From Candidatus Gastranaerophilales bacterium (GTDB taxonomy: Bacteria; Cyanobacteriota; Vampirovibrionia; Gastranaerophilales; Gastranaerophilaceae), in contig CALVEO010000006.1 of the NCBI GenBank assembly GCA_944326615.1, positions 1 to 61,393 on the forward strand: a DNA stretch of 61,393 nt, in the 5' to 3' direction. A model generated the notes under the pieces. That model made no database searches and had not been told where the DNA came from. It saw only the letters and a list, made by a program, of their open reading frames with translations. How positions within the stretch are numbered: the first letter of the stretch is position 1; every line of letters starts with the position of its first letter. Below are positions 1 through 61,393 of this stretch, piece by piece. The position numbers and the translations under genes were made by a program.

Positions 1-107
1 TCACCCGCATCTCTAGTGACTCGCAAGCTCGTCAAGAGCTGCTCCCTCTCACAAAGAGAGAGGGGGAGCGTGCCGCTGCACCCGATACCTGGGCCTTGCA
101 TGAACTT
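1..107 (-). repeat. Copy of pilin-leader repeat (G/C-rich palindrome block)
   Basis: Read on the minus strand this stretch closely matches 50123-50230, which lies inside the long leader of a pseudopilin gene. Shared landmarks are AAGTTCATGCAA, GCGGCACGCTCCCCCTCTC and GGGAGCAG. It holds a CCCTCTC/GAGAGGG hairpin. The left-hand neighbour outside the window may therefore be another minus-strand pseudopilin gene; that is inference. Confidence 0.6.
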
Positions 108-120
108 GTTATATCACTAC

Positions 121-203
121 AAGAAGGTAGACTTTGGCAATTAGAAGATAAGCCTTTTACCGTAAATAGCCTACCTTATTATCTTCCTACCTTCTTACCC
201 TCT
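121..203. repeat. Palindromic element family A, intergenic copy
   Basis: An approximately 83-bp imperfect palindrome built from AGAAGGTAG / CTACCTTCTT arms around a core with TTTTACCGTAAATAGCC. The same core and arms recur at 50279-50363, and the arms recur in frame inside the radical SAM gene at 13653-13721 and 14832-14916. This copy lies downstream of the (p)ppGpp synthetase gene and interrupts no visible gene. Confidence 0.65.
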
Positions 204-241
204 AAATCGGCTTGCCTTCCTGACATCCGGACTTCCAAATA

Positions 242-278
242 AACCCTCTCCCTTAATCCCTCTCCCGAGGAGAGGGAA
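242..278. repeat. CCCTCTCCC/GGGAGAGGG type palindrome, intergenic
   Basis: An inverted repeat with arms CCCTCTCCC and GAGAGGG around a CGAGG loop. Similar palindromes recur at 7505-7632, 27368-27452, 32203-32340 and 50365-50400. The rest of 204-356 contains only short GGAAGTCCGGA-like repeats and no gene. Confidence 0.55.
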
Positions 279-356
279 AAATTAACAATATTTTTTACCT
301 TCCAAACCTGTTGCCCTCCGGACTTCCGGACCTATGTTTGTAAGCAAAAGTTTGTT

Positions 357-2573
357 TTATTTTGATTTTTTCTTCGGATTTTTGTTATGTTTGGATTTGC
401 CGTTGTTTCTTTTTGGAAGGTTTGGGGTTGAGTATGATGTTTGAATACGTTTTACGCTGTATACATCAGGAATTGCCTGAATACTCAAGATTACTTTTTT
501 AAGCGTCTCTATATTATCAAGTTCAATACCAAGTTCAATAATACCGATTTTCCCGCTTTTCGATTTAACATTTGCGTAATTTATGTTTGTTCCGTTATCA
601 GACACTGCTGCAATAATATCTTTTAGAAGCCCTTGTTTTTCTGCCGTTTCAACCCTTATTGTTGTATTGTATGTTTTATTTGCATTGTCACCAGACCATC
701 TGATATCCATTAATCTTTCAGGCTCAATATGTTCAAGCATCGGACAGTCCATTCTGTGAACTGTAACGCCTTTTGCACGTGTTACAACGCCCACAATCGG
801 TTCGCCGGGGATAGGCGAACAGCATCTGGCTATAGAATACATTAAACCTTCAAGACCAATAATATCTTTTTCTGATTTTTTCCTTGTTGTTCCATGAAAA
901 GTCCCTGAAGGCTGCTTAGGGGCTTCTGGTTTCTTGAGTTTGTTAATTATTTTATTTAAAGTGGTTTCTCCGTAACCGAGTGCCGCAAATAAATCTTCGG
1001 CTGACAGATAATTCATTTGTTTTGCGACTTTGTCAAATTCGCCTGTTTTCATATAGTCGTCAAATACAGATTTTGTCAGTTCATGTTCAAGGTTTGACCT
1101 TCCTACTTCAATATGTTCATCGCGGTTATTTTTCTTAAACCACTGTTTAATTTTTGATGCAGCCTGTTTTGTAACGACGAAATTCAGCCAGTCAAGGCGC
1201 GGAGCGGGTGTTTTAGATGTTAAAATCTCTACAATATCGCCGTTATGAAGTTTTGTGTCAAGCTGTGCAATTCTGCCGTTAATTAGAGCACCTACGGTTT
1301 TATTCCCTACTTCCGAGTGAATTCTGTAAGCAAAGTCAACAGGTGTTGCATTTACCGGAAGGTCAAATACATCTCCGTTCGGCGTAAATGCAAATACCTG
1401 ATCGGAAAACAGGTCAAGCTTAACTGAATTTACGTAATCTTCGGCAGATGACATATCTTTATCATATTCAACAAGTTTTCTCATCCAGGAAAACTGCATA
1501 TCTGTAGGGTTATTTGCTTTTTGCGAGCCTTTTTCCTTGTATCTCCAGTGGGCTGCAATACCGTATTCTGCGACTTCATGCATTTCCCATGTTCTTATTT
1601 GCACTTCAAGAGGTTTTGAACGCGGTCCGATTACAGAAGTATGCAGGGACTGATACATGTTGCCTTTCGGCATTGCTATATAATCCTTAAATCTACCCGG
1701 TATCGGCTTGAACTGGGAATGTATAAGTCCTAATACTTCATAGCATTCTTTTTCGGTATCAACGATAACTCTGACGGCGGTAATATCATAAAGATCATGG
1801 AATGCAATATTCAAGCGTTTCATTTTGCTGTAAATGCTGTAATAGTGCTTTGCACGACCTGTAATCTGGGCATTAATTCCCGCTTTTTTTACATCTGCCG
1901 TAATTTTATCAATAAGTATTTTTACGGTTTCTTCTCTGCTTGCTTTTGTTTGTGATACCAGACGGGCAATTTCAAAATATTTATCAGGTTCAAGATACCG
2001 TAAAGATAAATCTTCAAGTTCTGCTTTAATTTTATAGATACCTAAGCGGTTGGCAAGCGGAGCAAAAATATCAAGGGTTTCTCTTGCGATTTTCTGCTGT
2101 TTGCTTGTGGTCATAAAATTTAAAGTGCGCATATTATGCAGTCTGTCTGCAAGTTTTAGGAAAACTATTCTTATATCGCTTGCCATTGCAATAAATAATC
2201 TGCGGAAGTTCTCGGCCTGCCGTTCTTCATTTGATTTGAACTGTAGTTTCCCGAGTTTTGTTACCCCCTGAACAAGTGTTAGAACATCTTTGCCGAAAAG
2301 TTTTTCAATTTCTTCGGGTTTGGTGTCTGTATCTTCAAGAATATCATGCAGGAACGCCGCTTCAAGAGTATGCGAATCCACTTTTAGACCGACAAGAATT
2401 TTTGCAACTTCTACAGGATGTATAATATAAGGTTCTTCAGAAATTCTATACTGCCCCTCATGCAGACGTTTGGCAAAAAGATATGCCTTTTCTATCTGTT
2501 CAATTTCTTCTGGTTCTCTGTTTTGTGCAATCAGCTCTTTTTTTATATCGTCAAAAAGTGGTTTTTCGCTCAT
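357..2573 (-). CDS. rel: Bifunctional (p)ppGpp synthetase/hydrolase (RelA/SpoT family)
   Basis: This cytosolic enzyme makes and degrades the stringent-response alarmone (p)ppGpp. At 738 aa it has the full long-RSH length. The N-terminal HD hydrolase domain shows HDILED at residues 76-81, so hydrolase activity is expected. A synthetase domain follows at about 240-350 with the MYQSLHTSV motif, then a TGS domain near 390-455 (FAFTPNGDVFDLP) and a C-terminal ACT domain near 660-735. The tail is Lys/Asn-rich. A promoter TTGAAA-17-TATTAT at 2583-2611 on the minus strand ends 9 nt before the ATG, so the mRNA should have almost no 5' leader. It stands alone, divergent from the DUF167 gene. Confidence 0.96.
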   Translation of the reverse strand: MSEKPLFDDIKKELIAQNREPEEIEQIEKAYLFAKRLHEGQYRISEEPYIIHPVEVAKILVGLKVDSHTLEAAFLHDILEDTDTKPEEIEKLFGKDVLTLVQGVTKLGKLQFKSNEERQAENFRRLFIAMASDIRIVFLKLADRLHNMRTLNFMTTSKQQKIARETLDIFAPLANRLGIYKIKAELEDLSLRYLEPDKYFEIARLVSQTKASREETVKILIDKITADVKKAGINAQITGRAKHYYSIYSKMKRLNIAFHDLYDITAVRVIVDTEKECYEVLGLIHSQFKPIPGRFKDYIAMPKGNMYQSLHTSVIGPRSKPLEVQIRTWEMHEVAEYGIAAHWRYKEKGSQKANNPTDMQFSWMRKLVEYDKDMSSAEDYVNSVKLDLFSDQVFAFTPNGDVFDLPVNATPVDFAYRIHSEVGNKTVGALINGRIAQLDTKLHNGDIVEILTSKTPAPRLDWLNFVVTKQAASKIKQWFKKNNRDEHIEVGRSNLEHELTKSVFDDYMKTGEFDKVAKQMNYLSAEDLFAALGYGETTLNKIINKLKKPEAPKQPSGTFHGTTRKKSEKDIIGLEGLMYSIARCCSPIPGEPIVGVVTRAKGVTVHRMDCPMLEHIEPERLMDIRWSGDNANKTYNTTIRVETAEKQGLLKDIIAAVSDNGTNINYANVKSKSGKIGIIELGIELDNIETLKKVILSIQAIPDVYSVKRIQTSYSTPNLPKRNNGKSKHNKNPKKKSK

Positions 2574-2582
2574 GATATAATC

Positions 2583-2611
2583 ATAATACAGATTTTATCA
2601 GAAATTTTCAA
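2583..2611 (-). promoter_or_regulatory. Promoter of the (p)ppGpp synthetase gene
   Basis: On the minus strand a TTGAAA box and a TATTAT box are separated by 17 nt. The -10 box ends 9 nt before the start codon at 2573, leaving an expected 5' leader of only 2-3 nt. Confidence 0.6.
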
Positions 2612-2647
2612 GTAAAATGCAAAATTTCATTCATAAGGATTATAAAA

Positions 2648-2935
2648 ATGCTAAAAGAAACAAATGAAGGTTTTCTAATAAATTTAAAAATCTCGCCGAA
2701 TGCTTCCAAAAATGAAATTATAAAAACAGATGAAGGACTTTTGAAGATAAAAATAACAGCCCGGCCTGTTGACGGCAAGGCTAATAAGGCTCTTATTGAA
2801 TTTCTTTCTAAAAGTCTAAAAGTGCCTAAAACTTCTATTGAAATTCTAAAAGGTCATACCGGAAAAGAAAAAACACTGTTGATACATTCAAAAAATATAG
2901 AAGTTATTGAAAAATTGAAAAGTTTTGTAAACTAA
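2648..2935 (+). CDS. DUF167 / YggU family protein
   Basis: The 95-aa protein matches the DUF167 family of small alpha/beta proteins of unknown role. The family signature is visible: LKISPNASKNEI near the start, then RPVDGKANKALIEFLSKSLKV and the IEILKGHTGKEK segment, with length typical of the family. An AAGGA Shine-Dalgarno lies just before the ATG. It is divergent from the (p)ppGpp synthetase gene and is a single-gene unit. Function is not known for the family, so none is assigned. Confidence 0.9.
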   Translation: MLKETNEGFLINLKISPNASKNEIIKTDEGLLKIKITARPVDGKANKALIEFLSKSLKVPKTSIEILKGHTGKEKTLLIHSKNIEVIEKLKSFVN

Positions 2936-3042
2936 GACAATATTTTTAGCAACAAATTATATTTATAGTTTTTGGTACAATGAAAATAACTATTGCAAAA
3001 TTTTATTTTTTAAGTTAGCATATAACCCATAAGGAAATATAA

Positions 3043-3108
3043 ATGTTAAAAATCAATTCTTTAAAATTTCATCATTTACATCATCATAGCACCCTTGGAA
3101 GGCTATGA
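3043..3108 (+). CDS. Putative His-rich leader peptide (21 aa)
   Basis: A short ORF preceded by AAGGAA encodes MLKINSLKFHHLHHHSTLGRL, with five His codons among six. This is the hallmark of his-type attenuation leaders. Downstream segments can pair in mutually exclusive ways: ATCAATTC (3052-3059, inside the ORF) with GAATTGAT (3107-3114), or the latter with TTCAATTC (3149-3156). A terminator-like hairpin follows at 3161-3211. The next gene is not a recognisable histidine gene, so histidine control of it is inference; the ORF may also be fortuitous. Confidence 0.45.
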   Translation: MLKINSLKFHHLHHHSTLGRL

Positions 3109-3160
3109 ATTGATGTTGCGCGCTTTTAAAGAATAATGCAAAGTTAAGTTCAATTCTGAT

Positions 3161-3211
3161 AAAAATAGTCTTTCAAGGAACCCCTTATGAAGCGTTTGTG
3201 AGACTATTTTT
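3161..3211 (+). terminator. Attenuator-like hairpin before unknown membrane-protein gene
   Basis: AAAAATAGTCT (3161-3171) pairs perfectly over 11 bp with AGACTATTTTT (3201-3211), and an inner stem TTCAAGG/CCTTATGAA lies in the loop. The T-run at the 3' arm gives an intrinsic-terminator shape. It sits between the His-rich leader ORF and the RBS of the gene at 3233. Confidence 0.5.
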
Positions 3212-3232
3212 AATGAATTGGAGAAATAAAAA

Positions 3233-4501
3233 ATGACAATAACAAATATAATTTCAGCTATAGGCAACAACAGCAGTGTATACCCCCTTATAGTCCGCGA
3301 TTGCGGGATAGAAGTTCCTACAAAAATTATTCTGACCTATGACCAAAATAAAAAAGAATCTAAAGGGATTGCATACCTTGCAGCACGTGAAAGATTTCTT
3401 GATGAATATGCAACGTCCGCTGTATGGCTCGGAGGTATTCCGCTTGTCGGCTGGATTTGTGATAAATATATAAAAACACGCGGTTTAAATCCGAAAGTTA
3501 ATTTGAAATTATACAAAGAAGAAGAAGGTATTCAGGGAATTGACTATAATATTAAAAAATTCAAAGATATCGCGCCTGATGCAGTAAAAGATCTTCTTAA
3601 AGCAAAAGAAAATAAAAAATTATATGAAAAATTGCTTGCTGGAAAATTTGTTGCATCAACCTCAATTCCGATTTTGTTTATGGGATTTATTCTGCCTAAG
3701 CTCATATTTGCATCTTCCGCAAGAAAAATAGAAAATTTGAGGAAAAAAGAGGCTGAAAAGAAAAATATTTCACCTGTAAGCTTTTTGCAGAAAGACAGAT
3801 TTTATAAATCTAAAGAGGTAAACTTTACAGGTAACTGGATTACAAAGGCCGCAAATTTTTCTGCTCAGGATAAAATGGCTGTTACAGACGGTGGGTATGC
3901 TGTAGGGCGTGTGGCTACTGCACGTAATAAAAATGAACGTTACGATTTATCATTCAAAATGGCAGGCATGATGTTTTTAAACTTTGTAGCGCCAAAATGG
4001 ATTGAAAAGGGGTTAAATAAATTAACGGGAGTTGAACTTGATCCTATTATGCTGGCTGATAAAGAATTTACAAAACAAATTAAAGAGGGAACTTTAAAAC
4101 TTCCTTCCGGAGCATCTGCTGAGGAGCTTTTAAAATTTGTAGACAATATAGAAAATAAAGATACCTTATTTATAAAGTATGCAAAGAAATTCGACAAAAT
4201 AAAAATGCTTGATAACGGTGTAAGAGACCCGAGAGAATATGTTGATATTAAAAAGCTCGGCAAATTCAGAAATGACATAGAAGAATTTGCTAAAAAAGCT
4301 CTAAAAACTAATGATTTCAATGGCTATCTGAAGCAGGCAAGGATTGCAAAATCTGCAAACATTTTAACTAATGTAGCCCTGAGCAGTTTTCTTCTTGCTT
4401 ATGTTCTGCCAAAAGCCCAGTTTGCATTCAGAAAGTTAATTACAGGTTCTGATCTCGAACCAGGGCTTGCACCGGCTGAAAAAATTGTTGACCGTAAATA
4501 A
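3233..4501 (+). CDS. Unknown membrane-associated protein, 422 aa
   Basis: I cannot assign a function. The protein has a hydrophobic stretch at about 60-78 (AVWLGGIPLVGWI), another at about 140-163 (IPILFMGFILPKLIFA), a weaker one near 243-255 and one near 375-395 (NVALSSFLLAYVLPKAQFAF). Lys/Glu-rich segments lie between them, so it probably sits in or on a membrane. A GGAG Shine-Dalgarno precedes the ATG. Upstream lies a His-rich leader ORF and an attenuator-like hairpin, which is unusual for a single unknown gene. The stop is followed closely by the promoter of the next pilin gene. Confidence 0.8.
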   Translation: MTITNIISAIGNNSSVYPLIVRDCGIEVPTKIILTYDQNKKESKGIAYLAARERFLDEYATSAVWLGGIPLVGWICDKYIKTRGLNPKVNLKLYKEEEGIQGIDYNIKKFKDIAPDAVKDLLKAKENKKLYEKLLAGKFVASTSIPILFMGFILPKLIFASSARKIENLRKKEAEKKNISPVSFLQKDRFYKSKEVNFTGNWITKAANFSAQDKMAVTDGGYAVGRVATARNKNERYDLSFKMAGMMFLNFVAPKWIEKGLNKLTGVELDPIMLADKEFTKQIKEGTLKLPSGASAEELLKFVDNIENKDTLFIKYAKKFDKIKMLDNGVRDPREYVDIKKLGKFRNDIEEFAKKALKTNDFNGYLKQARIAKSANILTNVALSSFLLAYVLPKAQFAFRKLITGSDLEPGLAPAEKIVDRK

Positions 4502-4508
4502 AATTACA

Positions 4509-4537
4509 TTGACAAAATTTTAAAAAATTTATATAAT
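4509..4537 (+). promoter_or_regulatory. Consensus promoter of pseudopilin gene
   Basis: A perfect TTGACA (4509-4514), 17-nt spacer and perfect TATAAT (4532-4537) precede the AGAGGAG RBS of the pseudopilin gene at 4558. This is the best sigma-70-type promoter in the window. Confidence 0.8.
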
Positions 4538-4557
4538 TTTGTAGAGGAGTATATTAT

Positions 4558-5172
4558 ATGAAATATTTGAACAATAGGGTTAATTGGGCTTTTACTCTGG
4601 CAGAGGTATTGGTTACTCTTGGAATAATTGGTGTGGTTGCAGCGTTAACCATACCTTCTCTGGTATCAAATACTAAAAAAAGTGAGGTATCTGCAAGATT
4701 AAAAAGGTTTAACAGTATAATGTCGCAGGTAATGATTGATTCGGAAAGAGTAAACGGGATGGCTGAGGATTGGTTTCAGTCTTCAATGACAGCGAAACAA
4801 TATTTTGATAAATATATTGAACCGTTTTTAAAATATACAAAAATTGAGGATTACGGTACAGACAGTGTAATGGTTTATCTGGCGGATGGAACATCTTTCT
4901 GGATATACAAAGGCGGATGTATGGATTTTAAAGTTGATATAAATGCTGATAAAGCTCCAAATGTTCAGGGACGTGATCAATTTACTTTTTTGCAATGCCA
5001 GACAAAAAAAGATGCAAGCTGGTGTGATGGGCAAATCTGGTGTTCATACAGAAAGAATAATACAAGCAGTGATGACAGATTACAAGCTTGTAAGGATAAT
5101 GCAATTTATTGCAGCGGTTATTTAGAAACTCAAGGGTGGGAAATTCCCGATGATTATCCTTACAGAATTTAA
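4558..5172 (+). CDS. Type IV pseudopilin-like protein (intact, short leader)
   Basis: The 204-aa protein has a short basic leader, then AFTLAEVLVTLGIIGVV, the class III signal of type IV pilins and type II secretion pseudopilins, with Glu at +5 after an expected cut before Phe. The mature part has a hydrophobic helix, then a globular region with several Cys residues and the ending GWEIPDDYPYRI. This C-terminal W-x-I-x-x-DYP pattern is shared with the pseudopilins ending near 33056, 51110 and 60686. No poly-G tract or repeats interrupt this copy, making it a useful reference for the altered ones. It has its own consensus promoter and a terminator downstream. Its pilus or secretion partner is not in the window. 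Confidence 0.92.
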   Translation: MKYLNNRVNWAFTLAEVLVTLGIIGVVAALTIPSLVSNTKKSEVSARLKRFNSIMSQVMIDSERVNGMAEDWFQSSMTAKQYFDKYIEPFLKYTKIEDYGTDSVMVYLADGTSFWIYKGGCMDFKVDINADKAPNVQGRDQFTFLQCQTKKDASWCDGQIWCSYRKNNTSSDDRLQACKDNAIYCSGYLETQGWEIPDDYPYRI

Positions 5173-5207
5173 TAAATATTTGTTAAAAAGATAATAATTA
5201 TGTAAAA

Positions 5208-5233
5208 AAATACCCGCAAGAGCGGGTATTTTT
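5208..5233. terminator. Intrinsic terminator between convergent genes
   Basis: AAATACCCGC, an AAGA loop and GCGGGTATTT followed by further T form a strong hairpin. It lies between the pseudopilin gene and the oppositely oriented uracil-DNA glycosylase gene and could serve both strands. Confidence 0.85.
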
Positions 5234-5254
5234 ATGAAATTTTATTTATAATAA

Positions 5255-5914
5255 CTACACCATAGCTATTTCTCTGGGTTCCATAAAAACAACTTCATTG
5301 CTGTCCATAGAATGATCTACATCAGGTAAAATTTCATTTTTTATATTAGCTAAATCTTCCTGCATCAATCTTCTTGGAGAGCCGTCTGCAAGAGAATTAT
5401 TTCTTAAAAGATATGACGGATGGAAGATTGTTATTGCTTTATAATCTTTTCCGTCAACGTTAATTGTCATCCATTGACCTCTGACTTTTGAGATTGTCTG
5501 TTTTTTATCAAGCTGTACAAAAGTTTTTAATGCTGTAGCACCGCAAAGAACTATAGCTCTGGGGTTTATAATATCAATTTGAGCGTTTAAAAATTTTCTG
5601 CATGCTGTCTGTTCTTCTTCTGTCGGAACTCTGTTTTCAGGAGGTCTGCATTTTACGGTATTAATAAGATAAATATCTTCATCTCTTGAAATTCCTGCAT
5701 TTGAAAGAAACTCATTTAAAAGCTGTCCTGCACGTCCGACAAAAGGTCTGCCTGTTTCATCTTCCATTTCACCGGGAGCTTCGCCGATAAGAACTATTTT
5801 TGCAGTTGACGGGTTTCCGTCAGAAAAAACAACATTTTTTCTTGCTTTTGCAAGTGCACAGCCTGTGCAGCTTTCACACTTTGATCTTACTATCTCCAGA
5901 CAATCTTTCTTCAT
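5255..5914 (-). CDS. Family 4 uracil-DNA glycosylase (Fe-S)
   Basis: This 219-aa enzyme should remove uracil from DNA as the first step of base excision repair. The N-terminus has a CESCTGC cluster with a second Cys group around CRPPENRVP...C, as in Fe-S family 4 enzymes. The active-site region reads GEAPGEMEDETGRPFVG, and the C-terminal motif FHPSYLL is present. The ATG lies inside the 3' end of the upstream symporter gene (41-nt overlap) and has a GAGGAGAG Shine-Dalgarno, so the two genes are probably co-transcribed. A Glu/Met-rich tail of about 20 residues follows the catalytic domain. Confidence 0.93.
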   Translation of the reverse strand: MKKDCLEIVRSKCESCTGCALAKARKNVVFSDGNPSTAKIVLIGEAPGEMEDETGRPFVGRAGQLLNEFLSNAGISRDEDIYLINTVKCRPPENRVPTEEEQTACRKFLNAQIDIINPRAIVLCGATALKTFVQLDKKQTISKVRGQWMTINVDGKDYKAITIFHPSYLLRNNSLADGSPRRLMQEDLANIKNEILPDVDHSMDSNEVVFMEPREIAMV

Positions 5915-7382
5915 TTTCGTCTCTCTCCTCTTTAAATATTCCTACATTATATTTTTTGCAATATCTTTTTAATTCTTTCATGATTACATCAGATAACATG
6001 AATACTGCTATTAAGTTTGGCACAGCCAAGAATAAAGTAAATGCATCAGATAGATTAATTATACTTTTAAAATTCATGGCAGAGCCGATAATTATGAATA
6101 TACAATATATAACCTGAAAAGTGTGTGTTGTCAATTTTGTATCACCAAATAAATAATTCCACGCCTTAATCCCGTAATATGAGCCGCAAAGCATTGTAGA
6201 AAGGACAAAACAGCTTGCCATAAATGTTAACAAAATCGGGAAAAACGGACACACTGTACCAAATGCTTTTGAAGTTAATTCAATACCTGCAATCCCAGAT
6301 GTATTCAAGTATTCACCTGAAACTACTATAACAAAAGCAGTTGCAGAGCCGACTATTACGGTATCAACAAATGGCTGAAGCATGGCAATAAATGCCTGTG
6401 CAACCGGATTATTTGTTTTTACGGCAGAAAACGCAATCGGTGCAGTGCCAAGTCCTGCTTCGTTTGCAAACATCGCACGCCTGAACCCCCAAAGCATGCA
6501 CATCATCCATCCGCCGGCTAATGCTTTTGGATGAAATGCTTCCTTTAAAATTACACTGAATGTATGAGGGACATGCCCGATATTATATATGCATACCGCA
6601 AAAGCTGTTAAAACATATAATGTGCACATGACAGGCGTAACTTTGGATGTAAATTTGCCGATTGCTTTAATTCCGCCGATAATTGTAAAGTAAGTTATAA
6701 CAGCCACTATCAAACCTAAAAGCCAGCCCTGATTTGCAAAAAAGCTGTTATTTCCGCCTGTAACTTCTGTAATCTGGGTTGTCATTGCGTTTATCTGGAA
6801 TAAATTCCAGCCACCGATCATTGCAAAAATACAGCATATTGCATAAATTTTTGAAAGATGAGGAGCAAATTTCCCGATATATTTGTTATTTTTAAGTGCG
6901 CCTCCTATATAATACATAGGCCCGCCTGCGATTGTACCATCTGGATTAATTTTTCTAAATTTAAGCCCTAAAAGCACTTCTGCAAACTTTAACGCCATTG
7001 AGAAAAAGCCTGCCAGTATCATCCAGAAAATTACTCCTGGTCCGCCTATAGATACAGCCGCTGCAGAACCTGCAACATTTCCGATGCCGGCAGAAGCCGA
7101 AATAGTTGCTGTCAGAGCCTGAAAAGAAGATACTTCGCCTTTTTTCTTTTTAACGCGGATTTCTTTATGCTCATAATTTTTTGTAATGAGCTGTAAAGCG
7201 TGCTTAAATCCCCATATTCCGATAAATCTTGTCCTAATTGTAAAATAAAATGCAGCAATCATTAAAAGCGCAACAAGGAATTCAATTTTCACTCCATTAA
7301 TTGTGATAGAACTGAAAATTATCCCTGAAATCTTATCGGCTATTGGTGATAAAAATGTATCAATGGCTGTGTCTAAATTCAT
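5874..7382 (-). CDS. Alanine/glycine:cation symporter family (AGCS) protein
   Basis: The protein of about 502 aa belongs to the AGCS sodium- or proton-coupled amino acid symporters of the inner membrane. Family motifs are clear: SSFQALTATISASAGIGNVAG near residue 105, GGPMYYIG near 155 and ANEAGLGTAPIAFSAV in the second half, with about ten hydrophobic helices. Two ATGs are adjacent (7385 and 7382). A TATAAT box four nt upstream of the first places the expected transcription start at the second, so I favour 7382. Substrate (alanine or glycine) is inferred from the family. It is followed by the overlapping uracil-DNA glycosylase gene. Confidence 0.92.
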   Translation of the reverse strand: MNLDTAIDTFLSPIADKISGIIFSSITINGVKIEFLVALLMIAAFYFTIRTRFIGIWGFKHALQLITKNYEHKEIRVKKKKGEVSSFQALTATISASAGIGNVAGSAAAVSIGGPGVIFWMILAGFFSMALKFAEVLLGLKFRKINPDGTIAGGPMYYIGGALKNNKYIGKFAPHLSKIYAICCIFAMIGGWNLFQINAMTTQITEVTGGNNSFFANQGWLLGLIVAVITYFTIIGGIKAIGKFTSKVTPVMCTLYVLTAFAVCIYNIGHVPHTFSVILKEAFHPKALAGGWMMCMLWGFRRAMFANEAGLGTAPIAFSAVKTNNPVAQAFIAMLQPFVDTVIVGSATAFVIVVSGEYLNTSGIAGIELTSKAFGTVCPFFPILLTFMASCFVLSTMLCGSYYGIKAWNYLFGDTKLTTHTFQVIYCIFIIIGSAMNFKSIINLSDAFTLFLAVPNLIAVFMLSDVIMKELKRYCKKYNVGIFKEERDENEERLSGDSKIKV

Positions 7383-7438
7383 CATTTTTATTATACTACA
7401 AACATAATTTAGAACATAAGATATGTTATTGGAAGTAA

Positions 7439-7696
7439 ATAAGTGAATAGGTAAATAAGAGAATAAGTCATTACGGTGCGCTTTAGCGCACGAAAAAGTT
7501 GTTCTCTCACCCCTTTGGGGAGAGAGCTGTAGAGAGGGGCTTTAATATTACTGCTTAACGAAACTTTTACCCCTCCCTGATTAGGGAGGGGTATTGATTG
7601 TAACTCATCCTAACCTTCCCTATTTAGGGAAGGATACTGTTTTTTGTGCGCTTTTTCGCATCGAAAACAGCTTACCTTCTTACCTTCCTATCCTCT
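7439..7696. repeat. Intergenic cluster of palindromes
   Basis: The 324-bp gap between the symporter and HD genes carries no gene but several inverted repeats. These are GTGCGCTTTAGCGCAC (7478-7493), a CTCTCACCCC/GGGGAGAG hairpin (about 7505-7545), ACCCCTCCCTGATTAGGGAGGGGT (split here as ACCCCTCCC and GGGAGGGGT, 7568-7594), AACCTTCCC/GGGAAGG (7605-7632) and a half copy of element family A (7666-7696). The segment AGTGAATAGGTAAATAAGAG at the left resembles one at 61330-61362. Confidence 0.65.
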
Positions 7697-7709
7697 GTTT
7701 GCGTATATC

Positions 7710-8483
7710 TTATGATACTTTTGAAAGCGTATTACTGTTAACATAATTCACAAGTGCCTTAAATACAAAAGGATGAAGTTTGCCTTCTTTTACATCCTGA
7801 TAAATTATTGTCAGAGCCTGTTTAGGAGACATTTCTTTTTTATATGTCCGTTTTTCAGTCAGCGCTGAATATTTATCTGCCGCAGATAAAATTTGCAAAT
7901 TTATATCTGCATTAAAATCTTTGTTTACCCAGGGATAGCCTGTTTTTTTAGCATTCTGATGATGATTTCTTATAAGATTCAGTGTTTTTTCATCAAGCCT
8001 GGTTGTTTTTAAAAGTTCATAGCCTAGTTCTGAATGTTTATGCATAATTTCTGATTCAAGCTTTGTTAATTTATCCGGTTTGTTCAGGATTTGGACCGGA
8101 ATAAGAACTTTTCCGATATCATGGAGGTAGGATGCATCTTCAACGGATTTTATGTCTACTCTGTTTTTCAAAGAAAACGGTAAATTATCAGCAATTCCTT
8201 TTACTATTTCTTGTGTATCTTTCATGTGGTTTTGTTTAAGGTCGTTCAGCTCTTTAATGTTAAGTTTCAAATCCGGATTAAAATCTTTTACCATTTTTTT
8301 TATTTTAGGATTTGAATTAATCATTTTTTGTATATATGCTTGTGATGTGTAAGGTTCAAGAGATGTGCTTTCAAATTTGTCAGCTTGAATTTCATTCCCG
8401 AATGTAATATATCTGTTCGGATTAATATAAATATTCGGCTGTATTGCGCACACACCAAGCGCTTTTGTTATTTCCAATCCCAT
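7710..8483 (-). CDS. HD-domain phosphohydrolase-like protein
   Basis: The 257-aa protein has an HD motif in YLHDIGKVLIP near residue 120 and further metal-ligand candidates HKHSELG and RNHHQN, followed by SAADKYSALTEKR. This is the layout of HD-GYP-like metal-dependent phosphohydrolases, which often degrade cyclic dinucleotides or nucleotides. No sensor domain or membrane segment is visible; the N-terminal third is unfamiliar. The substrate cannot be told from sequence. It lies alone between the palindrome cluster and the divergent ketopantoate reductase gene. Confidence 0.8.
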   Translation of the reverse strand: MGLEITKALGVCAIQPNIYINPNRYITFGNEIQADKFESTSLEPYTSQAYIQKMINSNPKIKKMVKDFNPDLKLNIKELNDLKQNHMKDTQEIVKGIADNLPFSLKNRVDIKSVEDASYLHDIGKVLIPVQILNKPDKLTKLESEIMHKHSELGYELLKTTRLDEKTLNLIRNHHQNAKKTGYPWVNKDFNADINLQILSAADKYSALTEKRTYKKEMSPKQALTIIYQDVKEGKLHPFVFKALVNYVNSNTLSKVS

Positions 8484-8631
8484 TAACTTTTACACACTAT
8501 AAATTAAACTACTACATATAAAATAAAGTATTTTTCCCCTGTTAAATTGCTCTAAATCCTGATCATGTGTACAATTTTTAACAATTATTCATTAAGGATA
8601 TGTAAAGAATGAAAAAAATTTTTATTTTGCG

Positions 8632-8640
8632 TGCTATTAT
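8632..8640 (+). promoter_or_regulatory. Extended -10 promoter giving a leaderless panE mRNA
   Basis: TGC-TATTAT forms an extended -10 box that ends 6 nt before the ATG at 8647. No Shine-Dalgarno can fit, so translation should start on a leaderless mRNA. A -35 box is not clear. Confidence 0.5.
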
Positions 8641-8646
8641 AAATAT

Positions 8647-9597
8647 ATGAGAGATATCAAAAATGTTTTAATATGCGGAATAGGTGCTGTTGGAAGTATT
8701 TATGCAGATAAAATTCAAAATTATGCTCCGGAAAGTTTAAGAGTTTTAGTTGATGAAGAGAGATATAAAAGATATATTAAAAATCCTATAATTTTTAACG
8801 GCAGAGAGCTCAATTTTAATTATATTCTGCCTGACGATAAGAGTTTTAAAGCTGATTTAATTATTATAGCGACAAAGTATGACGGGTTACATGATGTAAT
8901 AAATAATATAGAAAATTTTGTTTATGATGATACTGTAATTTTGTCTCTTTTAAACGGTGTTACAAGCGAAAAAATAGTTGCCGAAACTTACGGCAGGGAC
9001 AAACTCTTGTATTCATATTTTATAGGCCACAGTGCGGTCAGAACCGGAAGGCTTGTTATTCATGATGATGTGAATACTATTGTATATGGCTCAGAAAACT
9101 CTGATGATTTTGAGAACGTACAAAGAGTAAAAAAATATTTTGACAACGCCGGTATTAATTACAGCATACCTGATGATATCATTCATTCGTTATGGCTTAA
9201 ATATATGCTGAATGTAGCAGCAAACCAGGCTACTGCAATTTTAAGGCTGACTTTTGGTGAAATGCTTGCAAATGATAAATGTATGGAATTTGCAATTAAT
9301 TTGATGAAAGAAGTTCAGGCAGTTGCAAAAGCTGAAGGGGTGAGAAATACTGATATAATGATTGAAGAAACTATTGAAAACCTTCATAAAATGATTCCGG
9401 AAGGTAAAACATCAATGCTTCAGGATGTGGAAGCTGGAAGAAAAACAGAAGTGGATATGTTTGCCGGAACTGTTGTTAGAATGGGGAAAAAATACGGTAT
9501 TGCGACTCCTTATAACAAAACTATAAAAGAGTTAATAGAAATTATTCACAGGCAGCAGGATATTAATAATTCAAAAAATTTGCTTAATATTTGTTAA
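8647..9597 (+). CDS. panE: 2-dehydropantoate 2-reductase
   Basis: This 316-aa protein matches the ketopantoate reductase (PanE/ApbA) family, which uses NADPH to reduce ketopantoate to pantoate in coenzyme A synthesis. The Rossmann motif GIGAVGSIYADKI is at residues 10-22. The central region shows LLNGVTSEK, and the C-terminal helical domain carries the substrate-binding region around KYMLNVAANQATAI and the family segment TSMLQDVEAGRKTEVDMFAGTV. The family is broad and related dehydrogenases exist, so pantoate as product is likely but not certain. It appears leaderless and monocistronic. Confidence 0.88.
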   Translation: MRDIKNVLICGIGAVGSIYADKIQNYAPESLRVLVDEERYKRYIKNPIIFNGRELNFNYILPDDKSFKADLIIIATKYDGLHDVINNIENFVYDDTVILSLLNGVTSEKIVAETYGRDKLLYSYFIGHSAVRTGRLVIHDDVNTIVYGSENSDDFENVQRVKKYFDNAGINYSIPDDIIHSLWLKYMLNVAANQATAILRLTFGEMLANDKCMEFAINLMKEVQAVAKAEGVRNTDIMIEETIENLHKMIPEGKTSMLQDVEAGRKTEVDMFAGTVVRMGKKYGIATPYNKTIKELIEIIHRQQDINNSKNLLNIC

Positions 9598-9663
9598 TAT
9601 TAGGCAATTTTTTCTCTAAATTTTCCTTTATAAAAATACGGGGAAAATTATAGGAGAAAAATT

Positions 9664-10467
9664 ATGGTTAACAAAATTTCAAAACAACAGGCTTACATTA
9701 ATGCTGCAATGGCAAAACTTCCTGATGTGAAAAACAAGAAAGAGCATATCCTTAAAAAAGGTGAAACCTTATGGGGATTGGCAAAAAAGAATTTAAACAA
9801 AAAAAATGCTTCAAATAATGAAATTAATAACAGAATGCTTTTGATTGCAAAAATTAATAATTTAAAAACAGTTGAAAAAATGAATAACTTAAAGGTAAAT
9901 CAAAAAATTTATCTGCCATCAGGAGAAGGGCAGGCTGTTATTGCCAAAAAACGTGCCAAAAATCAGCAGAATAATAAGCAAATTGCGAAGAATGTAAAAA
10001 GAAAAACTATTAGAAGAACTGTTCAAAAAACTCCGCAAAAAGCTCAGCAGAAAAATACAGCCAAACAAGCAAATTTGATAAGCCGTTCAACAAATCAAGC
10101 AGTTCAAAGTGCTAACAGCGCCTTTAATACTTTAAAAAATGACAAAACAGTAAAAGTTGAAAAAGTCAGAATTTATAATAACAGTGAATGTTACCATGTT
10201 ACTAACGAAGAAAAAACAAAGTATGGATTTATAAATAAAAATAATATGGTTTTGTCTTTTAATGTTGATGGCAACAAACAAATAAAGGATGTATTTATAG
10301 AAGATTCAAAGCGAAATCTGAATGTTTTCGGTTATGATTATAAAATTGATAAAAATGGTACAATAAGGCAAAATCAATATCCTTTTAATGTTAAAGGACA
10401 GCTTTCCAAACAGGAAAATGCTCAAATGAAAGCACAATTGCAAAATGCAATGAAAAAAGCAAGATAA
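9664..10467 (+). CDS. LysM-domain protein
   Basis: The 267-aa protein has a LysM peptidoglycan-binding domain at about 28-85, starting HILKKGETLWGLAKKNL and ending LKVNQKIYLPSG. A Lys/Gln/Asn-rich linker (about 95-150) and a C-terminal domain of about 90 residues that I do not recognise follow. There is no signal peptide, so export would need another route, or it may be cytoplasmic or structural. The start has an AGGAG Shine-Dalgarno seven nt upstream. A strong hairpin follows the stop. Confidence 0.85.
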   Translation: MVNKISKQQAYINAAMAKLPDVKNKKEHILKKGETLWGLAKKNLNKKNASNNEINNRMLLIAKINNLKTVEKMNNLKVNQKIYLPSGEGQAVIAKKRAKNQQNNKQIAKNVKRKTIRRTVQKTPQKAQQKNTAKQANLISRSTNQAVQSANSAFNTLKNDKTVKVEKVRIYNNSECYHVTNEEKTKYGFINKNNMVLSFNVDGNKQIKDVFIEDSKRNLNVFGYDYKIDKNGTIRQNQYPFNVKGQLSKQENAQMKAQLQNAMKKAR

Positions 10468-10473
10468 TTAAAT

Positions 10474-10518
10474 TGACAATTTAACAGGACATTTAAAAAT
10501 TGTCCTGTTGAAATTGTC
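10474..10518. terminator. Bidirectional terminator hairpin between convergent genes
   Basis: GACAATTTAACAGGACA pairs with TGTCCTGTTGAAATTGTC around a TTTAAAAAT loop, leaving one bulge. It overlaps the last codons of the minus-strand 77-aa gene and lies just after the LysM gene. Confidence 0.7.
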
Positions 10519-10726
10519 TGTTATAATCAATTGTCTGTTGCCGCATATTTTGTATTTCTTCGACCTGGCGGTCAACATGTTCTTCAACGCTTTCGCTGTT
10601 AACTGATGTACCATTAAGTTTTAATGAAGAAACACCTTTTAAAGCATTCATACTTATCATAAATATTACAGCTGTAATTACCAGCCCTATCAACAAATCA
10701 ATTGCACCGAACGCCTGTTTTTTCAT
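10493..10726 (-). CDS. Small membrane protein, 77 aa
   Basis: Function unknown. A basic start MKKQAFG is followed by a single hydrophobic helix (AIDLLIGLVITAVIFMIS, about 8-25), then an acidic and Gln-rich tail predicted to be helical. The layout recalls a pilin N-terminus, but the Glu at +5 is absent, so I do not call it a pilin. It begins 12 nt after the preceding small gene and is the last gene of the radical SAM, RNase E/G operon. Confidence 0.7.
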   Translation of the reverse strand: MKKQAFGAIDLLIGLVITAVIFMISMNALKGVSSLKLNGTSVNSESVEEHVDRQVEEIQNMRQQTIDYNRQFQQDNF

Positions 10727-10738
10727 AATTTTATAACC

Positions 10739-11029
10739 TTAATTTAGCTTATTTCTATTGATAAAAAACTTTATGGCTTCTTCTGTTGTTTTAGGAGTTC
10801 TAAGAACTTCGTCTTTAATAAAATTAGAACTATTTCTTTTCATAAAAAATTTTTTATAAAGCTTCAAGCCAAAAAATATTATAATTGCAGATAAAATTAC
10901 CCCGCACATTGCAAAAGCAAATTTTACAAAGGCATTTTGCATAACAGCAGAGCGGGTTTGTTCGCACAAGCCCGCATTTGCTGTTAAAAATAAAAGTGTA
11001 AAAACTGTATTAAAAACTTTATTCTTCAA
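10739..11029 (-). CDS. Small exported or membrane protein, 96 aa, TTG start
   Basis: Function unknown. I place the start at a TTG at 11029 because an AGAGG Shine-Dalgarno lies 6 nt upstream and the resulting N-terminus, MKNKVFNTVFTLLFLTANAGLC, is a good signal peptide. An ATG further upstream would put a basic charged segment inside the RNase E/G gene. A second hydrophobic helix (FAFAMCGVILSAIIIFFGL) lies at about 37-55, followed by a basic tail. The start overlaps the last codons of RNase E/G by 11 nt, which implies translational coupling. Confidence 0.72.
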   Translation of the reverse strand: MKNKVFNTVFTLLFLTANAGLCEQTRSAVMQNAFVKFAFAMCGVILSAIIIFFGLKLYKKFFMKRNSSNFIKDEVLRTPKTTEEAIKFFINRNKLN

Positions 11030-12776
11030 CTGATGCCTCTGTTGTTTCTTTAGTTTTTTTAGAACGTGTTTTTCTTGTTTTAGAAGTTCCACGATTTGGT
11101 CTTCTCGTTTTTTTAGGTTTTTCTTCCTCGGTTTGCGGAACTTCTTCTATTACAGGAATCTGTGCTGTTTCTGGCGCCTGTTCTTGAACTTCGGCTTCTA
11201 ACACAGGTTTAATTTCTTCGTTCGGTTTTAGAACTGTTTCTGCTGTTTCAATTGTTGGTTCTATTATTTCCTGCTGTTCCTGTTTTTTCTCAAACTTATT
11301 TTTTCTGCCTCCGCGTTTTCTTTTATTATCGCGTTTTTCAGTTTCCTGAGCAGCAACGGCCGACGGATTTTCAACATCAATTTCTGGTATTGTCTGCTGT
11401 TGAATTTCAGGCTGTTCTATAACGGAAGTTTCCTGTTGAGGCTGATTATTTTTATTTTTATTCTTTTTAAAGTTATTTACGGGCAGTTTCATTTTAGCTG
11501 CTTTAGCTCTGTATTCACCTTCTGCTGTCGGGGTTGCAAAGTTAAACTCATTCATAAAGTAGCCTGTTCCCTGACAGTGAGGGCATTTTCTCGTAAATAT
11601 TTCGGATAGAGACTGTCCCTGTCTGTGTCTTGTGAGTTCTACAAGACCTAAATCGGAAATTTGTCCGACCTGCGGTTTTGCTTTATCAGGTTCAAGCGCT
11701 ATTTCAAGTTCTTCAAGCATCGCAAGTTTGTCTGCTCTCGACATCATATCAATGAAGTCAACGATTATCATACCGCCGATATTTCTTAATCTAAGCTGGC
11801 GTGCAATTTCATGGACTGCTTCGATGTTTGTTTTCAGAATTGTTTCATCCTGAGTGGATGAGCTTGTAAATTTACCGCTGTTAACATCAATTACAGTCAA
11901 AGCTTCTGTTTGCTGAATAAACAGGTAACCGCCTGAGGGCATATTTACTTTTACATTCAGAGCAGCTTTAATTTCTTTATGAATATCTTCTGCAACAAGA
12001 AGCGGCTCTGTTCCTTTATATAAAGTTACCTGAACATTTTTATTCATATGCCAGTTTTGCAGGATATTTTGAACTCTTTGCATTGCAAAAGCAGTATCAA
12101 CAACAATTTCTTTTACATCTTCTGTACAGGCTTCTCTTATTGTTCTATATAGAAGATCCTGATCTCTGTAAAGAAGATTTGGCGGGGTCATTGTTTCAGC
12201 AGCAGTTATAATATTGTTCCATTTTTCAAGAAGAATTTCTAAATCCTCCTGAATATCAGCTTCAGATTGCCCTTCTGCTTCTGTTCGGATAATAACTCCG
12301 ACACCAACCGGCTTAATAAGGCTTACAACCGATTTTAATCTCGCTCTTTCTTTTGAGTTTTCAATTTTTTTACTTATGCTTATTCCCGGTTCGTTGGGCA
12401 TCAATACGAGAAATCGTCCGGGCAGGCTGATTTCTGTTGTAACTCTCGGACCTTTGTGCCCTGTAGGTTCTTTCACTACCTGAACTATGAGTTTTTGTTT
12501 CGGGGAAAGTTTATCTTTTAAGGCGCCTTTTCCCATAACATCCTGAGCGTGTAAAAATCCCATTTTGTCTGTTCCGACATTTACAAATGCCGCATCAATA
12601 CTCGGTAGAATGTTATCAACCGTTGCGAGATATACATCACCTAAAATTACTTCTCCTCTTGAAATAAAAAAGTCGCTGACTTTACCGTTTTCCATTACTG
12701 CGGCAATGTTGTCGCGTTCTGCAATGATAATCCGTTTTTCAACATTTCCGTTTTTGTTGTGTTTGTCATTTGCCAT
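11019..12776 (-). CDS. rng: Ribonuclease E/G family endoribonuclease
   Basis: The 585-aa protein is an RNase E/G family enzyme that cuts single-stranded RNA in mRNA decay and rRNA maturation. It starts with an S1-like domain (about 35-110; GDVYLATVDNILPSIDAAFVNVG) and has the catalytic metal site with DVNSGKF and IIVDFIDM around 295-345. The zinc-link region is RKCPHCQGTGYF near 405. The last 150 residues are Gln/Glu/Lys-rich and low in complexity, resembling the disordered scaffolding tail of RNase E or of cyanobacterial RNase E. It lies 15 nt behind the radical SAM gene, an association common in related bacteria. Confidence 0.92.
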   Translation of the reverse strand: MANDKHNKNGNVEKRIIIAERDNIAAVMENGKVSDFFISRGEVILGDVYLATVDNILPSIDAAFVNVGTDKMGFLHAQDVMGKGALKDKLSPKQKLIVQVVKEPTGHKGPRVTTEISLPGRFLVLMPNEPGISISKKIENSKERARLKSVVSLIKPVGVGVIIRTEAEGQSEADIQEDLEILLEKWNNIITAAETMTPPNLLYRDQDLLYRTIREACTEDVKEIVVDTAFAMQRVQNILQNWHMNKNVQVTLYKGTEPLLVAEDIHKEIKAALNVKVNMPSGGYLFIQQTEALTVIDVNSGKFTSSSTQDETILKTNIEAVHEIARQLRLRNIGGMIIVDFIDMMSRADKLAMLEELEIALEPDKAKPQVGQISDLGLVELTRHRQGQSLSEIFTRKCPHCQGTGYFMNEFNFATPTAEGEYRAKAAKMKLPVNNFKKNKNKNNQPQQETSVIEQPEIQQQTIPEIDVENPSAVAAQETEKRDNKRKRGGRKNKFEKKQEQQEIIEPTIETAETVLKPNEEIKPVLEAEVQEQAPETAQIPVIEEVPQTEEEKPKKTRRPNRGTSKTRKTRSKKTKETTEASVEE

Positions 12777-12791
12777 AAATAAAATCCTTTA

Positions 12792-15497
12792 CTATAATTC
12801 TTTTAAATCTTTGTCAAAAAAGCGTGTACGCTTTATATCAAAGGTTACATCCGGTGCAATTAAATTCATCAGAACATCTGCTCTCAATGCGGGAATTCCT
12901 TCTTCTGCAGTCCCGTCTTTTCTGTTAATTGCGGATTGACCGCTTTTAAGCACTATGAACAGACTTTCATCTTCAAATCGGTATGATTTAATTGATTTTT
13001 TTATATCTGTTTTTTTGATTAAACCTTTTTTGTTTTTCTTCTCTACAAAAATTTCTTGAGAAGATAAAACTCTGTCTGTATTATATCTTAAAGTTTCAAA
13101 ATCGTAAAGTGATTTATTAAAAATATCAATTTTATATTCTGCCCATTGTGCCGTAATATCAATTGCCGGAGCATTTTTTTCTATTTTAACAATACTTATA
13201 ATTTCTGATTGTTCCGGCAGAACTTTTTCCAACTTTAGTTTGAGTTCCTCTGGTGTAAGATTGTCAAAAAGTTCAATATCAACAAGTTCGCATTCGCTTT
13301 CGGCAAACAGTGGCAGAGCAATACCCATAGATACTTTCATTGAAGGGTTGTAGCCAAGTGAATACACTACATTCAAATCGGTTCTTGAAAGTGCTTTAAA
13401 AAATGTATTCTGCCAGTCAAGATGGGAAAAATATTTTAAAATTCCTGTTTTTGTAAGCTTAATTCTGTACTTATAAATTTCTCTGTCGTATCCCTGGCAT
13501 GTCTGGGGATTTTTTATTTCTATTTTTAATTCCTGTGCTTTTTCGCTTGCTTTAAAAGGTTTAGCAAGAATTTTATGTATTTTTAAATTTTTGCACACTC
13601 CGCAATTGACGCAGGCAGTTTCGCATGTCGGAACAGTGGATGATAATATAGCAGAAGGACAGGAGGGTAGGCAGTTTTCTGATAATTGCCTAACTTCATA
13701 CCCTCCTATCTTCTTATCTTCTAATATTGCGCTATTATATTCATTAACAAGCCATGTTTTGTCCAGCCCGACATCTATAAAGTCCCATGGAAGACTTTCT
13801 TCTGTTGAATATTGTTTTTGCGCCAGTTCTGCAAGGTTAATTCCTAGTTCTTCTGCTGTTATATGCCAGATATCTTTGTTAAAATATTCTCCCCACGCAT
13901 CTAAATAACATCCTTTTTTATAAAGTGCTTCAATATATTTACAGAGACTTTTATCTCCGCGGGTTAATACAGCTTCAATTTGAGATACTGTATCTTCGTG
14001 GTAGTTAATTTTCAGACCTTTTAAGTGTTTTGTTTTTTCTTTTAAATAGTGTATATGTTCATCTACTTTTTCAAGGCTCATCTGACCATGCCACTGAAAT
14101 GGCGTAAAAGGTTTAGGCACAAAAATCGACAGAGTACATGTTATATCAAGTCCATGGTTTAACCCTTTTTCACGTTTAATTTGCTTACAGCGGTATTTAA
14201 TTTTGCTTAATAGCTCCGCCATTTCATCCATATCTTCAAGTGTTTCTGTAGGAAGCCCGCAGATAAAATAGAATTTTACTTTAGACCATCCGTTTTCATA
14301 TAAAGTTAAAACGGCATTTAGAATTTGTTCTTCGGTAATATTTTTCTTTATAACATTTCTGAGTCTTTGGCTTCCAGCTTCGGGTGCAAGTGTCATTGTG
14401 GATTTTCTAATACTTTGTACAAGATTTGCAAGTTCAAGGTTAAAACCGTCAATGCGTTGGCTCGGTAAAGATACAGACACTTTTTTCTCGTTAAAATCAA
14501 CGGCTAATTCTTTTATTACTTCATTAATATTTTTGTAATCGTTTGAAGATAGAGATAGGAGCGAATATTCATCATAACCTGTATTTTTTACAAGTTCTTT
14601 TGTAATTTTTATGATATCTTCAGCAGGTCTTTCTCTTACAGGCAGTGTAACATGCCCGGGCTGACAGAAACGGCACATTCTTCCGCAGCCGCGTCTGATT
14701 TCAACAACAGCCCTGTCCTGCACAGAGGATGAAAAAGGTATCGGATATGATTTTAATGCCGTATCATAAGTTAATTGTGCAATGCGTTTTGTAACAGTTC
14801 CGCCGGTTAACGCTGACCAGCGGCCTGTTGTGGAAGGTAAGAAGATAGGAAGTTCAGAAGGTAAGCCTTTAACTGATAATTGCTTATCTTCATACCCTCC
14901 TATCCTCCTATCTTCTGTATCATATCCGCATAATGCTTTAATTCTCTGGGCTCTCGGCATACCTTTTGTTTTTTCTAAAATTTGACAAACTTCTATAATG
15001 CTGTCTTCGCCGTCTCCTATCATAAATACATCTATAAAATCCGCAACAGGTAATGGATTAAACGCACAGGGCCCGCCTGCAATTATAATCGGGTCATCAT
15101 CGCTTCTCATATCATTGCGGTAAGGAATTCCGGCCATTTCAAGCATTTTTAAAACGGTTGGATAGGCCATTTCATATTGAAGCGAAAATCCGACAGCATC
15201 AAAATCTTTTATATTGCGCTTACTTTCAAGGGCATATAAAATATCAGGCTGGAAATCTTTTTCCGGTGCGTAAACCCTGTCTGCCATGTAATTTGGCTGT
15301 TTGTTTACTAAATCGTATAAAATTCTTAATCCTAGATTGCTTATACCGATTTCGTATTTGTCAGGGAACGCAAAGGCAAATTTGACTTTAGCTGTATCAA
15401 AATCTTTATTGTAAGACAAAAATTCTCCGCCAACATACTGGTATGGCTTGGTGCATTTATATAAAGCTTCGTGATTATCTCTAAAAAAACAGTTCAA
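12792..15497 (-). CDS. Radical SAM protein fused to DUF2344 (TIGR03960/TIGR03936 type)
   Basis: The 901-aa protein joins a B12-binding-like N-terminal region, a radical SAM core with RRGCGRMCRFCQ (CxxxCxxC near residue 270) and a C-terminal DUF2344 domain from about 655. Both family parts are often next to RNase E/G, as here; the reaction is unknown. Two insertions are striking: residues about 194-222 and 593-615 are encoded by copies of palindromic element family A. Their peptides are alike (EDRRIGGYEDKQLS and EDKKIGGYEVRQLS, both followed by LPS). Both fall at expected domain borders, so the enzyme may still fold. A GGGAGGG Shine-Dalgarno supports the start. Confidence 0.9.
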   Translation of the reverse strand: MNCFFRDNHEALYKCTKPYQYVGGEFLSYNKDFDTAKVKFAFAFPDKYEIGISNLGLRILYDLVNKQPNYMADRVYAPEKDFQPDILYALESKRNIKDFDAVGFSLQYEMAYPTVLKMLEMAGIPYRNDMRSDDDPIIIAGGPCAFNPLPVADFIDVFMIGDGEDSIIEVCQILEKTKGMPRAQRIKALCGYDTEDRRIGGYEDKQLSVKGLPSELPIFLPSTTGRWSALTGGTVTKRIAQLTYDTALKSYPIPFSSSVQDRAVVEIRRGCGRMCRFCQPGHVTLPVRERPAEDIIKITKELVKNTGYDEYSLLSLSSNDYKNINEVIKELAVDFNEKKVSVSLPSQRIDGFNLELANLVQSIRKSTMTLAPEAGSQRLRNVIKKNITEEQILNAVLTLYENGWSKVKFYFICGLPTETLEDMDEMAELLSKIKYRCKQIKREKGLNHGLDITCTLSIFVPKPFTPFQWHGQMSLEKVDEHIHYLKEKTKHLKGLKINYHEDTVSQIEAVLTRGDKSLCKYIEALYKKGCYLDAWGEYFNKDIWHITAEELGINLAELAQKQYSTEESLPWDFIDVGLDKTWLVNEYNSAILEDKKIGGYEVRQLSENCLPSCPSAILSSTVPTCETACVNCGVCKNLKIHKILAKPFKASEKAQELKIEIKNPQTCQGYDREIYKYRIKLTKTGILKYFSHLDWQNTFFKALSRTDLNVVYSLGYNPSMKVSMGIALPLFAESECELVDIELFDNLTPEELKLKLEKVLPEQSEIISIVKIEKNAPAIDITAQWAEYKIDIFNKSLYDFETLRYNTDRVLSSQEIFVEKKNKKGLIKKTDIKKSIKSYRFEDESLFIVLKSGQSAINRKDGTAEEGIPALRADVLMNLIAPDVTFDIKRTRFFDKDLKEL
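13653..13721. repeat. Palindromic element family A, in-frame copy 1 in radical SAM gene
   Basis: The element reads GGAGGGTA, AGGCA, a loop with TCTGATAATTGCC, then TACCCTCCTATCTTC. Nested inverted arms GGAGGGTA/TACCCTCC and AGGCA/TGCCT are visible. On the coding strand it adds about 23-30 codons between the radical SAM and DUF2344 parts without a stop. Confidence 0.75.
14832..14916. repeat. Palindromic element family A, in-frame copy 2 in radical SAM gene
   Basis: This copy has arms GAAGATAGGA/TCCTATCTTC (10 bp, perfect) and GAAGGTAAGC/GCTTATCTTC around a loop with TAACTGATAATT. It encodes about 28 residues in frame just before the radical SAM core. The coding-strand DNA matches copy 1 over GATAGGAGGGTATGAAG and GCAATTATCAG. 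Confidence 0.75.
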
Positions 15498-15514
15498 GTT
15501 TCCCTCCCTGTAAG

Positions 15515-15859
15515 TTATGCCGGATTATCCGGAAAATATTTATCAATTTCAATTATAGTACCATCAAGAGTGTTTTCTTCAAATGACTTCATAAATTTGA
15601 AAAGACCGCTGTTTGGTACATCATAATTATAAAGGAAGGTTTCTCCTTTGTATTCGCGCATAACTCTTACTATATAGTGGCATTTTTCTGCATATTTTAA
15701 CAAATGATCAGCATTAAATTTATTACCGTTGTGATCTTTGTCTATTCTGACATAACTAAATCCTGCATAATATTTAATTTTTTCATTAGTTTCCTCATGC
15801 CGGCTGTTATTATGCTTTGAAAATATATCTATAACTTTTTTATTAATCTCATCACTCAT
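15515..15859 (-). CDS. Unknown protein, 114 aa
   Basis: I do not recognise this protein. It is hydrophilic, with no signal peptide or membrane helix, and has a helical N-terminal half and a mixed C-terminal half containing VRVMREYKGETFLYNYDVPNSG. It ends just 17 nt upstream of the radical SAM gene on the same strand, so it may head that operon. The ATG is preceded by AT-rich DNA without a clear Shine-Dalgarno. Confidence 0.65.
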   Translation of the reverse strand: MSDEINKKVIDIFSKHNNSRHEETNEKIKYYAGFSYVRIDKDHNGNKFNADHLLKYAEKCHYIVRVMREYKGETFLYNYDVPNSGLFKFMKSFEENTLDGTIIEIDKYFPDNPA

Positions 15860-15989
15860 TCTTTTATTTAACTATATTTTTTTAAGTCATGGCTAAATAT
15901 TAAGAAAAATATTAACAATTTGTATCTTTAAGTTGAAGTTTAGAAGTATTCATTGCAAAATTGTACTTAACAGAAAAGGAGATTTATTA

Positions 15990-16937
15990 ATGTTTTATTT
16001 AAAGAAAACAGAGGCTACAGGCAGGTATGAGATAAATATTTTCGGATTAAAAATGAAGTTTCGTCTTAAAGGTTCAAATGATAAGGGGTACGAAAAATTG
16101 GATAATCTTTTATATGAACTTGCAGATCCCCGTACTCTTGCATCTGTCAAACTTCCGAAAGTGCTTAAAGCCAGTGATGCCTTATATTCTCTTGTTTCCT
16201 CAAATAAATCTATGGCAAGACTCGGTGATGGAGAGTTTAAGCTTATAATGGGAGAAAATATCAGTTTTCAAAAATATGATCCGATTCTTGCTGAGAGATT
16301 AAAAAAGATTTTACGGAATCAAAATGATATGATTTGGGTGGGAATTACAGACTGTTTTGGTTATTGCAGCTCTGCTTATTTGAGAAGGGTTATGGTATCA
16401 TGCAGAAATACATTATATAAATTTATAGACTTTTCAAAGACTTATATTGATACAAATGTTACAAGACAGCTTGAGTTTGTAAATGAGCAGCAGGGGAAAG
16501 ACTATTATAATGCAATGAAAACAATATGGCAAAGTAAAGATATAGTGCTGGTTGAAGGTGCAGGCAGCAGATTAGGCATAGGTAATGATTTATTTACAAA
16601 TGCATCTTCTGTCCAGAGAATTTTGTGTCCTATAAAAGATGCTTTTTCAAAATATGATGAAATTTTGAAAGAATGTTTAAAACAGCCTAAAAATAAACTG
16701 TTTTTACTTGCACTTGGACCTACAGCTACAGTTCTTGCGGAAGATTTAACAAATGCCGGCTATAGGGCCCTTGATATCGGGCATTTAGATACTGCTTATG
16801 AAGCCTTTTTACGTAAAAAAACTAAATTTGTTCACATTGAAGGCAAAATAGTTTTTAATGAGGAGAGAAATAAAAATTATATTAAACCATGTTCAGATAA
16901 AAAATATTATGAACAGATTATTTCAACTATAGAATAG
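15990..16937 (+). CDS. GT-D fold (DUF1792-type) glycosyltransferase
   Basis: The 315-aa protein resembles the GT-D/DUF1792 family of sugar transferases used in surface polysaccharide or glycoprotein synthesis. Key family features are MARLGDGEFKLIMGENISFQ near residues 72-92, an ILVEGAGSRLGIGND-like segment (IVLVEGAGSRLGIGND) near 192, and LLALGPTATVLAEDL with DIGHLD near 250-275. I choose the ATG at 15990 because AAAGGAG lies eight nt upstream; an upstream in-frame ATG lacks this. Its N-terminus (RYEINIFGLKMKFR) is echoed in the next gene, suggesting a shared targeting or partner motif in one pathway. Donor sugar is unknown. Confidence 0.82.
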   Translation: MFYLKKTEATGRYEINIFGLKMKFRLKGSNDKGYEKLDNLLYELADPRTLASVKLPKVLKASDALYSLVSSNKSMARLGDGEFKLIMGENISFQKYDPILAERLKKILRNQNDMIWVGITDCFGYCSSAYLRRVMVSCRNTLYKFIDFSKTYIDTNVTRQLEFVNEQQGKDYYNAMKTIWQSKDIVLVEGAGSRLGIGNDLFTNASSVQRILCPIKDAFSKYDEILKECLKQPKNKLFLLALGPTATVLAEDLTNAGYRALDIGHLDTAYEAFLRKKTKFVHIEGKIVFNEERNKNYIKPCSDKKYYEQIISTIE

Positions 16938-17074
16938 TTCAATATGACGTATAATTTATATTGGTTCAATGCCTGAATTCCCTTGTGTTTTCTTGTGTTA
17001 AAAAAATAGCCATATGGTTAATATTTAAAATAATTTGTTGATGCAATAATATAAATAATATGAGGAATAAAAGC

Positions 17075-17797
17075 GTGAAGATTATTGAAAAAGGTACAGC
17101 TCCGCATTCTTATAAAATTAATCTGTTTGGGGTAAGGATAAGGTTTAGGAATTTTTTTGCTTTTAAAAATAACAGAATAATATTGGTTAACACTAACGGT
17201 TTAGAAACTGTAGTGAAGAAAATCAAAGGCCTGGATGTTAAATTTTTGGGAGCTAATGCGGTTGTCAAAATATATAAACCATATCCGAAATTTGAAAACA
17301 GCTCTATAATATGTGGTGATAATTCTGTTGTTTCAATAGGGGCATCAAAATACAAAATTGTAAATTCCTGCATTAATGCTTCTGCATCGTTTACAACCGT
17401 TAAAATAGGCAGTAATAATTTTATACGGGGATTTTATGTCTCCTGCACAGATAAACAAAATCTTGTCGTTAATATTGGCGATAACTGTTTGATCGCAAAT
17501 GGTGTCAGGTTATGGACAAGTGATTTTCATACAGTTATAGATGCGGATACAAAGGAAGTTTTAAATACTCCTGCCGGAATTAACATCGGAAATCACTGCT
17601 GGCTTTGTGAAGATGTTACTATTTCAAAAGGTGTTAATTTGCCGGATGAATCAATAGTCGCAGCAAAAGCTTTCGTAACAAAATCATTTTATAAAAAAAA
17701 TACAATAATAGGCGGAATACCTGCGTCAATAATTAAAGATGCAAATACTTCATGGTCAGAAAAACCTTACTGGCAATATGCTAACGAATCTATTTGA
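17075..17797 (+). CDS. Left-handed beta-helix (hexapeptide) acyltransferase
   Basis: The 240-aa protein has hexapeptide repeats from about residue 60 to 225, with IGDNCLIANGVRLWTSDFHTV and the acceptor region INIGNHCWLCEDVTISKGV, NTIIGGIPA. This is the LbH O- or N-acetyltransferase fold used on sugars. The start is likely GTG at 17075, because GAGGA lies 8 nt upstream; an in-frame ATG at 17060 would overlap that site. Its N-terminal SYKINLFGVRIRFR matches the motif of the preceding glycosyltransferase, so both probably act in one glycan pathway. The 3' end overlaps the convergent RWYD gene by 8 nt. Confidence 0.85.
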   Translation: MKIIEKGTAPHSYKINLFGVRIRFRNFFAFKNNRIILVNTNGLETVVKKIKGLDVKFLGANAVVKIYKPYPKFENSSIICGDNSVVSIGASKYKIVNSCINASASFTTVKIGSNNFIRGFYVSCTDKQNLVVNIGDNCLIANGVRLWTSDFHTVIDADTKEVLNTPAGINIGNHCWLCEDVTISKGVNLPDESIVAAKAFVTKSFYKKNTIIGGIPASIIKDANTSWSEKPYWQYANESI

Positions 17798-18104
17798 ATT
17801 TTTTTGCATAATCTTTATATTCTTTTATAAAGTCTATTATTTCCAGTGCTAATTCTTTTCTTATATCAATAGGGGCATTTTTTAAATATTCCATAGCATG
17901 AGAAACTTTAATATTTTTGTCATACCACCGGCGCATAATGTAGTTATATTGATCATCCAGAGACATTTCAATATTAAAGTCAATATCTTTTAATTTATCA
18001 ATAATAAAATCAGCACAACGAATTTGAATGTATTCTTCAGCTTTTTCAAGTTCAGCAACAGCCCTGCTGACCGTTGGATCAATATCATACCAGCGTTTTT
18101 TCAT
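17790..18104 (-). CDS. RWYD-repeat helical protein 1 (104 aa)
   Basis: Function unknown. The protein consists of two copies of a 45-55-residue helical unit that begins RWYDIDPTVSRAVAELEKA and RWYDKNIKVSHAMEYLKNA. The neighbouring gene encodes two more copies, so four units exist at this locus. The promoter is TTGACA-17-TATTAT and ends 6 nt before the ATG, predicting a leaderless mRNA. No membrane or signal segment is present. The small size, tandem paralogy and strong promoter suggest a regulatory or adaptor role, but that is a guess. Confidence 0.75.
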   Translation of the reverse strand: MKKRWYDIDPTVSRAVAELEKAEEYIQIRCADFIIDKLKDIDFNIEMSLDDQYNYIMRRWYDKNIKVSHAMEYLKNAPIDIRKELALEIIDFIKEYKDYAKKFK

Positions 18105-18110
18105 ACATTC

Positions 18111-18139
18111 ATAATACTGATTTTTTCAATTATTGTCAA
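18111..18139 (-). promoter_or_regulatory. Promoter of RWYD gene 1, leaderless
   Basis: On the minus strand TTGACA, a 17-nt spacer and TATTAT are followed after 6 nt by the ATG at 18104. This is a near-consensus promoter with no room for a ribosome-binding site. Confidence 0.65.
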
Positions 18140-18441
18140 GCTTTTACAACTGCTGAGTTTATATATGCAAGAACTGACAATGAAATATCTTTCTGCAGCT
18201 CTTTTTTAGTCTCTTTCAAATACGCAAAAGCAGTAGAAATCGTTTCATTCTTATCATACCATCTTGCATGTCTTTTAGCAAGATTAGTTTTAGCAAGATT
18301 TTTTATATAATCAAACTCTTTGTCTCTCTCTTTTACAAGTTTAATTATGTATTCTGCATACTCCACCTGCGCATCGGCTGGTGCACACTCAATCATACTA
18401 ATTGCCATACAAACATCCGGTTCCAAGTCATACCAGCGCAT
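18136..18441 (-). CDS. RWYD-repeat helical protein 2 (101 aa)
   Basis: This is a diverged tandem paralogue of the downstream gene. It has units starting RWYDLEPDVCMAISMIECA and RWYDKNETISTAFAYLKET, each followed by an amphipathic helix rich in Ile, Ala and Lys. A GGGAGGAAG Shine-Dalgarno precedes its ATG, unlike the leaderless neighbour, so the two are started differently. The stop lies 31 nt before the next start. No known domain is recognised. Confidence 0.75.
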   Translation of the reverse strand: MRWYDLEPDVCMAISMIECAPADAQVEYAEYIIKLVKERDKEFDYIKNLAKTNLAKRHARWYDKNETISTAFAYLKETKKELQKDISLSVLAYINSAVVKA

Positions 18442-18533
18442 TCAGCTTCCTCCCTTTCATATACAAATTTATTATGCCCGTATTTTTATAAAATCAAACA
18501 TCTTGTAAAATTTTGTTATCATGTTTAATTTTT

Positions 18534-18562
18534 TTGAATTAATTATATAAGTGTTGTATAAT
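18534..18562 (+). promoter_or_regulatory. Promoter of exported-protein gene, leaderless
   Basis: TTGAAT (18534-18539), a 17-nt spacer and TATAAT (18557-18562) are followed by the ATG at 18569. The predicted transcription start coincides with the start codon. Confidence 0.65.
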
Positions 18563-18568
18563 TCAGTT

Positions 18569-19723
18569 ATGAAACGATTTGTTGTTTTTTTTATATTACT
18601 TTCATTTTTAACCTGTAACACATCTGTTTTGGCAGAAGTGTTGGAAGGTCATGCTGAAAAGACTGATGTATACGAACAGCAAATGCAGCAGGAATTATTT
18701 ACTGGGAAAGTTGAACATCTTGAGAGAAAAGATGTCATAAATATGACAGTTTCTCAGGTTCTGGACAGCAATATAAATATGGAAGGCGATGAATTTTTTG
18801 CTGAAGTTACTGACGAAGTCAAAGGTGATACAGGTGTAATAATTCCAAAAGGAACTATTGCTCATGGTAGAATTTCACAAACCGGCGATGCAAAACGACT
18901 CGGCAGGCAGGCATGGATTTCGCTTGATTTTGATTATCTCGTAACACCTGACGGGCGTGAAATTCCTATTGAAGGTAAAATGTCTACAAAACTTCATCCT
19001 GTTGCAGAAGCCTCTAAAATTGTAGCGCAAGATGTTGGATACACTCTGGCAGGCGGCGCAGTCGGCGGATTTATGGCATTGAACTGGCTGGGGCTTGAAG
19101 CTGCAATTGCATCTCAAGGGTATACAGTTGCTGGCGGTGCTGCAATAGGCGGAGCAATAGGTCTCGGTATGGCATTGATAAGAAAGGGGCATGATGTTTT
19201 GATAGCTCCGGGAGATGAAATCAGGGTTAAAATAAATACATCTGTCCCACTGCCTGTTTACAAAGAATCAGCTTTGATGCAGCATGAAATGTTTTATCCG
19301 GGGTTAGATATCCATATAAGCGATATAAAGCATGAAACGGATCCTTTCGGAGAAGTTAACACTATTACTCTAACGGTTATGATTTCAAATATGTCGGATA
19401 AAACATTCTCAGGGCTTGATATGGCTTTGGTTAATGATTACAATTCTGTTTTCAGACCGTCAATTTTTGGCGATACAAAATTAATGTTTAAGCAGATACG
19501 CCCCGGAGATAAATTCGCCGGTCGTGTTTCTTTCGCGGTTGACAATGTCAACAGAAGTTTCTGGCTGACCTTCTATGACAGGCGCAAAGGTAATGCATTG
19601 ACAAAAATCTCCCTGGATAATGCTTATAGAAATGTTTCTGAAAAAACTAAAAAGAAAAATTTGAAATTACGTAAACGAAAAACAAATTTCAAAAAAGAAG
19701 AAGATCTGCTTAATATCGAGTAA
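18569..19723 (+). CDS. Unknown exported protein with Gly-rich hydrophobic middle (384 aa)
   Basis: A Sec signal peptide (MKRFVVFFILLSFLTCNTSVLA) indicates export. The middle (about 155-205) is rich in Gly and Ala with AGGAVGGFMALNW and AGGAAIGGAIGLGMAL, which could insert in a membrane. The N-terminal part includes IIPKGTIAHGRISQTGDAKRLG, resembling beta-rich TrbI/conjugal-type or S8-like exported proteins, and the C-terminal part looks like a beta-sandwich before a basic tail. I cannot name a family. I use the ATG at 18569, where the signal peptide begins, rather than an upstream TTG inside the -10 box. Confidence 0.75.
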   Translation: MKRFVVFFILLSFLTCNTSVLAEVLEGHAEKTDVYEQQMQQELFTGKVEHLERKDVINMTVSQVLDSNINMEGDEFFAEVTDEVKGDTGVIIPKGTIAHGRISQTGDAKRLGRQAWISLDFDYLVTPDGREIPIEGKMSTKLHPVAEASKIVAQDVGYTLAGGAVGGFMALNWLGLEAAIASQGYTVAGGAAIGGAIGLGMALIRKGHDVLIAPGDEIRVKINTSVPLPVYKESALMQHEMFYPGLDIHISDIKHETDPFGEVNTITLTVMISNMSDKTFSGLDMALVNDYNSVFRPSIFGDTKLMFKQIRPGDKFAGRVSFAVDNVNRSFWLTFYDRRKGNALTKISLDNAYRNVSEKTKKKNLKLRKRKTNFKKEEDLLNIE

Positions 19724-19748
19724 TTGTAACATTTTATTGATAATTAAC

Positions 19749-19776
19749 TTGAAATAAAATTATTTTATGTTACAAT
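19749..19776 (+). promoter_or_regulatory. Promoter of BlaI-like regulator
   Basis: TTGAAA, a 16-nt spacer and TACAAT with an upstream TGn (extended -10) precede the regulator gene by 38 nt. The downstream TTAGTAATTAGTAAAG is direct-repeat rich and could hold an operator; that is inference. Confidence 0.45.
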
Positions 19777-19814
19777 ATTAGTAATTAGTAAAGTAAAAGA
19801 AAGTAGAGGAATAT

Positions 19815-20156
19815 ATGGTGTGCGGTAAATTGGAAATAGATATTTTAAACTCATTCTGGAAGCTTGCTTCAAAGGATGAGGACAGTGATATTTCTATTCA
19901 GGATATAGTGGATGATTTGTCGGCAAACGGAATAAACAGAGCGTATACTACTATAAAGACCGTCATGGATAGACTTACCGTAAAATCAATTCTTGTACGC
20001 TATAAGGTTGGTAAAAAGTTTTACTATAAAGCAGCTATGAATAAAAACGAAATGGCGCTTGATGCTGTAAAAACAGTCGCAAATCAGTTTTTTGACGGCA
20101 GTTTTTCAAATATGATAAGATTTGTAGAAGAAAATATTAAAGACGTTTTAGTGTAA
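19815..20156 (+). CDS. BlaI/MecI-family transcriptional repressor
   Basis: The 113-aa protein has the winged-helix layout of BlaI/MecI/CopY repressors: KLEIDILNSFWKL, then the recognition helix region NRAYTTIKTVMDRLTVKSILVRYKVGKKFYYKA, and a C-terminal dimerisation helix. These proteins bind DNA as dimers and are released by a protease sensor or metal. No BlaR-type sensor or beta-lactamase gene is nearby. An AGAGGAATAT sequence precedes the ATG. It is followed after 3 nt by a small unknown gene, so the two form an operon. Confidence 0.85.
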   Translation: MVCGKLEIDILNSFWKLASKDEDSDISIQDIVDDLSANGINRAYTTIKTVMDRLTVKSILVRYKVGKKFYYKAAMNKNEMALDAVKTVANQFFDGSFSNMIRFVEENIKDVLV

Positions 20157-20159
20157 AAA

Positions 20160-20525
20160 ATGGATTTGGCAAAAGATCGGAAATTTGTCGCAAATCTGAT
20201 ACGTCAGGTATTGATTTCTCGTATGTGTGTAAGGGAAGCGATATTGAAATTTCCGCGTGATACGGAGGATAAAAGTATTCACGCGGCTTATCATGCTCTG
20301 ATACACTATGAAGCGGATGAAGATTTGCGTGCACGCGATAAACTTTACAGAGAGGAACAGGACGATTATATGGAATTTATTTCAAATGTGCTTGACCGCG
20401 GAGAAAATTTACCCGAAAATATTATTGAGAACTATGAAAAATATTATGCTTGTGCTAATATTCCTCATGAAAAAAATGCAAAAGGTTTCTTGAAAAGTTT
20501 TTTGAGATTTTTAAACATAAAATAG
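20160..20525 (+). CDS. Unknown protein, 121 aa, cotranscribed with BlaI-like repressor
   Basis: I do not recognise this protein. It is predicted to be mainly helical and charged, with no membrane or signal segment. A His-bearing helix (DKSIHAAYHALIHYEADEDLRARDK) lies at about 38-62, followed by an acidic helix. It starts 3 nt after the repressor stop codon, so its dose is probably set with the repressor. It might be a partner or target, but nothing in the sequence proves it. Confidence 0.75.
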   Translation: MDLAKDRKFVANLIRQVLISRMCVREAILKFPRDTEDKSIHAAYHALIHYEADEDLRARDKLYREEQDDYMEFISNVLDRGENLPENIIENYEKYYACANIPHEKNAKGFLKSFLRFLNIK

Positions 20526-20553
20526 AAGATTTATTAAAAAATAAGGAGAAAAG

Positions 20554-21597
20554 ATGAAAAAGTTACTTGTATTATTCTGTATTTTACTGATTGCAGGCGG
20601 ATGCACTATGGCAAAAGCAGACAAAAATTTAGAAGTTCTGCCCCTGTTGTCTTCTAAATCTGAACAGGCAAACAGAGTCTGGGTTGGTACATTCCAGCTT
20701 GTATGGAATGATTTGATGGACGGAATTGTGAAAGGTCCTGTAAAATTTAAAGATTATAAATCACCGCTTGCAAAGCAGCTAAACAAACAAAAATTTAAAG
20801 CGGATCAATTGTCTGAAGATTCTTATTACAAAACATACGGAGAAACTTCACCTGAGTTAAAGGCACAGATTGAAACGGCTATTAAAGAAAAATTTAATGA
20901 GACAAGCGATATTTTGGATTCTTTTGACTGGACACCTGCCCCTGGGAAATATTTTATTTATGCAATGCTGAAAAAAGATTTTAAGTTTTTAACTACATTT
21001 GATAAATTGAAACCTGCAAGATTTGCTCATTCTTTCAAGAAAGTCGACTACTTTGGAATTGATGAAAACAGTGACAAAGTCTTGGATAATATGATAAATG
21101 TTTTGTTCTATAATTCTAAAGATGATTTTGCTGTTGCAATAAGAACTGACGGAAATGATGTTGTTTATCTTTATAGAACTGACGATGACAAAACTTTCGA
21201 TAAATTATACTCTGATATGTTTATGAAAAAGGTATATTATGACGGTCCATCAAAGTTTAATGAAGAAGATGAATTAAAGGTTCCAAATATTAGTTTATAC
21301 AGAGAAAAATCTTTTGATGAGCTTTGCAATCATAAAATTAAAGGTACTGATTTGATTATTTCGCAAGCTCTTGAAACAATTGATTTCAAAATGGACAATG
21401 AAGGTGTGAAATTGAAATCAGAGGCTGGTATGGCTGTTGCCTTATCAGCTATAGTTCCTCCTCAAAAGCTAGAACCGCGTAAATTTTATTTTGATGACAC
21501 ATTTGTTTTATTCCTACAGGAAGCAGATAAAATGAAACCTTATTTTGCTTTAAGAGTTAATGATATCTCTTTGATTAATAAAACAGGTAGAAAATAA
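20554..21597 (+). CDS. Unknown exported protein, possible lipoprotein (347 aa)
   Basis: The N-terminus MKKLLVLFCILLIAGGCTMAKA is a signal peptide with a Cys at 17 in an AGGC context, which is a weak lipobox; lipid attachment is possible but not assured. The mature part is hydrophilic, with mixed alpha/beta content and no recognised domain. A TAAGGAG Shine-Dalgarno supports the start. A terminator-like hairpin follows. It may share the transcript of the two upstream genes (28-nt gap). Confidence 0.75.
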   Translation: MKKLLVLFCILLIAGGCTMAKADKNLEVLPLLSSKSEQANRVWVGTFQLVWNDLMDGIVKGPVKFKDYKSPLAKQLNKQKFKADQLSEDSYYKTYGETSPELKAQIETAIKEKFNETSDILDSFDWTPAPGKYFIYAMLKKDFKFLTTFDKLKPARFAHSFKKVDYFGIDENSDKVLDNMINVLFYNSKDDFAVAIRTDGNDVVYLYRTDDDKTFDKLYSDMFMKKVYYDGPSKFNEEDELKVPNISLYREKSFDELCNHKIKGTDLIISQALETIDFKMDNEGVKLKSEAGMAVALSAIVPPQKLEPRKFYFDDTFVLFLQEADKMKPYFALRVNDISLINKTGRK

Positions 21598-21623
21598 AAA
21601 ATATTTTTGTTAAATATATAATT

Positions 21624-21698
21624 AAAAACCGGACTATCTTTTAGTATCAGAAATGATTTAATTTTTCATTCTGAACCACAAAATAATCCGGTTTTTTG
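21624..21698 (+). terminator. Long-stem terminator-like structure
   Basis: AAAACCGGA pairs with TCCGGTTTTTT across about 55 nt, and an inner hairpin CAGAAATGA/TCATTCTG fills the loop. The 3' arm ends in a T-run. It lies between the exported-protein gene and the small ACT-like gene. Confidence 0.5.
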
Positions 21699-21806
21699 AT
21701 GTACAGAACTCAAGATCAACAAATTAAAATTATAGCAAAAAGAATATTCCTAACGGTGATGTATTGTTTTTATATATTTTTTAACCTTATGATGAAAGGA
21801 GATTAT

Positions 21807-22046
21807 ATGACTACTACTATTATTGGGATTTGTTTGGAAAACAGAATTGAAACATCTGTGGATTTTCAAAGACTTATTACTAAATTCGGCTGTGAAATCA
21901 GGACAAGAATCGGACTTCACCCGTCTATCAGCGAGGTTTGTCTTAATCGCGGTATCGTACTTCTGGAAGTTAACGGCGATGCAAAACTTTTAAAAGAAGA
22001 ACTTTCAAAAGAGTGGAAATTTCAGACAATGGAATTTGAATTATAA
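21807..22046 (+). CDS. Small ACT/NikR-like regulator, TM1266-like
   Basis: The 79-aa protein has the pattern of TM1266-like putative regulators linked to iron-only hydrogenase systems: IIGICLENR, then FGCEIRTRIGLHP and RGIVLLEVNGDAKLLKEELS. These adopt a ferredoxin-like ACT/NikR-C fold. I place the start at ATG 21807, which has AAAGGAG 6 nt upstream; a longer upstream reading frame has no family support. The assignment is tentative. A hydrogenase maturase (HydG) is encoded at 48.3 kb in this window, which agrees with the idea but is not adjacent. Confidence 0.6.
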   Translation: MTTTIIGICLENRIETSVDFQRLITKFGCEIRTRIGLHPSISEVCLNRGIVLLEVNGDAKLLKEELSKEWKFQTMEFEL

Positions 22047-22122
22047 CTTTTGTAAATATTTTATTTTTTTTATAGCAAAAAATAGTTTTCAGGGTGTTTA
22101 ATGCTGAAGGGAATTAGACCAG

Positions 22123-23667
22123 ATGATAACGCCCGTAACAGCTTCAAAAACAAATTTATTCTATCAGGCGCTTCAAAAAAAAACGCCAGACGATAAAACA
22201 GAAGCTTATAAACCTGTTAGAACGAGCATCTTTTATATTAATGATTTCCATGGCAAGTCTATAAATATGGAGAGAACAGTTACGGCTTCAAATGCTTTTG
22301 ATCATTTTGTTCCATCTGTGCCTACTGATAAATTAAAACTTTCATCAGGTGATATTCAGCTTGGAGAACCTGTTCCATCAAACCGCGTTATGGTTGAGGC
22401 ACAGAATATTATGGGAATTATGGCTTCTGCAATGGGAAATCATGAGTATGATACACCCGAACATATTGCAGAACTTATTCCGCACATGGGTTATAAAATG
22501 CTTGCCTGTAATATAAATATTAAACCGGATAATCCTTTATACAAAAAAGTTGAAAAATCTTATATTCAGGAAGTTAACGGCAACAGATACGGAATAATCG
22601 GTGTTTCTCCTGTCGATTTATTTTCAAGATTAAAATACGGCAAAATTTTTGAAGAGCTAAATATTGACGGCATAGAAAATACTATAAAAGATGTTCAGGA
22701 AGAAGTTGATAAGTTAAAAGAACAGGGTGTTGATAGAATTATTCTCTTGTCTCATGTCGGTTTTGGATATGACCAAAAAATTGCTAAAGAAACTGACGGC
22801 ATTGATATAATTCTCGGCGGACATTCGCATAATCTTGTGAAAGATGTTAAACCTGAAGTTAATCTGTTTAATTCAAAATCAGGCGAACCTGTTGTTATTA
22901 CGCAAGCTGGCAGAGACGGAAACTATTTCGGCGTTTTGAATGTTGAATGGAATAACAGAGGAGTTATGACAAAAGTCCAAAATAATATAACAAGTACACG
23001 TGGATTTAAGCGAAATCCTGTAGTTAGGCATGTTTTTGAGACTATTCTTGGTAAACCGAAAATTGTGGGCACAATAAATTCTGTTTCAACGGTTCCGCAA
23101 AATGTAGCAATAGAGCCAAGTGGTCATGGAAGTTTCCTTTGTGATTGTATGAGAGAGGAATTGGGTACCGATATAGCTCTTTTTGGCTCTGCAACAATGA
23201 GAGGTTTTTTTGAATCGGGTAAGCTTGATACAAGGTGGTTGGAGGATATTTCACCTTTTAAAAACAAAATGGCAGTTGCAAATTATACAGAAAAAGATAT
23301 TGTTGATGCCTTGCGTGTGGCTTGTAAATCTCTTGTTAATACAAATAATAAACCGGGGCTTATATACGTTTCCGGGTTAAAATATTCTGTCAGCAAAAAC
23401 GGAGATCTGAAAAGTGTATTTTTTATTGATAAAAGCGGGAAAGAAACTCCTATTGATATAAATAATCCGCGAACTGATAAATTTTATAAAACAGCATTAA
23501 CAGATTACTATGCTGAAGGTCATGACGGTTTTACAATGCTCAAAAAAGCAGATAATGACGTTAAGATTTATGATTTTGATGTATGCAGATGCATAGAAGA
23601 TTATATGCACAAACATCCTCAGCCGGTCGATATTAAAGATGACGGTAGAATTCAAATAGTTGATTAA
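22123..23667 (+). CDS. 5'-nucleotidase/metallophosphatase family protein
   Basis: The 514-aa protein belongs to the bimetal 5'-nucleotidase/2',3'-cyclic phosphodiesterase family. The metal-binding motifs are NDFHG near residue 40, SGDIQLG near 80, GNHEYD near 106 and GGHSHN near 235. The C-terminal half (about 320-510) has the substrate-binding domain with a DISPFKN segment and HDGFTML. No signal peptide is visible, unlike the usual periplasmic members, so it may be cytosolic or exported by another path. The ATG follows a weak GGGAA site. Confidence 0.88.
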   Translation: MITPVTASKTNLFYQALQKKTPDDKTEAYKPVRTSIFYINDFHGKSINMERTVTASNAFDHFVPSVPTDKLKLSSGDIQLGEPVPSNRVMVEAQNIMGIMASAMGNHEYDTPEHIAELIPHMGYKMLACNINIKPDNPLYKKVEKSYIQEVNGNRYGIIGVSPVDLFSRLKYGKIFEELNIDGIENTIKDVQEEVDKLKEQGVDRIILLSHVGFGYDQKIAKETDGIDIILGGHSHNLVKDVKPEVNLFNSKSGEPVVITQAGRDGNYFGVLNVEWNNRGVMTKVQNNITSTRGFKRNPVVRHVFETILGKPKIVGTINSVSTVPQNVAIEPSGHGSFLCDCMREELGTDIALFGSATMRGFFESGKLDTRWLEDISPFKNKMAVANYTEKDIVDALRVACKSLVNTNNKPGLIYVSGLKYSVSKNGDLKSVFFIDKSGKETPIDINNPRTDKFYKTALTDYYAEGHDGFTMLKKADNDVKIYDFDVCRCIEDYMHKHPQPVDIKDDGRIQIVD

Positions 23668-24440
23668 CAGCTTATTATTTTTTCTTTATATATCTGAACA
23701 AGGCAGTAATACCATACAATTTGTACTAAGAATGTAAAATATCCTCCGAGAATACCTCCGGCAAACATCGCAATAGAAATGTCTTTAATACCGGCTAATG
23801 CTAGGATTACCCCTGCAAAAAAGCTGGGCATCATTGCAACACCATACACCGGTATAAATAAAAGCCCGAGTAATACAAATTCTGAAAAAGTTTTTTTCAA
23901 ATATTGGAAAGGAAGAGTTATGTTATAAAGTCCCTTTTTGTCATAGTTTTTGGAATATTCAATATATACAAACTGTACAAATGCACCAAACATTAAGACA
24001 AAAAGCAAAAGAGCAATACCAAATATTTTCATAAATGTATTAGTCGCAATTATAAAGCATGATAAAATAACAGACGCAAAGATGTAAAAAGTCCAGCAAA
24101 TCATTAAAGGTAAAGCGTCCCAGAATACTTTAAACGGTTTAATGTCAATTTCAGGCATAATACCCTGCGGATTATCTTTGTCAAATGCGTTATGTGAAAA
24201 TATAAGATTATATCCGGCCATGTAAATTCCGAAAATAATAAGAACAGCTAGTGCTATTAAAAATAAATTCATGTCAGGCATTTGTTTTGTTGTTTTTAAT
24301 GCTTCTGATGCTCTGTCCAGATATACTGATGAAATTGATACAAAAGCGGTAATTATAATAAGAAGAATATGTTTTACAGCAATTTTTTCTCCCTTAAATA
24401 TTTTTGAAAATCCATTGACCATTAAATCTATAACGTTCAT
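23664..24440 (-). CDS. Multi-pass membrane protein, paralogue 3 of a set of three
   Basis: The 258-aa protein has about six hydrophobic helices and resembles the first gene of this operon. Shared segments are DIKPFKVFWDALPL against DIQPKVFWGVIKL, and FVYIEYSKNYDKKGLYNITLPFQYLKKTF against a similar stretch with FNSKGLMNIALLFKFIKPAF. The layout recalls DUF4013-like membrane proteins, whose function is unknown. Its start overlaps the previous stop by 4 nt (ATGA), implying coupled translation. Its 3' end overlaps the convergent phosphatase gene by 4 nt. Confidence 0.75.
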   Translation of the reverse strand: MNVIDLMVNGFSKIFKGEKIAVKHILLIIITAFVSISSVYLDRASEALKTTKQMPDMNLFLIALAVLIIFGIYMAGYNLIFSHNAFDKDNPQGIMPEIDIKPFKVFWDALPLMICWTFYIFASVILSCFIIATNTFMKIFGIALLLFVLMFGAFVQFVYIEYSKNYDKKGLYNITLPFQYLKKTFSEFVLLGLLFIPVYGVAMMPSFFAGVILALAGIKDISIAMFAGGILGGYFTFLVQIVWYYCLVQIYKEKIISC

Positions 24441-25186
24441 TGTTCCTCTCTCTCATATGTTTTTAATAATTCATAATCCCAGACAAGCGTGCCGATTGTC
24501 AGTGTGTAGACAAGTAGTATCGCAGTAATATAATTAGATAATTTTGCTATTTGTGTCTGATGTGCAGATAGTGCAAGACTTATAGAGTTTACATCGCCTT
24601 TATATAACAGGGCAACAGAAACACCTATAACAAAAAATATAAGAAAAACCGAAATAAGTGTAACTGCATAGCTTGCAATAACAACCCAAATTCGTTTTAT
24701 AAGAAGCATAAAATAATCTTTAACCTTAAATTTTGAAAACATTTTGAATGCATCAGAATTTTGAAAGTTATAAGAATATCCTGCCTGAATCATTGTTATA
24801 GGAATTGCTAATAATGTTTGTATACAAAAAGCCTGATATTGATATTTTGTAAACAGGCTCACAAGACAAAATGGAACCCCGATTAAAAATATTATGAACG
24901 GGATTTTTTTTAATGCTGTTTTTAAAACATTTACATCCGAATCAGGAATTCTTCTGGCATGAAGAAATTCTGTTTCAAAACCTATGATAAAAAATCCGAA
25001 TAAAATAATTAGTCCTGCAAATATAATTTTTGTGTAAATTGAAGCGTCATTATATAGCTGTTCGGCAAGCGCAATATAACCGTTAATTAATCCTGCAATT
25101 CCGCATATTGAAAACAGACAAATCTGTCTTTGTAATGCATTTTGCCCTGTATATAAATATTTTAATGCCTCGCGCATATTAGCCAT
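24437..25186 (-). CDS. Multi-pass membrane protein, paralogue 2 of a set of three
   Basis: This protein of about 249 aa has about six hydrophobic helices and the same general layout as its neighbours but weaker sequence likeness (NVLKTALKKIPFIIFL; FKMFSKFKVKDYFMLLIKRI). I favour the ATG at 25186 (MANMREALKYLY), with AAAGGA about 11 nt upstream; another ATG at 25198 would sit on that site. The gene overlaps both neighbours, so the three are one operon and perhaps one complex. No function can be assigned. Confidence 0.72.
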   Translation of the reverse strand: MANMREALKYLYTGQNALQRQICLFSICGIAGLINGYIALAEQLYNDASIYTKIIFAGLIILFGFFIIGFETEFLHARRIPDSDVNVLKTALKKIPFIIFLIGVPFCLVSLFTKYQYQAFCIQTLLAIPITMIQAGYSYNFQNSDAFKMFSKFKVKDYFMLLIKRIWVVIASYAVTLISVFLIFFVIGVSVALLYKGDVNSISLALSAHQTQIAKLSNYITAILLVYTLTIGTLVWDYELLKTYEREEQ

Positions 25187-25952
25187 TATCGTTATCATCC
25201 TTTCTTAGTGCAGGTTTAATATCTCTTTTGTACGAATTAATAAGCGAATATGGAAATGCAAAATACCATGTAATAATTACAAAATATCCGGCAATCGAAT
25301 ACATTATAACATCCAAAAAGTAAAAGTTTTCACTAATATATCCGATTTTATCAATTCCGGTCAGCCCTGCAACAGTGTATAAAAGAATATAAATTACTGC
25401 AGCCGCCAGTGTAATGAGAATAAATAAAATAAGTTTAATGTATAGCGGTTTAAATGCCGGTTTTATAAATTTGAATAATAATGCGATATTCATTAAACCT
25501 TTTGAATTAAAATTCTCTGCGTATGCTAAGAATATGTAATACACAAACACCGCAAAAAATAAAATTGCAGCAACTAATATTATTGCAGCAGGTATAAAGT
25601 GGGTTGTCATATATATTACGACAGAAAAAAGCAGGCAAATTACAGCATAAATTCCCCATATTACATTTAATTTTATAACGCCCCAGAATACTTTAGGCTG
25701 AATATCCGTAAAAAAAGGAAGAATTCCGTTATTAATATTATTAATGGCATTGTGTAAAAATTGTAGGCTATATGCTCCTATAAGTATATTACATATAATA
25801 TCAACAGGGTTCTGCCTAAAAGTATAGGGTCTGCCAAGTTTTATATCAATTAATTCGGATATAATAGTCCATAAAAATGAAAGAATAATAAGCCATATAT
25901 GTGCTTTTTTATTTTCGAATACTTTTTTATAACTATCTATTAATCCGCTCAT
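25179..25952 (-). CDS. Multi-pass membrane protein, paralogue 1 of a set of three
   Basis: The 257-aa protein is the first gene of the operon, with an AAGGAGAGAG Shine-Dalgarno. It has six hydrophobic segments and the shared central motif (PKVFWGVIKL and FNSKGLMNIALLFKF). Ends are basic or charged. It is probably an inner-membrane protein of DUF4013-like type. Partners are likely the other two, given the overlaps. Substrate or role is unknown. Confidence 0.75.
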   Translation of the reverse strand: MSGLIDSYKKVFENKKAHIWLIILSFLWTIISELIDIKLGRPYTFRQNPVDIICNILIGAYSLQFLHNAINNINNGILPFFTDIQPKVFWGVIKLNVIWGIYAVICLLFSVVIYMTTHFIPAAIILVAAILFFAVFVYYIFLAYAENFNSKGLMNIALLFKFIKPAFKPLYIKLILFILITLAAAVIYILLYTVAGLTGIDKIGYISENFYFLDVIMYSIAGYFVIITWYFAFPYSLINSYKRDIKPALRKDDNDNG

Positions 25953-25996
25953 GCTCTCTCCTTGTGATGCTTTTATTATATCAGTTTCTCAATTGT

Positions 25997-26024
25997 TTGC
26001 AACAATATTTTTTTATATTACAAT
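25997..26024 (+). promoter_or_regulatory. Promoter of prfB, leaderless
   Basis: TTGCAA (25997-26002), a 16-nt spacer and TACAAT (26019-26024) end 6 nt before the prfB ATG at 26031. The mRNA should start at or next to the start codon. Confidence 0.55.
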
Positions 26025-26030
26025 AAAATT

Positions 26031-27117
26031 ATGGAAACAGAGATAAAACAACGCCTTAACAGTTTAAAAAGCAGATTTGAAAAAATAAAGGAGTGTCTTT
26101 GACAGGGCATTTCTTGATGATAAATTAAAAAAACTTGAAGCAGAAATGCAGAATCCTGATATATGGTCAGATCAAAGAAAAGCATCAGAACTTGGTGCAC
26201 AAATCAGAGATATTAAAGATAATATTTTGTTTATAGATAAATGGCAGGCTGTTGTCGATGATGTTGAAACCGCATTCGAAATCGGTGATGAAAGCTTGAT
26301 ATCAGAAACTTCACTTCAGCTTGATGAGATGGAAACAGCTCTTGACAAATTTGAAGTAAAGCAGATGTTGAGCGGAGAATATGATGAGGCTGACGCTATT
26401 TTATCAATAAATTCAGGAGCGGGCGGCACTGATGCTCAGGATTGGGCAAGTATGCTTTTAAGAATGTATATGCGCTGGGCAGAAAACAGAGGCTGGAAAG
26501 TTGAACTTCTTGATAAACTTGATGGTGATGAAGCTGGAATAAAATCTGCAACAATAAAAATTACAGGCAGATATGCCTACGGTTATTCAAAAGCAGAAAA
26601 AGGCGTCCACAGATTAGTCAGAATTTCGCCTTTTAATGCAAACGGAAAGCGTCAGACAAGTTTTGCATCAGTAGAAGTTTGTCCGATAATAGAAGATTTT
26701 GAAAAGACAATAACGATTCCTCCTGAAGATCTTGAAATTGATACAATGCGCTCAGGGGGTGCCGGTGGACAAAACGTTAATAAGGTCGAAACAGCAGTCA
26801 GAATTCTTCATAAACCTACAGGAATAGTTGTAAAATGCCAGCAGGAGCGTTCCCAGCTTCAAAATAAAGAAAATGCACTTCAAATTCTTGCATCAAAACT
26901 TCTTGCAATCAGGCAGGCTGAACATGAAAAAAAATTGGCAGAATTGAAGGGTGAAAATGCTGATATAAATTTTGGTTCACAAATTCGTTCTTATGTATTT
27001 CACCCTTATAAAATGGTAAAAGATCACAGAACTGGTTTTGAAACAGGGAATGTTGATGCTGTTATGGACGGCGATTTGGACGGTTTTGTAGAAGCATATC
27101 TAAGGATGCATAATTGA
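26031..27117 (+). CDS. prfB: Peptide chain release factor 2 with programmed +1 frameshift
   Basis: RF2 recognises UGA and UAA stops and releases the peptide. The gene starts at ATG 26031 and runs 23 codons to CTT-TGA (26097-26102), with AGGAG at 26090-26093 region just upstream acting as the internal Shine-Dalgarno. A +1 shift to CTT-GAC joins it to the main frame ending at 27117, giving 361 aa, the usual RF2 length. The main frame holds the GGQ motif ([11 protein letters not shown], peptidyl release) and the RLVRISPFN segment with the SPF stop-recognition motif. The frameshift site lets RF2 level control its own synthesis. The gene appears leaderless. Confidence 0.96.
26090..26103 (+). promoter_or_regulatory. 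prfB programmed frameshift site
   Basis: The sequence GGAGTGTCTTTGAC combines a Shine-Dalgarno-like GGAG, CTT in the P site, and an in-frame TGA followed by C, the classical RF2 autoregulatory slip site. The zero frame ends here and the +1 frame continues for 338 codons. Confidence 0.95.
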
Positions 27118-27142
27118 AATTATTTTAAATATATGTTATTAT
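27114..27142 (+). promoter_or_regulatory. Promoter of poly-G pseudopilin gene 1
   Basis: TTGAAA (27114-27119), a 17-nt spacer and TATTAT (27137-27142) with upstream TGT form an extended -10 promoter. It overlaps the prfB stop codon and precedes an AAGGAG Shine-Dalgarno and ATG at 27183. Confidence 0.55.
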
Positions 27143-27220
27143 ATTAGTATAAATTTTACGCATAATAATAAGGAGTTATAGAATGAAAAATTATGAGAAT
27201 TTACAAACTCCCGTAACTTC

Positions 27221-27230
27221 GGGGGGGGGG
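27221..27230 (+). repeat. G10 homopolymer tract in pseudopilin leader 1
   Basis: Ten consecutive G follow ATG by 38 nt and encode Gly codons. The current length closes the frame at TAG 27237. Tracts of the same length lie at the same point in two other pilin leaders. Confidence 0.9.
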
Positions 27231-27367
27231 CACTTTTAGCTGACAGATGGCGTGAAACCCGGAAGGCCAGATGTCAGGATGTCAAGCTGTTATCAGTGCT
27301 GCGCACTAAAATAACATCTGTAATCAGCCTGCCTTCCTGTCCTCCGAACCTCTGTTCTTCTGATAGC

Positions 27368-27452
27368 ACCTCACCCCAGCCCTCCCCATTCTGGGAGGGG
27401 GTAGGTCATGGTTTAAGCGGCACGCTCTCCCTCTCCCGCAAGGGGAGAGGGA
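27368..27452. repeat. CCCTCTCC-type palindromes in pseudopilin leader 1
   Basis: CCAGCCCTCCC/GGGAGGGGG and CTCTCCCTCTCCC/GGGGAGAGGG hairpins sit side by side between the leader and the pilin body. Related hairpins occur in the leaders at 32203-32340 and 50160-50400. Confidence 0.6.
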
Positions 27453-28263
27453 AATCCACTTCACGTTTCACTCTTCACTAAAAAAACAAGCCGCGTTTAC
27501 TCTGGCAGAAGGTGCTACGCACGTAGTCCACTTTGACGACATTCGTCGCGCTGCGTTCACTCTGGCTGAGGTGTTGATTACATTAGGAATTATCGGTGTT
27601 GTTGCAGCACTTACTATACCAACTTTAATTAATAAATATCGTGAGAAACAGACTGTAACTGCGGTAAAAACAGCATATTCTATATTTTCACAAGCATATA
27701 TGTCTGTGGCAAATGAATATTATTCTCTTGATAGCCTTGTTGATTCATCAAAATCTGATAAGGAAAATGCTCAAGCAATGTTTAATGCATTGTCAAAATA
27801 TATTAAAAAGGTTAAAAGCTGTGATACAGAAAGTAATTGCATGGGAGATGCATATAAAACTCTTGATGGTAGAATATTATCACGTTCTTGGGATGATTAT
27901 GCAAATGTTGAAACAGGGATTCTTGCTAACGGTATGAGTTTTTGGGTATTAAGCACAAAAGGAGCGTATGATGGTTATTCGGGACAAATTGGTGTAGATA
28001 TAAATGGTTCAAAACGTCCAAATCAGTTAGGGGTGGATTGTTTTCATTTCGCTGTGTTCAAAAACGGAGTAGTTGTGGCAAGCGGCGCTGATAATCCTAA
28101 ATATAATGAGTATTTAGATACGGCGGGTGTGCCTAGAAGATTTGGCAGATGCAGCATTAATTCTGATGCAAATGAATATAATGGATATGCTTGTACTTCA
28201 TGGATTATTGAACATGAAAATATGGAATATCTTGATCGCGATATTTCACGTGAATAATAATTC

Positions 28264-28569
28264 TTATTTCGGCAGATGTTTTTGCCAGTCAGCATCAAGG
28301 CTTCGAATAAATCTATGTGCGTCGATTACATCATCGTAATTTATAGGTTCGGGGCCTTCCTGTATATCTAGCGGTTCATAGTTTTTTACATCAATATCAT
28401 TAAAACCCAAAAATGCAAGACCGAAATTTTTCCCGCAATATTTGCATTCCAGACTTATTACAGTCAGACCTTCTTCTTGACGTTTGATGTTTATTGAGCT
28501 TTCATCAAAACTATTTTTGCACTGTGAACAGCATAAGTTATTAAATAATTTTTCTATTTTCTTTTTCAT
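28264..28569 (-). CDS. Zinc-ribbon protein, 101 aa
   Basis: The protein has two CxxC pairs, CSQC near residue 15 and CKYC near 46, consistent with a zinc ribbon that could bind nucleic acid or a protein. The C-terminal half has an acidic segment and ends in WQKHLPK. I start it at ATG 28569, where GAGGA lies 6 nt upstream; a longer reading frame upstream is AT-rich and lacks this site. Function is unknown. It is convergent with the pseudopilin gene, 6 nt apart. Confidence 0.72.
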   Translation of the reverse strand: MKKKIEKLFNNLCCSQCKNSFDESSINIKRQEEGLTVISLECKYCGKNFGLAFLGFNDIDVKNYEPLDIQEGPEPINYDDVIDAHRFIRSLDADWQKHLPK

Positions 28570-28610
28570 ATAAGTCCTCACTATTATTATAAATAAAATT
28601 TTATTAAAAA

Positions 28611-28641
28611 TTGTTAATTTTTTGCGGGGCATGGGTATAAT
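28611..28641 (+). promoter_or_regulatory. Promoter upstream of the 31-aa microprotein
   Basis: TTGTTA (28611-28616) and a perfect TATAAT (28636-28641) are separated by 19 nt. The predicted transcript begins near 28648, giving a leader of about 60 nt. Confidence 0.45.
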
Positions 28642-28706
28642 AGAAATAAGGCGGATTATATATGTCGTTTAAATTCGCTTAAGCTTAACAGATAGGAGTG
28701 TTTATC

Positions 28707-28802
28707 ATGGAAGCTATTAACTTAATTCTATTCGGTTTCATCGTTTATACTGCGTTAATCGTAGTTCCGAGCATCTGGGAAGAATTAACAACAGAAGGCT
28801 AA
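28707..28802 (+). CDS. Single-pass membrane microprotein, 31 aa
   Basis: A short ORF with AGGAG 10 nt upstream encodes MEAINLILFGFIVYTALIVV (the first 20 residues), then PSIWEELTTEG. It has one clean transmembrane helix, a short acidic C-terminal tail and no basic leader. It has its own upstream promoter. Size and layout resemble small membrane subunits of respiratory or photosynthetic complexes and membrane regulators, but I recognise no family. The evidence is RBS, promoter and a well-formed helix. Confidence 0.55.
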   Translation: MEAINLILFGFIVYTALIVVPSIWEELTTEG

Positions 28803-29040
28803 AGCTTTTAAATTTTACAGACGTAAAAATTCAGGTTTAGTTCCTTTTTCTTTAAAAAATTTTTGAGAGTGTGTAAGTATTCTATTTTAAAAGTGTAAAT
28901 TGTACGTTAAATATTTTAACGCTCCTATTGTTAATGCATTTTTTTTGATTTTTTGCCGTCAAAAACCATTTTTTATAGTTAAATATGATTTAAAGTATTG
29001 TAATTATTACAATATAAAATGACAGTTGGTGTTATTAATA
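28803..29040. other. AT-rich gap without visible gene
   Basis: About 240 nt of very AT-rich sequence between the microprotein and the aminotransferase gene. I see no ORF with a plausible RBS and no strong hairpin apart from the terminator at its right end. Confidence 0.5.
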
Positions 29041-29068
29041 TTAAAAAAAGAGCCTAAAAAGAGGCTCT
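29041..29068 (-). terminator. Terminator of the aminotransferase/Mla operon
   Basis: On the minus strand AGAGCCT, a short loop and AGGCTCT are followed by a run of seven T. It lies immediately after the aminotransferase stop codon. Confidence 0.8.
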
Positions 29069-29073
29069 CTGTT

Positions 29074-30324
29074 TTATTCAAATGTAAACCCGTCAGCTTT
29101 AAATCTGTCTATTACTTCTTGCAATTGTTCATCAGAGCAAACATAAGACAGTCTGAAAAAACCTTCTCCATGTACTCCAAAGGCATTTCCTGGAACAAGT
29201 ACAACACCTGATTTCTTTAATACATCTTCACAGAATTTGAATGCTGAATCATATCTTTTAGGTATCGGCAGCCATAAGTAAAATGTTGTGTGTGGTACAT
29301 GGCGGTCATCTATAGGCCAACCTAGTTCTTTAAACCCATTTACCATGATTGCCTGTTTTCTTGCGTAGCCTTTGTTTTTTTCTGCAATATATCTATCGCC
29401 CTCTTCCGAGTTAAGGATTTCAGCACAGGCTTTTTGCAATGCTTTAAATATACCGTTGTCAATTGTTGATTTGCCTTTTCCGAAACGCTGTATAACTTCT
29501 TTGTTTCCGCAAACCCAGCCCAATCGCCAACCGGTTACTGCATATGGCTTTGAAAAACTATAAAATTCAATCCCGATATCTTTTGCTCCATCCAGTTCAA
29601 ATATGCTGAAAGGTTTTTCCTCCTCCCTAAAGTACATATCGCAGTAGGCAGCATCAGAAACAAGCAGAATATCATACTTTTTACAAAAATTTATTACTGA
29701 CTGTATGTATTCTCTGCTTGCAGAGCTTCCAAGCGGATTATTCGGATAATTTATAAACAAAGCCTTAATGTTTTCAGGTTTGTAGCCTTCTTTTATTATT
29801 TGATTATATATTTTTTCAACGTCCGGCTGAAAATTATTTTCATGCGTTAAAGGCATTGAATAGGCTTTGGCACCTGAACATTTAATGAATTGTAAATATG
29901 AGGCATAACAAGGATCTGGAACCATGATAACGTCTTTTTCGAGTTCAATATGTTTTGGTGTGGTTATAAATCTGACAAGGTTCGCGATGCCTTCTTTAGA
30001 GCCTACGAGTGAAAAAATTTCAGTCTCAGGATCCATATCAACACCGAATCGATTTTTCATACGTTTTGCAATTGCCTGTCTAAAGTAAATTTCACCTTTT
30101 GGAGTTGAATACATGTGAATTCCGTCTTCATCTAATATTTCTTTTAGCCTGTCAATTAAGGCTTTTGGTGGGTTTGCAGTTGGCGCACCCATTGAAAGCG
30201 ATATAGGGGCCCTATTTCTTGCTGTTAATTCGTCTTTTAATTTTGCAGTCTGCTCTTTTAACCTGAACATAATATATGTGTCGAGCGACATAACTTCTTT
30301 GTTAAACAATTTCTCAATATTCAT
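29074..30324 (-). CDS. DapL-like class I/II aminotransferase (paralogue)
   Basis: The 416-aa PLP enzyme is related to the LL-diaminopimelate aminotransferase encoded at 34201. The N-terminal region reads ISLSMGAPTANPP, the PLP site includes INYPNNPLGSSAS, VSDAAYCDM and the lysine in YSFSKPYAVTGWRLGW (near 255), and RLSY closes the active site. The variant GAPTANPP where DapL has GIGDPDTPT suggests a different amino acid substrate, which cannot be told. The start is ATG 30324 with GAGG 9 nt upstream. It is the third gene of the MlaEF operon, and its RBS lies on the ATPase stop codon. Confidence 0.88.
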   Translation of the reverse strand: MNIEKLFNKEVMSLDTYIMFRLKEQTAKLKDELTARNRAPISLSMGAPTANPPKALIDRLKEILDEDGIHMYSTPKGEIYFRQAIAKRMKNRFGVDMDPETEIFSLVGSKEGIANLVRFITTPKHIELEKDVIMVPDPCYASYLQFIKCSGAKAYSMPLTHENNFQPDVEKIYNQIIKEGYKPENIKALFINYPNNPLGSSASREYIQSVINFCKKYDILLVSDAAYCDMYFREEEKPFSIFELDGAKDIGIEFYSFSKPYAVTGWRLGWVCGNKEVIQRFGKGKSTIDNGIFKALQKACAEILNSEEGDRYIAEKNKGYARKQAIMVNGFKELGWPIDDRHVPHTTFYLWLPIPKRYDSAFKFCEDVLKKSGVVLVPGNAFGVHGEGFFRLSYVCSDEQLQEVIDRFKADGFTFE

Positions 30325-30335
30325 ATTTTCATACC

Positions 30336-31061
30336 TCAATTTTCCGATATCATATGCATAGGTCCATCAAGTGATGCTGTTACAAACTGTTTTGTGTATT
30401 CATTGTTTTGCATAAGCATATCATCAGGAGTTCCTTCATAAACTATTTTTCCGTCATACAGCATAATTACGCGGTTCGCTGTTCTTTTAATTGTTGACAT
30501 CTGGTGGGTTACAACAACAGATGCAGCATGTGTTTCGTCTTTCAGTCTTACAATATAATCTTCTATAAGTGTTGACGATATGGGATCAAGACCGGCTGTA
30601 GGTTCATCGTAAAGTATTGTCTTGGGCCGGGTTACGATAGCCCTGGCAAAACTGACACGTTTTTGCATACCGCCTGAAAGTTCTGATGGGAATTTGTATT
30701 CAATACCTTTTAAACCTACAAGCTCCAATTTTTCAGCAACTATATTTTTTATCTCTTTTTCACTGTATTTATTTCGGAGCTCTTTTCTTTCATGAAGCGC
30801 AAAAGCAATGTTATCAGCAACATTTAAGGAATCAAAAAGCGCAGAATATTGAAATACCATTGCAATATCGCCGTCAGAAGTTATAATTTCTCCGCTGTCA
30901 GGAGTTAATAGTCCACAGATAAGTTTTAAAATAGTACTTTTTCCGGAACCTGAAAATCCGACAATAGCTAATGTTTCACCATCTTCAACTTTGAATGAGA
31001 CATTATCAATAACACGTTTTTCATCAAATGTTTTTATTAAATTTTTGACTTCAATACTCAT
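30336..31061 (-). CDS. mlaF: MlaF-type ABC transporter ATPase
   Basis: The 241-aa protein is the ATPase of an MCE/Mla-type lipid ABC transporter. Walker A is VGFSGSGKST near residues 35-44, the Q-loop lies in MVFQYSALF, the signature is LSGGMQKRV near 127 and Walker B is ILYDEPTAGLDP near 148, as in MlaF. These systems move phospholipids between inner and outer membranes. It lies 19 nt behind the permease gene. No MlaD-like MCE gene or outer-membrane lipoprotein is in the window. Confidence 0.93.
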   Translation of the reverse strand: MSIEVKNLIKTFDEKRVIDNVSFKVEDGETLAIVGFSGSGKSTILKLICGLLTPDSGEIITSDGDIAMVFQYSALFDSLNVADNIAFALHERKELRNKYSEKEIKNIVAEKLELVGLKGIEYKFPSELSGGMQKRVSFARAIVTRPKTILYDEPTAGLDPISSTLIEDYIVRLKDETHAASVVVTHQMSTIKRTANRVIMLYDGKIVYEGTPDDMLMQNNEYTKQFVTASLDGPMHMISEN

Positions 31062-31080
31062 CTTTTTATATTGTACCTCT

Positions 31081-31890
31081 TTAAAAGAAAAATGCTATAG
31101 CAAAAATCATATCCCATATTACAATTGCAACAAAAGACCAGACAACCGCTTTTGTTGTAGCTTCTCCTACTCCTTTTGCTCCGCCATTTGCATAATATCC
31201 GCATGAACAGCTTATAAGAGCTATTGTAGCTCCGAAAAATACGGATTTTAAAAGACAAACGCCTAAATCTTTTAAATATATTCCAAGCCAGGCAGAATCA
31301 AAAAAGGCCATAAAACCAAGTCCTGCGGTTAACTTAGCTGTAATTGCTCCCGCAATAACTCCGACAGCGGATGCAATAATAACTACAGGGGGCATCATAA
31401 AAATTCCGGCAAGCACGCGAGGCACGAAAAGATATTTTATAGGATTAACTTTTAAAACTTCTATGGCATCAATTTGTTCTGTGACACGCATGGTGGCTAT
31501 TTCAGATGCAATAGAAGAACCAATCATTGAAATTATAGCAAAGCCTGACATTATAACACCGACTTCTCTGACAATAAGTATTGTCATTAAAAGTCCTACA
31601 AAATTTCCGCCGCCTTGCTTAACCATTTCCAAAGCAACCTGAGATGCGACGATAATTGATGTCATGCCTACAATTGAAAGAGTTATAGGCAGTGATGTAA
31701 TACCAAATCTATAGCACTGTTCTATTACTTCTTTCAACTCAATTTCGCCTTTAAAAATAAATTTTGCTGTATCAATTCCATTGAGAGTTATTTTACCTAA
31801 TGTGTCAAGGAAGCTCTCAAGTTCAGAAAAAATTCCTGTAAAAATTTTATAAGTTGCTGATTGTCTATAGTATTTTTGTAAACTACCCAT
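31081..31890 (-). CDS. mlaE: MlaE-type lipid ABC transporter permease
   Basis: The 269-aa inner-membrane permease belongs to the MlaE/YrbE family. It has five or six helices, with GMTSIIVASQVALEMVKQGGGNFVG and the conserved EIATMRVTEQIDAIEVLKVNPIKYLFVPR core, and the family motif for substrate entry. The real start is ATG 31890 (MGSLQKYY). An upstream TTG lies inside the promoter TTGCAC-17-TATAAT, whose -10 ends 6 nt before the ATG, so the mRNA should be leaderless. It partners the ATPase encoded next to it. Confidence 0.92.
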   Translation of the reverse strand: MGSLQKYYRQSATYKIFTGIFSELESFLDTLGKITLNGIDTAKFIFKGEIELKEVIEQCYRFGITSLPITLSIVGMTSIIVASQVALEMVKQGGGNFVGLLMTILIVREVGVIMSGFAIISMIGSSIASEIATMRVTEQIDAIEVLKVNPIKYLFVPRVLAGIFMMPPVVIIASAVGVIAGAITAKLTAGLGFMAFFDSAWLGIYLKDLGVCLLKSVFFGATIALISCSCGYYANGGAKGVGEATTKAVVWSFVAIVIWDMIFAIAFFF

Positions 31891-31896
31891 TTCTGA

Positions 31897-31925
31897 ATTA
31901 TACAAAAAATTTTGTATTTGTGCAA
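31897..31925 (-). promoter_or_regulatory. Promoter of the Mla operon, leaderless
   Basis: On the minus strand TTGCAC, 17 nt and TATAAT end 6 nt before ATG 31890. The start codon thus lies at the expected transcription start. Confidence 0.6.
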
Positions 31926-31928
31926 TTT

Positions 31929-33056
31929 ATGTTGCAAAAACATAAAATTGCGCATTTATTGCGCAATCTTGGATTTGTCCTAAAAAGATCGCGCAACAAG
32001 TGCGCGATGACAGTTCTTAATATTCAATCCCTCGTCTTTTTTGGAGATGGTGTCATTATATGGCAGGTTTTTATTCGGATGCTAGGATACTATGGCGCTA
32101 AGGCAGTAGGAAGTATTGTAAAAAAATTATGCAAAACTCAGGTGGCGGGTGCAGCGGCTACGCTGCACCAAAGGAAAGAAGGAATTGATTTGCTAATCCC
32201 CTCCCTCGAGGGGAGGGGAAGTGAAGGGGTGGGTGAAAATCAGCCCTTACCTCAACCCTCTCGTTTAGGAAAGGGCGCGAAACCGACTTATTCACAGAAT
32301 ATGATAAGCACCCTCACCCTCTCCCGCAAGAGGAGAGGCCAATCCACTTCACGCTTCACTCTTCACACTTCACTAAAAAAACAAGTCGCGTTTACTCTTG
32401 CAGAGGTTTTGATTACCTTAGGAATTATAGGTGTTGTGGCTGCGCTCACTATGCCTTCATTAATAGCAAATCATACAAAATCTGTTGTCGAGGCACGTTT
32501 AGAGAAGTTTTATTCCTCAATGAATCAGGCAATTCGTATGGCAGAACTTGATTACGGACCTAGAGAAACCTGGTTTGAGGATAATACAGATTTAGCATTG
32601 AAAGAAGCTTGGATTAAAAAATATATTATCCCGTATATGAATGTTGTGAAAACTGATACTATTCGTGTTGGAGGAGCTGATTTCTTTACTATTTATTTTT
32701 CAGACGGGAGTGCCGTATCCATAGTTAATTCAAATGGCAGAGACTGGCATTTTTTTCCTGGCGATCCTGAACGATGTGTATCATCTTCCCCTTCCCGTCA
32801 CTATAAAGATTATATAGGGCGCTGTGCTTTTGCTTTTTATTACAATCCAGTTCCCAAATCTACTGGTGATGGTTTTGTACAGTGGAATTTTGAGCCTTAT
32901 ATGGCAAGTTGGGATGGTAAAGAAAATTCGTTAAAAAATCATTCAACATTCGGCTGTAATGAAAATTCAAGCTGGCCTGCATTTTGTACCCGCTGGATTC
33001 AGTATAACGGCTGGAAGATTCCTAAAGATTATCCATTCAGGGTTAAATATAGATAG
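31929..33056 (+). CDS. Pseudopilin with repeat-derived N-terminal extension (375 aa)
   Basis: The pilin part starts about residue 154 with AFTLAEVLITLGIIGVVAAL, then has a mature domain ending NGWKIPKDYPFRVKYR. It has a Cys cluster typical of this set (CNENSSWPAFC). The 153 codons before it come from a 197-nt module (31947-32143) shared with the pilin leader at 49.9 kb and from CCCTCTC palindromes, all in frame. No poly-G start is present here; the first ATG (31929) has no Shine-Dalgarno, and no promoter is obvious, so expression is uncertain. Its stop codon is directly followed by the ruvB stop on the other strand. Confidence 0.7.
   Translation: MLQKHKIAHLLRNLGFVLKRSRNKCAMTVLNIQSLVFFGDGVIIWQVFIRMLGYYGAKAVGSIVKKLCKTQVAGAAATLHQRKEGIDLLIPSLEGRGSEGVGENQPLPQPSRLGKGAKPTYSQNMISTLTLSRKRRGQSTSRFTLHTSLKKQVAFTLAEVLITLGIIGVVAALTMPSLIANHTKSVVEARLEKFYSSMNQAIRMAELDYGPRETWFEDNTDLALKEAWIKKYIIPYMNVVKTDTIRVGGADFFTIYFSDGSAVSIVNSNGRDWHFFPGDPERCVSSSPSRHYKDYIGRCAFAFYYNPVPKSTGDGFVQWNFEPYMASWDGKENSLKNHSTFGCNENSSWPAFCTRWIQYNGWKIPKDYPFRVKYR
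31947..32143 (+). repeat. 197-nt pilin-leader module, copy 1
   Basis: This stretch matches 49887-50083 at equal length with about ten differences by eye. It starts with an ATTGCGC/GCGCAAT hairpin, includes a GATCGCGC-AACAAGT-GCGCGATG hairpin (31987-32010), and ends GCAAAACTCAGGT. Both copies are read in the same frame into a pilin (product includes GVIIWQVFIRMLGYYGAKAVG). Confidence 0.85.
32203..32340. repeat. Palindromes in pseudopilin leader (32 kb)
   Basis: CCCCTCCCTCGAGGGGAGGGG and CTCTCCCGCAAGAGGAGAGG type hairpins are inserted between the shared module and the pilin body without breaking the frame. The pair recalls blocks at 27.4 kb and 50.2 kb. Confidence 0.55.
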
Positions 33057-34133
33057 TTAAAATAAACTCTGCTGCTGATTATTACTTAAATTTTTATACC
33101 CCAGATGTCTGTACGTTGCGGGAGAAACTTTTCTCCCGCGCGGGGTGCGCTGTAATAACCCTGCCTGTAGTAAAAACGGTTCACAAACATCTTCTATTGT
33201 TCTGACATCTTCGCCGATTGCTGCTGCAATTGTTTCAATCCCAACTGGGCCGCCGTCGTATTTTTCAATAATCAGTTTTAATAGACTTCTGTCTGTATTA
33301 TCAAGACCAAAATTATCAATTTTTAATATATCGAGTGATTTATTTGCTATATTTTCTGTTATTTTGCCGTCATGTTTTACAAGCGCATAGTCAGCAACTC
33401 TTTTGACAAGTCTGTTTGCTATACGCGGGGTTCCTCTTGAACGTTTTGCAATAGCGTGTGCGCCTTCTTCTGTTATTTCTATATTTAAAATCCCTGCTGT
33501 TCTTTTTATAACTTCAGCAAGTTCATTTTCTGTATAAAATTCTAATCTGTGAATAATTCCAAAACGATCTCTGAGCGGTCCTGAAAGTTCGCCGGCTTTT
33601 GTTGTTGCCCCGATTAGTGTAAATTTAGGGAGCGGAATTCTGAGAGTTTTAACAGTCTGGCTTTTACCAGTTGTCATATCAAGGAAAAAATCTTCCATTG
33701 CGGGATATAGAATTTCTTCGGCAACTTTATTCAGTCTGTGAATTTCGTCAATAAAAAGAATTTCACCGCCTTTCAAGGACATTAAAATTCCGATAATGTC
33801 TCTGGGGCGTTCCAGTGCAGGAGCAGATGTTATTTTTATCTCAACTCCCATTTGTTCTGCAATTACGCCCGCAAGTGTAGTTTTTCCAAGTCCTGGCGGA
33901 CCGTAAAAAAGCAGGTGATCAAGCGAAGTTCCGCGTTTTTTTGCTGCTTCAATAGAAATTTTTAAAGTCTCTTTAAGTGCAGACTGCCCTATGTATGTAT
34001 CAAATGTTTTTGGGCGGATGCTGTTTTCGAAATTTTTATCATTTTCAAGGCATTCGGATTTTATTACTGAATGTTTTTTCTTTTCAGTAATTGTTTTATG
34101 TTCAAAATCATTATTGTCTGCTATGATACTCAT
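33057..34133 (-). CDS. ruvB: Holliday junction branch migration helicase RuvB
   Basis: The 358-aa AAA+ ATPase drives branch migration with RuvA in recombination repair. It has Walker [10 protein letters not shown] near residue 72, Walker [11 protein letters not shown] near 122, sensor 1 LIGATTKAG and the arginine finger GPLRDRFG, and the C-terminal winged-helix with RTPRGR. Length is a little above usual because of an N-terminal extension of about 25 residues. An AAGGAAAAACA site precedes the ATG. No ruvA or ruvC is in the window. Its stop abuts the pilin stop with no gap. Confidence 0.96.
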
Positions 34134-34200
34134 TGTTTTTCCTTTATATTTATGATAGCATAAAATTAAAGGTTAGGAAATATATTAAGAAGGAGATTTT

Positions 34201-35370
34201 ATGAGAGTATCAGAACGTTTGGAATTAATCCCGCCTTATTTGTTTGCGGAAATAGACAGAAAAATAGCTGAAGCTAGGGCGAAGGGAATTGATATAATAA
34301 GTTTGGGTATAGGCGATCCTGATACTCCTACACTTCCTCCGATCGTAGAGGAAATGCACAGGGCAATTGACAATCCGAAAAACCATGATTATCCGCCTTA
34401 TAACGGTACTGAAAAATTTAGAAAAGCAGCGTGTGAATGGATGAAAAGACGTTTCGGTGTTGAGCTTGATCCTGATAAAGAAATGCTTGCTAATATCGGC
34501 TCAAAAGAAGCAATAGCTCATGTATTTTTGGCTTATGTTGATAAAGGTGATTATACTCTTGTTCCAGATCCCGGCTATCCTGTTTATCATAACGCTACTA
34601 TATTTGCAGGCGGAACGCCTTATGAGATGCCTTTGCTGGAAGAAAACGGATATCTGCCTGATTTTGATAAAATTCCTGAAGATATTGCCAAGAAATCAAA
34701 AATTATGTTTTTGAATTATCCAAATAATCCGACTGGTGCTGTTGCTGATTTAGATTTCTTTAAAAAAGCTGTTGATTTTTGCAAAAAATATGATATCTTG
34801 CTCTGTTCTGATATGGCTTATTCTGAAATGACTTATGACGGTTACAAAGCCCCTTCTGTTTTGCAGGTTGAAGGTGCAAAAGATGTTGCTCTTGAATTTT
34901 ATTCTCATTCTAAATCTTATAACATGACCGGCTGGAGGGTCGGTTTTGTATGCGGTAATGCAGATGCAGTCAAGGCTCTAGGTACAATTAAAAATAATAT
35001 TGATTCAGGAACTTTCAAAGCTATTCAGGATGCAGCAACAGCGGCTTTTGACGTTGATTCTAAATATATAAATGATTTGAATAAGATGTATCAGGAACGA
35101 CGCGATGCTGCAGAAGAAGGTTTCAGAGAGCTCGGGTGGGAGGTAAAACCTTCTAAAGCAACATTTTATCTCTGGCTTCCTGTCCCGAAAGGTATGACAT
35201 CGGAGGAATTTGTTACACTTATGCTTGAAAAAGCTCATGTTGTTGTTCCTGCAGGAAACGGGTACGGTAAATATGGTGAAGGTTATTTCAGAGTTGCACT
35301 GACCAAAGATGTTGATACGATAAAAGAATGTATAAAAAGAATGAAGGATGCTGGAATAAGGTATTATTAA
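34201..35370 (+). CDS. dapL: LL-diaminopimelate aminotransferase
   Basis: The 389-aa PLP enzyme converts tetrahydrodipicolinate to LL-diaminopimelate in one step, feeding lysine and peptidoglycan synthesis; DapL is typical of Cyanobacteria and relatives. The N-terminus SERLELIPPYLFAEID, IGDPDTPT, LNYPNNPTGAV, CSDMAYSEMTYDG and the PLP lysine in YSHSKSYNMTGWRVGF (near 237) fit the bacterial DapL2 type. The AAGGAG RBS is strong. It is divergent from ruvB. A paralogue lies at 29074-30324. Confidence 0.93.
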   Translation: MRVSERLELIPPYLFAEIDRKIAEARAKGIDIISLGIGDPDTPTLPPIVEEMHRAIDNPKNHDYPPYNGTEKFRKAACEWMKRRFGVELDPDKEMLANIGSKEAIAHVFLAYVDKGDYTLVPDPGYPVYHNATIFAGGTPYEMPLLEENGYLPDFDKIPEDIAKKSKIMFLNYPNNPTGAVADLDFFKKAVDFCKKYDILLCSDMAYSEMTYDGYKAPSVLQVEGAKDVALEFYSHSKSYNMTGWRVGFVCGNADAVKALGTIKNNIDSGTFKAIQDAATAAFDVDSKYINDLNKMYQERRDAAEEGFRELGWEVKPSKATFYLWLPVPKGMTSEEFVTLMLEKAHVVVPAGNGYGKYGEGYFRVALTKDVDTIKECIKRMKDAGIRYY

Positions 35371-35398
35371 TTTACTCTTTTCAGATGAGCAGGTTCTC

Positions 35399-35427
35399 TT
35401 GAATACAGACTATCTGCGTGGTATAAT
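35399..35427 (+). promoter_or_regulatory. Promoter of the 1171-aa gene and glgA, leaderless
   Basis: TTGAAT (35399-35404), 17 nt and TATAAT (35422-35427) with TGn upstream end 6 nt before ATG 35434. This is a strong extended -10 promoter with no room for an RBS. Confidence 0.7.
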
Positions 35428-35433
35428 TTTGTT

Positions 35434-38400
35434 ATGGAATGTCCAAAATGCGGTTATGAAATTGATGATAAAGCAATGGTGTGCCCTAATTGTAAAAAGG
35501 TGCTCAAGCTTGCCTGCCCGATTTGTAAAACAATTAATGATACTAATACATGTAAAAAATGCGGTTATGTCATAATAAATAAGTGCCATAACTGCGGAAA
35601 AATTAACCAGACTTCCAGTAAGAAATGTAGAAAATGCGGTTTTGATACAGAAAAAAGTGTTATCCTGAATGAAGCTAATACAGATGATTTTGTTATGCTT
35701 ACCATAGATTTCCCTAATATTAATGAAATGAAGGATTTATTTGGTTCTGCAAAACTTTTGAATAAATTTAAGATTAATCTTGATAAAATCATTCTGGATT
35801 ATACAAAATCCATAGGTCTCCGGCGGCAGCTTATCGGAAAAACTTATGTAATAAGATGTGATAAAGATTATACTTTCAATAGCTCGGCGGCGACAGCTGT
35901 AAAAACAGCTATTGCTCTTTTAAACAGTATTACGGCTATGAATTGTAAGCTTACAAGAAAAAAAAATGCTACAGTCCGATGTAATATGTTTTTATTAAAA
36001 AGAAACATAAATGATGATCCTAACAATTTGGAATCTGGATATAACATAAGCCTTTTAAATCAGCTGCAGAAAAGTAAAGAAGATAAAATTTTAAATACTT
36101 TTCAGGTTTTAACTGATGATCATGTAACTGATGCAATAAGCGGAGATTACAAAGTTTCACCTTTAAATTCAGTTATGGTAGGTAAAGACATGATTATGTT
36201 TTACGAAGTTGACTTAAGAGAATTCGTAAAAGTTGAATACCCTGAAGATGAAGAAGATGAGCAGGAAATTGAAATCCCGAATTTCGTTCAAAACATGCTT
36301 ATTGAACAGGATAAGCTGGATGGCAATGCTTTAAACAATCTGGATTCTCCTGGCGATCCGGATGATATTTATGATATTGAAACAATTAATTTTGATGAAA
36401 TTAATTGTGATTTTATACGAACAGAAAATCTCGATGTTATATATCATATTCTTAATAAATTTCAAAATATTCCAAAAGGTATCGTTGCAATAAAAACTGC
36501 TGAAATGTATAAGCCTTATACATTGAAAGTGTTAAATGCCGCTGCAGATACCGGTAAATTTAACAATATTATTTCTCTCACCTGTTATGATGAGATGAAA
36601 TATTCTCCGTATTCTTTTTTCAGAGATTTTGTGTCTGCAATATTTGAATATACTGTTTCTCAAAAACTTTTTTCAAAAAATGATTTTTCTATGTTTGCAT
36701 CCGTTGATCCTGATGGTTTAATTAAAGACTTAATTACTTTGCACAAGCGAAATGATAATAATGAAGATACGCGCCATGTTTATTTTGAAATATTTTTGAC
36801 TTTGTTGCAGATAATACCTAAAACGTTAATATTTATTGAAGACTTTGATAAAATTGATTCAAGTTCGTATGATGTTTTGAAGTATTTATTTGAGGCGTTT
36901 GAGCGTCTTGATATAAGCTTTTTGATATCTTATGATAAACAATTTTCTCTGCATAGAGACTGCCATTTTCTGTTAAGCAGGCCTTATTATACAGAAATAA
37001 CGCTAAAACCAACATCATTTGAAAAATTAATTGAAGAAAATAAAATTTACTATAGAAATATTTTAAATAATTTTTATTTCCAAAGAGTTGCAAAATATGC
37101 TTGCGGGAGCAGTTTGTTTATTGATATTGCTATGCAGTATCTTATAGAATCGGGAGTTTTTGCCGCTGATGATGACAGTGTTGAAATGATTAATCCTAAA
37201 ACAATTATCATACCGTCAAGTTTGGACAAACTTGTTGCCAGAAGATTTAATCTTTTGCAGGATGACGCTGAGGCGATGAAATTTTTAACATCGGTAATGC
37301 TTCTCGGAACACGTATTGATTTAGCCACAATTGACAGTCTCGGATATGAGCACAGGGACGAGATTATTGAAAAACTTTCAAATATGGGTTTTATGTATCA
37401 GTATAATAACTGTATATATTTCCCGAATTACAATTTGTTGAGAGACAACCTCCTTGATACAATAAATAAAATTTATTTGACTGATGTTGCGCAGGAGTTA
37501 TTTGACAAAGTATTTGATAAGAATATGCCAAGTCCTGTTAAGGCTTATTTGTACGGACTTTTGGAAGATATTGATAATGAACGCGGCCAGTGGGAGCAAT
37601 TGGCAGAAGTCAATCTTTCTCTAGGTGATTTCAGTGCTTATTTAAATTGTACGAACAAAATATTGGAACTTCTTGATAAAAATACTGCCCCGGAACAGGA
37701 TGAAAATTTGCAGGCATATAAGCAGCATTTGTATGAAGATATTTCAAATAATTTATATGATTATGTCCCTGAAAAAACATCTGAAATCGCAGGAATAACT
37801 CTGGCTAATCTGGAGAAAACTAAGGATAGTGATAAAATTATTTTGCTTTGTAATAAGATGATAAATGGTTCTTTAATAGCAGGAAATTATAATCATGCTC
37901 TTGAATTAACCCACAAAGTGTTATCTCTGTTGCCTCCGTCTTCTCTTAATCCGTCAGATGCTAATTTTAACAGTTATTTCTTTTTAATGTCTGTTATCCA
38001 CATACAAATTCTTTTCAATATAGGGGCTTTGGGAGATTGTCTTGATATAGGCTATAAAGTGCTGAATATTATAAATAATGAGACTATAAGTGCATTAAAA
38101 CCTGATTATATGACTCAGGATGATTTTAAATCATTAATTGTTGATTCTGCAGGGTACGTAGCGCTTGCAAATGTTTTGCTTCTCTGCGGAAATGTTGATG
38201 AGTTTTTAAAGATTTTGCGTGGAGAAATAAACTTTGTGCCTGCATCTTATGATTTGTTTGTTTCGCTTCAAAATTTAATACATGGAAAAACTGTTAAAAA
38301 TGCATCATTTAATATTCCGGATAATGATCGTTTTGGCAATATTATTTTCAATATAATAAACGCATTTGTTAATTTTTCAGGTGATTATAATGTATTTGCA

Positions 38401-38949
38401 GAAAATATTTATAAAGCAAAACTTGCTGCAAAGGAATATAAATTACATCTGTTAGAATTGTTCGCGGATTTGATGATTGGATACTCTTATATGGAGCTCG
38501 GTTCATATAAAAAAGCTGATTCCATTATTTACAAAATTATTAAAACAACAAATAATAATGGCATGACATCTTTATTATATGTCGCATGGTACATTATGAG
38601 CGAACTTCATTTAAAACAAAATAAATACGAAGTTGCATACGGAATTATTAATAATTCACTCATACAGCTTGAAAAGAATAATACCTCAAGTGAGTATCTT
38701 TTAATGCTGTTTAAGTACAATATGTATAAGGTAATGATGTTTAAAAAACAATATGACAAAGCTGACATTTGTATAGCCCATGCTAAATATATTGCTCAGA
38801 AATACGATATTAATTTTAAATTTGATACTAATAAAGATCATTATATTGCGATAGATATAGAAGATAATGAAGTAAGTTTAGAAGAGGCAGCAGATATTTT
38901 TGGTGATACGGCTGTTGAAAATTCAAGTCAGGGAAGTGAGGGAGTATGA
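35434..38949 (+). CDS. Zinc-ribbon / degenerate cyclase-ATPase / TPR protein (1171 aa)
   Basis: The N-terminus (1-72) has five CxxC pairs, a DZANK-like zinc-ribbon array. Residues about 85-275 resemble a degenerate class III nucleotide cyclase domain, ending FQVLTDDHVTDAI and KDMIMFYEVDL, without clear catalytic Asp pairs. An ATPase-like region (about 350-650) has a Walker B-like TLIFIEDFDKID but the Walker A place reads IVAIKTAEMYKPYTL, lacking GKT. The rest is helical repeats of TPR type. Related intact proteins are cyclase-linked ATPases; this one is probably a scaffold or sensor that has lost catalysis. Its ATG lies at the predicted transcription start. It overlaps glgA by 4 nt. Confidence 0.8.
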   Translation: MECPKCGYEIDDKAMVCPNCKKVLKLACPICKTINDTNTCKKCGYVIINKCHNCGKINQTSSKKCRKCGFDTEKSVILNEANTDDFVMLTIDFPNINEMKDLFGSAKLLNKFKINLDKIILDYTKSIGLRRQLIGKTYVIRCDKDYTFNSSAATAVKTAIALLNSITAMNCKLTRKKNATVRCNMFLLKRNINDDPNNLESGYNISLLNQLQKSKEDKILNTFQVLTDDHVTDAISGDYKVSPLNSVMVGKDMIMFYEVDLREFVKVEYPEDEEDEQEIEIPNFVQNMLIEQDKLDGNALNNLDSPGDPDDIYDIETINFDEINCDFIRTENLDVIYHILNKFQNIPKGIVAIKTAEMYKPYTLKVLNAAADTGKFNNIISLTCYDEMKYSPYSFFRDFVSAIFEYTVSQKLFSKNDFSMFASVDPDGLIKDLITLHKRNDNNEDTRHVYFEIFLTLLQIIPKTLIFIEDFDKIDSSSYDVLKYLFEAFERLDISFLISYDKQFSLHRDCHFLLSRPYYTEITLKPTSFEKLIEENKIYYRNILNNFYFQRVAKYACGSSLFIDIAMQYLIESGVFAADDDSVEMINPKTIIIPSSLDKLVARRFNLLQDDAEAMKFLTSVMLLGTRIDLATIDSLGYEHRDEIIEKLSNMGFMYQYNNCIYFPNYNLLRDNLLDTINKIYLTDVAQELFDKVFDKNMPSPVKAYLYGLLEDIDNERGQWEQLAEVNLSLGDFSAYLNCTNKILELLDKNTAPEQDENLQAYKQHLYEDISNNLYDYVPEKTSEIAGITLANLEKTKDSDKIILLCNKMINGSLIAGNYNHALELTHKVLSLLPPSSLNPSDANFNSYFFLMSVIHIQILFNIGALGDCLDIGYKVLNIINNETISALKPDYMTQDDFKSLIVDSAGYVALANVLLLCGNVDEFLKILRGEINFVPASYDLFVSLQNLIHGKTVKNASFNIPDNDRFGNIIFNIINAFVNFSGDYNVFAENIYKAKLAAKEYKLHLLELFADLMIGYSYMELGSYKKADSIIYKIIKTTNNNGMTSLLYVAWYIMSELHLKQNKYEVAYGIINNSLIQLEKNNTSSEYLLMLFKYNMYKVMMFKKQYDKADICIAHAKYIAQKYDINFKFDTNKDHYIAIDIEDNEVSLEEAADIFGDTAVENSSQGSEGV

Positions 38950-40385
38950 AGATATTATTTGCAGCGGCAGAGGTTGCACCTTTTTCTAAAGCAGGCGGTC
39001 TGGCTGACGTTGTTGGCAGTCTGCCTAAATATTTGGAAAAAGATGGACAAATTGCAATTTTTACACCGTTGCATGGGTGTATTGATGTCAATAAGTGGGG
39101 GATAAAAGAACTTGAAAATTCTTCTATGTGGCTGACTTTTAACGGTATGGGACACAGATTTCGTCTTTTCATGTGCAAACTTCCCGGTACTGATATTAAT
39201 GTCTTTTTTGTGCATAATGACTGGTATTTTACATGTTTTAAAGAAGTTTATCCAAAATGGTTAGACCCCAAATATGAACATGAAAGGTACATTGCTTTTT
39301 CTCTTGCAGTTTTAGAGTATGCAAAATTATTGAATTTTAAAGCAGATATTATTCATGCAAATGACTGGCATACTGCTATGATTCCTGTTTATTTGCACAG
39401 TAATTACAGATTTGATGACTACTGGAAAAATACAAAGTGCGTGTTTGAAATTCATAATCTTGCATATCAGGGAGTCTGGTTTGAGGATGTTCTGGATTTC
39501 GCTAATATGCGTAAAGATATTGTTTATAATGAATGGGGTGTTGAGCATTACGGTAAAGTTAACTGGATGAAAGGCGCCATCAATTATTCAGATAGGGTTA
39601 TAGCCGTTTCTCCGACTTATGCAAAAGAAATTTTGACAGGAGAATACGGAGAAGGAATGGATTATACTCTGCGTATGAATCAAGGCAAGCTTGCCGGAAT
39701 ATTGAACGGGATTGATTACGATGTTTTTAATCCTAAAACAGATAAATCAATTGTAAAAAATTACGATGTTAAATCTTTAAAACATAAAGAAGAAAATAAG
39801 AAAAAAGTTTGTGAAGAATTTGGACTTAAATATAATCCGGAAAGACCTATGTATGCAATGGTTTCTCGTCTTGTCGGACAAAAAGGTATTGATTTAATAA
39901 GGCAATGTGAAAATGAATTAAGGGGGTTGAATGCTGATTTTGTATTTTTGGGAAGCGGGGAAAAAGATTATGAAAATCTTTTAATATGGCTTTCAAACAA
40001 TTCTTCAAATATTCGTGCATACATCGGGTATAGCGGGGATCTTGCAAATCAAATTTATGCAGGAAGTGATTTTTACTTAATGCCTTCTAAATTTGAACCA
40101 TGCGGGTTAAGCCAGCTTATTGCAATGCGTTACGGAGCTTTGCCTGTTGTCAGGGCAACCGGCGGTCTTGAAGATACTGTTACCGGTTATCCGATGAATG
40201 ATTCTACCGGTTTTAAATTCTGGGGATATTCAGGCTGGGATATGATGCAGGCAATTTATTGCTCATTAGGTGTTTATCAGGATAAATATACATTTAATGC
40301 AATGAGAAAATCCGCTATGGAGGCTGATTTTTCATGGGGCAGAAGTTCGCAAGTGTATTTGAATTTGTATAAAGAATTAATTTGA
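38946..40385 (+). CDS. glgA: Glycogen synthase
   Basis: The 479-aa GT5 enzyme extends alpha-1,4-glucan chains from ADP-glucose. It shows the N-terminal AAEVAPFSKAGGLADVVGSLP (KxGGL donor-binding loop), HANDWHTAM near 138, and the C-terminal SKFEPCGLSQLIAMRYG and ATGGLEDTV motifs with the catalytic Glu. Its ATG overlaps the stop of the large zinc-ribbon protein (ATGA), so the two are translationally coupled, which suggests the large protein influences storage metabolism. No other glycogen genes are in view. Confidence 0.94.
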   Translation: MKILFAAAEVAPFSKAGGLADVVGSLPKYLEKDGQIAIFTPLHGCIDVNKWGIKELENSSMWLTFNGMGHRFRLFMCKLPGTDINVFFVHNDWYFTCFKEVYPKWLDPKYEHERYIAFSLAVLEYAKLLNFKADIIHANDWHTAMIPVYLHSNYRFDDYWKNTKCVFEIHNLAYQGVWFEDVLDFANMRKDIVYNEWGVEHYGKVNWMKGAINYSDRVIAVSPTYAKEILTGEYGEGMDYTLRMNQGKLAGILNGIDYDVFNPKTDKSIVKNYDVKSLKHKEENKKKVCEEFGLKYNPERPMYAMVSRLVGQKGIDLIRQCENELRGLNADFVFLGSGEKDYENLLIWLSNNSSNIRAYIGYSGDLANQIYAGSDFYLMPSKFEPCGLSQLIAMRYGALPVVRATGGLEDTVTGYPMNDSTGFKFWGYSGWDMMQAIYCSLGVYQDKYTFNAMRKSAMEADFSWGRSSQVYLNLYKELI

Positions 40386-40416
40386 CTTATAAAAAAAGAT
40401 AAAACAAAATAGAAGT

Positions 40417-41310
40417 ATGCAAAAGAAAAGTTTTGAATATTTAAAACTTCATGTTTCGGTTTTGCTGGCAGGGTTTACAGGGCTGCTCGCAAAACTTATT
40501 TCGCTGAATGAAGTTATGACTGTATGGTATAGAATGCTTTTTGCGTTTTTAATATTTTGTTTGATGTTATTTATTATGAAGAAAAAGCCTGTTGAAAATT
40601 TTAAAGATGCTTTGAAAATAACAGGCTTGGGAGCATTACTGACAATACATTTGATATTTTTTTTCGGAAGCATAAAATATGCAACGCTTTCTATCGGAGT
40701 TGTGTGCTACTCTCTTGTCGGATTTTTTACTGTTCTTTTTGAGCCTTTAATATTAAAGGTTAAATTTTCATTTATTGAGTTGTTTTACAGTTTAATTGCT
40801 GTGGCTGGCATTTGGCTTATATTTAATTTTGATGTAAGTTATAGAGCAGGTATAATTTTAGGAGTTATATCAGCATTTCTTTTTGCTTTGTATACTTTGT
40901 TTAATAAGGTTGTACAAAAAGATAAATCTTCGAGGAGCATGCTTTTTTATGAACTGTTGGGCGGTGCATTGTTTATGACTGTTTTTCTGCCATTTTATAT
41001 GCATGGAACCCATATCCAGCATATAATTCCTGTAGGTTATGACTGGTTATGGTTAATTATTCTTGCGTTTTTCTGTACTGTTTTAATGTATTTGATCCAT
41101 ATATCTGTTTTAAAATCTTTGTCTGCTTTTACTGTCAGTCTTGCAGGAAATCTGGAACCAGTTTACGGAATATTGCTGGCTGTTATATTTCTTGGAGAAG
41201 CACGTGATTTTACCCTGTCATTCTATGCAGGTATGATATTAATATTTTTGTCTGTGTTTTCTCAGTCCTTAATTAAAAGTAAAAGTCTTGAAAAAAGCTC
41301 GAAAGTTTGA
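40417..41310 (+). CDS. EamA/DMT-family transporter
   Basis: The 297-aa protein has ten hydrophobic helices and the two-fold EamA repeat of the drug/metabolite transporter superfamily, inner membrane. Helix 1 has VLLAGFTGLLAKLISL and the second half includes ALYTLFNKVV and SLAGNLEPVYGILLAVIFLGE, the typical end signature. Substrate unknown, perhaps amino acids or metabolites. A weak TTGACT-17-CAAAAT promoter lies 6 nt before the ATG, so it may also be leaderless. It lies between glgA and a pseudopilin gene. Confidence 0.9.
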   Translation: MQKKSFEYLKLHVSVLLAGFTGLLAKLISLNEVMTVWYRMLFAFLIFCLMLFIMKKKPVENFKDALKITGLGALLTIHLIFFFGSIKYATLSIGVVCYSLVGFFTVLFEPLILKVKFSFIELFYSLIAVAGIWLIFNFDVSYRAGIILGVISAFLFALYTLFNKVVQKDKSSRSMLFYELLGGALFMTVFLPFYMHGTHIQHIIPVGYDWLWLIILAFFCTVLMYLIHISVLKSLSAFTVSLAGNLEPVYGILLAVIFLGEARDFTLSFYAGMILIFLSVFSQSLIKSKSLEKSSKV

Positions 41311-41316
41311 TATAAT
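41288..41316 (+). promoter_or_regulatory. Promoter of poly-G pseudopilin gene 2
   Basis: TTGAAA (41288-41293), a 17-nt spacer and TATAAT (41311-41316) lie just after the transporter stop. The AGAGGAGAAGGA RBS and ATG at 41349 follow. Confidence 0.7.
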
Positions 41317-41348
41317 AAAGATGTAATTAAATTAAGAGGAGAAGGAAT

Positions 41349-42229
41349 ATGAAAATTTTATTATTTTCAAAAAGTCGGGGGGGGGGCGCTTAGCCGCTTT
41401 TAGTAGTGCTTTCACTCTTGCTGAAGGTGCTGCGCAAATCTGTCACTTTGACAATATCTGCCGAGCCGCGTTTACGTTGGCAGAAGTTTTAATAACATTA
41501 GGCATTATCGGCGTAGTCGCAGCCATGACTATGCCTGTTTTAGTTGCAAACTATCAAAAAATGGTGTTAAAAAATCAGTTTAAAAAGGCTTATTCTACAG
41601 TTTATCAAGGAATAAGGCTTGTAGAAGCCAATATGGGTTATAAACCTGAGTGTTACGGCTGGGATACGTCGCCTTATGCAAGCGGATTGCTTTATTGTAC
41701 AAATTATGATGATGCCGGTAATTGCACAAACTGGGGAAATAATGAAGGCAAGCCGGTTCCGTCTGACTATAACGGCAGAATGGGTGAATGTACAGAGTTT
41801 TGGAAACAGTTTGAAAAATCCGTTAAAATTTTAAAAATTTGTGAAAATAAAGCTTACCCGGAGTGTATTCCTGAATATAACGGAATTGATTCTATTAAAA
41901 AAGCTCAAGATGACAGTTTATCTGACGAAGATTTAAATAAAGAAACTACAGGCAGTAGCTGGTGGCGCAAAAGTGCTATTCTTAATGACAGAAAAGCTTA
42001 CGTACTGGCTGATGGGACAATAATGCTCTTTAAGGGCAGCTGGCCAGGAAATATTGGATTTGCTATAGATGTAAACGGTAAAAAAAGGCCTAATAAATGG
42101 GGATATGATATTTTTGATTTCAGCATTGTTTCAACAGATTCAAGTGCATTGAAGCTTAAAGGAGGCTCATTAATGATTGAAGAAGGCGGAACATCTGCAG
42201 CTTCTATGATAAAGAATATGGGACAGTAA
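41349..42229 (+). CDS. Poly-G pseudopilin gene 2, frame currently closed (needs one more G)
   Basis: The ATG has a strong RBS and its own promoter. The leader MKILLFSKS enters ten G (41377-41386), then meets TAG at 41391. With eleven G it reads SRGGGRLAAFSSAFTLAEGA and continues in frame through a second AFTLAEV at 41468 into the pilin body ending at 42229 (293 aa). The mature protein has Cys-rich regions (CYGWDTSPYASGLLYC) and the segment GFAIDVNGKKRPNKWGYDIFDFS, also seen in the copy at 27 kb (GVDINGSKRPNQLGVDCFHF). The frame is intact except for the tract, which suggests phase variation, slippage or a sequencing miscount. Confidence 0.85.
41377..41386 (+). repeat. G10 tract in pseudopilin leader 2
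   Basis: Ten G lie 28 nt after the ATG and encode the Gly run. One extra G joins the leader to the pilin frame. Confidence 0.9.
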
Positions 42230-42232
42230 ATA

Positions 42233-42259
42233 AAAATGCCGCTTTAAGCGGCATTTTTT
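42233..42259. terminator. Terminator between pseudopilin gene 2 and typA
   Basis: AAAAATGCCGC, a TTTA loop and GCGGCATTTTTT form a strong hairpin with T-runs on both strands. It ends at the typA stop codon and may serve both genes. Confidence 0.85.
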
Positions 42260-44057
42260 AGTTGTAAATTTTTCTTGTTAAATCTGCTTTTCTTATTCTT
42301 ATATTCTGTGGAGTAATTTCAACGAGTTCATCATCTCCGATGTATTCCATACATTCTTCCAGAGACATTTCTTTATGAGCCTGCAAGGTTACCATAACAT
42401 CAGCAGTTGCACTTCTCATATTGGTTAATTTTTTTGTTTTGCATATATTAACCACAATATCCTGCGGTTTGTTGCACTCGCCGATAATCATTCCGCGGTA
42501 AACTTTTGTTTTCGGGGTTACAAAAAATACTCCTCTGTCCTCGTATTGAGCTAGGGCATAAGGAATTGCTTCTCCCTGTTCGTGGGCAATAATAGAGCCG
42601 TTTCTCTGGCGCGGAATGTCGCCTGCGTAAGGTCTGTATTCTAAGTATGTATGATACATAATTCCTTCGCCGCGTGTCATTCTGATGAATTCGCTTCTGA
42701 AACCGATAAGACCGCGTGCAGGAATATGGAAAACCATTGTGGTTCTTCCTTTGTTATTATTCATTTCTTTCATTTCGGCTTTTCTGCCTGAAAGCCTGTC
42801 TATGCAGCTTCCTGCATAACCTTCAGGGACATCAACAATCAAATTTTCAAAAGGTTCGCACTGTACACCGTCAATTGTTTTATAAATAACTTCCGGTTTG
42901 GAAACCTGAAATTCGTAGCCTTCGCGGCGCATTGTCTCAATTAAAATTCCAAGATGAAGTTCTCCTCGACCTGAGACTCTGAAAACATCAGTTGAATCTG
43001 TATCTTCAACACGAAGGCTAACATTTTTTTCAAGCTCATCATACAAGCGTTTTCTTAACTGTCTTGATGTAACAAATTTCCCCTCAGTTCCGGCAAACGG
43101 GCTGTCGTTTACTGAAAAATTCATCTGCAGAGTCGGTTCATCAACCTTAATCAGCGGTAATGGCTGTGGATTTGACAGCGAGCAGATGCTTTCTCCTATT
43201 TGAATATCCGAGAAACCTGCAATGCCTACGATATCCCCTGCGTAAGCTTCCTCTATTTCGATACGGCCGAGATCGTGGAAACCGAAAAGTTTTGTAATTT
43301 TCCCTTTTTCCTGACTTCCGTCAGCATGGATAACGCAAACCTGTTCCTGCGATTTAACTTTTCCGTTTTCAATTCTGCCGATTACAATTCTGCCGACATA
43401 ATCGTTGTAATCCAGCGTTGTAGCTCTGAATTGGAACGGTTTTGATGCATCACATGCAGGAGGTTTAATGTTATCTAAGATACAATCCAGTAGCGGAATC
43501 ATATCTTTTCTTCCATCATTTAAATCTTTTACTGCAAAACCGTTCAAACTGCTTGCGAAAATGAAAGGAAAGTCTATCAAATCTTCTCTGTCTGTCAATT
43601 CGGTAAACAAATCAAAAACTTTATCAAGAGCTGTTAAAGGTTCAGCAGCCGGTTTGTCAATTTTATTGATTACAACAATAATTTTCAAACCTAATTCCAG
43701 AGCTTTAGATAAAACAAATCTGGTTTGCGGCATCGGACCTTCTGCAGCATCTACGATTAATAAAGCGCCGTCAACCATACCTAAAACCCGTTCTACTTCT
43801 CCGCCGAAATCAGCGTGTCCCGGAGTATCTACTACGTTAATTTTTGTATTTTTGTAGTTTATTGAGATATTTTTTGAAAGAATTGTAATTCCGCGTTCTC
43901 TTTCAAGATCGTTGCTGTCTAACACTCTTTCCTGTACGTGCTGATTAGCCCTGAAAGCTCCGGCCTGACGCAAAAGACAATCTACAAGAGTTGTTTTGCC
44001 ATGGTCAACGTGTGCAATAATTGCTATATTTCTGATATTTTCATTTAGATTAGTCAT
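42258..44057 (-). CDS. typA: Translational GTPase TypA/BipA
   Basis: The 599-aa ribosome-associated GTPase helps 50S assembly and stress adaptation. G1 is [10 protein letters not shown] near residue 15, G3 is [10 protein letters not shown] near 77 and G4 is NKIDKP near 130. The middle has the EF-Tu-like domain 2, and the C-terminal part has [21 protein letters not shown] and the TypA-specific [10 protein letters not shown]. Length is normal. An AGGAAATT site precedes the ATG. No partner genes are adjacent. Confidence 0.96.
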
Positions 44058-44169
44058 AATTTCCTGCCATTAATATTTTGTTTAGTGTAAATTGTACACT
44101 TTTATATTATATCGGTGATAATTTATTTTCAAGTTAAAAGTTTATAAAGATGAATTCGATTTATTTAAT

Positions 44170-45213
44170 TTACCTTACAACAATTCCTCCGCCGAGCAGA
44201 TGTTTATCATCAAGGCCGTATAACACACCTGATTGGCCGTTTGTTATAGAATTTACAGGCTCGTAAAATTCAATATCGGCAAAATCATTGAAAAGCCGCA
44301 CATGAGCTTTTTTGTGTTGCATGTTATAACGAATTTTCACCCACGCATCAAATTCATATTTTTCTAACGGGTAAGTTAAATTCAAGTCAGTAATTCTGCA
44401 GTTTTTTCTGTAATTATCTTCTTCGCGCCCGACATAGACAATATTCTTTTTAACATCAATATCTATTACATAAAGCGGATACGGAGCAGCGATGCCTATA
44501 CCTTTGCGCTGTCCTATTGTGTATTGATAACAGCCTTGATGTTCCCCCCATTTTTTCCCTGTCAGAATATCTATAAAATCGCCTTTTTGTGCACCGAATT
44601 TTTCAGACAGAAATTTCTTTGTCGTCATAGGCTTTTGAATAAAGCAGATATCCTGACTGTCTTTAGAGTCTTTGGGCGGAAGATTAAAATCTATAGCCAT
44701 CTGCCTTACCTGTTCTTTGTCGTATTTATGAAGAGGAAAAACCGTTTTAGAAAGCTGTTTTTGCCCGAGACGGTAAAGAAAATATAACTGATCTTTATGC
44801 TCGTCTTTTGCAGGATAGAGCTTATAAATTCCGTCGACACATCTTACATCAGCATAATGTCCAGTTGCAAAAATATCTGCCCCTAATTCATTAATTGCAT
44901 AATCAAAGAGAACACCCCATTTAATAAATTGGTTGCACATAATGCATGGATTCGGGGTTTTACCGTTTTGGTATGAATTTATAAAATAGTCTATAACCTT
45001 ATTTTTAAATTTTTCAGAAGCATCAAATACGTAATGTTTAATTTGTAATTTATCAGCCACGCGTTTGGCATTAGAGGCAACGGCATCAGATGAATTTATC
45101 ATCCTGCCTGTCAATCCAATTACTTCATACCCCTGCTGCTGCAAAAGAAGAGCAGTTACTGAACTGTCGACTCCTCCGCTTAATGCAACAACCGCTTTCT
45201 TACGTTTTTTCAT
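44170..45213 (-). CDS. mnmA: tRNA-specific 2-thiouridylase MnmA
   Basis: The 347-aa enzyme adds sulfur to U34 of Lys, Glu and Gln tRNAs. The PP-loop ALSGGVDSSV lies near residue 8, the catalytic Cys pair is in NPCIMCNQ (near 95) and DSQDICFI (near 193), and the C-terminal beta domain ends GGGIVVR. I start it at ATG 45213, 6 nt after a TATAAT box; a longer frame would start inside this box. The mRNA is thus predicted leaderless. It is divergent from glmU. Confidence 0.93.
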   Translation of the reverse strand: MKKRKKAVVALSGGVDSSVTALLLQQQGYEVIGLTGRMINSSDAVASNAKRVADKLQIKHYVFDASEKFKNKVIDYFINSYQNGKTPNPCIMCNQFIKWGVLFDYAINELGADIFATGHYADVRCVDGIYKLYPAKDEHKDQLYFLYRLGQKQLSKTVFPLHKYDKEQVRQMAIDFNLPPKDSKDSQDICFIQKPMTTKKFLSEKFGAQKGDFIDILTGKKWGEHQGCYQYTIGQRKGIGIAAPYPLYVIDIDVKKNIVYVGREEDNYRKNCRITDLNLTYPLEKYEFDAWVKIRYNMQHKKAHVRLFNDFADIEFYEPVNSITNGQSGVLYGLDDKHLLGGGIVVR

Positions 45214-45365
45214 AATTTTATTATAGTACAAATAATTTTTAAAATCAGATATTCTGGCTCTGGACTTATATAGCAGTTTACACCAATTATGGATAACACG
45301 TCATACTTGAACTAGTTTCAGCATCTCACAGCAATTAGACCAGCCGCATTGGGACATTTTACGTT

Positions 45366-45393
45366 GAGATCCCGAAACAAGTTCGGGATGACA
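45366..45393. repeat. GATCCCGAAACAAGTTCGGGATGAC hairpin (intergenic)
   Basis: The short palindrome GATCCCGAA/TTCGGGATG around ACAAG is similar in layout to GATCGCGCAACAAGTGCGCG at 31987 and 49927 in pilin leaders. Such GATC-ccg-aacaag-cgg-GATGACA repeats are common in many bacterial genomes. It lies in the 280-bp gap upstream of glmU, where I see no other gene. Confidence 0.5.
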
Positions 45394-45491
45394 CTTTGAT
45401 GTCATGCTATAAAGCTGTATACAAATTTCTTATTTCGCGTGTTGAGCGGCACACTCATTTTTATAGTAAAATAAAAATAAAGGAGAGAAGT

Positions 45492-46766
45492 ATGAATAAC
45501 GAAATTAAATCAGTAATTCTTGCAGCAGGCAAAGGCACAAGAATGAAATCAAATACATCAAAAGTTTTACATAAAATCTTTGAAAAGCCGATTCTGGGAT
45601 ATGTTCTTGACAATTCAAAAAATATCGTAAGCGAATCTTTTGTAATTGTAGGACATCACGCAGAAGAGGTTACTGAATTTGTCGAAAAAAATTACACCAG
45701 TGCGAAAACAATTTTGCAATCACCACAGTTAGGCACAGGTCATGCTGTTTCAATGGCTTGCCCGTATCTTGAAAACTTTGAGGGACAGGTAATTATACTT
45801 AACGGAGATTTGCCGTTAATGACGGAAAAAAGTATCAGAAAATTTATTGAATATCACAATTCTAAAAATTCTGACCTCACAATAATGAGTACAATACTTG
45901 ATGATCCGGCAAATTACGGCCGAATTATCAGGGAAAAAGATGATTCTCTAAAATGTATTGTGGAAGCAAAAGATGCCACACCTGAAGAAATATCTGTTAA
46001 AGAAATTAATGTCGGAGTTTACCTGCTTAACTGGAGCAAAATTAAGCCTGCATTCTCGCAATTAACAACAAACAATGCGCAGGGAGAATATTACCTGACG
46101 GATATTATCGGCTGGGGCAAGAAAAATAACCTCAATGTCCACGCCTATATACTTGAAAACAGCGATGAAAGCTACGGAATAAATTCACGCAAAGACCTTG
46201 CTTATGCTACAAAAGTTATGAATGACAGAAAACTGAATTCATTGATGGATAACGGGGTTACAATTGTTGATCCGGCTTCTACCTGGATTTCAGAAGATAC
46301 AGAAATCGGAGCAGACACAATAATTTATCCGTCAACTTATATTGAAGGCAAAAACAAAATCGGTAAAAATTGTAAAATAGGCCCCTGTGCACATTTACGC
46401 GGTGATGTCGAAATTGATGACAACTGCAAAATAGGAAACTTTGTGGAAGTAAAAAAAGCAAAAATCGGTCATAATACAAATGCGGGACATTTGAGCTATA
46501 TCGGCGACAGCGAATTTGGCTCTCATATAAATATCGGTGCAGGTACAATTACCGCCAACTATGACCCTATTTCAAAAACTAAAAGCAAAACAGTTCTTAA
46601 AGATAACGTAAAAATCGGCTCAAACACCGTTCTTGTAGCCCCTGTTGAAATTGGCGAAGGAACAAATATCGGAGCAGGCAGCGTAATCACAAAAAACATC
46701 GGCGAATGGGCGCTAGGCTTAACCCGAGCACCTTTAAGAATTATCGAAAACTGGGTGAAACGCTAG
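45492..46766 (+). CDS. glmU: UDP-GlcNAc pyrophosphorylase / GlcN-1-P acetyltransferase
   Basis: The bifunctional 424-aa enzyme makes UDP-GlcNAc for cell-wall and lipid A synthesis. The N-terminal nucleotidyltransferase shows LAAGKGTRMKS near residue 10 and the LGTGHAVSMA loop; the C-terminal left-handed beta-helix has AHLRGDVEI, NFVEVKKAKIG, GHLSYIGD and GAGTITANYD. It is a bit shorter than the usual 455 aa because the C-terminal tail is short. The start at 45492 has AGGAG 8 nt upstream; an upstream frame with a longer N-terminus is not supported. Confidence 0.93.
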   Translation: MNNEIKSVILAAGKGTRMKSNTSKVLHKIFEKPILGYVLDNSKNIVSESFVIVGHHAEEVTEFVEKNYTSAKTILQSPQLGTGHAVSMACPYLENFEGQVIILNGDLPLMTEKSIRKFIEYHNSKNSDLTIMSTILDDPANYGRIIREKDDSLKCIVEAKDATPEEISVKEINVGVYLLNWSKIKPAFSQLTTNNAQGEYYLTDIIGWGKKNNLNVHAYILENSDESYGINSRKDLAYATKVMNDRKLNSLMDNGVTIVDPASTWISEDTEIGADTIIYPSTYIEGKNKIGKNCKIGPCAHLRGDVEIDDNCKIGNFVEVKKAKIGHNTNAGHLSYIGDSEFGSHINIGAGTITANYDPISKTKSKTVLKDNVKIGSNTVLVAPVEIGEGTNIGAGSVITKNIGEWALGLTRAPLRIIENWVKR

Positions 46767-46831
46767 TTATGGAATAAAAAACAGGTTAGACTTTCTGCCA
46801 GCTAGAAATATAATTTGGATAAATACTGATT

Positions 46832-48226
46832 ATGACAACAAAAGAAATTAAGTGGACAATGTTTGTAATTACAGCAGTCGGCAATTTTATCGCCATGCTT
46901 GATTCAACAACAGTAAACCTTGCATTATACCCCATGTCTGTTGATTTGCACGTAACTATGGGGCAGATTCAATGGGTTATGATTGCGTATATGCTTGTAT
47001 TAACCGTATTTTTGCCTTTTTTCGGCAAACTCGGCGACATTTTCCCGAAAAACAAACTTTATGCAGCAGGTTTTTCATTGTTCGCACTCGGAGCTTTTTT
47101 AAACACAACTGCAAATTCATTCGGACTTTTAATAGCTTACAGATGCCTTGAAGCTCTTGGAGCTTCCATAATGCTTTCAAACGCCCAGGCAATTATCGCA
47201 ACAATTTTCAAGAATGAACGCAGAGGAAAAGCTCTCGGGCTTAACGGATGTCTGGTTGCAATCGGCGGAATGAGCGGGCCGGCTCTGGGAGGGATTTTGC
47301 TGAATTATTTCGGCTGGCATTCGGTATTTATTCCATGCATTCCTGTTGCGCTTGCAGGAGCTTACTATGCTTATAAAGTTCTTCCGCATCATAGCATTAC
47401 TGACAGAAAAAATTTCAAATTCGATTACAAAGGGTTTTTCTATTTTACGGTAAGTTTATTTGCGCTTCTTCTTGCAATATCAGAAGGTCACAGCTGGGGC
47501 TGGAATTCGCTCAAAATTATAATTCTCGGCATTATTACCCTGATTTTCGGTGTTCTTTTCTATATAAGAGATCACCATATCAATTATCCGCTTATTGATT
47601 TTTCACTGTTTAAGATCAGAACTTTTACGTTCGGGAATCTCGGCGTAATGACTTCATATATGGCAATGTACACAAACAGCATACTTTTGCCGTTCTTTTT
47701 GCAGGAAATTTTAAAATATAATCCGCTTGTAACAGGGCTTTTAATTCTGCCGTATTCTCTGACTCTTTCGTTTATTGCTCCTGTTGCAGGAAGATTATCA
47801 GGGAAATACGGAAGCAGATATTTAACTCTTGCAGGTCCTATTGTATATTGTATAGCACTTTGGATGTTTACGTTATATGATAAAAATGTTGCAATGTGGC
47901 AGATTGTACTGGCATCAGGAATAATGGGAATTGGAAACGGTTTATTTCAATCGCCTTCCAATAACGCAATTATGACAAGTGTTGAGCACTCTCATGTAGG
48001 GCTTGCTTCTGGAATTCTTGCTCTTTCAAGAAATATGGGAAACATCTTAGGCGTAGCTGTAACAATTACGTTATTTGAAACATTCAGAAACATTTTTCTT
48101 GGAGCGGGAAAAGTTTATGATATTGCATTTTTAACTGCATACAGAACAACAATGTGTTTTGGAATATTTTTCGGCCTTTGCTGTCTGACATTTGCGTTTA
48201 TTGCATATAAAAAAGAGCAAAATTAA
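46832..48226 (+). CDS. MFS transporter, DHA2 (14-TM) family
   Basis: The 464-aa inner-membrane protein resembles EmrB/QacA-type drug:proton antiporters. It has about 14 hydrophobic helices, the motif FFGKLGDIFPKNK (MFS motif A) near residue 63, and AGRLSGKYGSRY as the second-half counterpart. The N-terminal LDSTTVNLALYPM is a DHA2 signature. Substrate unknown. No membrane-fusion partner is next to it. It starts without a clear RBS, 17 nt after a TATAAT-like box. Confidence 0.9.
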   Translation: MTTKEIKWTMFVITAVGNFIAMLDSTTVNLALYPMSVDLHVTMGQIQWVMIAYMLVLTVFLPFFGKLGDIFPKNKLYAAGFSLFALGAFLNTTANSFGLLIAYRCLEALGASIMLSNAQAIIATIFKNERRGKALGLNGCLVAIGGMSGPALGGILLNYFGWHSVFIPCIPVALAGAYYAYKVLPHHSITDRKNFKFDYKGFFYFTVSLFALLLAISEGHSWGWNSLKIIILGIITLIFGVLFYIRDHHINYPLIDFSLFKIRTFTFGNLGVMTSYMAMYTNSILLPFFLQEILKYNPLVTGLLILPYSLTLSFIAPVAGRLSGKYGSRYLTLAGPIVYCIALWMFTLYDKNVAMWQIVLASGIMGIGNGLFQSPSNNAIMTSVEHSHVGLASGILALSRNMGNILGVAVTITLFETFRNIFLGAGKVYDIAFLTAYRTTMCFGIFFGLCCLTFAFIAYKKEQN

Positions 48227-48286
48227 TATTAACCTTTACTTTTATTTTTTACGGCTGTATCATTAGATTGTATACGGGAGGGTAAT

Positions 48287-49708
48287 ATGTATAATCCAAA
48301 ATCACTTAATGCTGATGAATTTATTTCGCATGAAGAAATTCTTGATACTTTAAAATATGCCGATGAGAATAAACATAATATTGAACTGATAGATAAAATA
48401 ATGGAAAAGGCACGATCGGGTAAAGGTCTGACTCATAGAGAAGCCTCAGTTCTTCTGGCATGTGATATTAAAGAAAAAAATGAAGAAATTTTTTCACTGG
48501 CAAAAAAGATTAAACAGGATTACTATGGGAACAGAATAGTTTTATTTGCACCTTTATATCTGTCTAATTACTGTGTTAACGGATGTGTATATTGCCCTTA
48601 TCACGCTAAAAATAAACATATTCCACGCCGTAAGCTTACGCAGGAAGAGATTAAAAATGAAGTAATTGCACTTCAGGATATGGGGCATAAAAGACTTGCA
48701 ATAGAAGCAGGTGAAGACCCTGTTAATAATCCGCTTGAGTATATTTTAGAATCAATAAAGACAATTTACGGGATAAAACACAAAAACGGCTCAATAAGAC
48801 GTGTAAATGTTAATATTGCAGCTACTACCGTTGAAAATTACAAAAAATTGCACGAAGCAGGCATCGGAACTTATATTCTGTTTCAGGAAACTTATAACAA
48901 AGAAAGTTACGAAACACTCCATCCGACAGGACCAAAGCATAATTACAAATATCATACGGAAGCTATGGATAGAGCTATGCAGGGCGGTATTGACGATGTC
49001 GGGTTAGGTGTTCTTTTCGGATTGGAATCATACCGTTACGAATTTGCCGGACTATTAATGCATGCAGAACACTTAGAGGCTGTATATGGAGTTGGACCGC
49101 ATACAATCAGTGTGCCCAGAATTAGAAGAGCTGATGATATAGACCCTGAAACCTTTGATAACGGAATTGATGATGATACGTTTGCAAAAATTGTCGCCTG
49201 TATTAGAATTGCAGTACCATATACAGGTATGATTGTTTCGACAAGAGAAACTGCTGAGTGCAGAAAGCGTGTTCTGGAACTTGGTATTTCCCAGATTTCG
49301 GGCGGTTCAAAAACAAGTGTCGGCGGTTATTTCAATCCAATGCCTGAAAAAGATGATTCAGCTCAGTTCGATGTCTCTGACAGACGCCCGCTTGATGAAG
49401 TTATTAAATGGTTAATGGAGCTGGGGTATCTCCCGAGTTTTTGTACTGCCTGCTACCGTAATGGCCGAACAGGGGACAGGTTTATGGAAATCTGCAAAGA
49501 AAAACAAATTCATAACTTCTGTCATCCTAACGCGATTTTGACTTTGAAAGAATACCTTGAGGATTATGCATCCAGTGAAACTAAGCATGTCGGTGAAGCT
49601 TTAATAGAAAAAGAAGTAAAAATCCTTGAATGTCCGCAGTGTGTCAAATCAAAGGTTGCAGAAGATCTTGAAAAAATCGAAAATGGTGGAAGAGACTATA
49701 ATTTCTAA
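48287..49708 (+). CDS. hydG: [FeFe] hydrogenase maturase HydG
   Basis: The 473-aa radical SAM enzyme cleaves tyrosine to supply CO and cyanide for the hydrogenase H-cluster. It has the SAM cluster motif CVNGCVYC near residue 95 and the C-terminal second-cluster ligands CTACYRNGRTGDRF with further Cys in NFCHPN near 410-435, which separate HydG from ThiH. A GGGAGGG RBS supports the start. No hydE, hydF or hydA is in the window, but the tentative TM1266-like gene at 21.8 kb fits the same system. The gene indicates anaerobic metabolism. Confidence 0.92.
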   Translation: MYNPKSLNADEFISHEEILDTLKYADENKHNIELIDKIMEKARSGKGLTHREASVLLACDIKEKNEEIFSLAKKIKQDYYGNRIVLFAPLYLSNYCVNGCVYCPYHAKNKHIPRRKLTQEEIKNEVIALQDMGHKRLAIEAGEDPVNNPLEYILESIKTIYGIKHKNGSIRRVNVNIAATTVENYKKLHEAGIGTYILFQETYNKESYETLHPTGPKHNYKYHTEAMDRAMQGGIDDVGLGVLFGLESYRYEFAGLLMHAEHLEAVYGVGPHTISVPRIRRADDIDPETFDNGIDDDTFAKIVACIRIAVPYTGMIVSTRETAECRKRVLELGISQISGGSKTSVGGYFNPMPEKDDSAQFDVSDRRPLDEVIKWLMELGYLPSFCTACYRNGRTGDRFMEICKEKQIHNFCHPNAILTLKEYLEDYASSETKHVGEALIEKEVKILECPQCVKSKVAEDLEKIENGGRDYNF

Positions 49709-49719
49709 TATTTCCGCTA

Positions 49720-49748
49720 TTGAATAAATTAATATGCTATGTTATAAT
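49720..49748 (+). promoter_or_regulatory. Promoter of poly-G pseudopilin gene 3
   Basis: TTGAAT (49720-49725), 17 nt and TATAAT (49743-49748) with TGT upstream form an extended -10 promoter. A second TGTTATAAT lies at 49754-49762. An AAGGAG RBS and ATG at 49783 follow. Confidence 0.65.
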
Positions 49749-49782
49749 AGTAGTGTTATAATATAAATAAGGAGTTAAATTT

Positions 49783-51110
49783 ATGAAAAGATTGAGAAGG
49801 AATGAAACTCCCGAAACTTCGGGGGGGGGGCACTTCTAGCTAACGGAAGGCAAGATGTCAGGAAGGCAGTCGTTTACAGTAATGTCATTGCGCATTTATT
49901 GTGCAATCTGGAATTTGTCCTAAAAAGATCGCGCAACAAGTGCGCGCTGACAGTTCTTAATATTCAATCCCCCGCCTTTTTGGGATATGGTGTCATTATA
50001 TGGCAGGTTTTTATTCGGATGCTAGGATACTATGGCGCTAAGGCAGTAGGAAGTATTGTAAAAAAATTATGCAAAACTCAGGTAACGGATGGAACGGCTA
50101 CGTCCTCTCTCAATAACCTGCAAAGTTCATGCAACACTCAATGTGTCGGGTGGAGCGGCACGCTCCCCCTCTCTCTTTGTGATAGGGAGCAGTTGTGCGA
50201 ACGAAGTGAGCTTACAAATGCGGGAGAGGGTTTGATTAGAGGACCGGAAGCCCGGAAGGCAAGAGGTCAAGCTTATTTAGAAGTTAGGAAGGTAAGAAGG
50301 TCTGAGGGTAGGCTATTTACGGTAAAAAGCTTATCCTCCTATCCTCCTACCCTCATATCTTCTGATAACCCTCTCCCTCAATCCCTCCCCCAGTGGAGGG
50401 AAGCAGAAAAACGCGCTTCACTCCTCACTCTTCACACTTCACTAAAAAAACAAGCCGCGTTCACTCTGGCAGAGGTTTTGATTACCTTAGGAATTATCGG
50501 GGTTGTGGCTGCTATGACTATGCCTGTTTTAATTCAAAATCAACAGAAAATAACAACAGAAAGCAAAGTGAAGAAGTTTTACTCTGTAATTAATCAAGCT
50601 GTAAAAATGTCTGAAGCTGAAAACGGCTCTTATGAGTTTTGGGATTACCCGGAAAAAGATAATACTGAAGATACAAAAGCATTTTTTAACAAATATTTTG
50701 CTAAATACATGAATATTTTGAAAATAACCGACAGAAGCACACCTATTAATGATAGTAACGGAAATCCAACAGAACTGTCAGCGAACACTATTGTTATTTA
50801 TTTATCTGATGGTTCAGGTTTTACAATGAGATCATCAGATGGTATTGATATACTTTTTTACCCGTCAGCATCTAAAATAGGTAATTACAAGAAACGTTCC
50901 AGAGAGGTTTTTATGTTTAACTTTAATAAACAATATGCATCAGAAACAAAGGGATTTGTTGAACCGTTTACATACAAATGGGATGGAACAAAAGAAGATT
51001 TAATTAACAATACACAGTATGGATGCAATAAGACTTCTTCGAATTACGCTTACTGCACTAAATTACTACAGCTTAATAATTGGAAAATTACCAAAGACTA
51101 CCCATGGTAA
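49783..51110 (+). CDS. Poly-G pseudopilin gene 3 with ~225-codon leader, frame currently closed
   Basis: The ATG, with AAGGAG, begins MKRLRRNETPETS and enters ten G (49821-49830), then stops at TAG 49837. With eleven G the frame is open to 51110, giving about 442 aa: a leader of about 225 codons built from the 197-nt module, CCCTCTC palindromes and an element-A copy, then AAFTLAEVLITLGIIGVVAAM and a mature domain ending NWKITKDYPW. That no stop occurs over this long repeat-rich leader suggests it is translated. Without the tract only an internal TTG (49899) could start the pilin frame. Cleavage would be at QAA-FTLAE. Confidence 0.85.
49821..49830 (+). repeat. G10 tract in pseudopilin leader 3
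   Basis: Ten G between ACTTC and CACTTCTAG; the flanks match those of the tract at 27221 closely (ACTTC and CACTTTTAG). One extra G opens the pilin frame. Confidence 0.9.
49887..50083 (+). repeat. 197-nt pilin-leader module, copy 2
   Basis: Second copy of the module at 31947-32143, the same length with about ten substitutions and no indel. It is read in the same frame. It includes the AACAAGT hairpin at 49927-49950. Confidence 0.85.
50123..50275. repeat. Repeat block in pseudopilin leader 3
   Basis: This block holds the sequence repeated inverted at 1-107 (AAGTTCATGCAA, GCGGCACGCTCCCCCTCTC, GGGAGCAG) and a GGAAGCCCGGAAGGCAAG repeat also seen near 27258 and, inverted, near 210-240. Confidence 0.6.
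50279..50363. repeat. Palindromic element family A, copy in pseudopilin leader 3
   Basis: AGGAAGGTAAGAAGG and CCTCCTACCCTCATATCTTC arms surround TTTACGGTAAAAAGC. On the plus strand it encodes a peptide (SEGRLFTVKSLSSYPP) like the antisense reading of the copy at 14832 (SEGKPLTDNCLSSYPP), so the element is open in more than one frame. A CCCTCCCC palindrome follows to about 50400. Confidence 0.7.
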
Positions 51111-51158
51111 AATTCGTTATATTACTTTATAGAAATTCTAACTTTTTCTTGTTTGCGG

Positions 51159-51164
51159 TATAAT
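51159..51164 (+). promoter_or_regulatory. Probable -10 box of pnp
   Basis: A TATAAT lies about 88 nt before the pnp ATG; the -35 region is weak (TTCTAA with 17 nt spacing). It would give a 5' leader of about 80 nt that contains two hairpins. Confidence 0.4.
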
Positions 51165-51194
51165 AAAAAAGAACAATGGAAGTGTATAACTAAA

Positions 51195-51238
51195 TGCGCC
51201 AGAAAAGCGCAAAGCTTCCGGAAAAGTTCGCCGGAAGC
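51195..51238 (+). promoter_or_regulatory. Two hairpins in the pnp 5' leader
   Basis: TGCGC/GCGCA (51195-51211) and GCTTCCGG/CCGGAAGC (51214-51238, 8 bp perfect) lie just before the GAAAGGA ribosome site. In enterobacteria pnp is autoregulated through a processed 5' stem; a similar role here is inference. Confidence 0.5.
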
Positions 51239-51252
51239 AAGAAAGGAAAATT

Positions 51253-53394
51253 ATGGTACCTGAAACAAAGAAATTCGAAATTGAAATCGGCGGTAAAACA
51301 GTTACCGTTGAAACAGGGAAGTATGCACAATCGACAAACGGTTCAGTTACGGTAAGATGCGGTGATACAATGCTGTTTGTACACTGTGTCGTATCAAAAG
51401 AACCAAGAGTTGGAATTGATTTTTTCCCGCTGTTAATTGATTATGAAGAAAGAATGTCAGCTATCGGCCGTATTCCAGGCGGTTACAACCGTTCGGAAGG
51501 CAAAGCCGGTGATAAAGCAATTCTTATTTCAAGACTTATCGATAGACCTATAAGACCGCTGTTTCCAAAAGGTTACAGAAATGATATACAAATCGTAGCA
51601 CAGTTATTCAGTTACGATCAGGTAAATCAGCCTGATACTCTTGCAATGCTCGGTGCATCTTGTGCTTTAATGCTTTCAGGTGCTCCTTTTGAAGGTCCGA
51701 TAGGTGCTGTTAGAGTATCACGTGATGAAAATGGTAATATGATTGCAAATCCGACACATCAGCAGGCTGACAAATCAGATCTGGATATTGTTGTTGCAGG
51801 TACACATGATTCTGTAATTATGGTTGAAGCAGGATGTAAATTCGTTACGGAAGACGATATTATGAATGCAGTAGAATTTGCTCAAGCTGAAATCAGAAAA
51901 CAATGCGATGCCCAGGTTGCATTTATGAAAGAATGCGGAGTGGAAAGAGAAGAATTTGTAAATCCTTACGATACTTCAGAAATCAAAAAAATTATTGATG
52001 AAACAGCTCATGATATGATTTTTGACGCTTACCACAATTTCGACAGAGAATACAGACAGAATAAACTTGAAGAAGCTAAAAAACTTGTTAAAGAAAAAAT
52101 TGATGCATTACCTGAAGATGATTACATCAAAAAAATTATGGAAGAAACAGGCATCGACTTTGTTGCAGAAGAATTCAAAAATGCAGAAAAACATATTATG
52201 CGCTCAATGATTCTTGACGAAGGCGTTAGAGCAGACGGAAGAAAGCCAAATGAAGTACGTCCAATCTGGTGTGAAGTAGGGGTATTACCAAGAGCTCATG
52301 GGTCTGCAGTATTTACAAGAGGACAAACTCAGGTGTTATCTGTTGCCACTCTTGCAGGCCCCGGCATGAAACAGGAACTTGACGGAGTTGATCCCCAAAC
52401 TGAAAAAACTTATATGCATAAATACATCTTCCCCGGATTTTCAGTAGGTGAAGTAAAACCCTTAAGAGGACCTGGAAGACGTGAAGTAGGGCATGGTAAT
52501 CTGGCAGAAAGAGCTAATATACCGGCACTTCCGTCACAAGAAGAATTCGGCTACACAATCCGCGTAACATCAGATGTTCTTGAATCAAACGGATCAACAT
52601 CTATGGCATCAACATGCGGTTCATCTATGGCTTTGATGAATGCCGGAGTGCCAGTAAAATGCATGATAGGCGGAGTTGCAATGGGTATGATTACCGAAGA
52701 AGGTAAAGAACCTGTTGTATTAACCGATATTCAGGGTATTGAAGACTTTTTAGGCGATATGGATTTTAAAGTTACAGGCAACGATACCGGAATTACAGCT
52801 CTTCAAATGGATATGAAAGCAAAAGGTATTGCAAATGAAACTCTCCGTCGTGCTTTAGCACAGGCAAAAGAAGGCAGACTGCATATTTTAGGAAAAATGA
52901 GGGAAGTAATTTCTGCTCCTGCAGAGCATTTGTCTCCTTATGCTCCAAGCATTACAACAATGACAATTCCTGTTGAAGATATCGGAACGGTAATCGGACC
53001 GGGCGGAAAGCAAATCAGAGCAATCATTGATGCATCTGGTGCCGAAATTGATATTCAGGATTCAGGTGTTGTAACAATCACCTCTAACGATCAAGAGGGG
53101 GCTGAAATTGCACAGAGAATGATTAAAGAATTAACATTCAAAGCTGAACCCGGAATGGTTGTAAAAGGCAAAGTTGTAAGAATTATACCAATAGGCGCAT
53201 TTGTAGAACTTGCTCCTGGTAAAGATGGTATGGTTCATATTTCTCAGGTTTGCAACGAAAGAATAGACACAATTGAACCGCATCTGCATATCGGCGATGA
53301 AGTTATTGTTAAAGTAATTAAAATTGATGATAAAGGCAGAGTTAACCTCACAATAAAAGGGGTTACAGAAGAAGAAAAGGCTCAATTTAATTAA
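51253..53394 (+). CDS. pnp: Polynucleotide phosphorylase
   Basis: The 713-aa 3'-5' exoribonuclease degrades mRNA by phosphorolysis and can add tails. It has two RNase PH-like domains (about 10-150 and 315-540, with RPLRGPGRREVGHG-like PLRGPGRREVGHG), an alpha-helical linker, a KH domain (IGPGGKQIRAIID near 575) and an S1 domain (about 630-700; GAFVELAPGKDGMVHIS). Length is normal. Two hairpins precede the RBS and a perfect palindromic terminator follows. RNase E/G is encoded elsewhere in the window; both may act in the same decay machinery. Confidence 0.97.
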   Translation: MVPETKKFEIEIGGKTVTVETGKYAQSTNGSVTVRCGDTMLFVHCVVSKEPRVGIDFFPLLIDYEERMSAIGRIPGGYNRSEGKAGDKAILISRLIDRPIRPLFPKGYRNDIQIVAQLFSYDQVNQPDTLAMLGASCALMLSGAPFEGPIGAVRVSRDENGNMIANPTHQQADKSDLDIVVAGTHDSVIMVEAGCKFVTEDDIMNAVEFAQAEIRKQCDAQVAFMKECGVEREEFVNPYDTSEIKKIIDETAHDMIFDAYHNFDREYRQNKLEEAKKLVKEKIDALPEDDYIKKIMEETGIDFVAEEFKNAEKHIMRSMILDEGVRADGRKPNEVRPIWCEVGVLPRAHGSAVFTRGQTQVLSVATLAGPGMKQELDGVDPQTEKTYMHKYIFPGFSVGEVKPLRGPGRREVGHGNLAERANIPALPSQEEFGYTIRVTSDVLESNGSTSMASTCGSSMALMNAGVPVKCMIGGVAMGMITEEGKEPVVLTDIQGIEDFLGDMDFKVTGNDTGITALQMDMKAKGIANETLRRALAQAKEGRLHILGKMREVISAPAEHLSPYAPSITTMTIPVEDIGTVIGPGGKQIRAIIDASGAEIDIQDSGVVTITSNDQEGAEIAQRMIKELTFKAEPGMVVKGKVVRIIPIGAFVELAPGKDGMVHISQVCNERIDTIEPHLHIGDEVIVKVIKIDDKGRVNLTIKGVTEEEKAQFN

Positions 53395-53408
53395 TAAAAT
53401 AGACGATA

Positions 53409-53440
53409 AAACCCCGTATTATAGCTATAATACGGGGTTT
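53409..53440. terminator. Perfect palindromic terminator after pnp
   Basis: AAACCCCGTATTATAG and its complement CTATAATACGGGGTTT form a 16-bp perfect stem with T/A runs on both sides. It can end pnp and, on the other strand, transcripts from the polymerase operon. Confidence 0.85.
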
Positions 53441-53496
53441 ATTTTTGAATACAGACTATTTGTTAAAAACTTTTTATTTGAGCATATTATTTTAGA

Positions 53497-54720
53497 CTAC
53501 ACATCTTTTTTTATAAATCCCGTTTGTATAATATCCTTACCAAATCGTTCTTCCAGCTTGTCAAAACATTTTGTTAATTTTATCTTTTTTTCATCCCGCA
53601 GCGAATCTGCAAACAAAGACATTTGAGCCTCACTATTAAGTTCAAATGTATCAAGAATTACTCCTGTACTGCGATATAGAATATTCGGGTTATATATTTT
53701 ATCCAGAAGTTCAAAAATAACATCAGAAATCTCAAGTTCGAAATCTGTCGGAACATTGAGAACTTTTTTTTCACAATACACTTTAAAATCTTTGGTACGA
53801 AGGAATATACTTATCCCTTTGCATTTTGAATTAATTCTGCGAAGTCTCACACAGGCGCGGTGAATATGGTAATTCAACGAATTTTTCAGGTAATTTTTAT
53901 CGGATGTAAATTTTGCAAGTGCGCTGGTTTTTTGTATAGATTTAGGAAGTTTCACTTCATCTGAAACAGGTGATACCATCTCGCCCAGCAATTCATGTTT
54001 CATCTCCAGACCGCGTATTCCTATCTGCTTATTCAGCCACAAATCATCCTGAGATACAAGTTCATAAGCGGTTAAAATTCCATTTTTACGAAAAAGAGCT
54101 GACAAATTCTTTCCTATACCCCAGATTTCATCAATACTTGTTTTCTGCAATACTGGAATAATTTTTCTTGAACCTATGAGATAGACTCCTTCATCCAAGC
54201 TTTTTGCCTTATCAGATGCTAGTTTGGCAAGAGATTTAGAAGAACTTAACCCGATTGAAACAGGAATGTCAACCTTATCTTTAACTTCCTGTCTTATCAT
54301 TTGCGCAATTTCAAGATAATTTTTTTTATAAAGGCGTTCCAAACCTGTTAAATCAACAAAAGCCTCATCTATAGAATAAATTTCGACAAGCGGGCTAAAA
54401 TCCTTTAAAACAGACATAACTTTTTTAGAAATTTCACTGTATAAATCATGATTTGCATTTATATAAACAGCTTTTTTCATATTACCTTCTATTTGAAAAT
54501 AAGGCATTCCCATTCTTATACCGAGCTTTTTAGCCTCTTTTGAACGAGAAATTACACACTGCCCGCGTCCTGACATAACACATACAGGCTTACCTTTAAG
54601 ATCTGTATTAACGGACTGTTCACAGGATACAAAAAATGAATCACAGTCAACGAGTGCTATTATATGTTTTCGTGCCATATCAATATTATCTGATATGTTT
54701 TTATTTTCGTCCATTATCAA
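53497..54720 (-). CDS. Y-family DNA polymerase (UmuC/DinB type)
   Basis: The 407-aa translesion polymerase has IALVDCDSFFVSCEQ with the first catalytic Asp near residue 25, YSIDEAFVDLTG with the Asp-Glu pair near 116, a helix-hairpin-helix IDEIWGIGKNLS region near 205, and a little-finger domain ending SLFADSLRDEKK, a likely beta-clamp contact around QMSLFADS. The N-terminal CVMSGRGQCVISRSKEAK form is more UmuC-like than DinB. No umuD is near. Its start overlaps the NFACT gene stop by 4 nt. Confidence 0.92.
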   Translation of the reverse strand: MIMDENKNISDNIDMARKHIIALVDCDSFFVSCEQSVNTDLKGKPVCVMSGRGQCVISRSKEAKKLGIRMGMPYFQIEGNMKKAVYINANHDLYSEISKKVMSVLKDFSPLVEIYSIDEAFVDLTGLERLYKKNYLEIAQMIRQEVKDKVDIPVSIGLSSSKSLAKLASDKAKSLDEGVYLIGSRKIIPVLQKTSIDEIWGIGKNLSALFRKNGILTAYELVSQDDLWLNKQIGIRGLEMKHELLGEMVSPVSDEVKLPKSIQKTSALAKFTSDKNYLKNSLNYHIHRACVRLRRINSKCKGISIFLRTKDFKVYCEKKVLNVPTDFELEISDVIFELLDKIYNPNILYRSTGVILDTFELNSEAQMSLFADSLRDEKKIKLTKCFDKLEERFGKDIIQTGFIKKDV

Positions 54721-56138
54721 AGAATTATTTCCCGTTCATTTTTATAAATTACATAACCTAAATTTGATGCAGGCGGTTTTTTCAAATATTTTCTTTTTGT
54801 ATAAATTACACCGATTTTTGATGAGTTTGCGCCTTTTGAATACTGTTTTGCAAGATTTGCACACTTTAAAAGCAAATCATCCGACGGATTCTCACATTTT
54901 AAAAGCACATGAGAACCTGCGCAATCTTTTGTATGAAACCAGAAATCCTCATCTTTAGAAAGCTTTGACACAATATAATCATTCTGACGATTATTTTTGC
55001 CTACAAGAACCTTAAACCCTTCAATTTCTAATTCCATAGGCTCAAATGAAGCCTTTGTATGTTCTTTTCTCCCTTTTGGATTATCAGGTTCAATTTCGGA
55101 TTGTACTGACTTCAAATCAGTTATAGATTCTGCAATATCAAGCGAATATAATATCTGCTCATAATATTGAATTTGTGCATATAATTGCGATGTAAGCTCA
55201 GTAATTTTGGCAATTGCGTTTTTCCCTTTGTTGTAAAGCTTATAAAAATTATTTGCGTTTTCTTTTAACGTTTTTGTTTCATCCAATTCAATTTTAATAT
55301 TCTTGTCGTTTTCATAATCGTAAACATCAATAAATTTTGAATAATTTGAAAAATTATAAAGATTAGCCATAATCAAATCGCCATAAAGACGATAGTTATC
55401 GGAATTAATTTCTTTTTCAAGTTTGTACTGCATTTTTTTTAGAGAATTTTTATCTTTTTTAAGCTTTGACAAAACAGTCTGTTTTAATTGTTCCTGCAAG
55501 CGTTCAAACTTATCATTATAAATAGCCTCTGCGTAATAACTGTCAATATAACTATTTATGGAATTTCCACGAAAATTTGACAGTGAATTTTCAGATTTAT
55601 ACCAGTCTTTTGGGCGTCCAGCCGGGTAAACATAAGGCAGACCGCCAGCCATTTCTCGTTCCCGGCTTTTTTCCGCACCTACATTATGCGCACAGCCCAG
55701 TATAATATTAGTATCATAATTATAAAGGATAACATTTGAATATTTACCCATAAGCTCTATTGCAAGACAAAGATATATTTTTTCGGATAACTCGTTATAA
55801 GTTTCAATATAAAGCTCTAAAATTCTTTCATATTCAGGCTGTTCTACTTTTGCAATTAATGAATTTTCGAGATATTTACGCAAAAGCATACAAAACATCG
55901 GCGGTTTTTGCGGAATTTCAATTAACCGCTTTGCTTCATTTTCTTTATCCATAAAACAAATGTGAAAATATTGCGGGTTAATATTGATGTAAAATTTTTT
56001 TGTTGTACCTTTGTTCCTTATTGAAAAAACAAAATCTCTCCTTGTAGGCTGCTGAATTTTCTGAATTCTTGCACCTGTAAGAAAAGCTGAATTTTCCTCA
56101 AGCCATAGTTTTAATGTTGTTGAATCAAAAGTTATCAT
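54717..56138 (-). CDS. NFACT-family protein (RqcH/FbpA-like)
   Basis: The 473-aa protein matches the NFACT family (bacterial RqcH), which binds stalled 50S-peptidyl-tRNA complexes and adds C-terminal Ala tails. The N-terminal NFACT-N domain shows RIQKIQQPTRRDFVFSIRNKG, the middle is a coiled coil (about 225-345), and the NFACT-R domain ends with VGKNNRQNDYIVSKLSKDEDFWFHTKDCAGSH-type motif (DFWFHTKDCAGSHV). It is somewhat shorter than usual (550 aa). It is the first gene of an operon with the Y-family polymerase. Confidence 0.88.
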   Translation of the reverse strand: MITFDSTTLKLWLEENSAFLTGARIQKIQQPTRRDFVFSIRNKGTTKKFYININPQYFHICFMDKENEAKRLIEIPQKPPMFCMLLRKYLENSLIAKVEQPEYERILELYIETYNELSEKIYLCLAIELMGKYSNVILYNYDTNIILGCAHNVGAEKSREREMAGGLPYVYPAGRPKDWYKSENSLSNFRGNSINSYIDSYYAEAIYNDKFERLQEQLKQTVLSKLKKDKNSLKKMQYKLEKEINSDNYRLYGDLIMANLYNFSNYSKFIDVYDYENDKNIKIELDETKTLKENANNFYKLYNKGKNAIAKITELTSQLYAQIQYYEQILYSLDIAESITDLKSVQSEIEPDNPKGRKEHTKASFEPMELEIEGFKVLVGKNNRQNDYIVSKLSKDEDFWFHTKDCAGSHVLLKCENPSDDLLLKCANLAKQYSKGANSSKIGVIYTKRKYLKKPPASNLGYVIYKNEREIIL

Positions 56139-56169
56139 ATAAAGATATTACAACAAAAACACTTAAAGA

Positions 56170-56691
56170 TTACCAGTTCTTAGCTCTTATTAAAGTATTT
56201 TCTATGGTAGAAAAATCAGAATTATTAATTTTTATAATTGCTTTTTCCATAGGGTTTATTATGCACACATTATCACTGCAATTATCATACAAGTAAATTT
56301 GTGCACATTTTGCAGTATTATTTTTACATCTAACCATAACACCGCCTGACATAAGATTTGGTCTGTGAATATAATTTGAATACAAATTATTACGATTCAT
56401 AATATTTTCCAGACGGCTTCTGATATTTCTGCCGATAGGACAATCCGCATATACCCAGAAAACAAACTTTCTATTGCCTTTTATAATATCATAAAAAGTA
56501 TCACTGTTAGCAGTATTTTGATATACGCTTTCCGGAATTCTTACAGCACCTGCAAAAGAAATCCTGGTTGATTGCACAGCAGCATCAGCAACAGAAGAAC
56601 CTGATTCAGACTTTATAGAAGAACTTTTATTATAACCTCCTATTAAAAAGAAAATTAAAACTATAACAGACAGAAAACCAAAAATTTTCAT
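56170..56691 (-). CDS. Unknown anchored extracytoplasmic protein (173 aa), thioredoxin-like?
   Basis: An N-terminal membrane anchor (IFGFLSVIVLIFFLIGG) indicates location outside the cytoplasm. The rest has a possible thioredoxin-like start NRKFVFWVYADCPIGRNIRSRLENIM with a lone Cys instead of CxxC, then further Cys at CKNNTAKC and CSDNVC. It may be a thioredoxin-fold protein without a classical redox motif; that is inference. A GAGG RBS precedes the ATG. It lies 31 nt upstream of the NFACT gene on the same strand. Confidence 0.65.
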   Translation of the reverse strand: MKIFGFLSVIVLIFFLIGGYNKSSSIKSESGSSVADAAVQSTRISFAGAVRIPESVYQNTANSDTFYDIIKGNRKFVFWVYADCPIGRNIRSRLENIMNRNNLYSNYIHRPNLMSGGVMVRCKNNTAKCAQIYLYDNCSDNVCIINPMEKAIIKINNSDFSTIENTLIRAKNW

Positions 56692-56766
56692 TTATACCTC
56701 ACCATTTATTTTATATTAAACAAGGATTACTATAACATATTAAACTTATACTGTCAAACTTTTTTG

Positions 56767-56795
56767 TTGACGGGCTGTACAAAATATGCTAGTAT
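56767..56795 (+). promoter_or_regulatory. Promoter of the NfeD/SPFH operon
   Basis: TTGACG (56767-56772), 17 nt and TAGTAT (56790-56795) with TGC upstream give an extended -10 promoter. The AAAGGAG RBS of the first gene follows. Confidence 0.6.
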
Positions 56796-56824
56796 AAAAT
56801 ACATAATAATAAAAAGGAGAAAAT

Positions 56825-57250
56825 ATGGTTTTATGGGAAATATTCGCAATTGCAGGGCTTGCGTTTTTAATACTTGAAATGCTTGTGCCTTCAATGTTTT
56901 TTCTAAATCTTGCAATAGCAGGATTTCTCACAGCACTTGCTGGAATATGGATTACAGACTGGATTGTATTAACAATACTATTTGTTGTTTTATCTGTTTT
57001 ATCAATTCTGTTTCTGCGCCCGATACTTATTAAAAATAAACAAGATAAAGAACACGAAACAGGTATGGAAGCAAAATATATAGGTAAAATTGTTAAAGTA
57101 ACAGAACCTGTAAGCAAATATTCAGGAGCAATCACAATATATGATGAACGCTGGGAAGCACGTACGGAAAATGATGAAACAATTCCAGCCGGTTGTGAAG
57201 TAAAAATTATTAAATATGACAGTTTAATATTAACAGTAGAGAGAGTATAG
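56825..57250 (+). CDS. NfeD-like membrane protein
   Basis: The 141-aa protein has two or three hydrophobic helices (about 4-75) followed by a small OB-fold domain (GKIVKVTEPVSKYSGAITIYDERWEARTENDETIPAG), the NfeD layout. NfeD proteins act with SPFH/flotillin-like partners in membrane organisation. The SPFH gene follows after 9 nt, which confirms the pair. Confidence 0.92.
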   Translation: MVLWEIFAIAGLAFLILEMLVPSMFFLNLAIAGFLTALAGIWITDWIVLTILFVVLSVLSILFLRPILIKNKQDKEHETGMEAKYIGKIVKVTEPVSKYSGAITIYDERWEARTENDETIPAGCEVKIIKYDSLILTVERV

Positions 57251-57259
57251 GAGAAAAAA

Positions 57260-58231
57260 ATGAGTATAGTTTTATTGATTTTACTTGTTGCACTTTTAAT
57301 TTATGTATTCAAAGGCATAATTATTGTCCAGCAGCAACAGGAAGTTATTATTGAAAGAATGGGACGTTATGAAAAAACATTACGCGCCGGACCGAATTTT
57401 ATATTCCCAATCCTTGAAGCTCCGAGAGGTATTTATAAAAAAGTCTCACAAAAAGGCATTGACGGAAGAAATTTTTATTACCTCAAACCCGTCGACAGAA
57501 TTGATTTGAGAGAACAAATGTATGATTTTCCGCGCCAGAATGTTATTACAAGAGACAACGTATCTATTACAATTAATGCACTGATTTACTTCCAGATTAT
57601 TGATTCCAAAAGTGCAGTATACGAAATTGAAAATTTGCCGGAAGCAATAGAAAAATTAACACAGACAACTTTGAGAAACCTCGTAGGCCAGATGGACTTG
57701 CAGGAAACATTAACATCACGAGGCAAAATTAACGATGAATTAAGAACAACTCTTGATGAAGCAACCAATAAATGGGGCGTAAAAGTTAACCGCGTAGAAA
57801 TTCAGGATATTTTCCCGCCGGCTGATATTCAAGCTTCAATGGATAAACTAATGAAAGCTGACAGAGAAAAGAAAGCAACCATAACAGAAGCCGAAGGCTT
57901 GAAAGAAGCCGCAATTAGAAAAGCTGAAGGTGAAAAAGAAGCTGCTATACGTTCTGCCGAAGGTGAAAAACAGGCAGAAATTTTGAGAGCAGAAGGTATT
58001 GCACAGGCAAGAGTAATTGAAGCAGATGCTGAAAAAGAAGCTATTTTGCGTATCATAAACGCATTAGCAGACAAAGGTCAGCCAGATAAATATTTAATTG
58101 CTATGAAATACTTAGAAACACTTTCATCAATTACTAAAGGCGAAAATAATAAAGTTGTTTACATGCCTTACGAAGCAACAGGCATCCTGTCTTCTGTCGA
58201 CGGCATTAAGCAAATGTTTGATAAAAAATAA
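57260..58231 (+). CDS. SPFH/Band 7 (stomatin-like) membrane protein
   Basis: The 323-aa protein has an N-terminal membrane helix (LLILLVALLIYVFKGIIIV), then the SPFH domain (about 25-200) with ERMGRYEKTLRAGPNFIFP and PRQNVITRDNVSITINALIYFQI, followed by an Ala/Glu-rich coiled coil with repeats of KAEGEKEAAIRSAEGEKQAE (about 210-265). It resembles QmcA/stomatin, which form ring oligomers and often control membrane proteases. It is cotranscribed with the NfeD partner. A strong terminator follows. Confidence 0.95.
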   Translation: MSIVLLILLVALLIYVFKGIIIVQQQQEVIIERMGRYEKTLRAGPNFIFPILEAPRGIYKKVSQKGIDGRNFYYLKPVDRIDLREQMYDFPRQNVITRDNVSITINALIYFQIIDSKSAVYEIENLPEAIEKLTQTTLRNLVGQMDLQETLTSRGKINDELRTTLDEATNKWGVKVNRVEIQDIFPPADIQASMDKLMKADREKKATITEAEGLKEAAIRKAEGEKEAAIRSAEGEKQAEILRAEGIAQARVIEADAEKEAILRIINALADKGQPDKYLIAMKYLETLSSITKGENNKVVYMPYEATGILSSVDGIKQMFDKK

Positions 58232-58246
58232 TCTAAACAAAACTTT

Positions 58247-58294
58247 AAGCGGTCCTCATAATATTACTTTAAATATTAGAGGACTGCTTTTTTT
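58247..58294 (+). terminator. Terminator of the NfeD/SPFH operon
   Basis: AAGCGGTCCTC and GAGGACTGCTT pair with an inner TAATATT/AATATTA stem and a T-run of seven. Confidence 0.85.
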
Positions 58295-58378
58295 CGATAA
58301 TTCGGTAAATTTTTATGATAACATGTTTATTTTTAATTAAAAATATGTTATACTGATAGAAAAATCAGGAGAATTAAT

Positions 58379-58774
58379 ATGATAATGAATAACTTACCCA
58401 GAATGCAGGTTTTAATAACTACAAATGACCAGTACGTTGAAGGAGAATTGCTGCTGCCTGAGAATATGAGATTCAGTAACTCAATACCGGATAACATGCT
58501 TTTCTACATTTTAAATGGCGGTTTTCAATTTATTACCTTAAAAAACTGCGAAGTTAAAGATAGAAAAAATCTGGCATTCAGACCGGATAAATCTCACCAG
58601 TTACACGTTAATATTTCATGCATAATTACAATGCAAATTATAGAAATTCTTCCTGAAGATTATGAATACGAAGACAGTTATTATGATGATTGGGAAGAAG
58701 CAGAAGAAGAAAAACAGCAAAACGAAAAACAACAAGTTGAAAAGCAGCGTACAAGAACACGAGTAAAACGATAA
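58379..58774 (+). CDS. Unknown protein with acidic/Gln-rich tail (131 aa)
   Basis: I do not recognise a family. Residues 1-95 look like a compact beta-rich domain (MQVLITTNDQYVEGELLLPE), and the last 35 residues are very acidic then Gln/Lys/Arg-rich (YEYEDSYYDDWEEAEEEKQQ). A CAGGAG RBS precedes the ATG. No signal or membrane segment is seen. It stands alone between the SPFH operon and aspS. Confidence 0.75.
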   Translation: MIMNNLPRMQVLITTNDQYVEGELLLPENMRFSNSIPDNMLFYILNGGFQFITLKNCEVKDRKNLAFRPDKSHQLHVNISCIITMQIIEILPEDYEYEDSYYDDWEEAEEEKQQNEKQQVEKQRTRTRVKR

Positions 58775-58868
58775 TTTAAAAATAATTTTCTTAATATTTA
58801 TTTCCTTTTTTTTTATGTTTTTGCTAAACTTTAAATAAGTCCGAAAAGAAAAAGAAAAGGAAGTTAAA

Positions 58869-60644
58869 ATGATTAAAACCAAACTTAAAGACCATAATTG
58901 CGGAGAGCTTAATCTTAATAATTTAAACGAAGAAGTTACCCTCTCCGGCTGGGCTTCAACCATTCGCGATTTAGGCGGAATTTTATTCGTGGAATTGAGA
59001 GATAGAACAGGTTTTTTCCAGCTTGTTGCAAACCCGCAGATTAACCCCGAAGTACACAAAGTTTTTGAAAAATTAAGATCAGAATATGTTATAACGGTAA
59101 AGGGTAAAGTTACAAGACGCCCCGAAGAAACTTATAATGAAAAATACGCTACAGGGCAGGTGGAAATGTATCCTGACTCTGTTGAAATTTTATCAGAAGC
59201 AAAAACTTTGCCTTTTGTATTGGATGATGAAAATGTATCTGAAGATGTGCGCTTAAAATACAGATACCTTGATATAAGACGTGAAAGTATGCTTCATAAT
59301 TTGACACTGCGCCACAAAATCTGTCAGGCCGCAAGAAGTTACCTTAACGGAGAAGATTTTCTTGAAGTCGAAACACCGATTTTAATTAAAACAACCCCCG
59401 AAGGAGCAAGAGATTATCTGGTCCCTTCAAGAGTTCAGGAAGGCAAATTCTATGCGCTGCCGCAATCTCCACAGATTTTCAAACAATTATTGATGGTAGG
59501 CGGTATCGAGAGATATTACCAGATTGCAAAATGCTTCCGCGATGAAGATTTGCGTGCTGACAGACAGCCTGAATTTACACAAATTGACCTTGAAATGTCT
59601 TTTGTTGAACAACAGGATGTTATAAAATGCGTTGAAGGCTTAATTGTTGAAACATTTAAAGCTGCAGGAGTTGAAGTTAAACCTCCGTTTATTCAAATGC
59701 CTTGGCAGGAAGCTATGGACAGGTTTGGTTCAGATAAACCTGATACACGTTTCGGGCTTGAACTTTTTGATATCGGCGATATTATTTTGCAGTCAGAATT
59801 TAAAATTGTAAAAGATACTTTAGAAAACGGCGGTATCGTCAGAGGTATAAGAATTCCGGGCGGGGCTAAATTCTCAAGAAAAGATATAGATGATATTACA
59901 AAACTTGCAGTATCATTCGGTGCAAAAGCTCTTGCAAATATTATTTATAACGAAGACGGAACAGCTAAATCTCCTGTATTGAAATTTGTAACAGAAGAAC
60001 AGGCAAAACAAATCCAAGAACGTGCTCAGGCTGAAGCCGGTGATATAATCTTCTTTGTGGCTGACAAGCCGAAACTTGTCTATGATATTATGGGAAGATT
60101 AAGACTCTATTTCGGCAAAAGATTAAACCTGATTGATGAAAGCAAACATAATCTTTTGTGGGTAGTAGATTTTCCGATGTTTGAATGGTCTGATGAAGAA
60201 GGCAGATTTATGGCAATGCACCACCCGTTCACATCACCCTGTATCGACGATTTGGATAAATTAAAAGCTGGAGATTTAGGCAATGTCAAATCAATAGCTT
60301 ATGATATTGTCTATAACGGAACTGAACTCGGCGGAGGTTCTGTCAGAATTCATTCATCCGATGTTCAAAATGCTGTATTTAAGGCATTAGGATTAACAGA
60401 AGATGAAGCAAAAGAAAAATTCGGCTTTATGGTTAACGCGCTTCAATATGGAACACCGCCTCATGCAGGTCTTGCAATCGGTTTAGACAGACTTGTCGCT
60501 CTTCTTTGCAGAACAGAAAGCATCAGAGACGTAATAGCGTTCCCGAAAAATTCAGGAGCAAAAGACTTAATGTCAGATGCGCCGGGAGAAGCTTCTCTGC
60601 AGCAGTTAAGAGAACTTCACTTAAAAAGCACTGCACATAAATAA
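58869..60644 (+). CDS. aspS: Aspartyl-tRNA synthetase
   Basis: The 591-aa class II synthetase charges tRNA-Asp. It has the OB-fold anticodon domain (1-105; VTLSGWASTIRDLGGILFVELRD), motif 1 around FLEVETPIL, motif 2 FRDEDLRADRQPEFTQID near 218, the bacterial GAD insertion (about 290-410) and motif 3 GLAIGLDRLVALL near 535. Length and insertion are of the bacterial type. Whether it also charges tRNA-Asn is unknown. RBS GAAAAGGAAG precedes the ATG and a terminator follows. Confidence 0.97.
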   Translation: MIKTKLKDHNCGELNLNNLNEEVTLSGWASTIRDLGGILFVELRDRTGFFQLVANPQINPEVHKVFEKLRSEYVITVKGKVTRRPEETYNEKYATGQVEMYPDSVEILSEAKTLPFVLDDENVSEDVRLKYRYLDIRRESMLHNLTLRHKICQAARSYLNGEDFLEVETPILIKTTPEGARDYLVPSRVQEGKFYALPQSPQIFKQLLMVGGIERYYQIAKCFRDEDLRADRQPEFTQIDLEMSFVEQQDVIKCVEGLIVETFKAAGVEVKPPFIQMPWQEAMDRFGSDKPDTRFGLELFDIGDIILQSEFKIVKDTLENGGIVRGIRIPGGAKFSRKDIDDITKLAVSFGAKALANIIYNEDGTAKSPVLKFVTEEQAKQIQERAQAEAGDIIFFVADKPKLVYDIMGRLRLYFGKRLNLIDESKHNLLWVVDFPMFEWSDEEGRFMAMHHPFTSPCIDDLDKLKAGDLGNVKSIAYDIVYNGTELGGGSVRIHSSDVQNAVFKALGLTEDEAKEKFGFMVNALQYGTPPHAGLAIGLDRLVALLCRTESIRDVIAFPKNSGAKDLMSDAPGEASLQQLRELHLKSTAHK

Positions 60645-60652
60645 GAAATGAG

Positions 60653-60679
60653 AAAAGCCCGTTAATCTAACGGGCTTTT
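60653..60679. terminator. Terminator between aspS and the convergent pseudopilin
   Basis: AAAAGCCCGTTA and TAACGGGCTTTT pair perfectly with a 3-nt loop. Confidence 0.85.
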
Positions 60680-60685
60680 TAATAA

Positions 60686-61393
60686 TTAAATTCTTCTCGG
60701 ATAATCTTTCGATATCTGCCATCCGTCCATCATTATTATTGCAGTACAATAAAGACCGCTATCACGACATTTTTCTATTAATTGTGCACGATTCAAACCT
60801 AACCAATACCCGTATGGCTGTAATCCTTTTTCAGGTGTAAAACGAAACGTAAACTGCTTTTTTCCTACACAACTTTCAATAGAATTAGGCTGATTATTTG
60901 TTTCACATATATCAATATCATACGCATTAGGGAAAAAATAAATATCGAAATTTGTTTCAGTCGTCATATTCCCAAAACGCATCCCGAATGCACTACCGTC
61001 TCCTAATTTTATATAAGAAGTATAATAAGTGCTTGATAATAATTCAACATCTTTTGATGTGAAAAATTCAGCCAGATACTTATTGAACCAATCACCTGAA
61101 CCTGTAGGAGTAAATAAATCCGCGTTATCCCAATATTCAATTTCACCGTACTTATTTTCAGCAAGCATTATTGCCTGATTAAATGTAGTATAAAATTTTT
61201 GCATTCTGGTTACAACAACCTGCTTTCTATGGTTTGCCATTAAGGTTGGAATTGTTAATGCAGCCACCACGCCGATAATTCCTAAGGTAATCAAGACCTC
61301 CGCCAAAGTAAACGCACAGCGTTTACAAGGTGAATAAGAGAATAAGTGAATAGGTGAATAAGTTCGTTTCGAGGAATTAGTGTCATGCTGAAC
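60686..61393 (-). CDS. Pseudopilin gene, 5' end beyond the window
   Basis: The pilin motif AFTLAEVLITLGIIGVVAAL precedes 61240, and the mature domain ends DGWQISKDYPRRI, as in other members. The domain carries CETNNQPNSIESC and CRDSGLYC Cys pairs. Upstream on the minus strand the frame stays open to the window end, through a region with ACTTATTCACCTATTCAC repeats that also occurs near 7439. The leader start is therefore outside; whether it has a poly-G tract cannot be seen. Confidence 0.85.
   Translation of the reverse strand, partial: VQHDTNSSKRTYSPIHLFSYSPCKRCAFTLAEVLITLGIIGVVAALTIPTLMANHRKQVVVTRMQKFYTTFNQAIMLAENKYGEIEYWDNADLFTPTGSGDWFNKYLAEFFTSKDVELLSSTYYTSYIKLGDGSAFGMRFGNMTTETNFDIYFFPNAYDIDICETNNQPNSIESCVGKKQFTFRFTPEKGLQPYGYWLGLNRAQLIEKCRDSGLYCTAIIMMDGWQISKDYPRRI
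61330..61362. repeat. GTGAATAAGAGAATAAG direct repeat region
   Basis: Tandem units of GTGAATA and similar sequence occur in the pilin leader at the right edge. The same word order is found in the palindrome cluster at 7439-7468. Confidence 0.5.

Follow-up and report, generated by a model that had tools for sequence, protein, structure and literature searches.

The radical SAM gene and its two palindromes

The window, i.e., the whole stretch of 61,393 nucleotides that was analysed, is contig C6 of a metagenome-assembled Gastranaerophilales genome of 1.96 Mb. On its minus strand, positions 12792-15497 encode a protein of 901 amino acyl residues (TTG start as listed) in which a TIGR03960 B12-binding-type radical SAM protein is fused to TIGR03936/DUF2344. 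The downstream neighbour (11019-12776) is presumably an RNase E/G, judged by its sequence and general knowledge. Two palindromic elements of about 84 bp lie in frame inside the radical SAM gene, both on the minus strand. Copy 1 (14833-14916, site 1) encodes residues ~195-222, possesses arms with a period of 8 and folds into a hairpin of -37.5 kcal/mol (z -6.7), and copy 2 (13639-13722, site 2) encodes residues ~593-619 and forms a partly decayed hairpin (z -3.4). None of 200 shuffles folds as well as either copy, cmsearch scores are 88.2 bits for copy 1 and 70.0 bits for copy 2, and the two copies are 74% identical over 87 nt. These results agree with an earlier note on this DNA, which had proposed that two palindromes of the same family are inserted in frame in one radical SAM gene. 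The look-alike peptides it had placed at residues ~194-222 and 593-615 are also seen, and read EDRRIGGYEDKQLSVKGLPSELPIFLP and EDKKIGGYEVRQLSENCLPSCPSAILS.

The suggestion that both insertions sit at domain borders holds as well. Radical_SAM_N2 ends at residue 190 and the radical SAM domain starts at ~235, with site 1 in between, and site 2 falls between the end of the radical SAM family model (residue 593) and the start of DUF2344 (residue 676). In the AlphaFold model, long stretches of pLDDT<50 occur only at residues 194-222 and 598-619. The two inserts fill the two inter-domain linkers of the enzyme. The structure model of the protein also has TruA/PUS pseudouridine synthases as PDB matches. 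This match probably runs through the DUF2344 part (residues ~676-893) and hints at an RNA-modifying role for the protein.

Empty sites in relatives

When 32 congeners were searched, the protein matches in most of them were interrupted precisely at residues ~192-222 and ~590-619. The alignment with relatives, the check that had been proposed for this locus, shows a clean absence of both segments from more than 20 congeners (all genomes compared are metagenome assemblies). The peptides are absent from homologs free of the palindrome; their retention there was the outcome named beforehand as speaking against an insertion. The empty site 1 of relatives reads ALCEGENSGRWSA, with the short form C-EGEN-S-GRW, and in most congeners the empty site 2 is KEYNDSNTKPTCE or a sequence of comparable shortness. 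Short sites recur in the majority of an additional set of 80 relatives, which overlaps in part with these congeners. Compared with the shortest empty forms, the net insertion at both sites amounts to 87 nt when the arms are of type A and to 90 nt when they are of type B. The flanks of filled versus empty sites give no clean repeat that would represent a target-site duplication.

A dispersed repeat family

The family consensus consists of four degenerate 8-mers (RGAAGRTA), GC, a loop like TTTACNGTAAA and then the inverted arm. In the window, the period-8 arm motif matches 19 times versus 0.29 expected. When the genome was searched for further copies, as the earlier note had advised, the covariance model R1 gave 139 strand-wise matches at E<=0.01, corresponding to about 75 places, of which a few low scorers may be chance, and these were then sorted. 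A dispersed family of palindromic, hairpin-forming repeats therefore exists in this genome, as is the case for the Rickettsia and Wolbachia palindromic elements (RPE/WPE). Matches to the element occur in 22 of the 56 genomes searched, and all 22 belong to one Gastranaerophilales genus. In IMG/VR, consulted with viral carriage in mind, only four contigs match a long arm motif.

Within the window, a third good copy is located at 50280-50363 (plus strand), in an open frame that enters a prepilin-like domain whose FTLAEV motif has its F at 50460, and a fourth copy (123-203, minus strand) is intergenic, with a right half that deviates from the consensus. A weaker member with type B arms (RGAAGNCA units; 27254-27361, listed without strand) lies upstream of another prepilin-like gene. 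When peptides of type B were sought in other genes of the same genome, one weak match was obtained. A REP family distinct from the element studied here is also present in this genome (G000), where the RAYT-type gene L086 (G000:C19:154-516) is flanked by and contains GTAGGTTGGGG...CCCCAAC palindromes.

Open frame and copies in other genes

Among the 35 copies scoring at least 60 bits, only one frame per strand is ever open (8 and 12 copies), with a single exception, and both open frames yield the same style of peptide. All inserts in the radical SAM gene and all copies in candidate prepilin leaders, from this genome and from others, use the frame f1/r0. In-gene copies employ a common open frame, as they do in RPE/WPE.

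The expectation that the family is intergenic outside the radical SAM gene does not hold entirely. About ten copies, the one at 50280-50363 and about nine others genome-wide, sit in frame upstream of prepilin-like domains (FTLAEV...GIIG), in open frames that run into these domains and are candidate leaders. Copies in long ORFs beyond the radical SAM gene and the prepilin-like leaders were not seen in this genome, so that frame-tolerant insertions into enzymes are rare in it. In another genome, a peptide-binding-protein-like gene ends in one copy (L330; G003:C88:18941-19018), which codes for its final residues. Insertion into many unrelated genes, a trait of RPE, is therefore not observed, the copies in genes being confined to the radical SAM enzyme, the prepilin-like leaders and one 3' end of a gene.

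The prepilin-like genes of the window display further features. In two of them (49783-51109 and 41349-41480), ten consecutive G come after the ATG and put the prepilin domain out of frame with it, both at 49.8 kb, where the gene holds the 50280 copy, and at 41.3 kb, where it holds none. Eight or 11 G would restore the frame between ATG and FTLAEV in both genes, a pattern suggestive of slippage-mediated phase variation. Open frames of 183-218 codons (49806-50460 and 31842-32391), made up nearly entirely of mixed repeats, enter prepilin-like domains without a stop. A duplicated prepilin N-terminus (AAFTLAEGATHVVHFDDIRRAAFTLAEV) is encoded at 27496-27556 and at 41411-41471, the former having no usual start codon in frame.

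Constraint and hairpin decay

Calculated as ratios of values pooled over pairs, pN/pS is about 0.96 for the insert at site 1 versus 0.14 for the rest of the gene, and 0.65 for the insert at site 2 versus 0.11 for the rest. The hairpin is significant only at site 1 of G000 and G008; it is weak at site 1 of G009 and site 2 of G000, and no other insert has a significant one. Because pLDDT is below 50, pN/pS is relaxed and the hairpin is lost in most species, the inserts thus seem to behave as near-neutral loops with a decaying palindrome.

Distribution and recombination

Both sites are filled in seven species (G000, G030, G018, G008, G024, G022, and G009) and site 1 only in G017 and G014. On a gene tree built without the inserts, the insert-bearing species represent four separate lineages. 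At residues 570-629, which include the empty site 2, G014 is 95-97% identical to G007/G016, and over most of the remaining gene its closest sequences are those of its own clade, for the most part G024 or G022. Similarly, G017 is locally nearest to G031 at residues 570-629. Since the nearest relatives differ locally, G014 and G017 have, as judged by sequence similarity, demonstrably regained the empty version of site 2 via recombination over short tracts.

For the filled alleles, comparison of G000 with G008, and of G030 with G014 and with G024, gives a dS of 0.06-0.2 for the insert versus about 1.0-1.1 for the gene. Bases outside the element are common to insert-bearing species across clades (GYDT on the left in most of them, AC-GRW on the right in type B) and occur in no empty allele. 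Copies elsewhere in the genome could have lowered the dS of the inserts through gene conversion; on comparing the sequences, we favour short-tract transfer of filled alleles, i.e., their horizontal spread between species, over such conversion or reinsertion at a hot spot.

Unrelated repeats in the same linkers

In L253 and L256, the two sites are both occupied by an unrelated palindrome (GCCCCTTGCGGGAGAGGG...), and each of these genomes contains about 40 scored matches to this family. A third palindrome family, with 29 matches in its genome, occupies site 1 in G053 and has a second match within the same gene, and yet other families reside in the radical SAM gene of G051 and L243. The two linkers account for 14% of the protein and hold 9 of the 11 family-by-site events, as counted by hand and with some judgement involved (binomial p about 1e-6). 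Outside this gene, an orthologous intergenic gap at MFP-AcrB-like genes (L165-L192) holds a hairpin in several species, with arms of species-specific 8- or 9-mers.

Discussion

It is very probable that a selfish palindromic repeat has spread in this genus, is tolerated in linkers, and has had its alleles shuffled by short-tract recombination. A small non-autonomous repeat, MITE- or REP-like, would have spread among genomes throughout this Gastranaerophilales genus. Degenerate 8-mers make up its arms, and with a net insertion of 87 nt (type A) or 90 nt (type B) the frame of the host gene would be kept. As one frame per strand is free of stops, only insertions in that frame would leave a working gene. 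Copies inside domains would be purged, and those in floppy linkers would survive as a disordered loop of ~29 residues, whose peptide might then drift almost neutrally for the enzyme as the hairpin decays. Filled and empty versions of each site would finally be shuffled among species by short-tract homologous recombination. Of the features expected for a MITE, inverted repeats are present; neither a target-site duplication nor a parent transposase was found for the element.

That the same family inserted independently in several species, with the same two codons acting as hot spots, seems rather unlikely to us. It could explain why inserts are closer between species than the surrounding gene and why the flanks past the insert are not unusually similar, and unrelated families do occupy these linkers in other lineages; however, it does not predict the GYDT and AC-GRW bases common across clades, nor the exchange of the empty site 2 by recombination. 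Alternatively, the segments might be native functional linkers, lost on several occasions, with only a secondary resemblance to a repeat. The scattered distribution of insert-bearing species on the gene tree would be compatible with such losses, as would the length of the site 2 linker, which varies even without elements. However, outgroups and nearly all relatives have the same short site 1 (EGENS-GRW), and the inserts match a repeat of ~75 copies, have pN/pS near 1 at site 1 and are predicted to be disordered. As the outgroups share the same empty site, this explanation is largely refuted and we consider it extremely improbable.

Two further explanations concern the palindrome itself. A hairpin maintained for regulation at the mRNA level, such as RNase processing given the RNase E/G-like gene just downstream, would agree with the strong site 1 folds of G000 and G008 (z -5.7 and -6.7), but most other insert-bearing species show no significant hairpin at either site and more than 20 congeners possess none. 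We reject a maintained mRNA hairpin on the basis of these fold tests in relatives, and judge it highly unlikely. Hardly more probable is a RAYT-driven REP element (REPtron cargo). The genome does encode one Y1 transposase (C19:154-516), but this gene is flanked by a different repeat (GTAGGTTGGGGTTTCTACCCCAAC), no element occurs near any RAYT locus checked, and the element-rich genomes G018, G009, G003, G024, and G017 give no Y1_Tnp match. The element is not a tagged short palindrome flanking a Y1 gene, as a RAYT-mobilised REP would be, and the link is rejected.

Returning to the spread of a selfish repeat, a broader possibility, which we put forward tentatively and consider doubtful, is that certain enzyme linkers throughout an order of gut bacteria are recurrent landing pads, where unrelated palindromes settle in frame and then, by very short recombination or conversion with other copies, pass from one species to another and exchange type A arms for type B arms. 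If true, a conserved gene would become an exchange ground for frame-safe selfish DNA, i.e., DNA with a net length that is a multiple of 3 and one open frame per strand. Unrelated families in the same linkers mark where a protein tolerates added sequence, and the occurrence of filled as well as empty alleles among many close species makes it directly testable whether such elements are neutral passengers or a source of new protein sequence.

Comparison with known systems

A literature search found no paper on repeats in Gastranaerophilales. RPE/WPE are stem-loop repeats of about 100-150 bp that are intergenic and also fused in frame in conserved genes, have a usable open frame and are apparently tolerated (PMC2229807, PMC10969869, PMC4224334). 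The Gastranaerophilales element resembles them as a stem-loop with intergenic and in-frame genic copies, a usable open frame and a position in linkers, including in-frame presence in a conserved gene of which other homologs cleanly lack it. It differs in phylum, sequence and arm design (period-8, 84-90 nt) and in affecting far fewer enzyme genes. The parallel with Rickettsia palindromic elements that the earlier note had drawn thus holds in kind, that is in form, location, frame and linker position, and implies no common descent. As the element is not found in many unrelated genes, we file it as working like RPE, not as RPE.

Other systems share some of these traits. Intragenic GTAG/CGTC REPs are known from O. 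terrae uvrA and from RPE-4/6 of R. conorii, in frame and sometimes two per gene (uvrA), and different REPs occur at about the same recB site in two Xanthomonas species (PMC3733652). In-frame palindromes, two in one gene, and different repeats at one site are encountered here as well; in contrast, the Gastranaerophilales consensus contains no GTAG or CGTC tag, is longer and has no linked RAYT. ERIC/RU-1, YPAL/RU-2, RU-3, and the 107-bp Correia elements of Neisseria are small MITE-like repeats with an open frame fused to genes (PMC2229807), but their sequences are unrelated, and neither TA ends nor a target duplication are established for the Gastranaerophilales element. Mitochondria of Nematomorpha harbor coding palindromes, i.e., inverted repeats inside translated genes (PMC6649704), whose arms encode conserved, kept residues, whereas the arms described here are added, drifting sequence. 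Our verdict is that the element is a Rickettsia-palindromic-element-like, protein-coding selfish palindrome, of a known kind and of a new family and lineage, which extends protein-coding palindromes to a gut lineage beyond Rickettsiales and Proteobacteria. What is added to known work are the filled and empty alleles, their recombination, and the unrelated families at the same sites.
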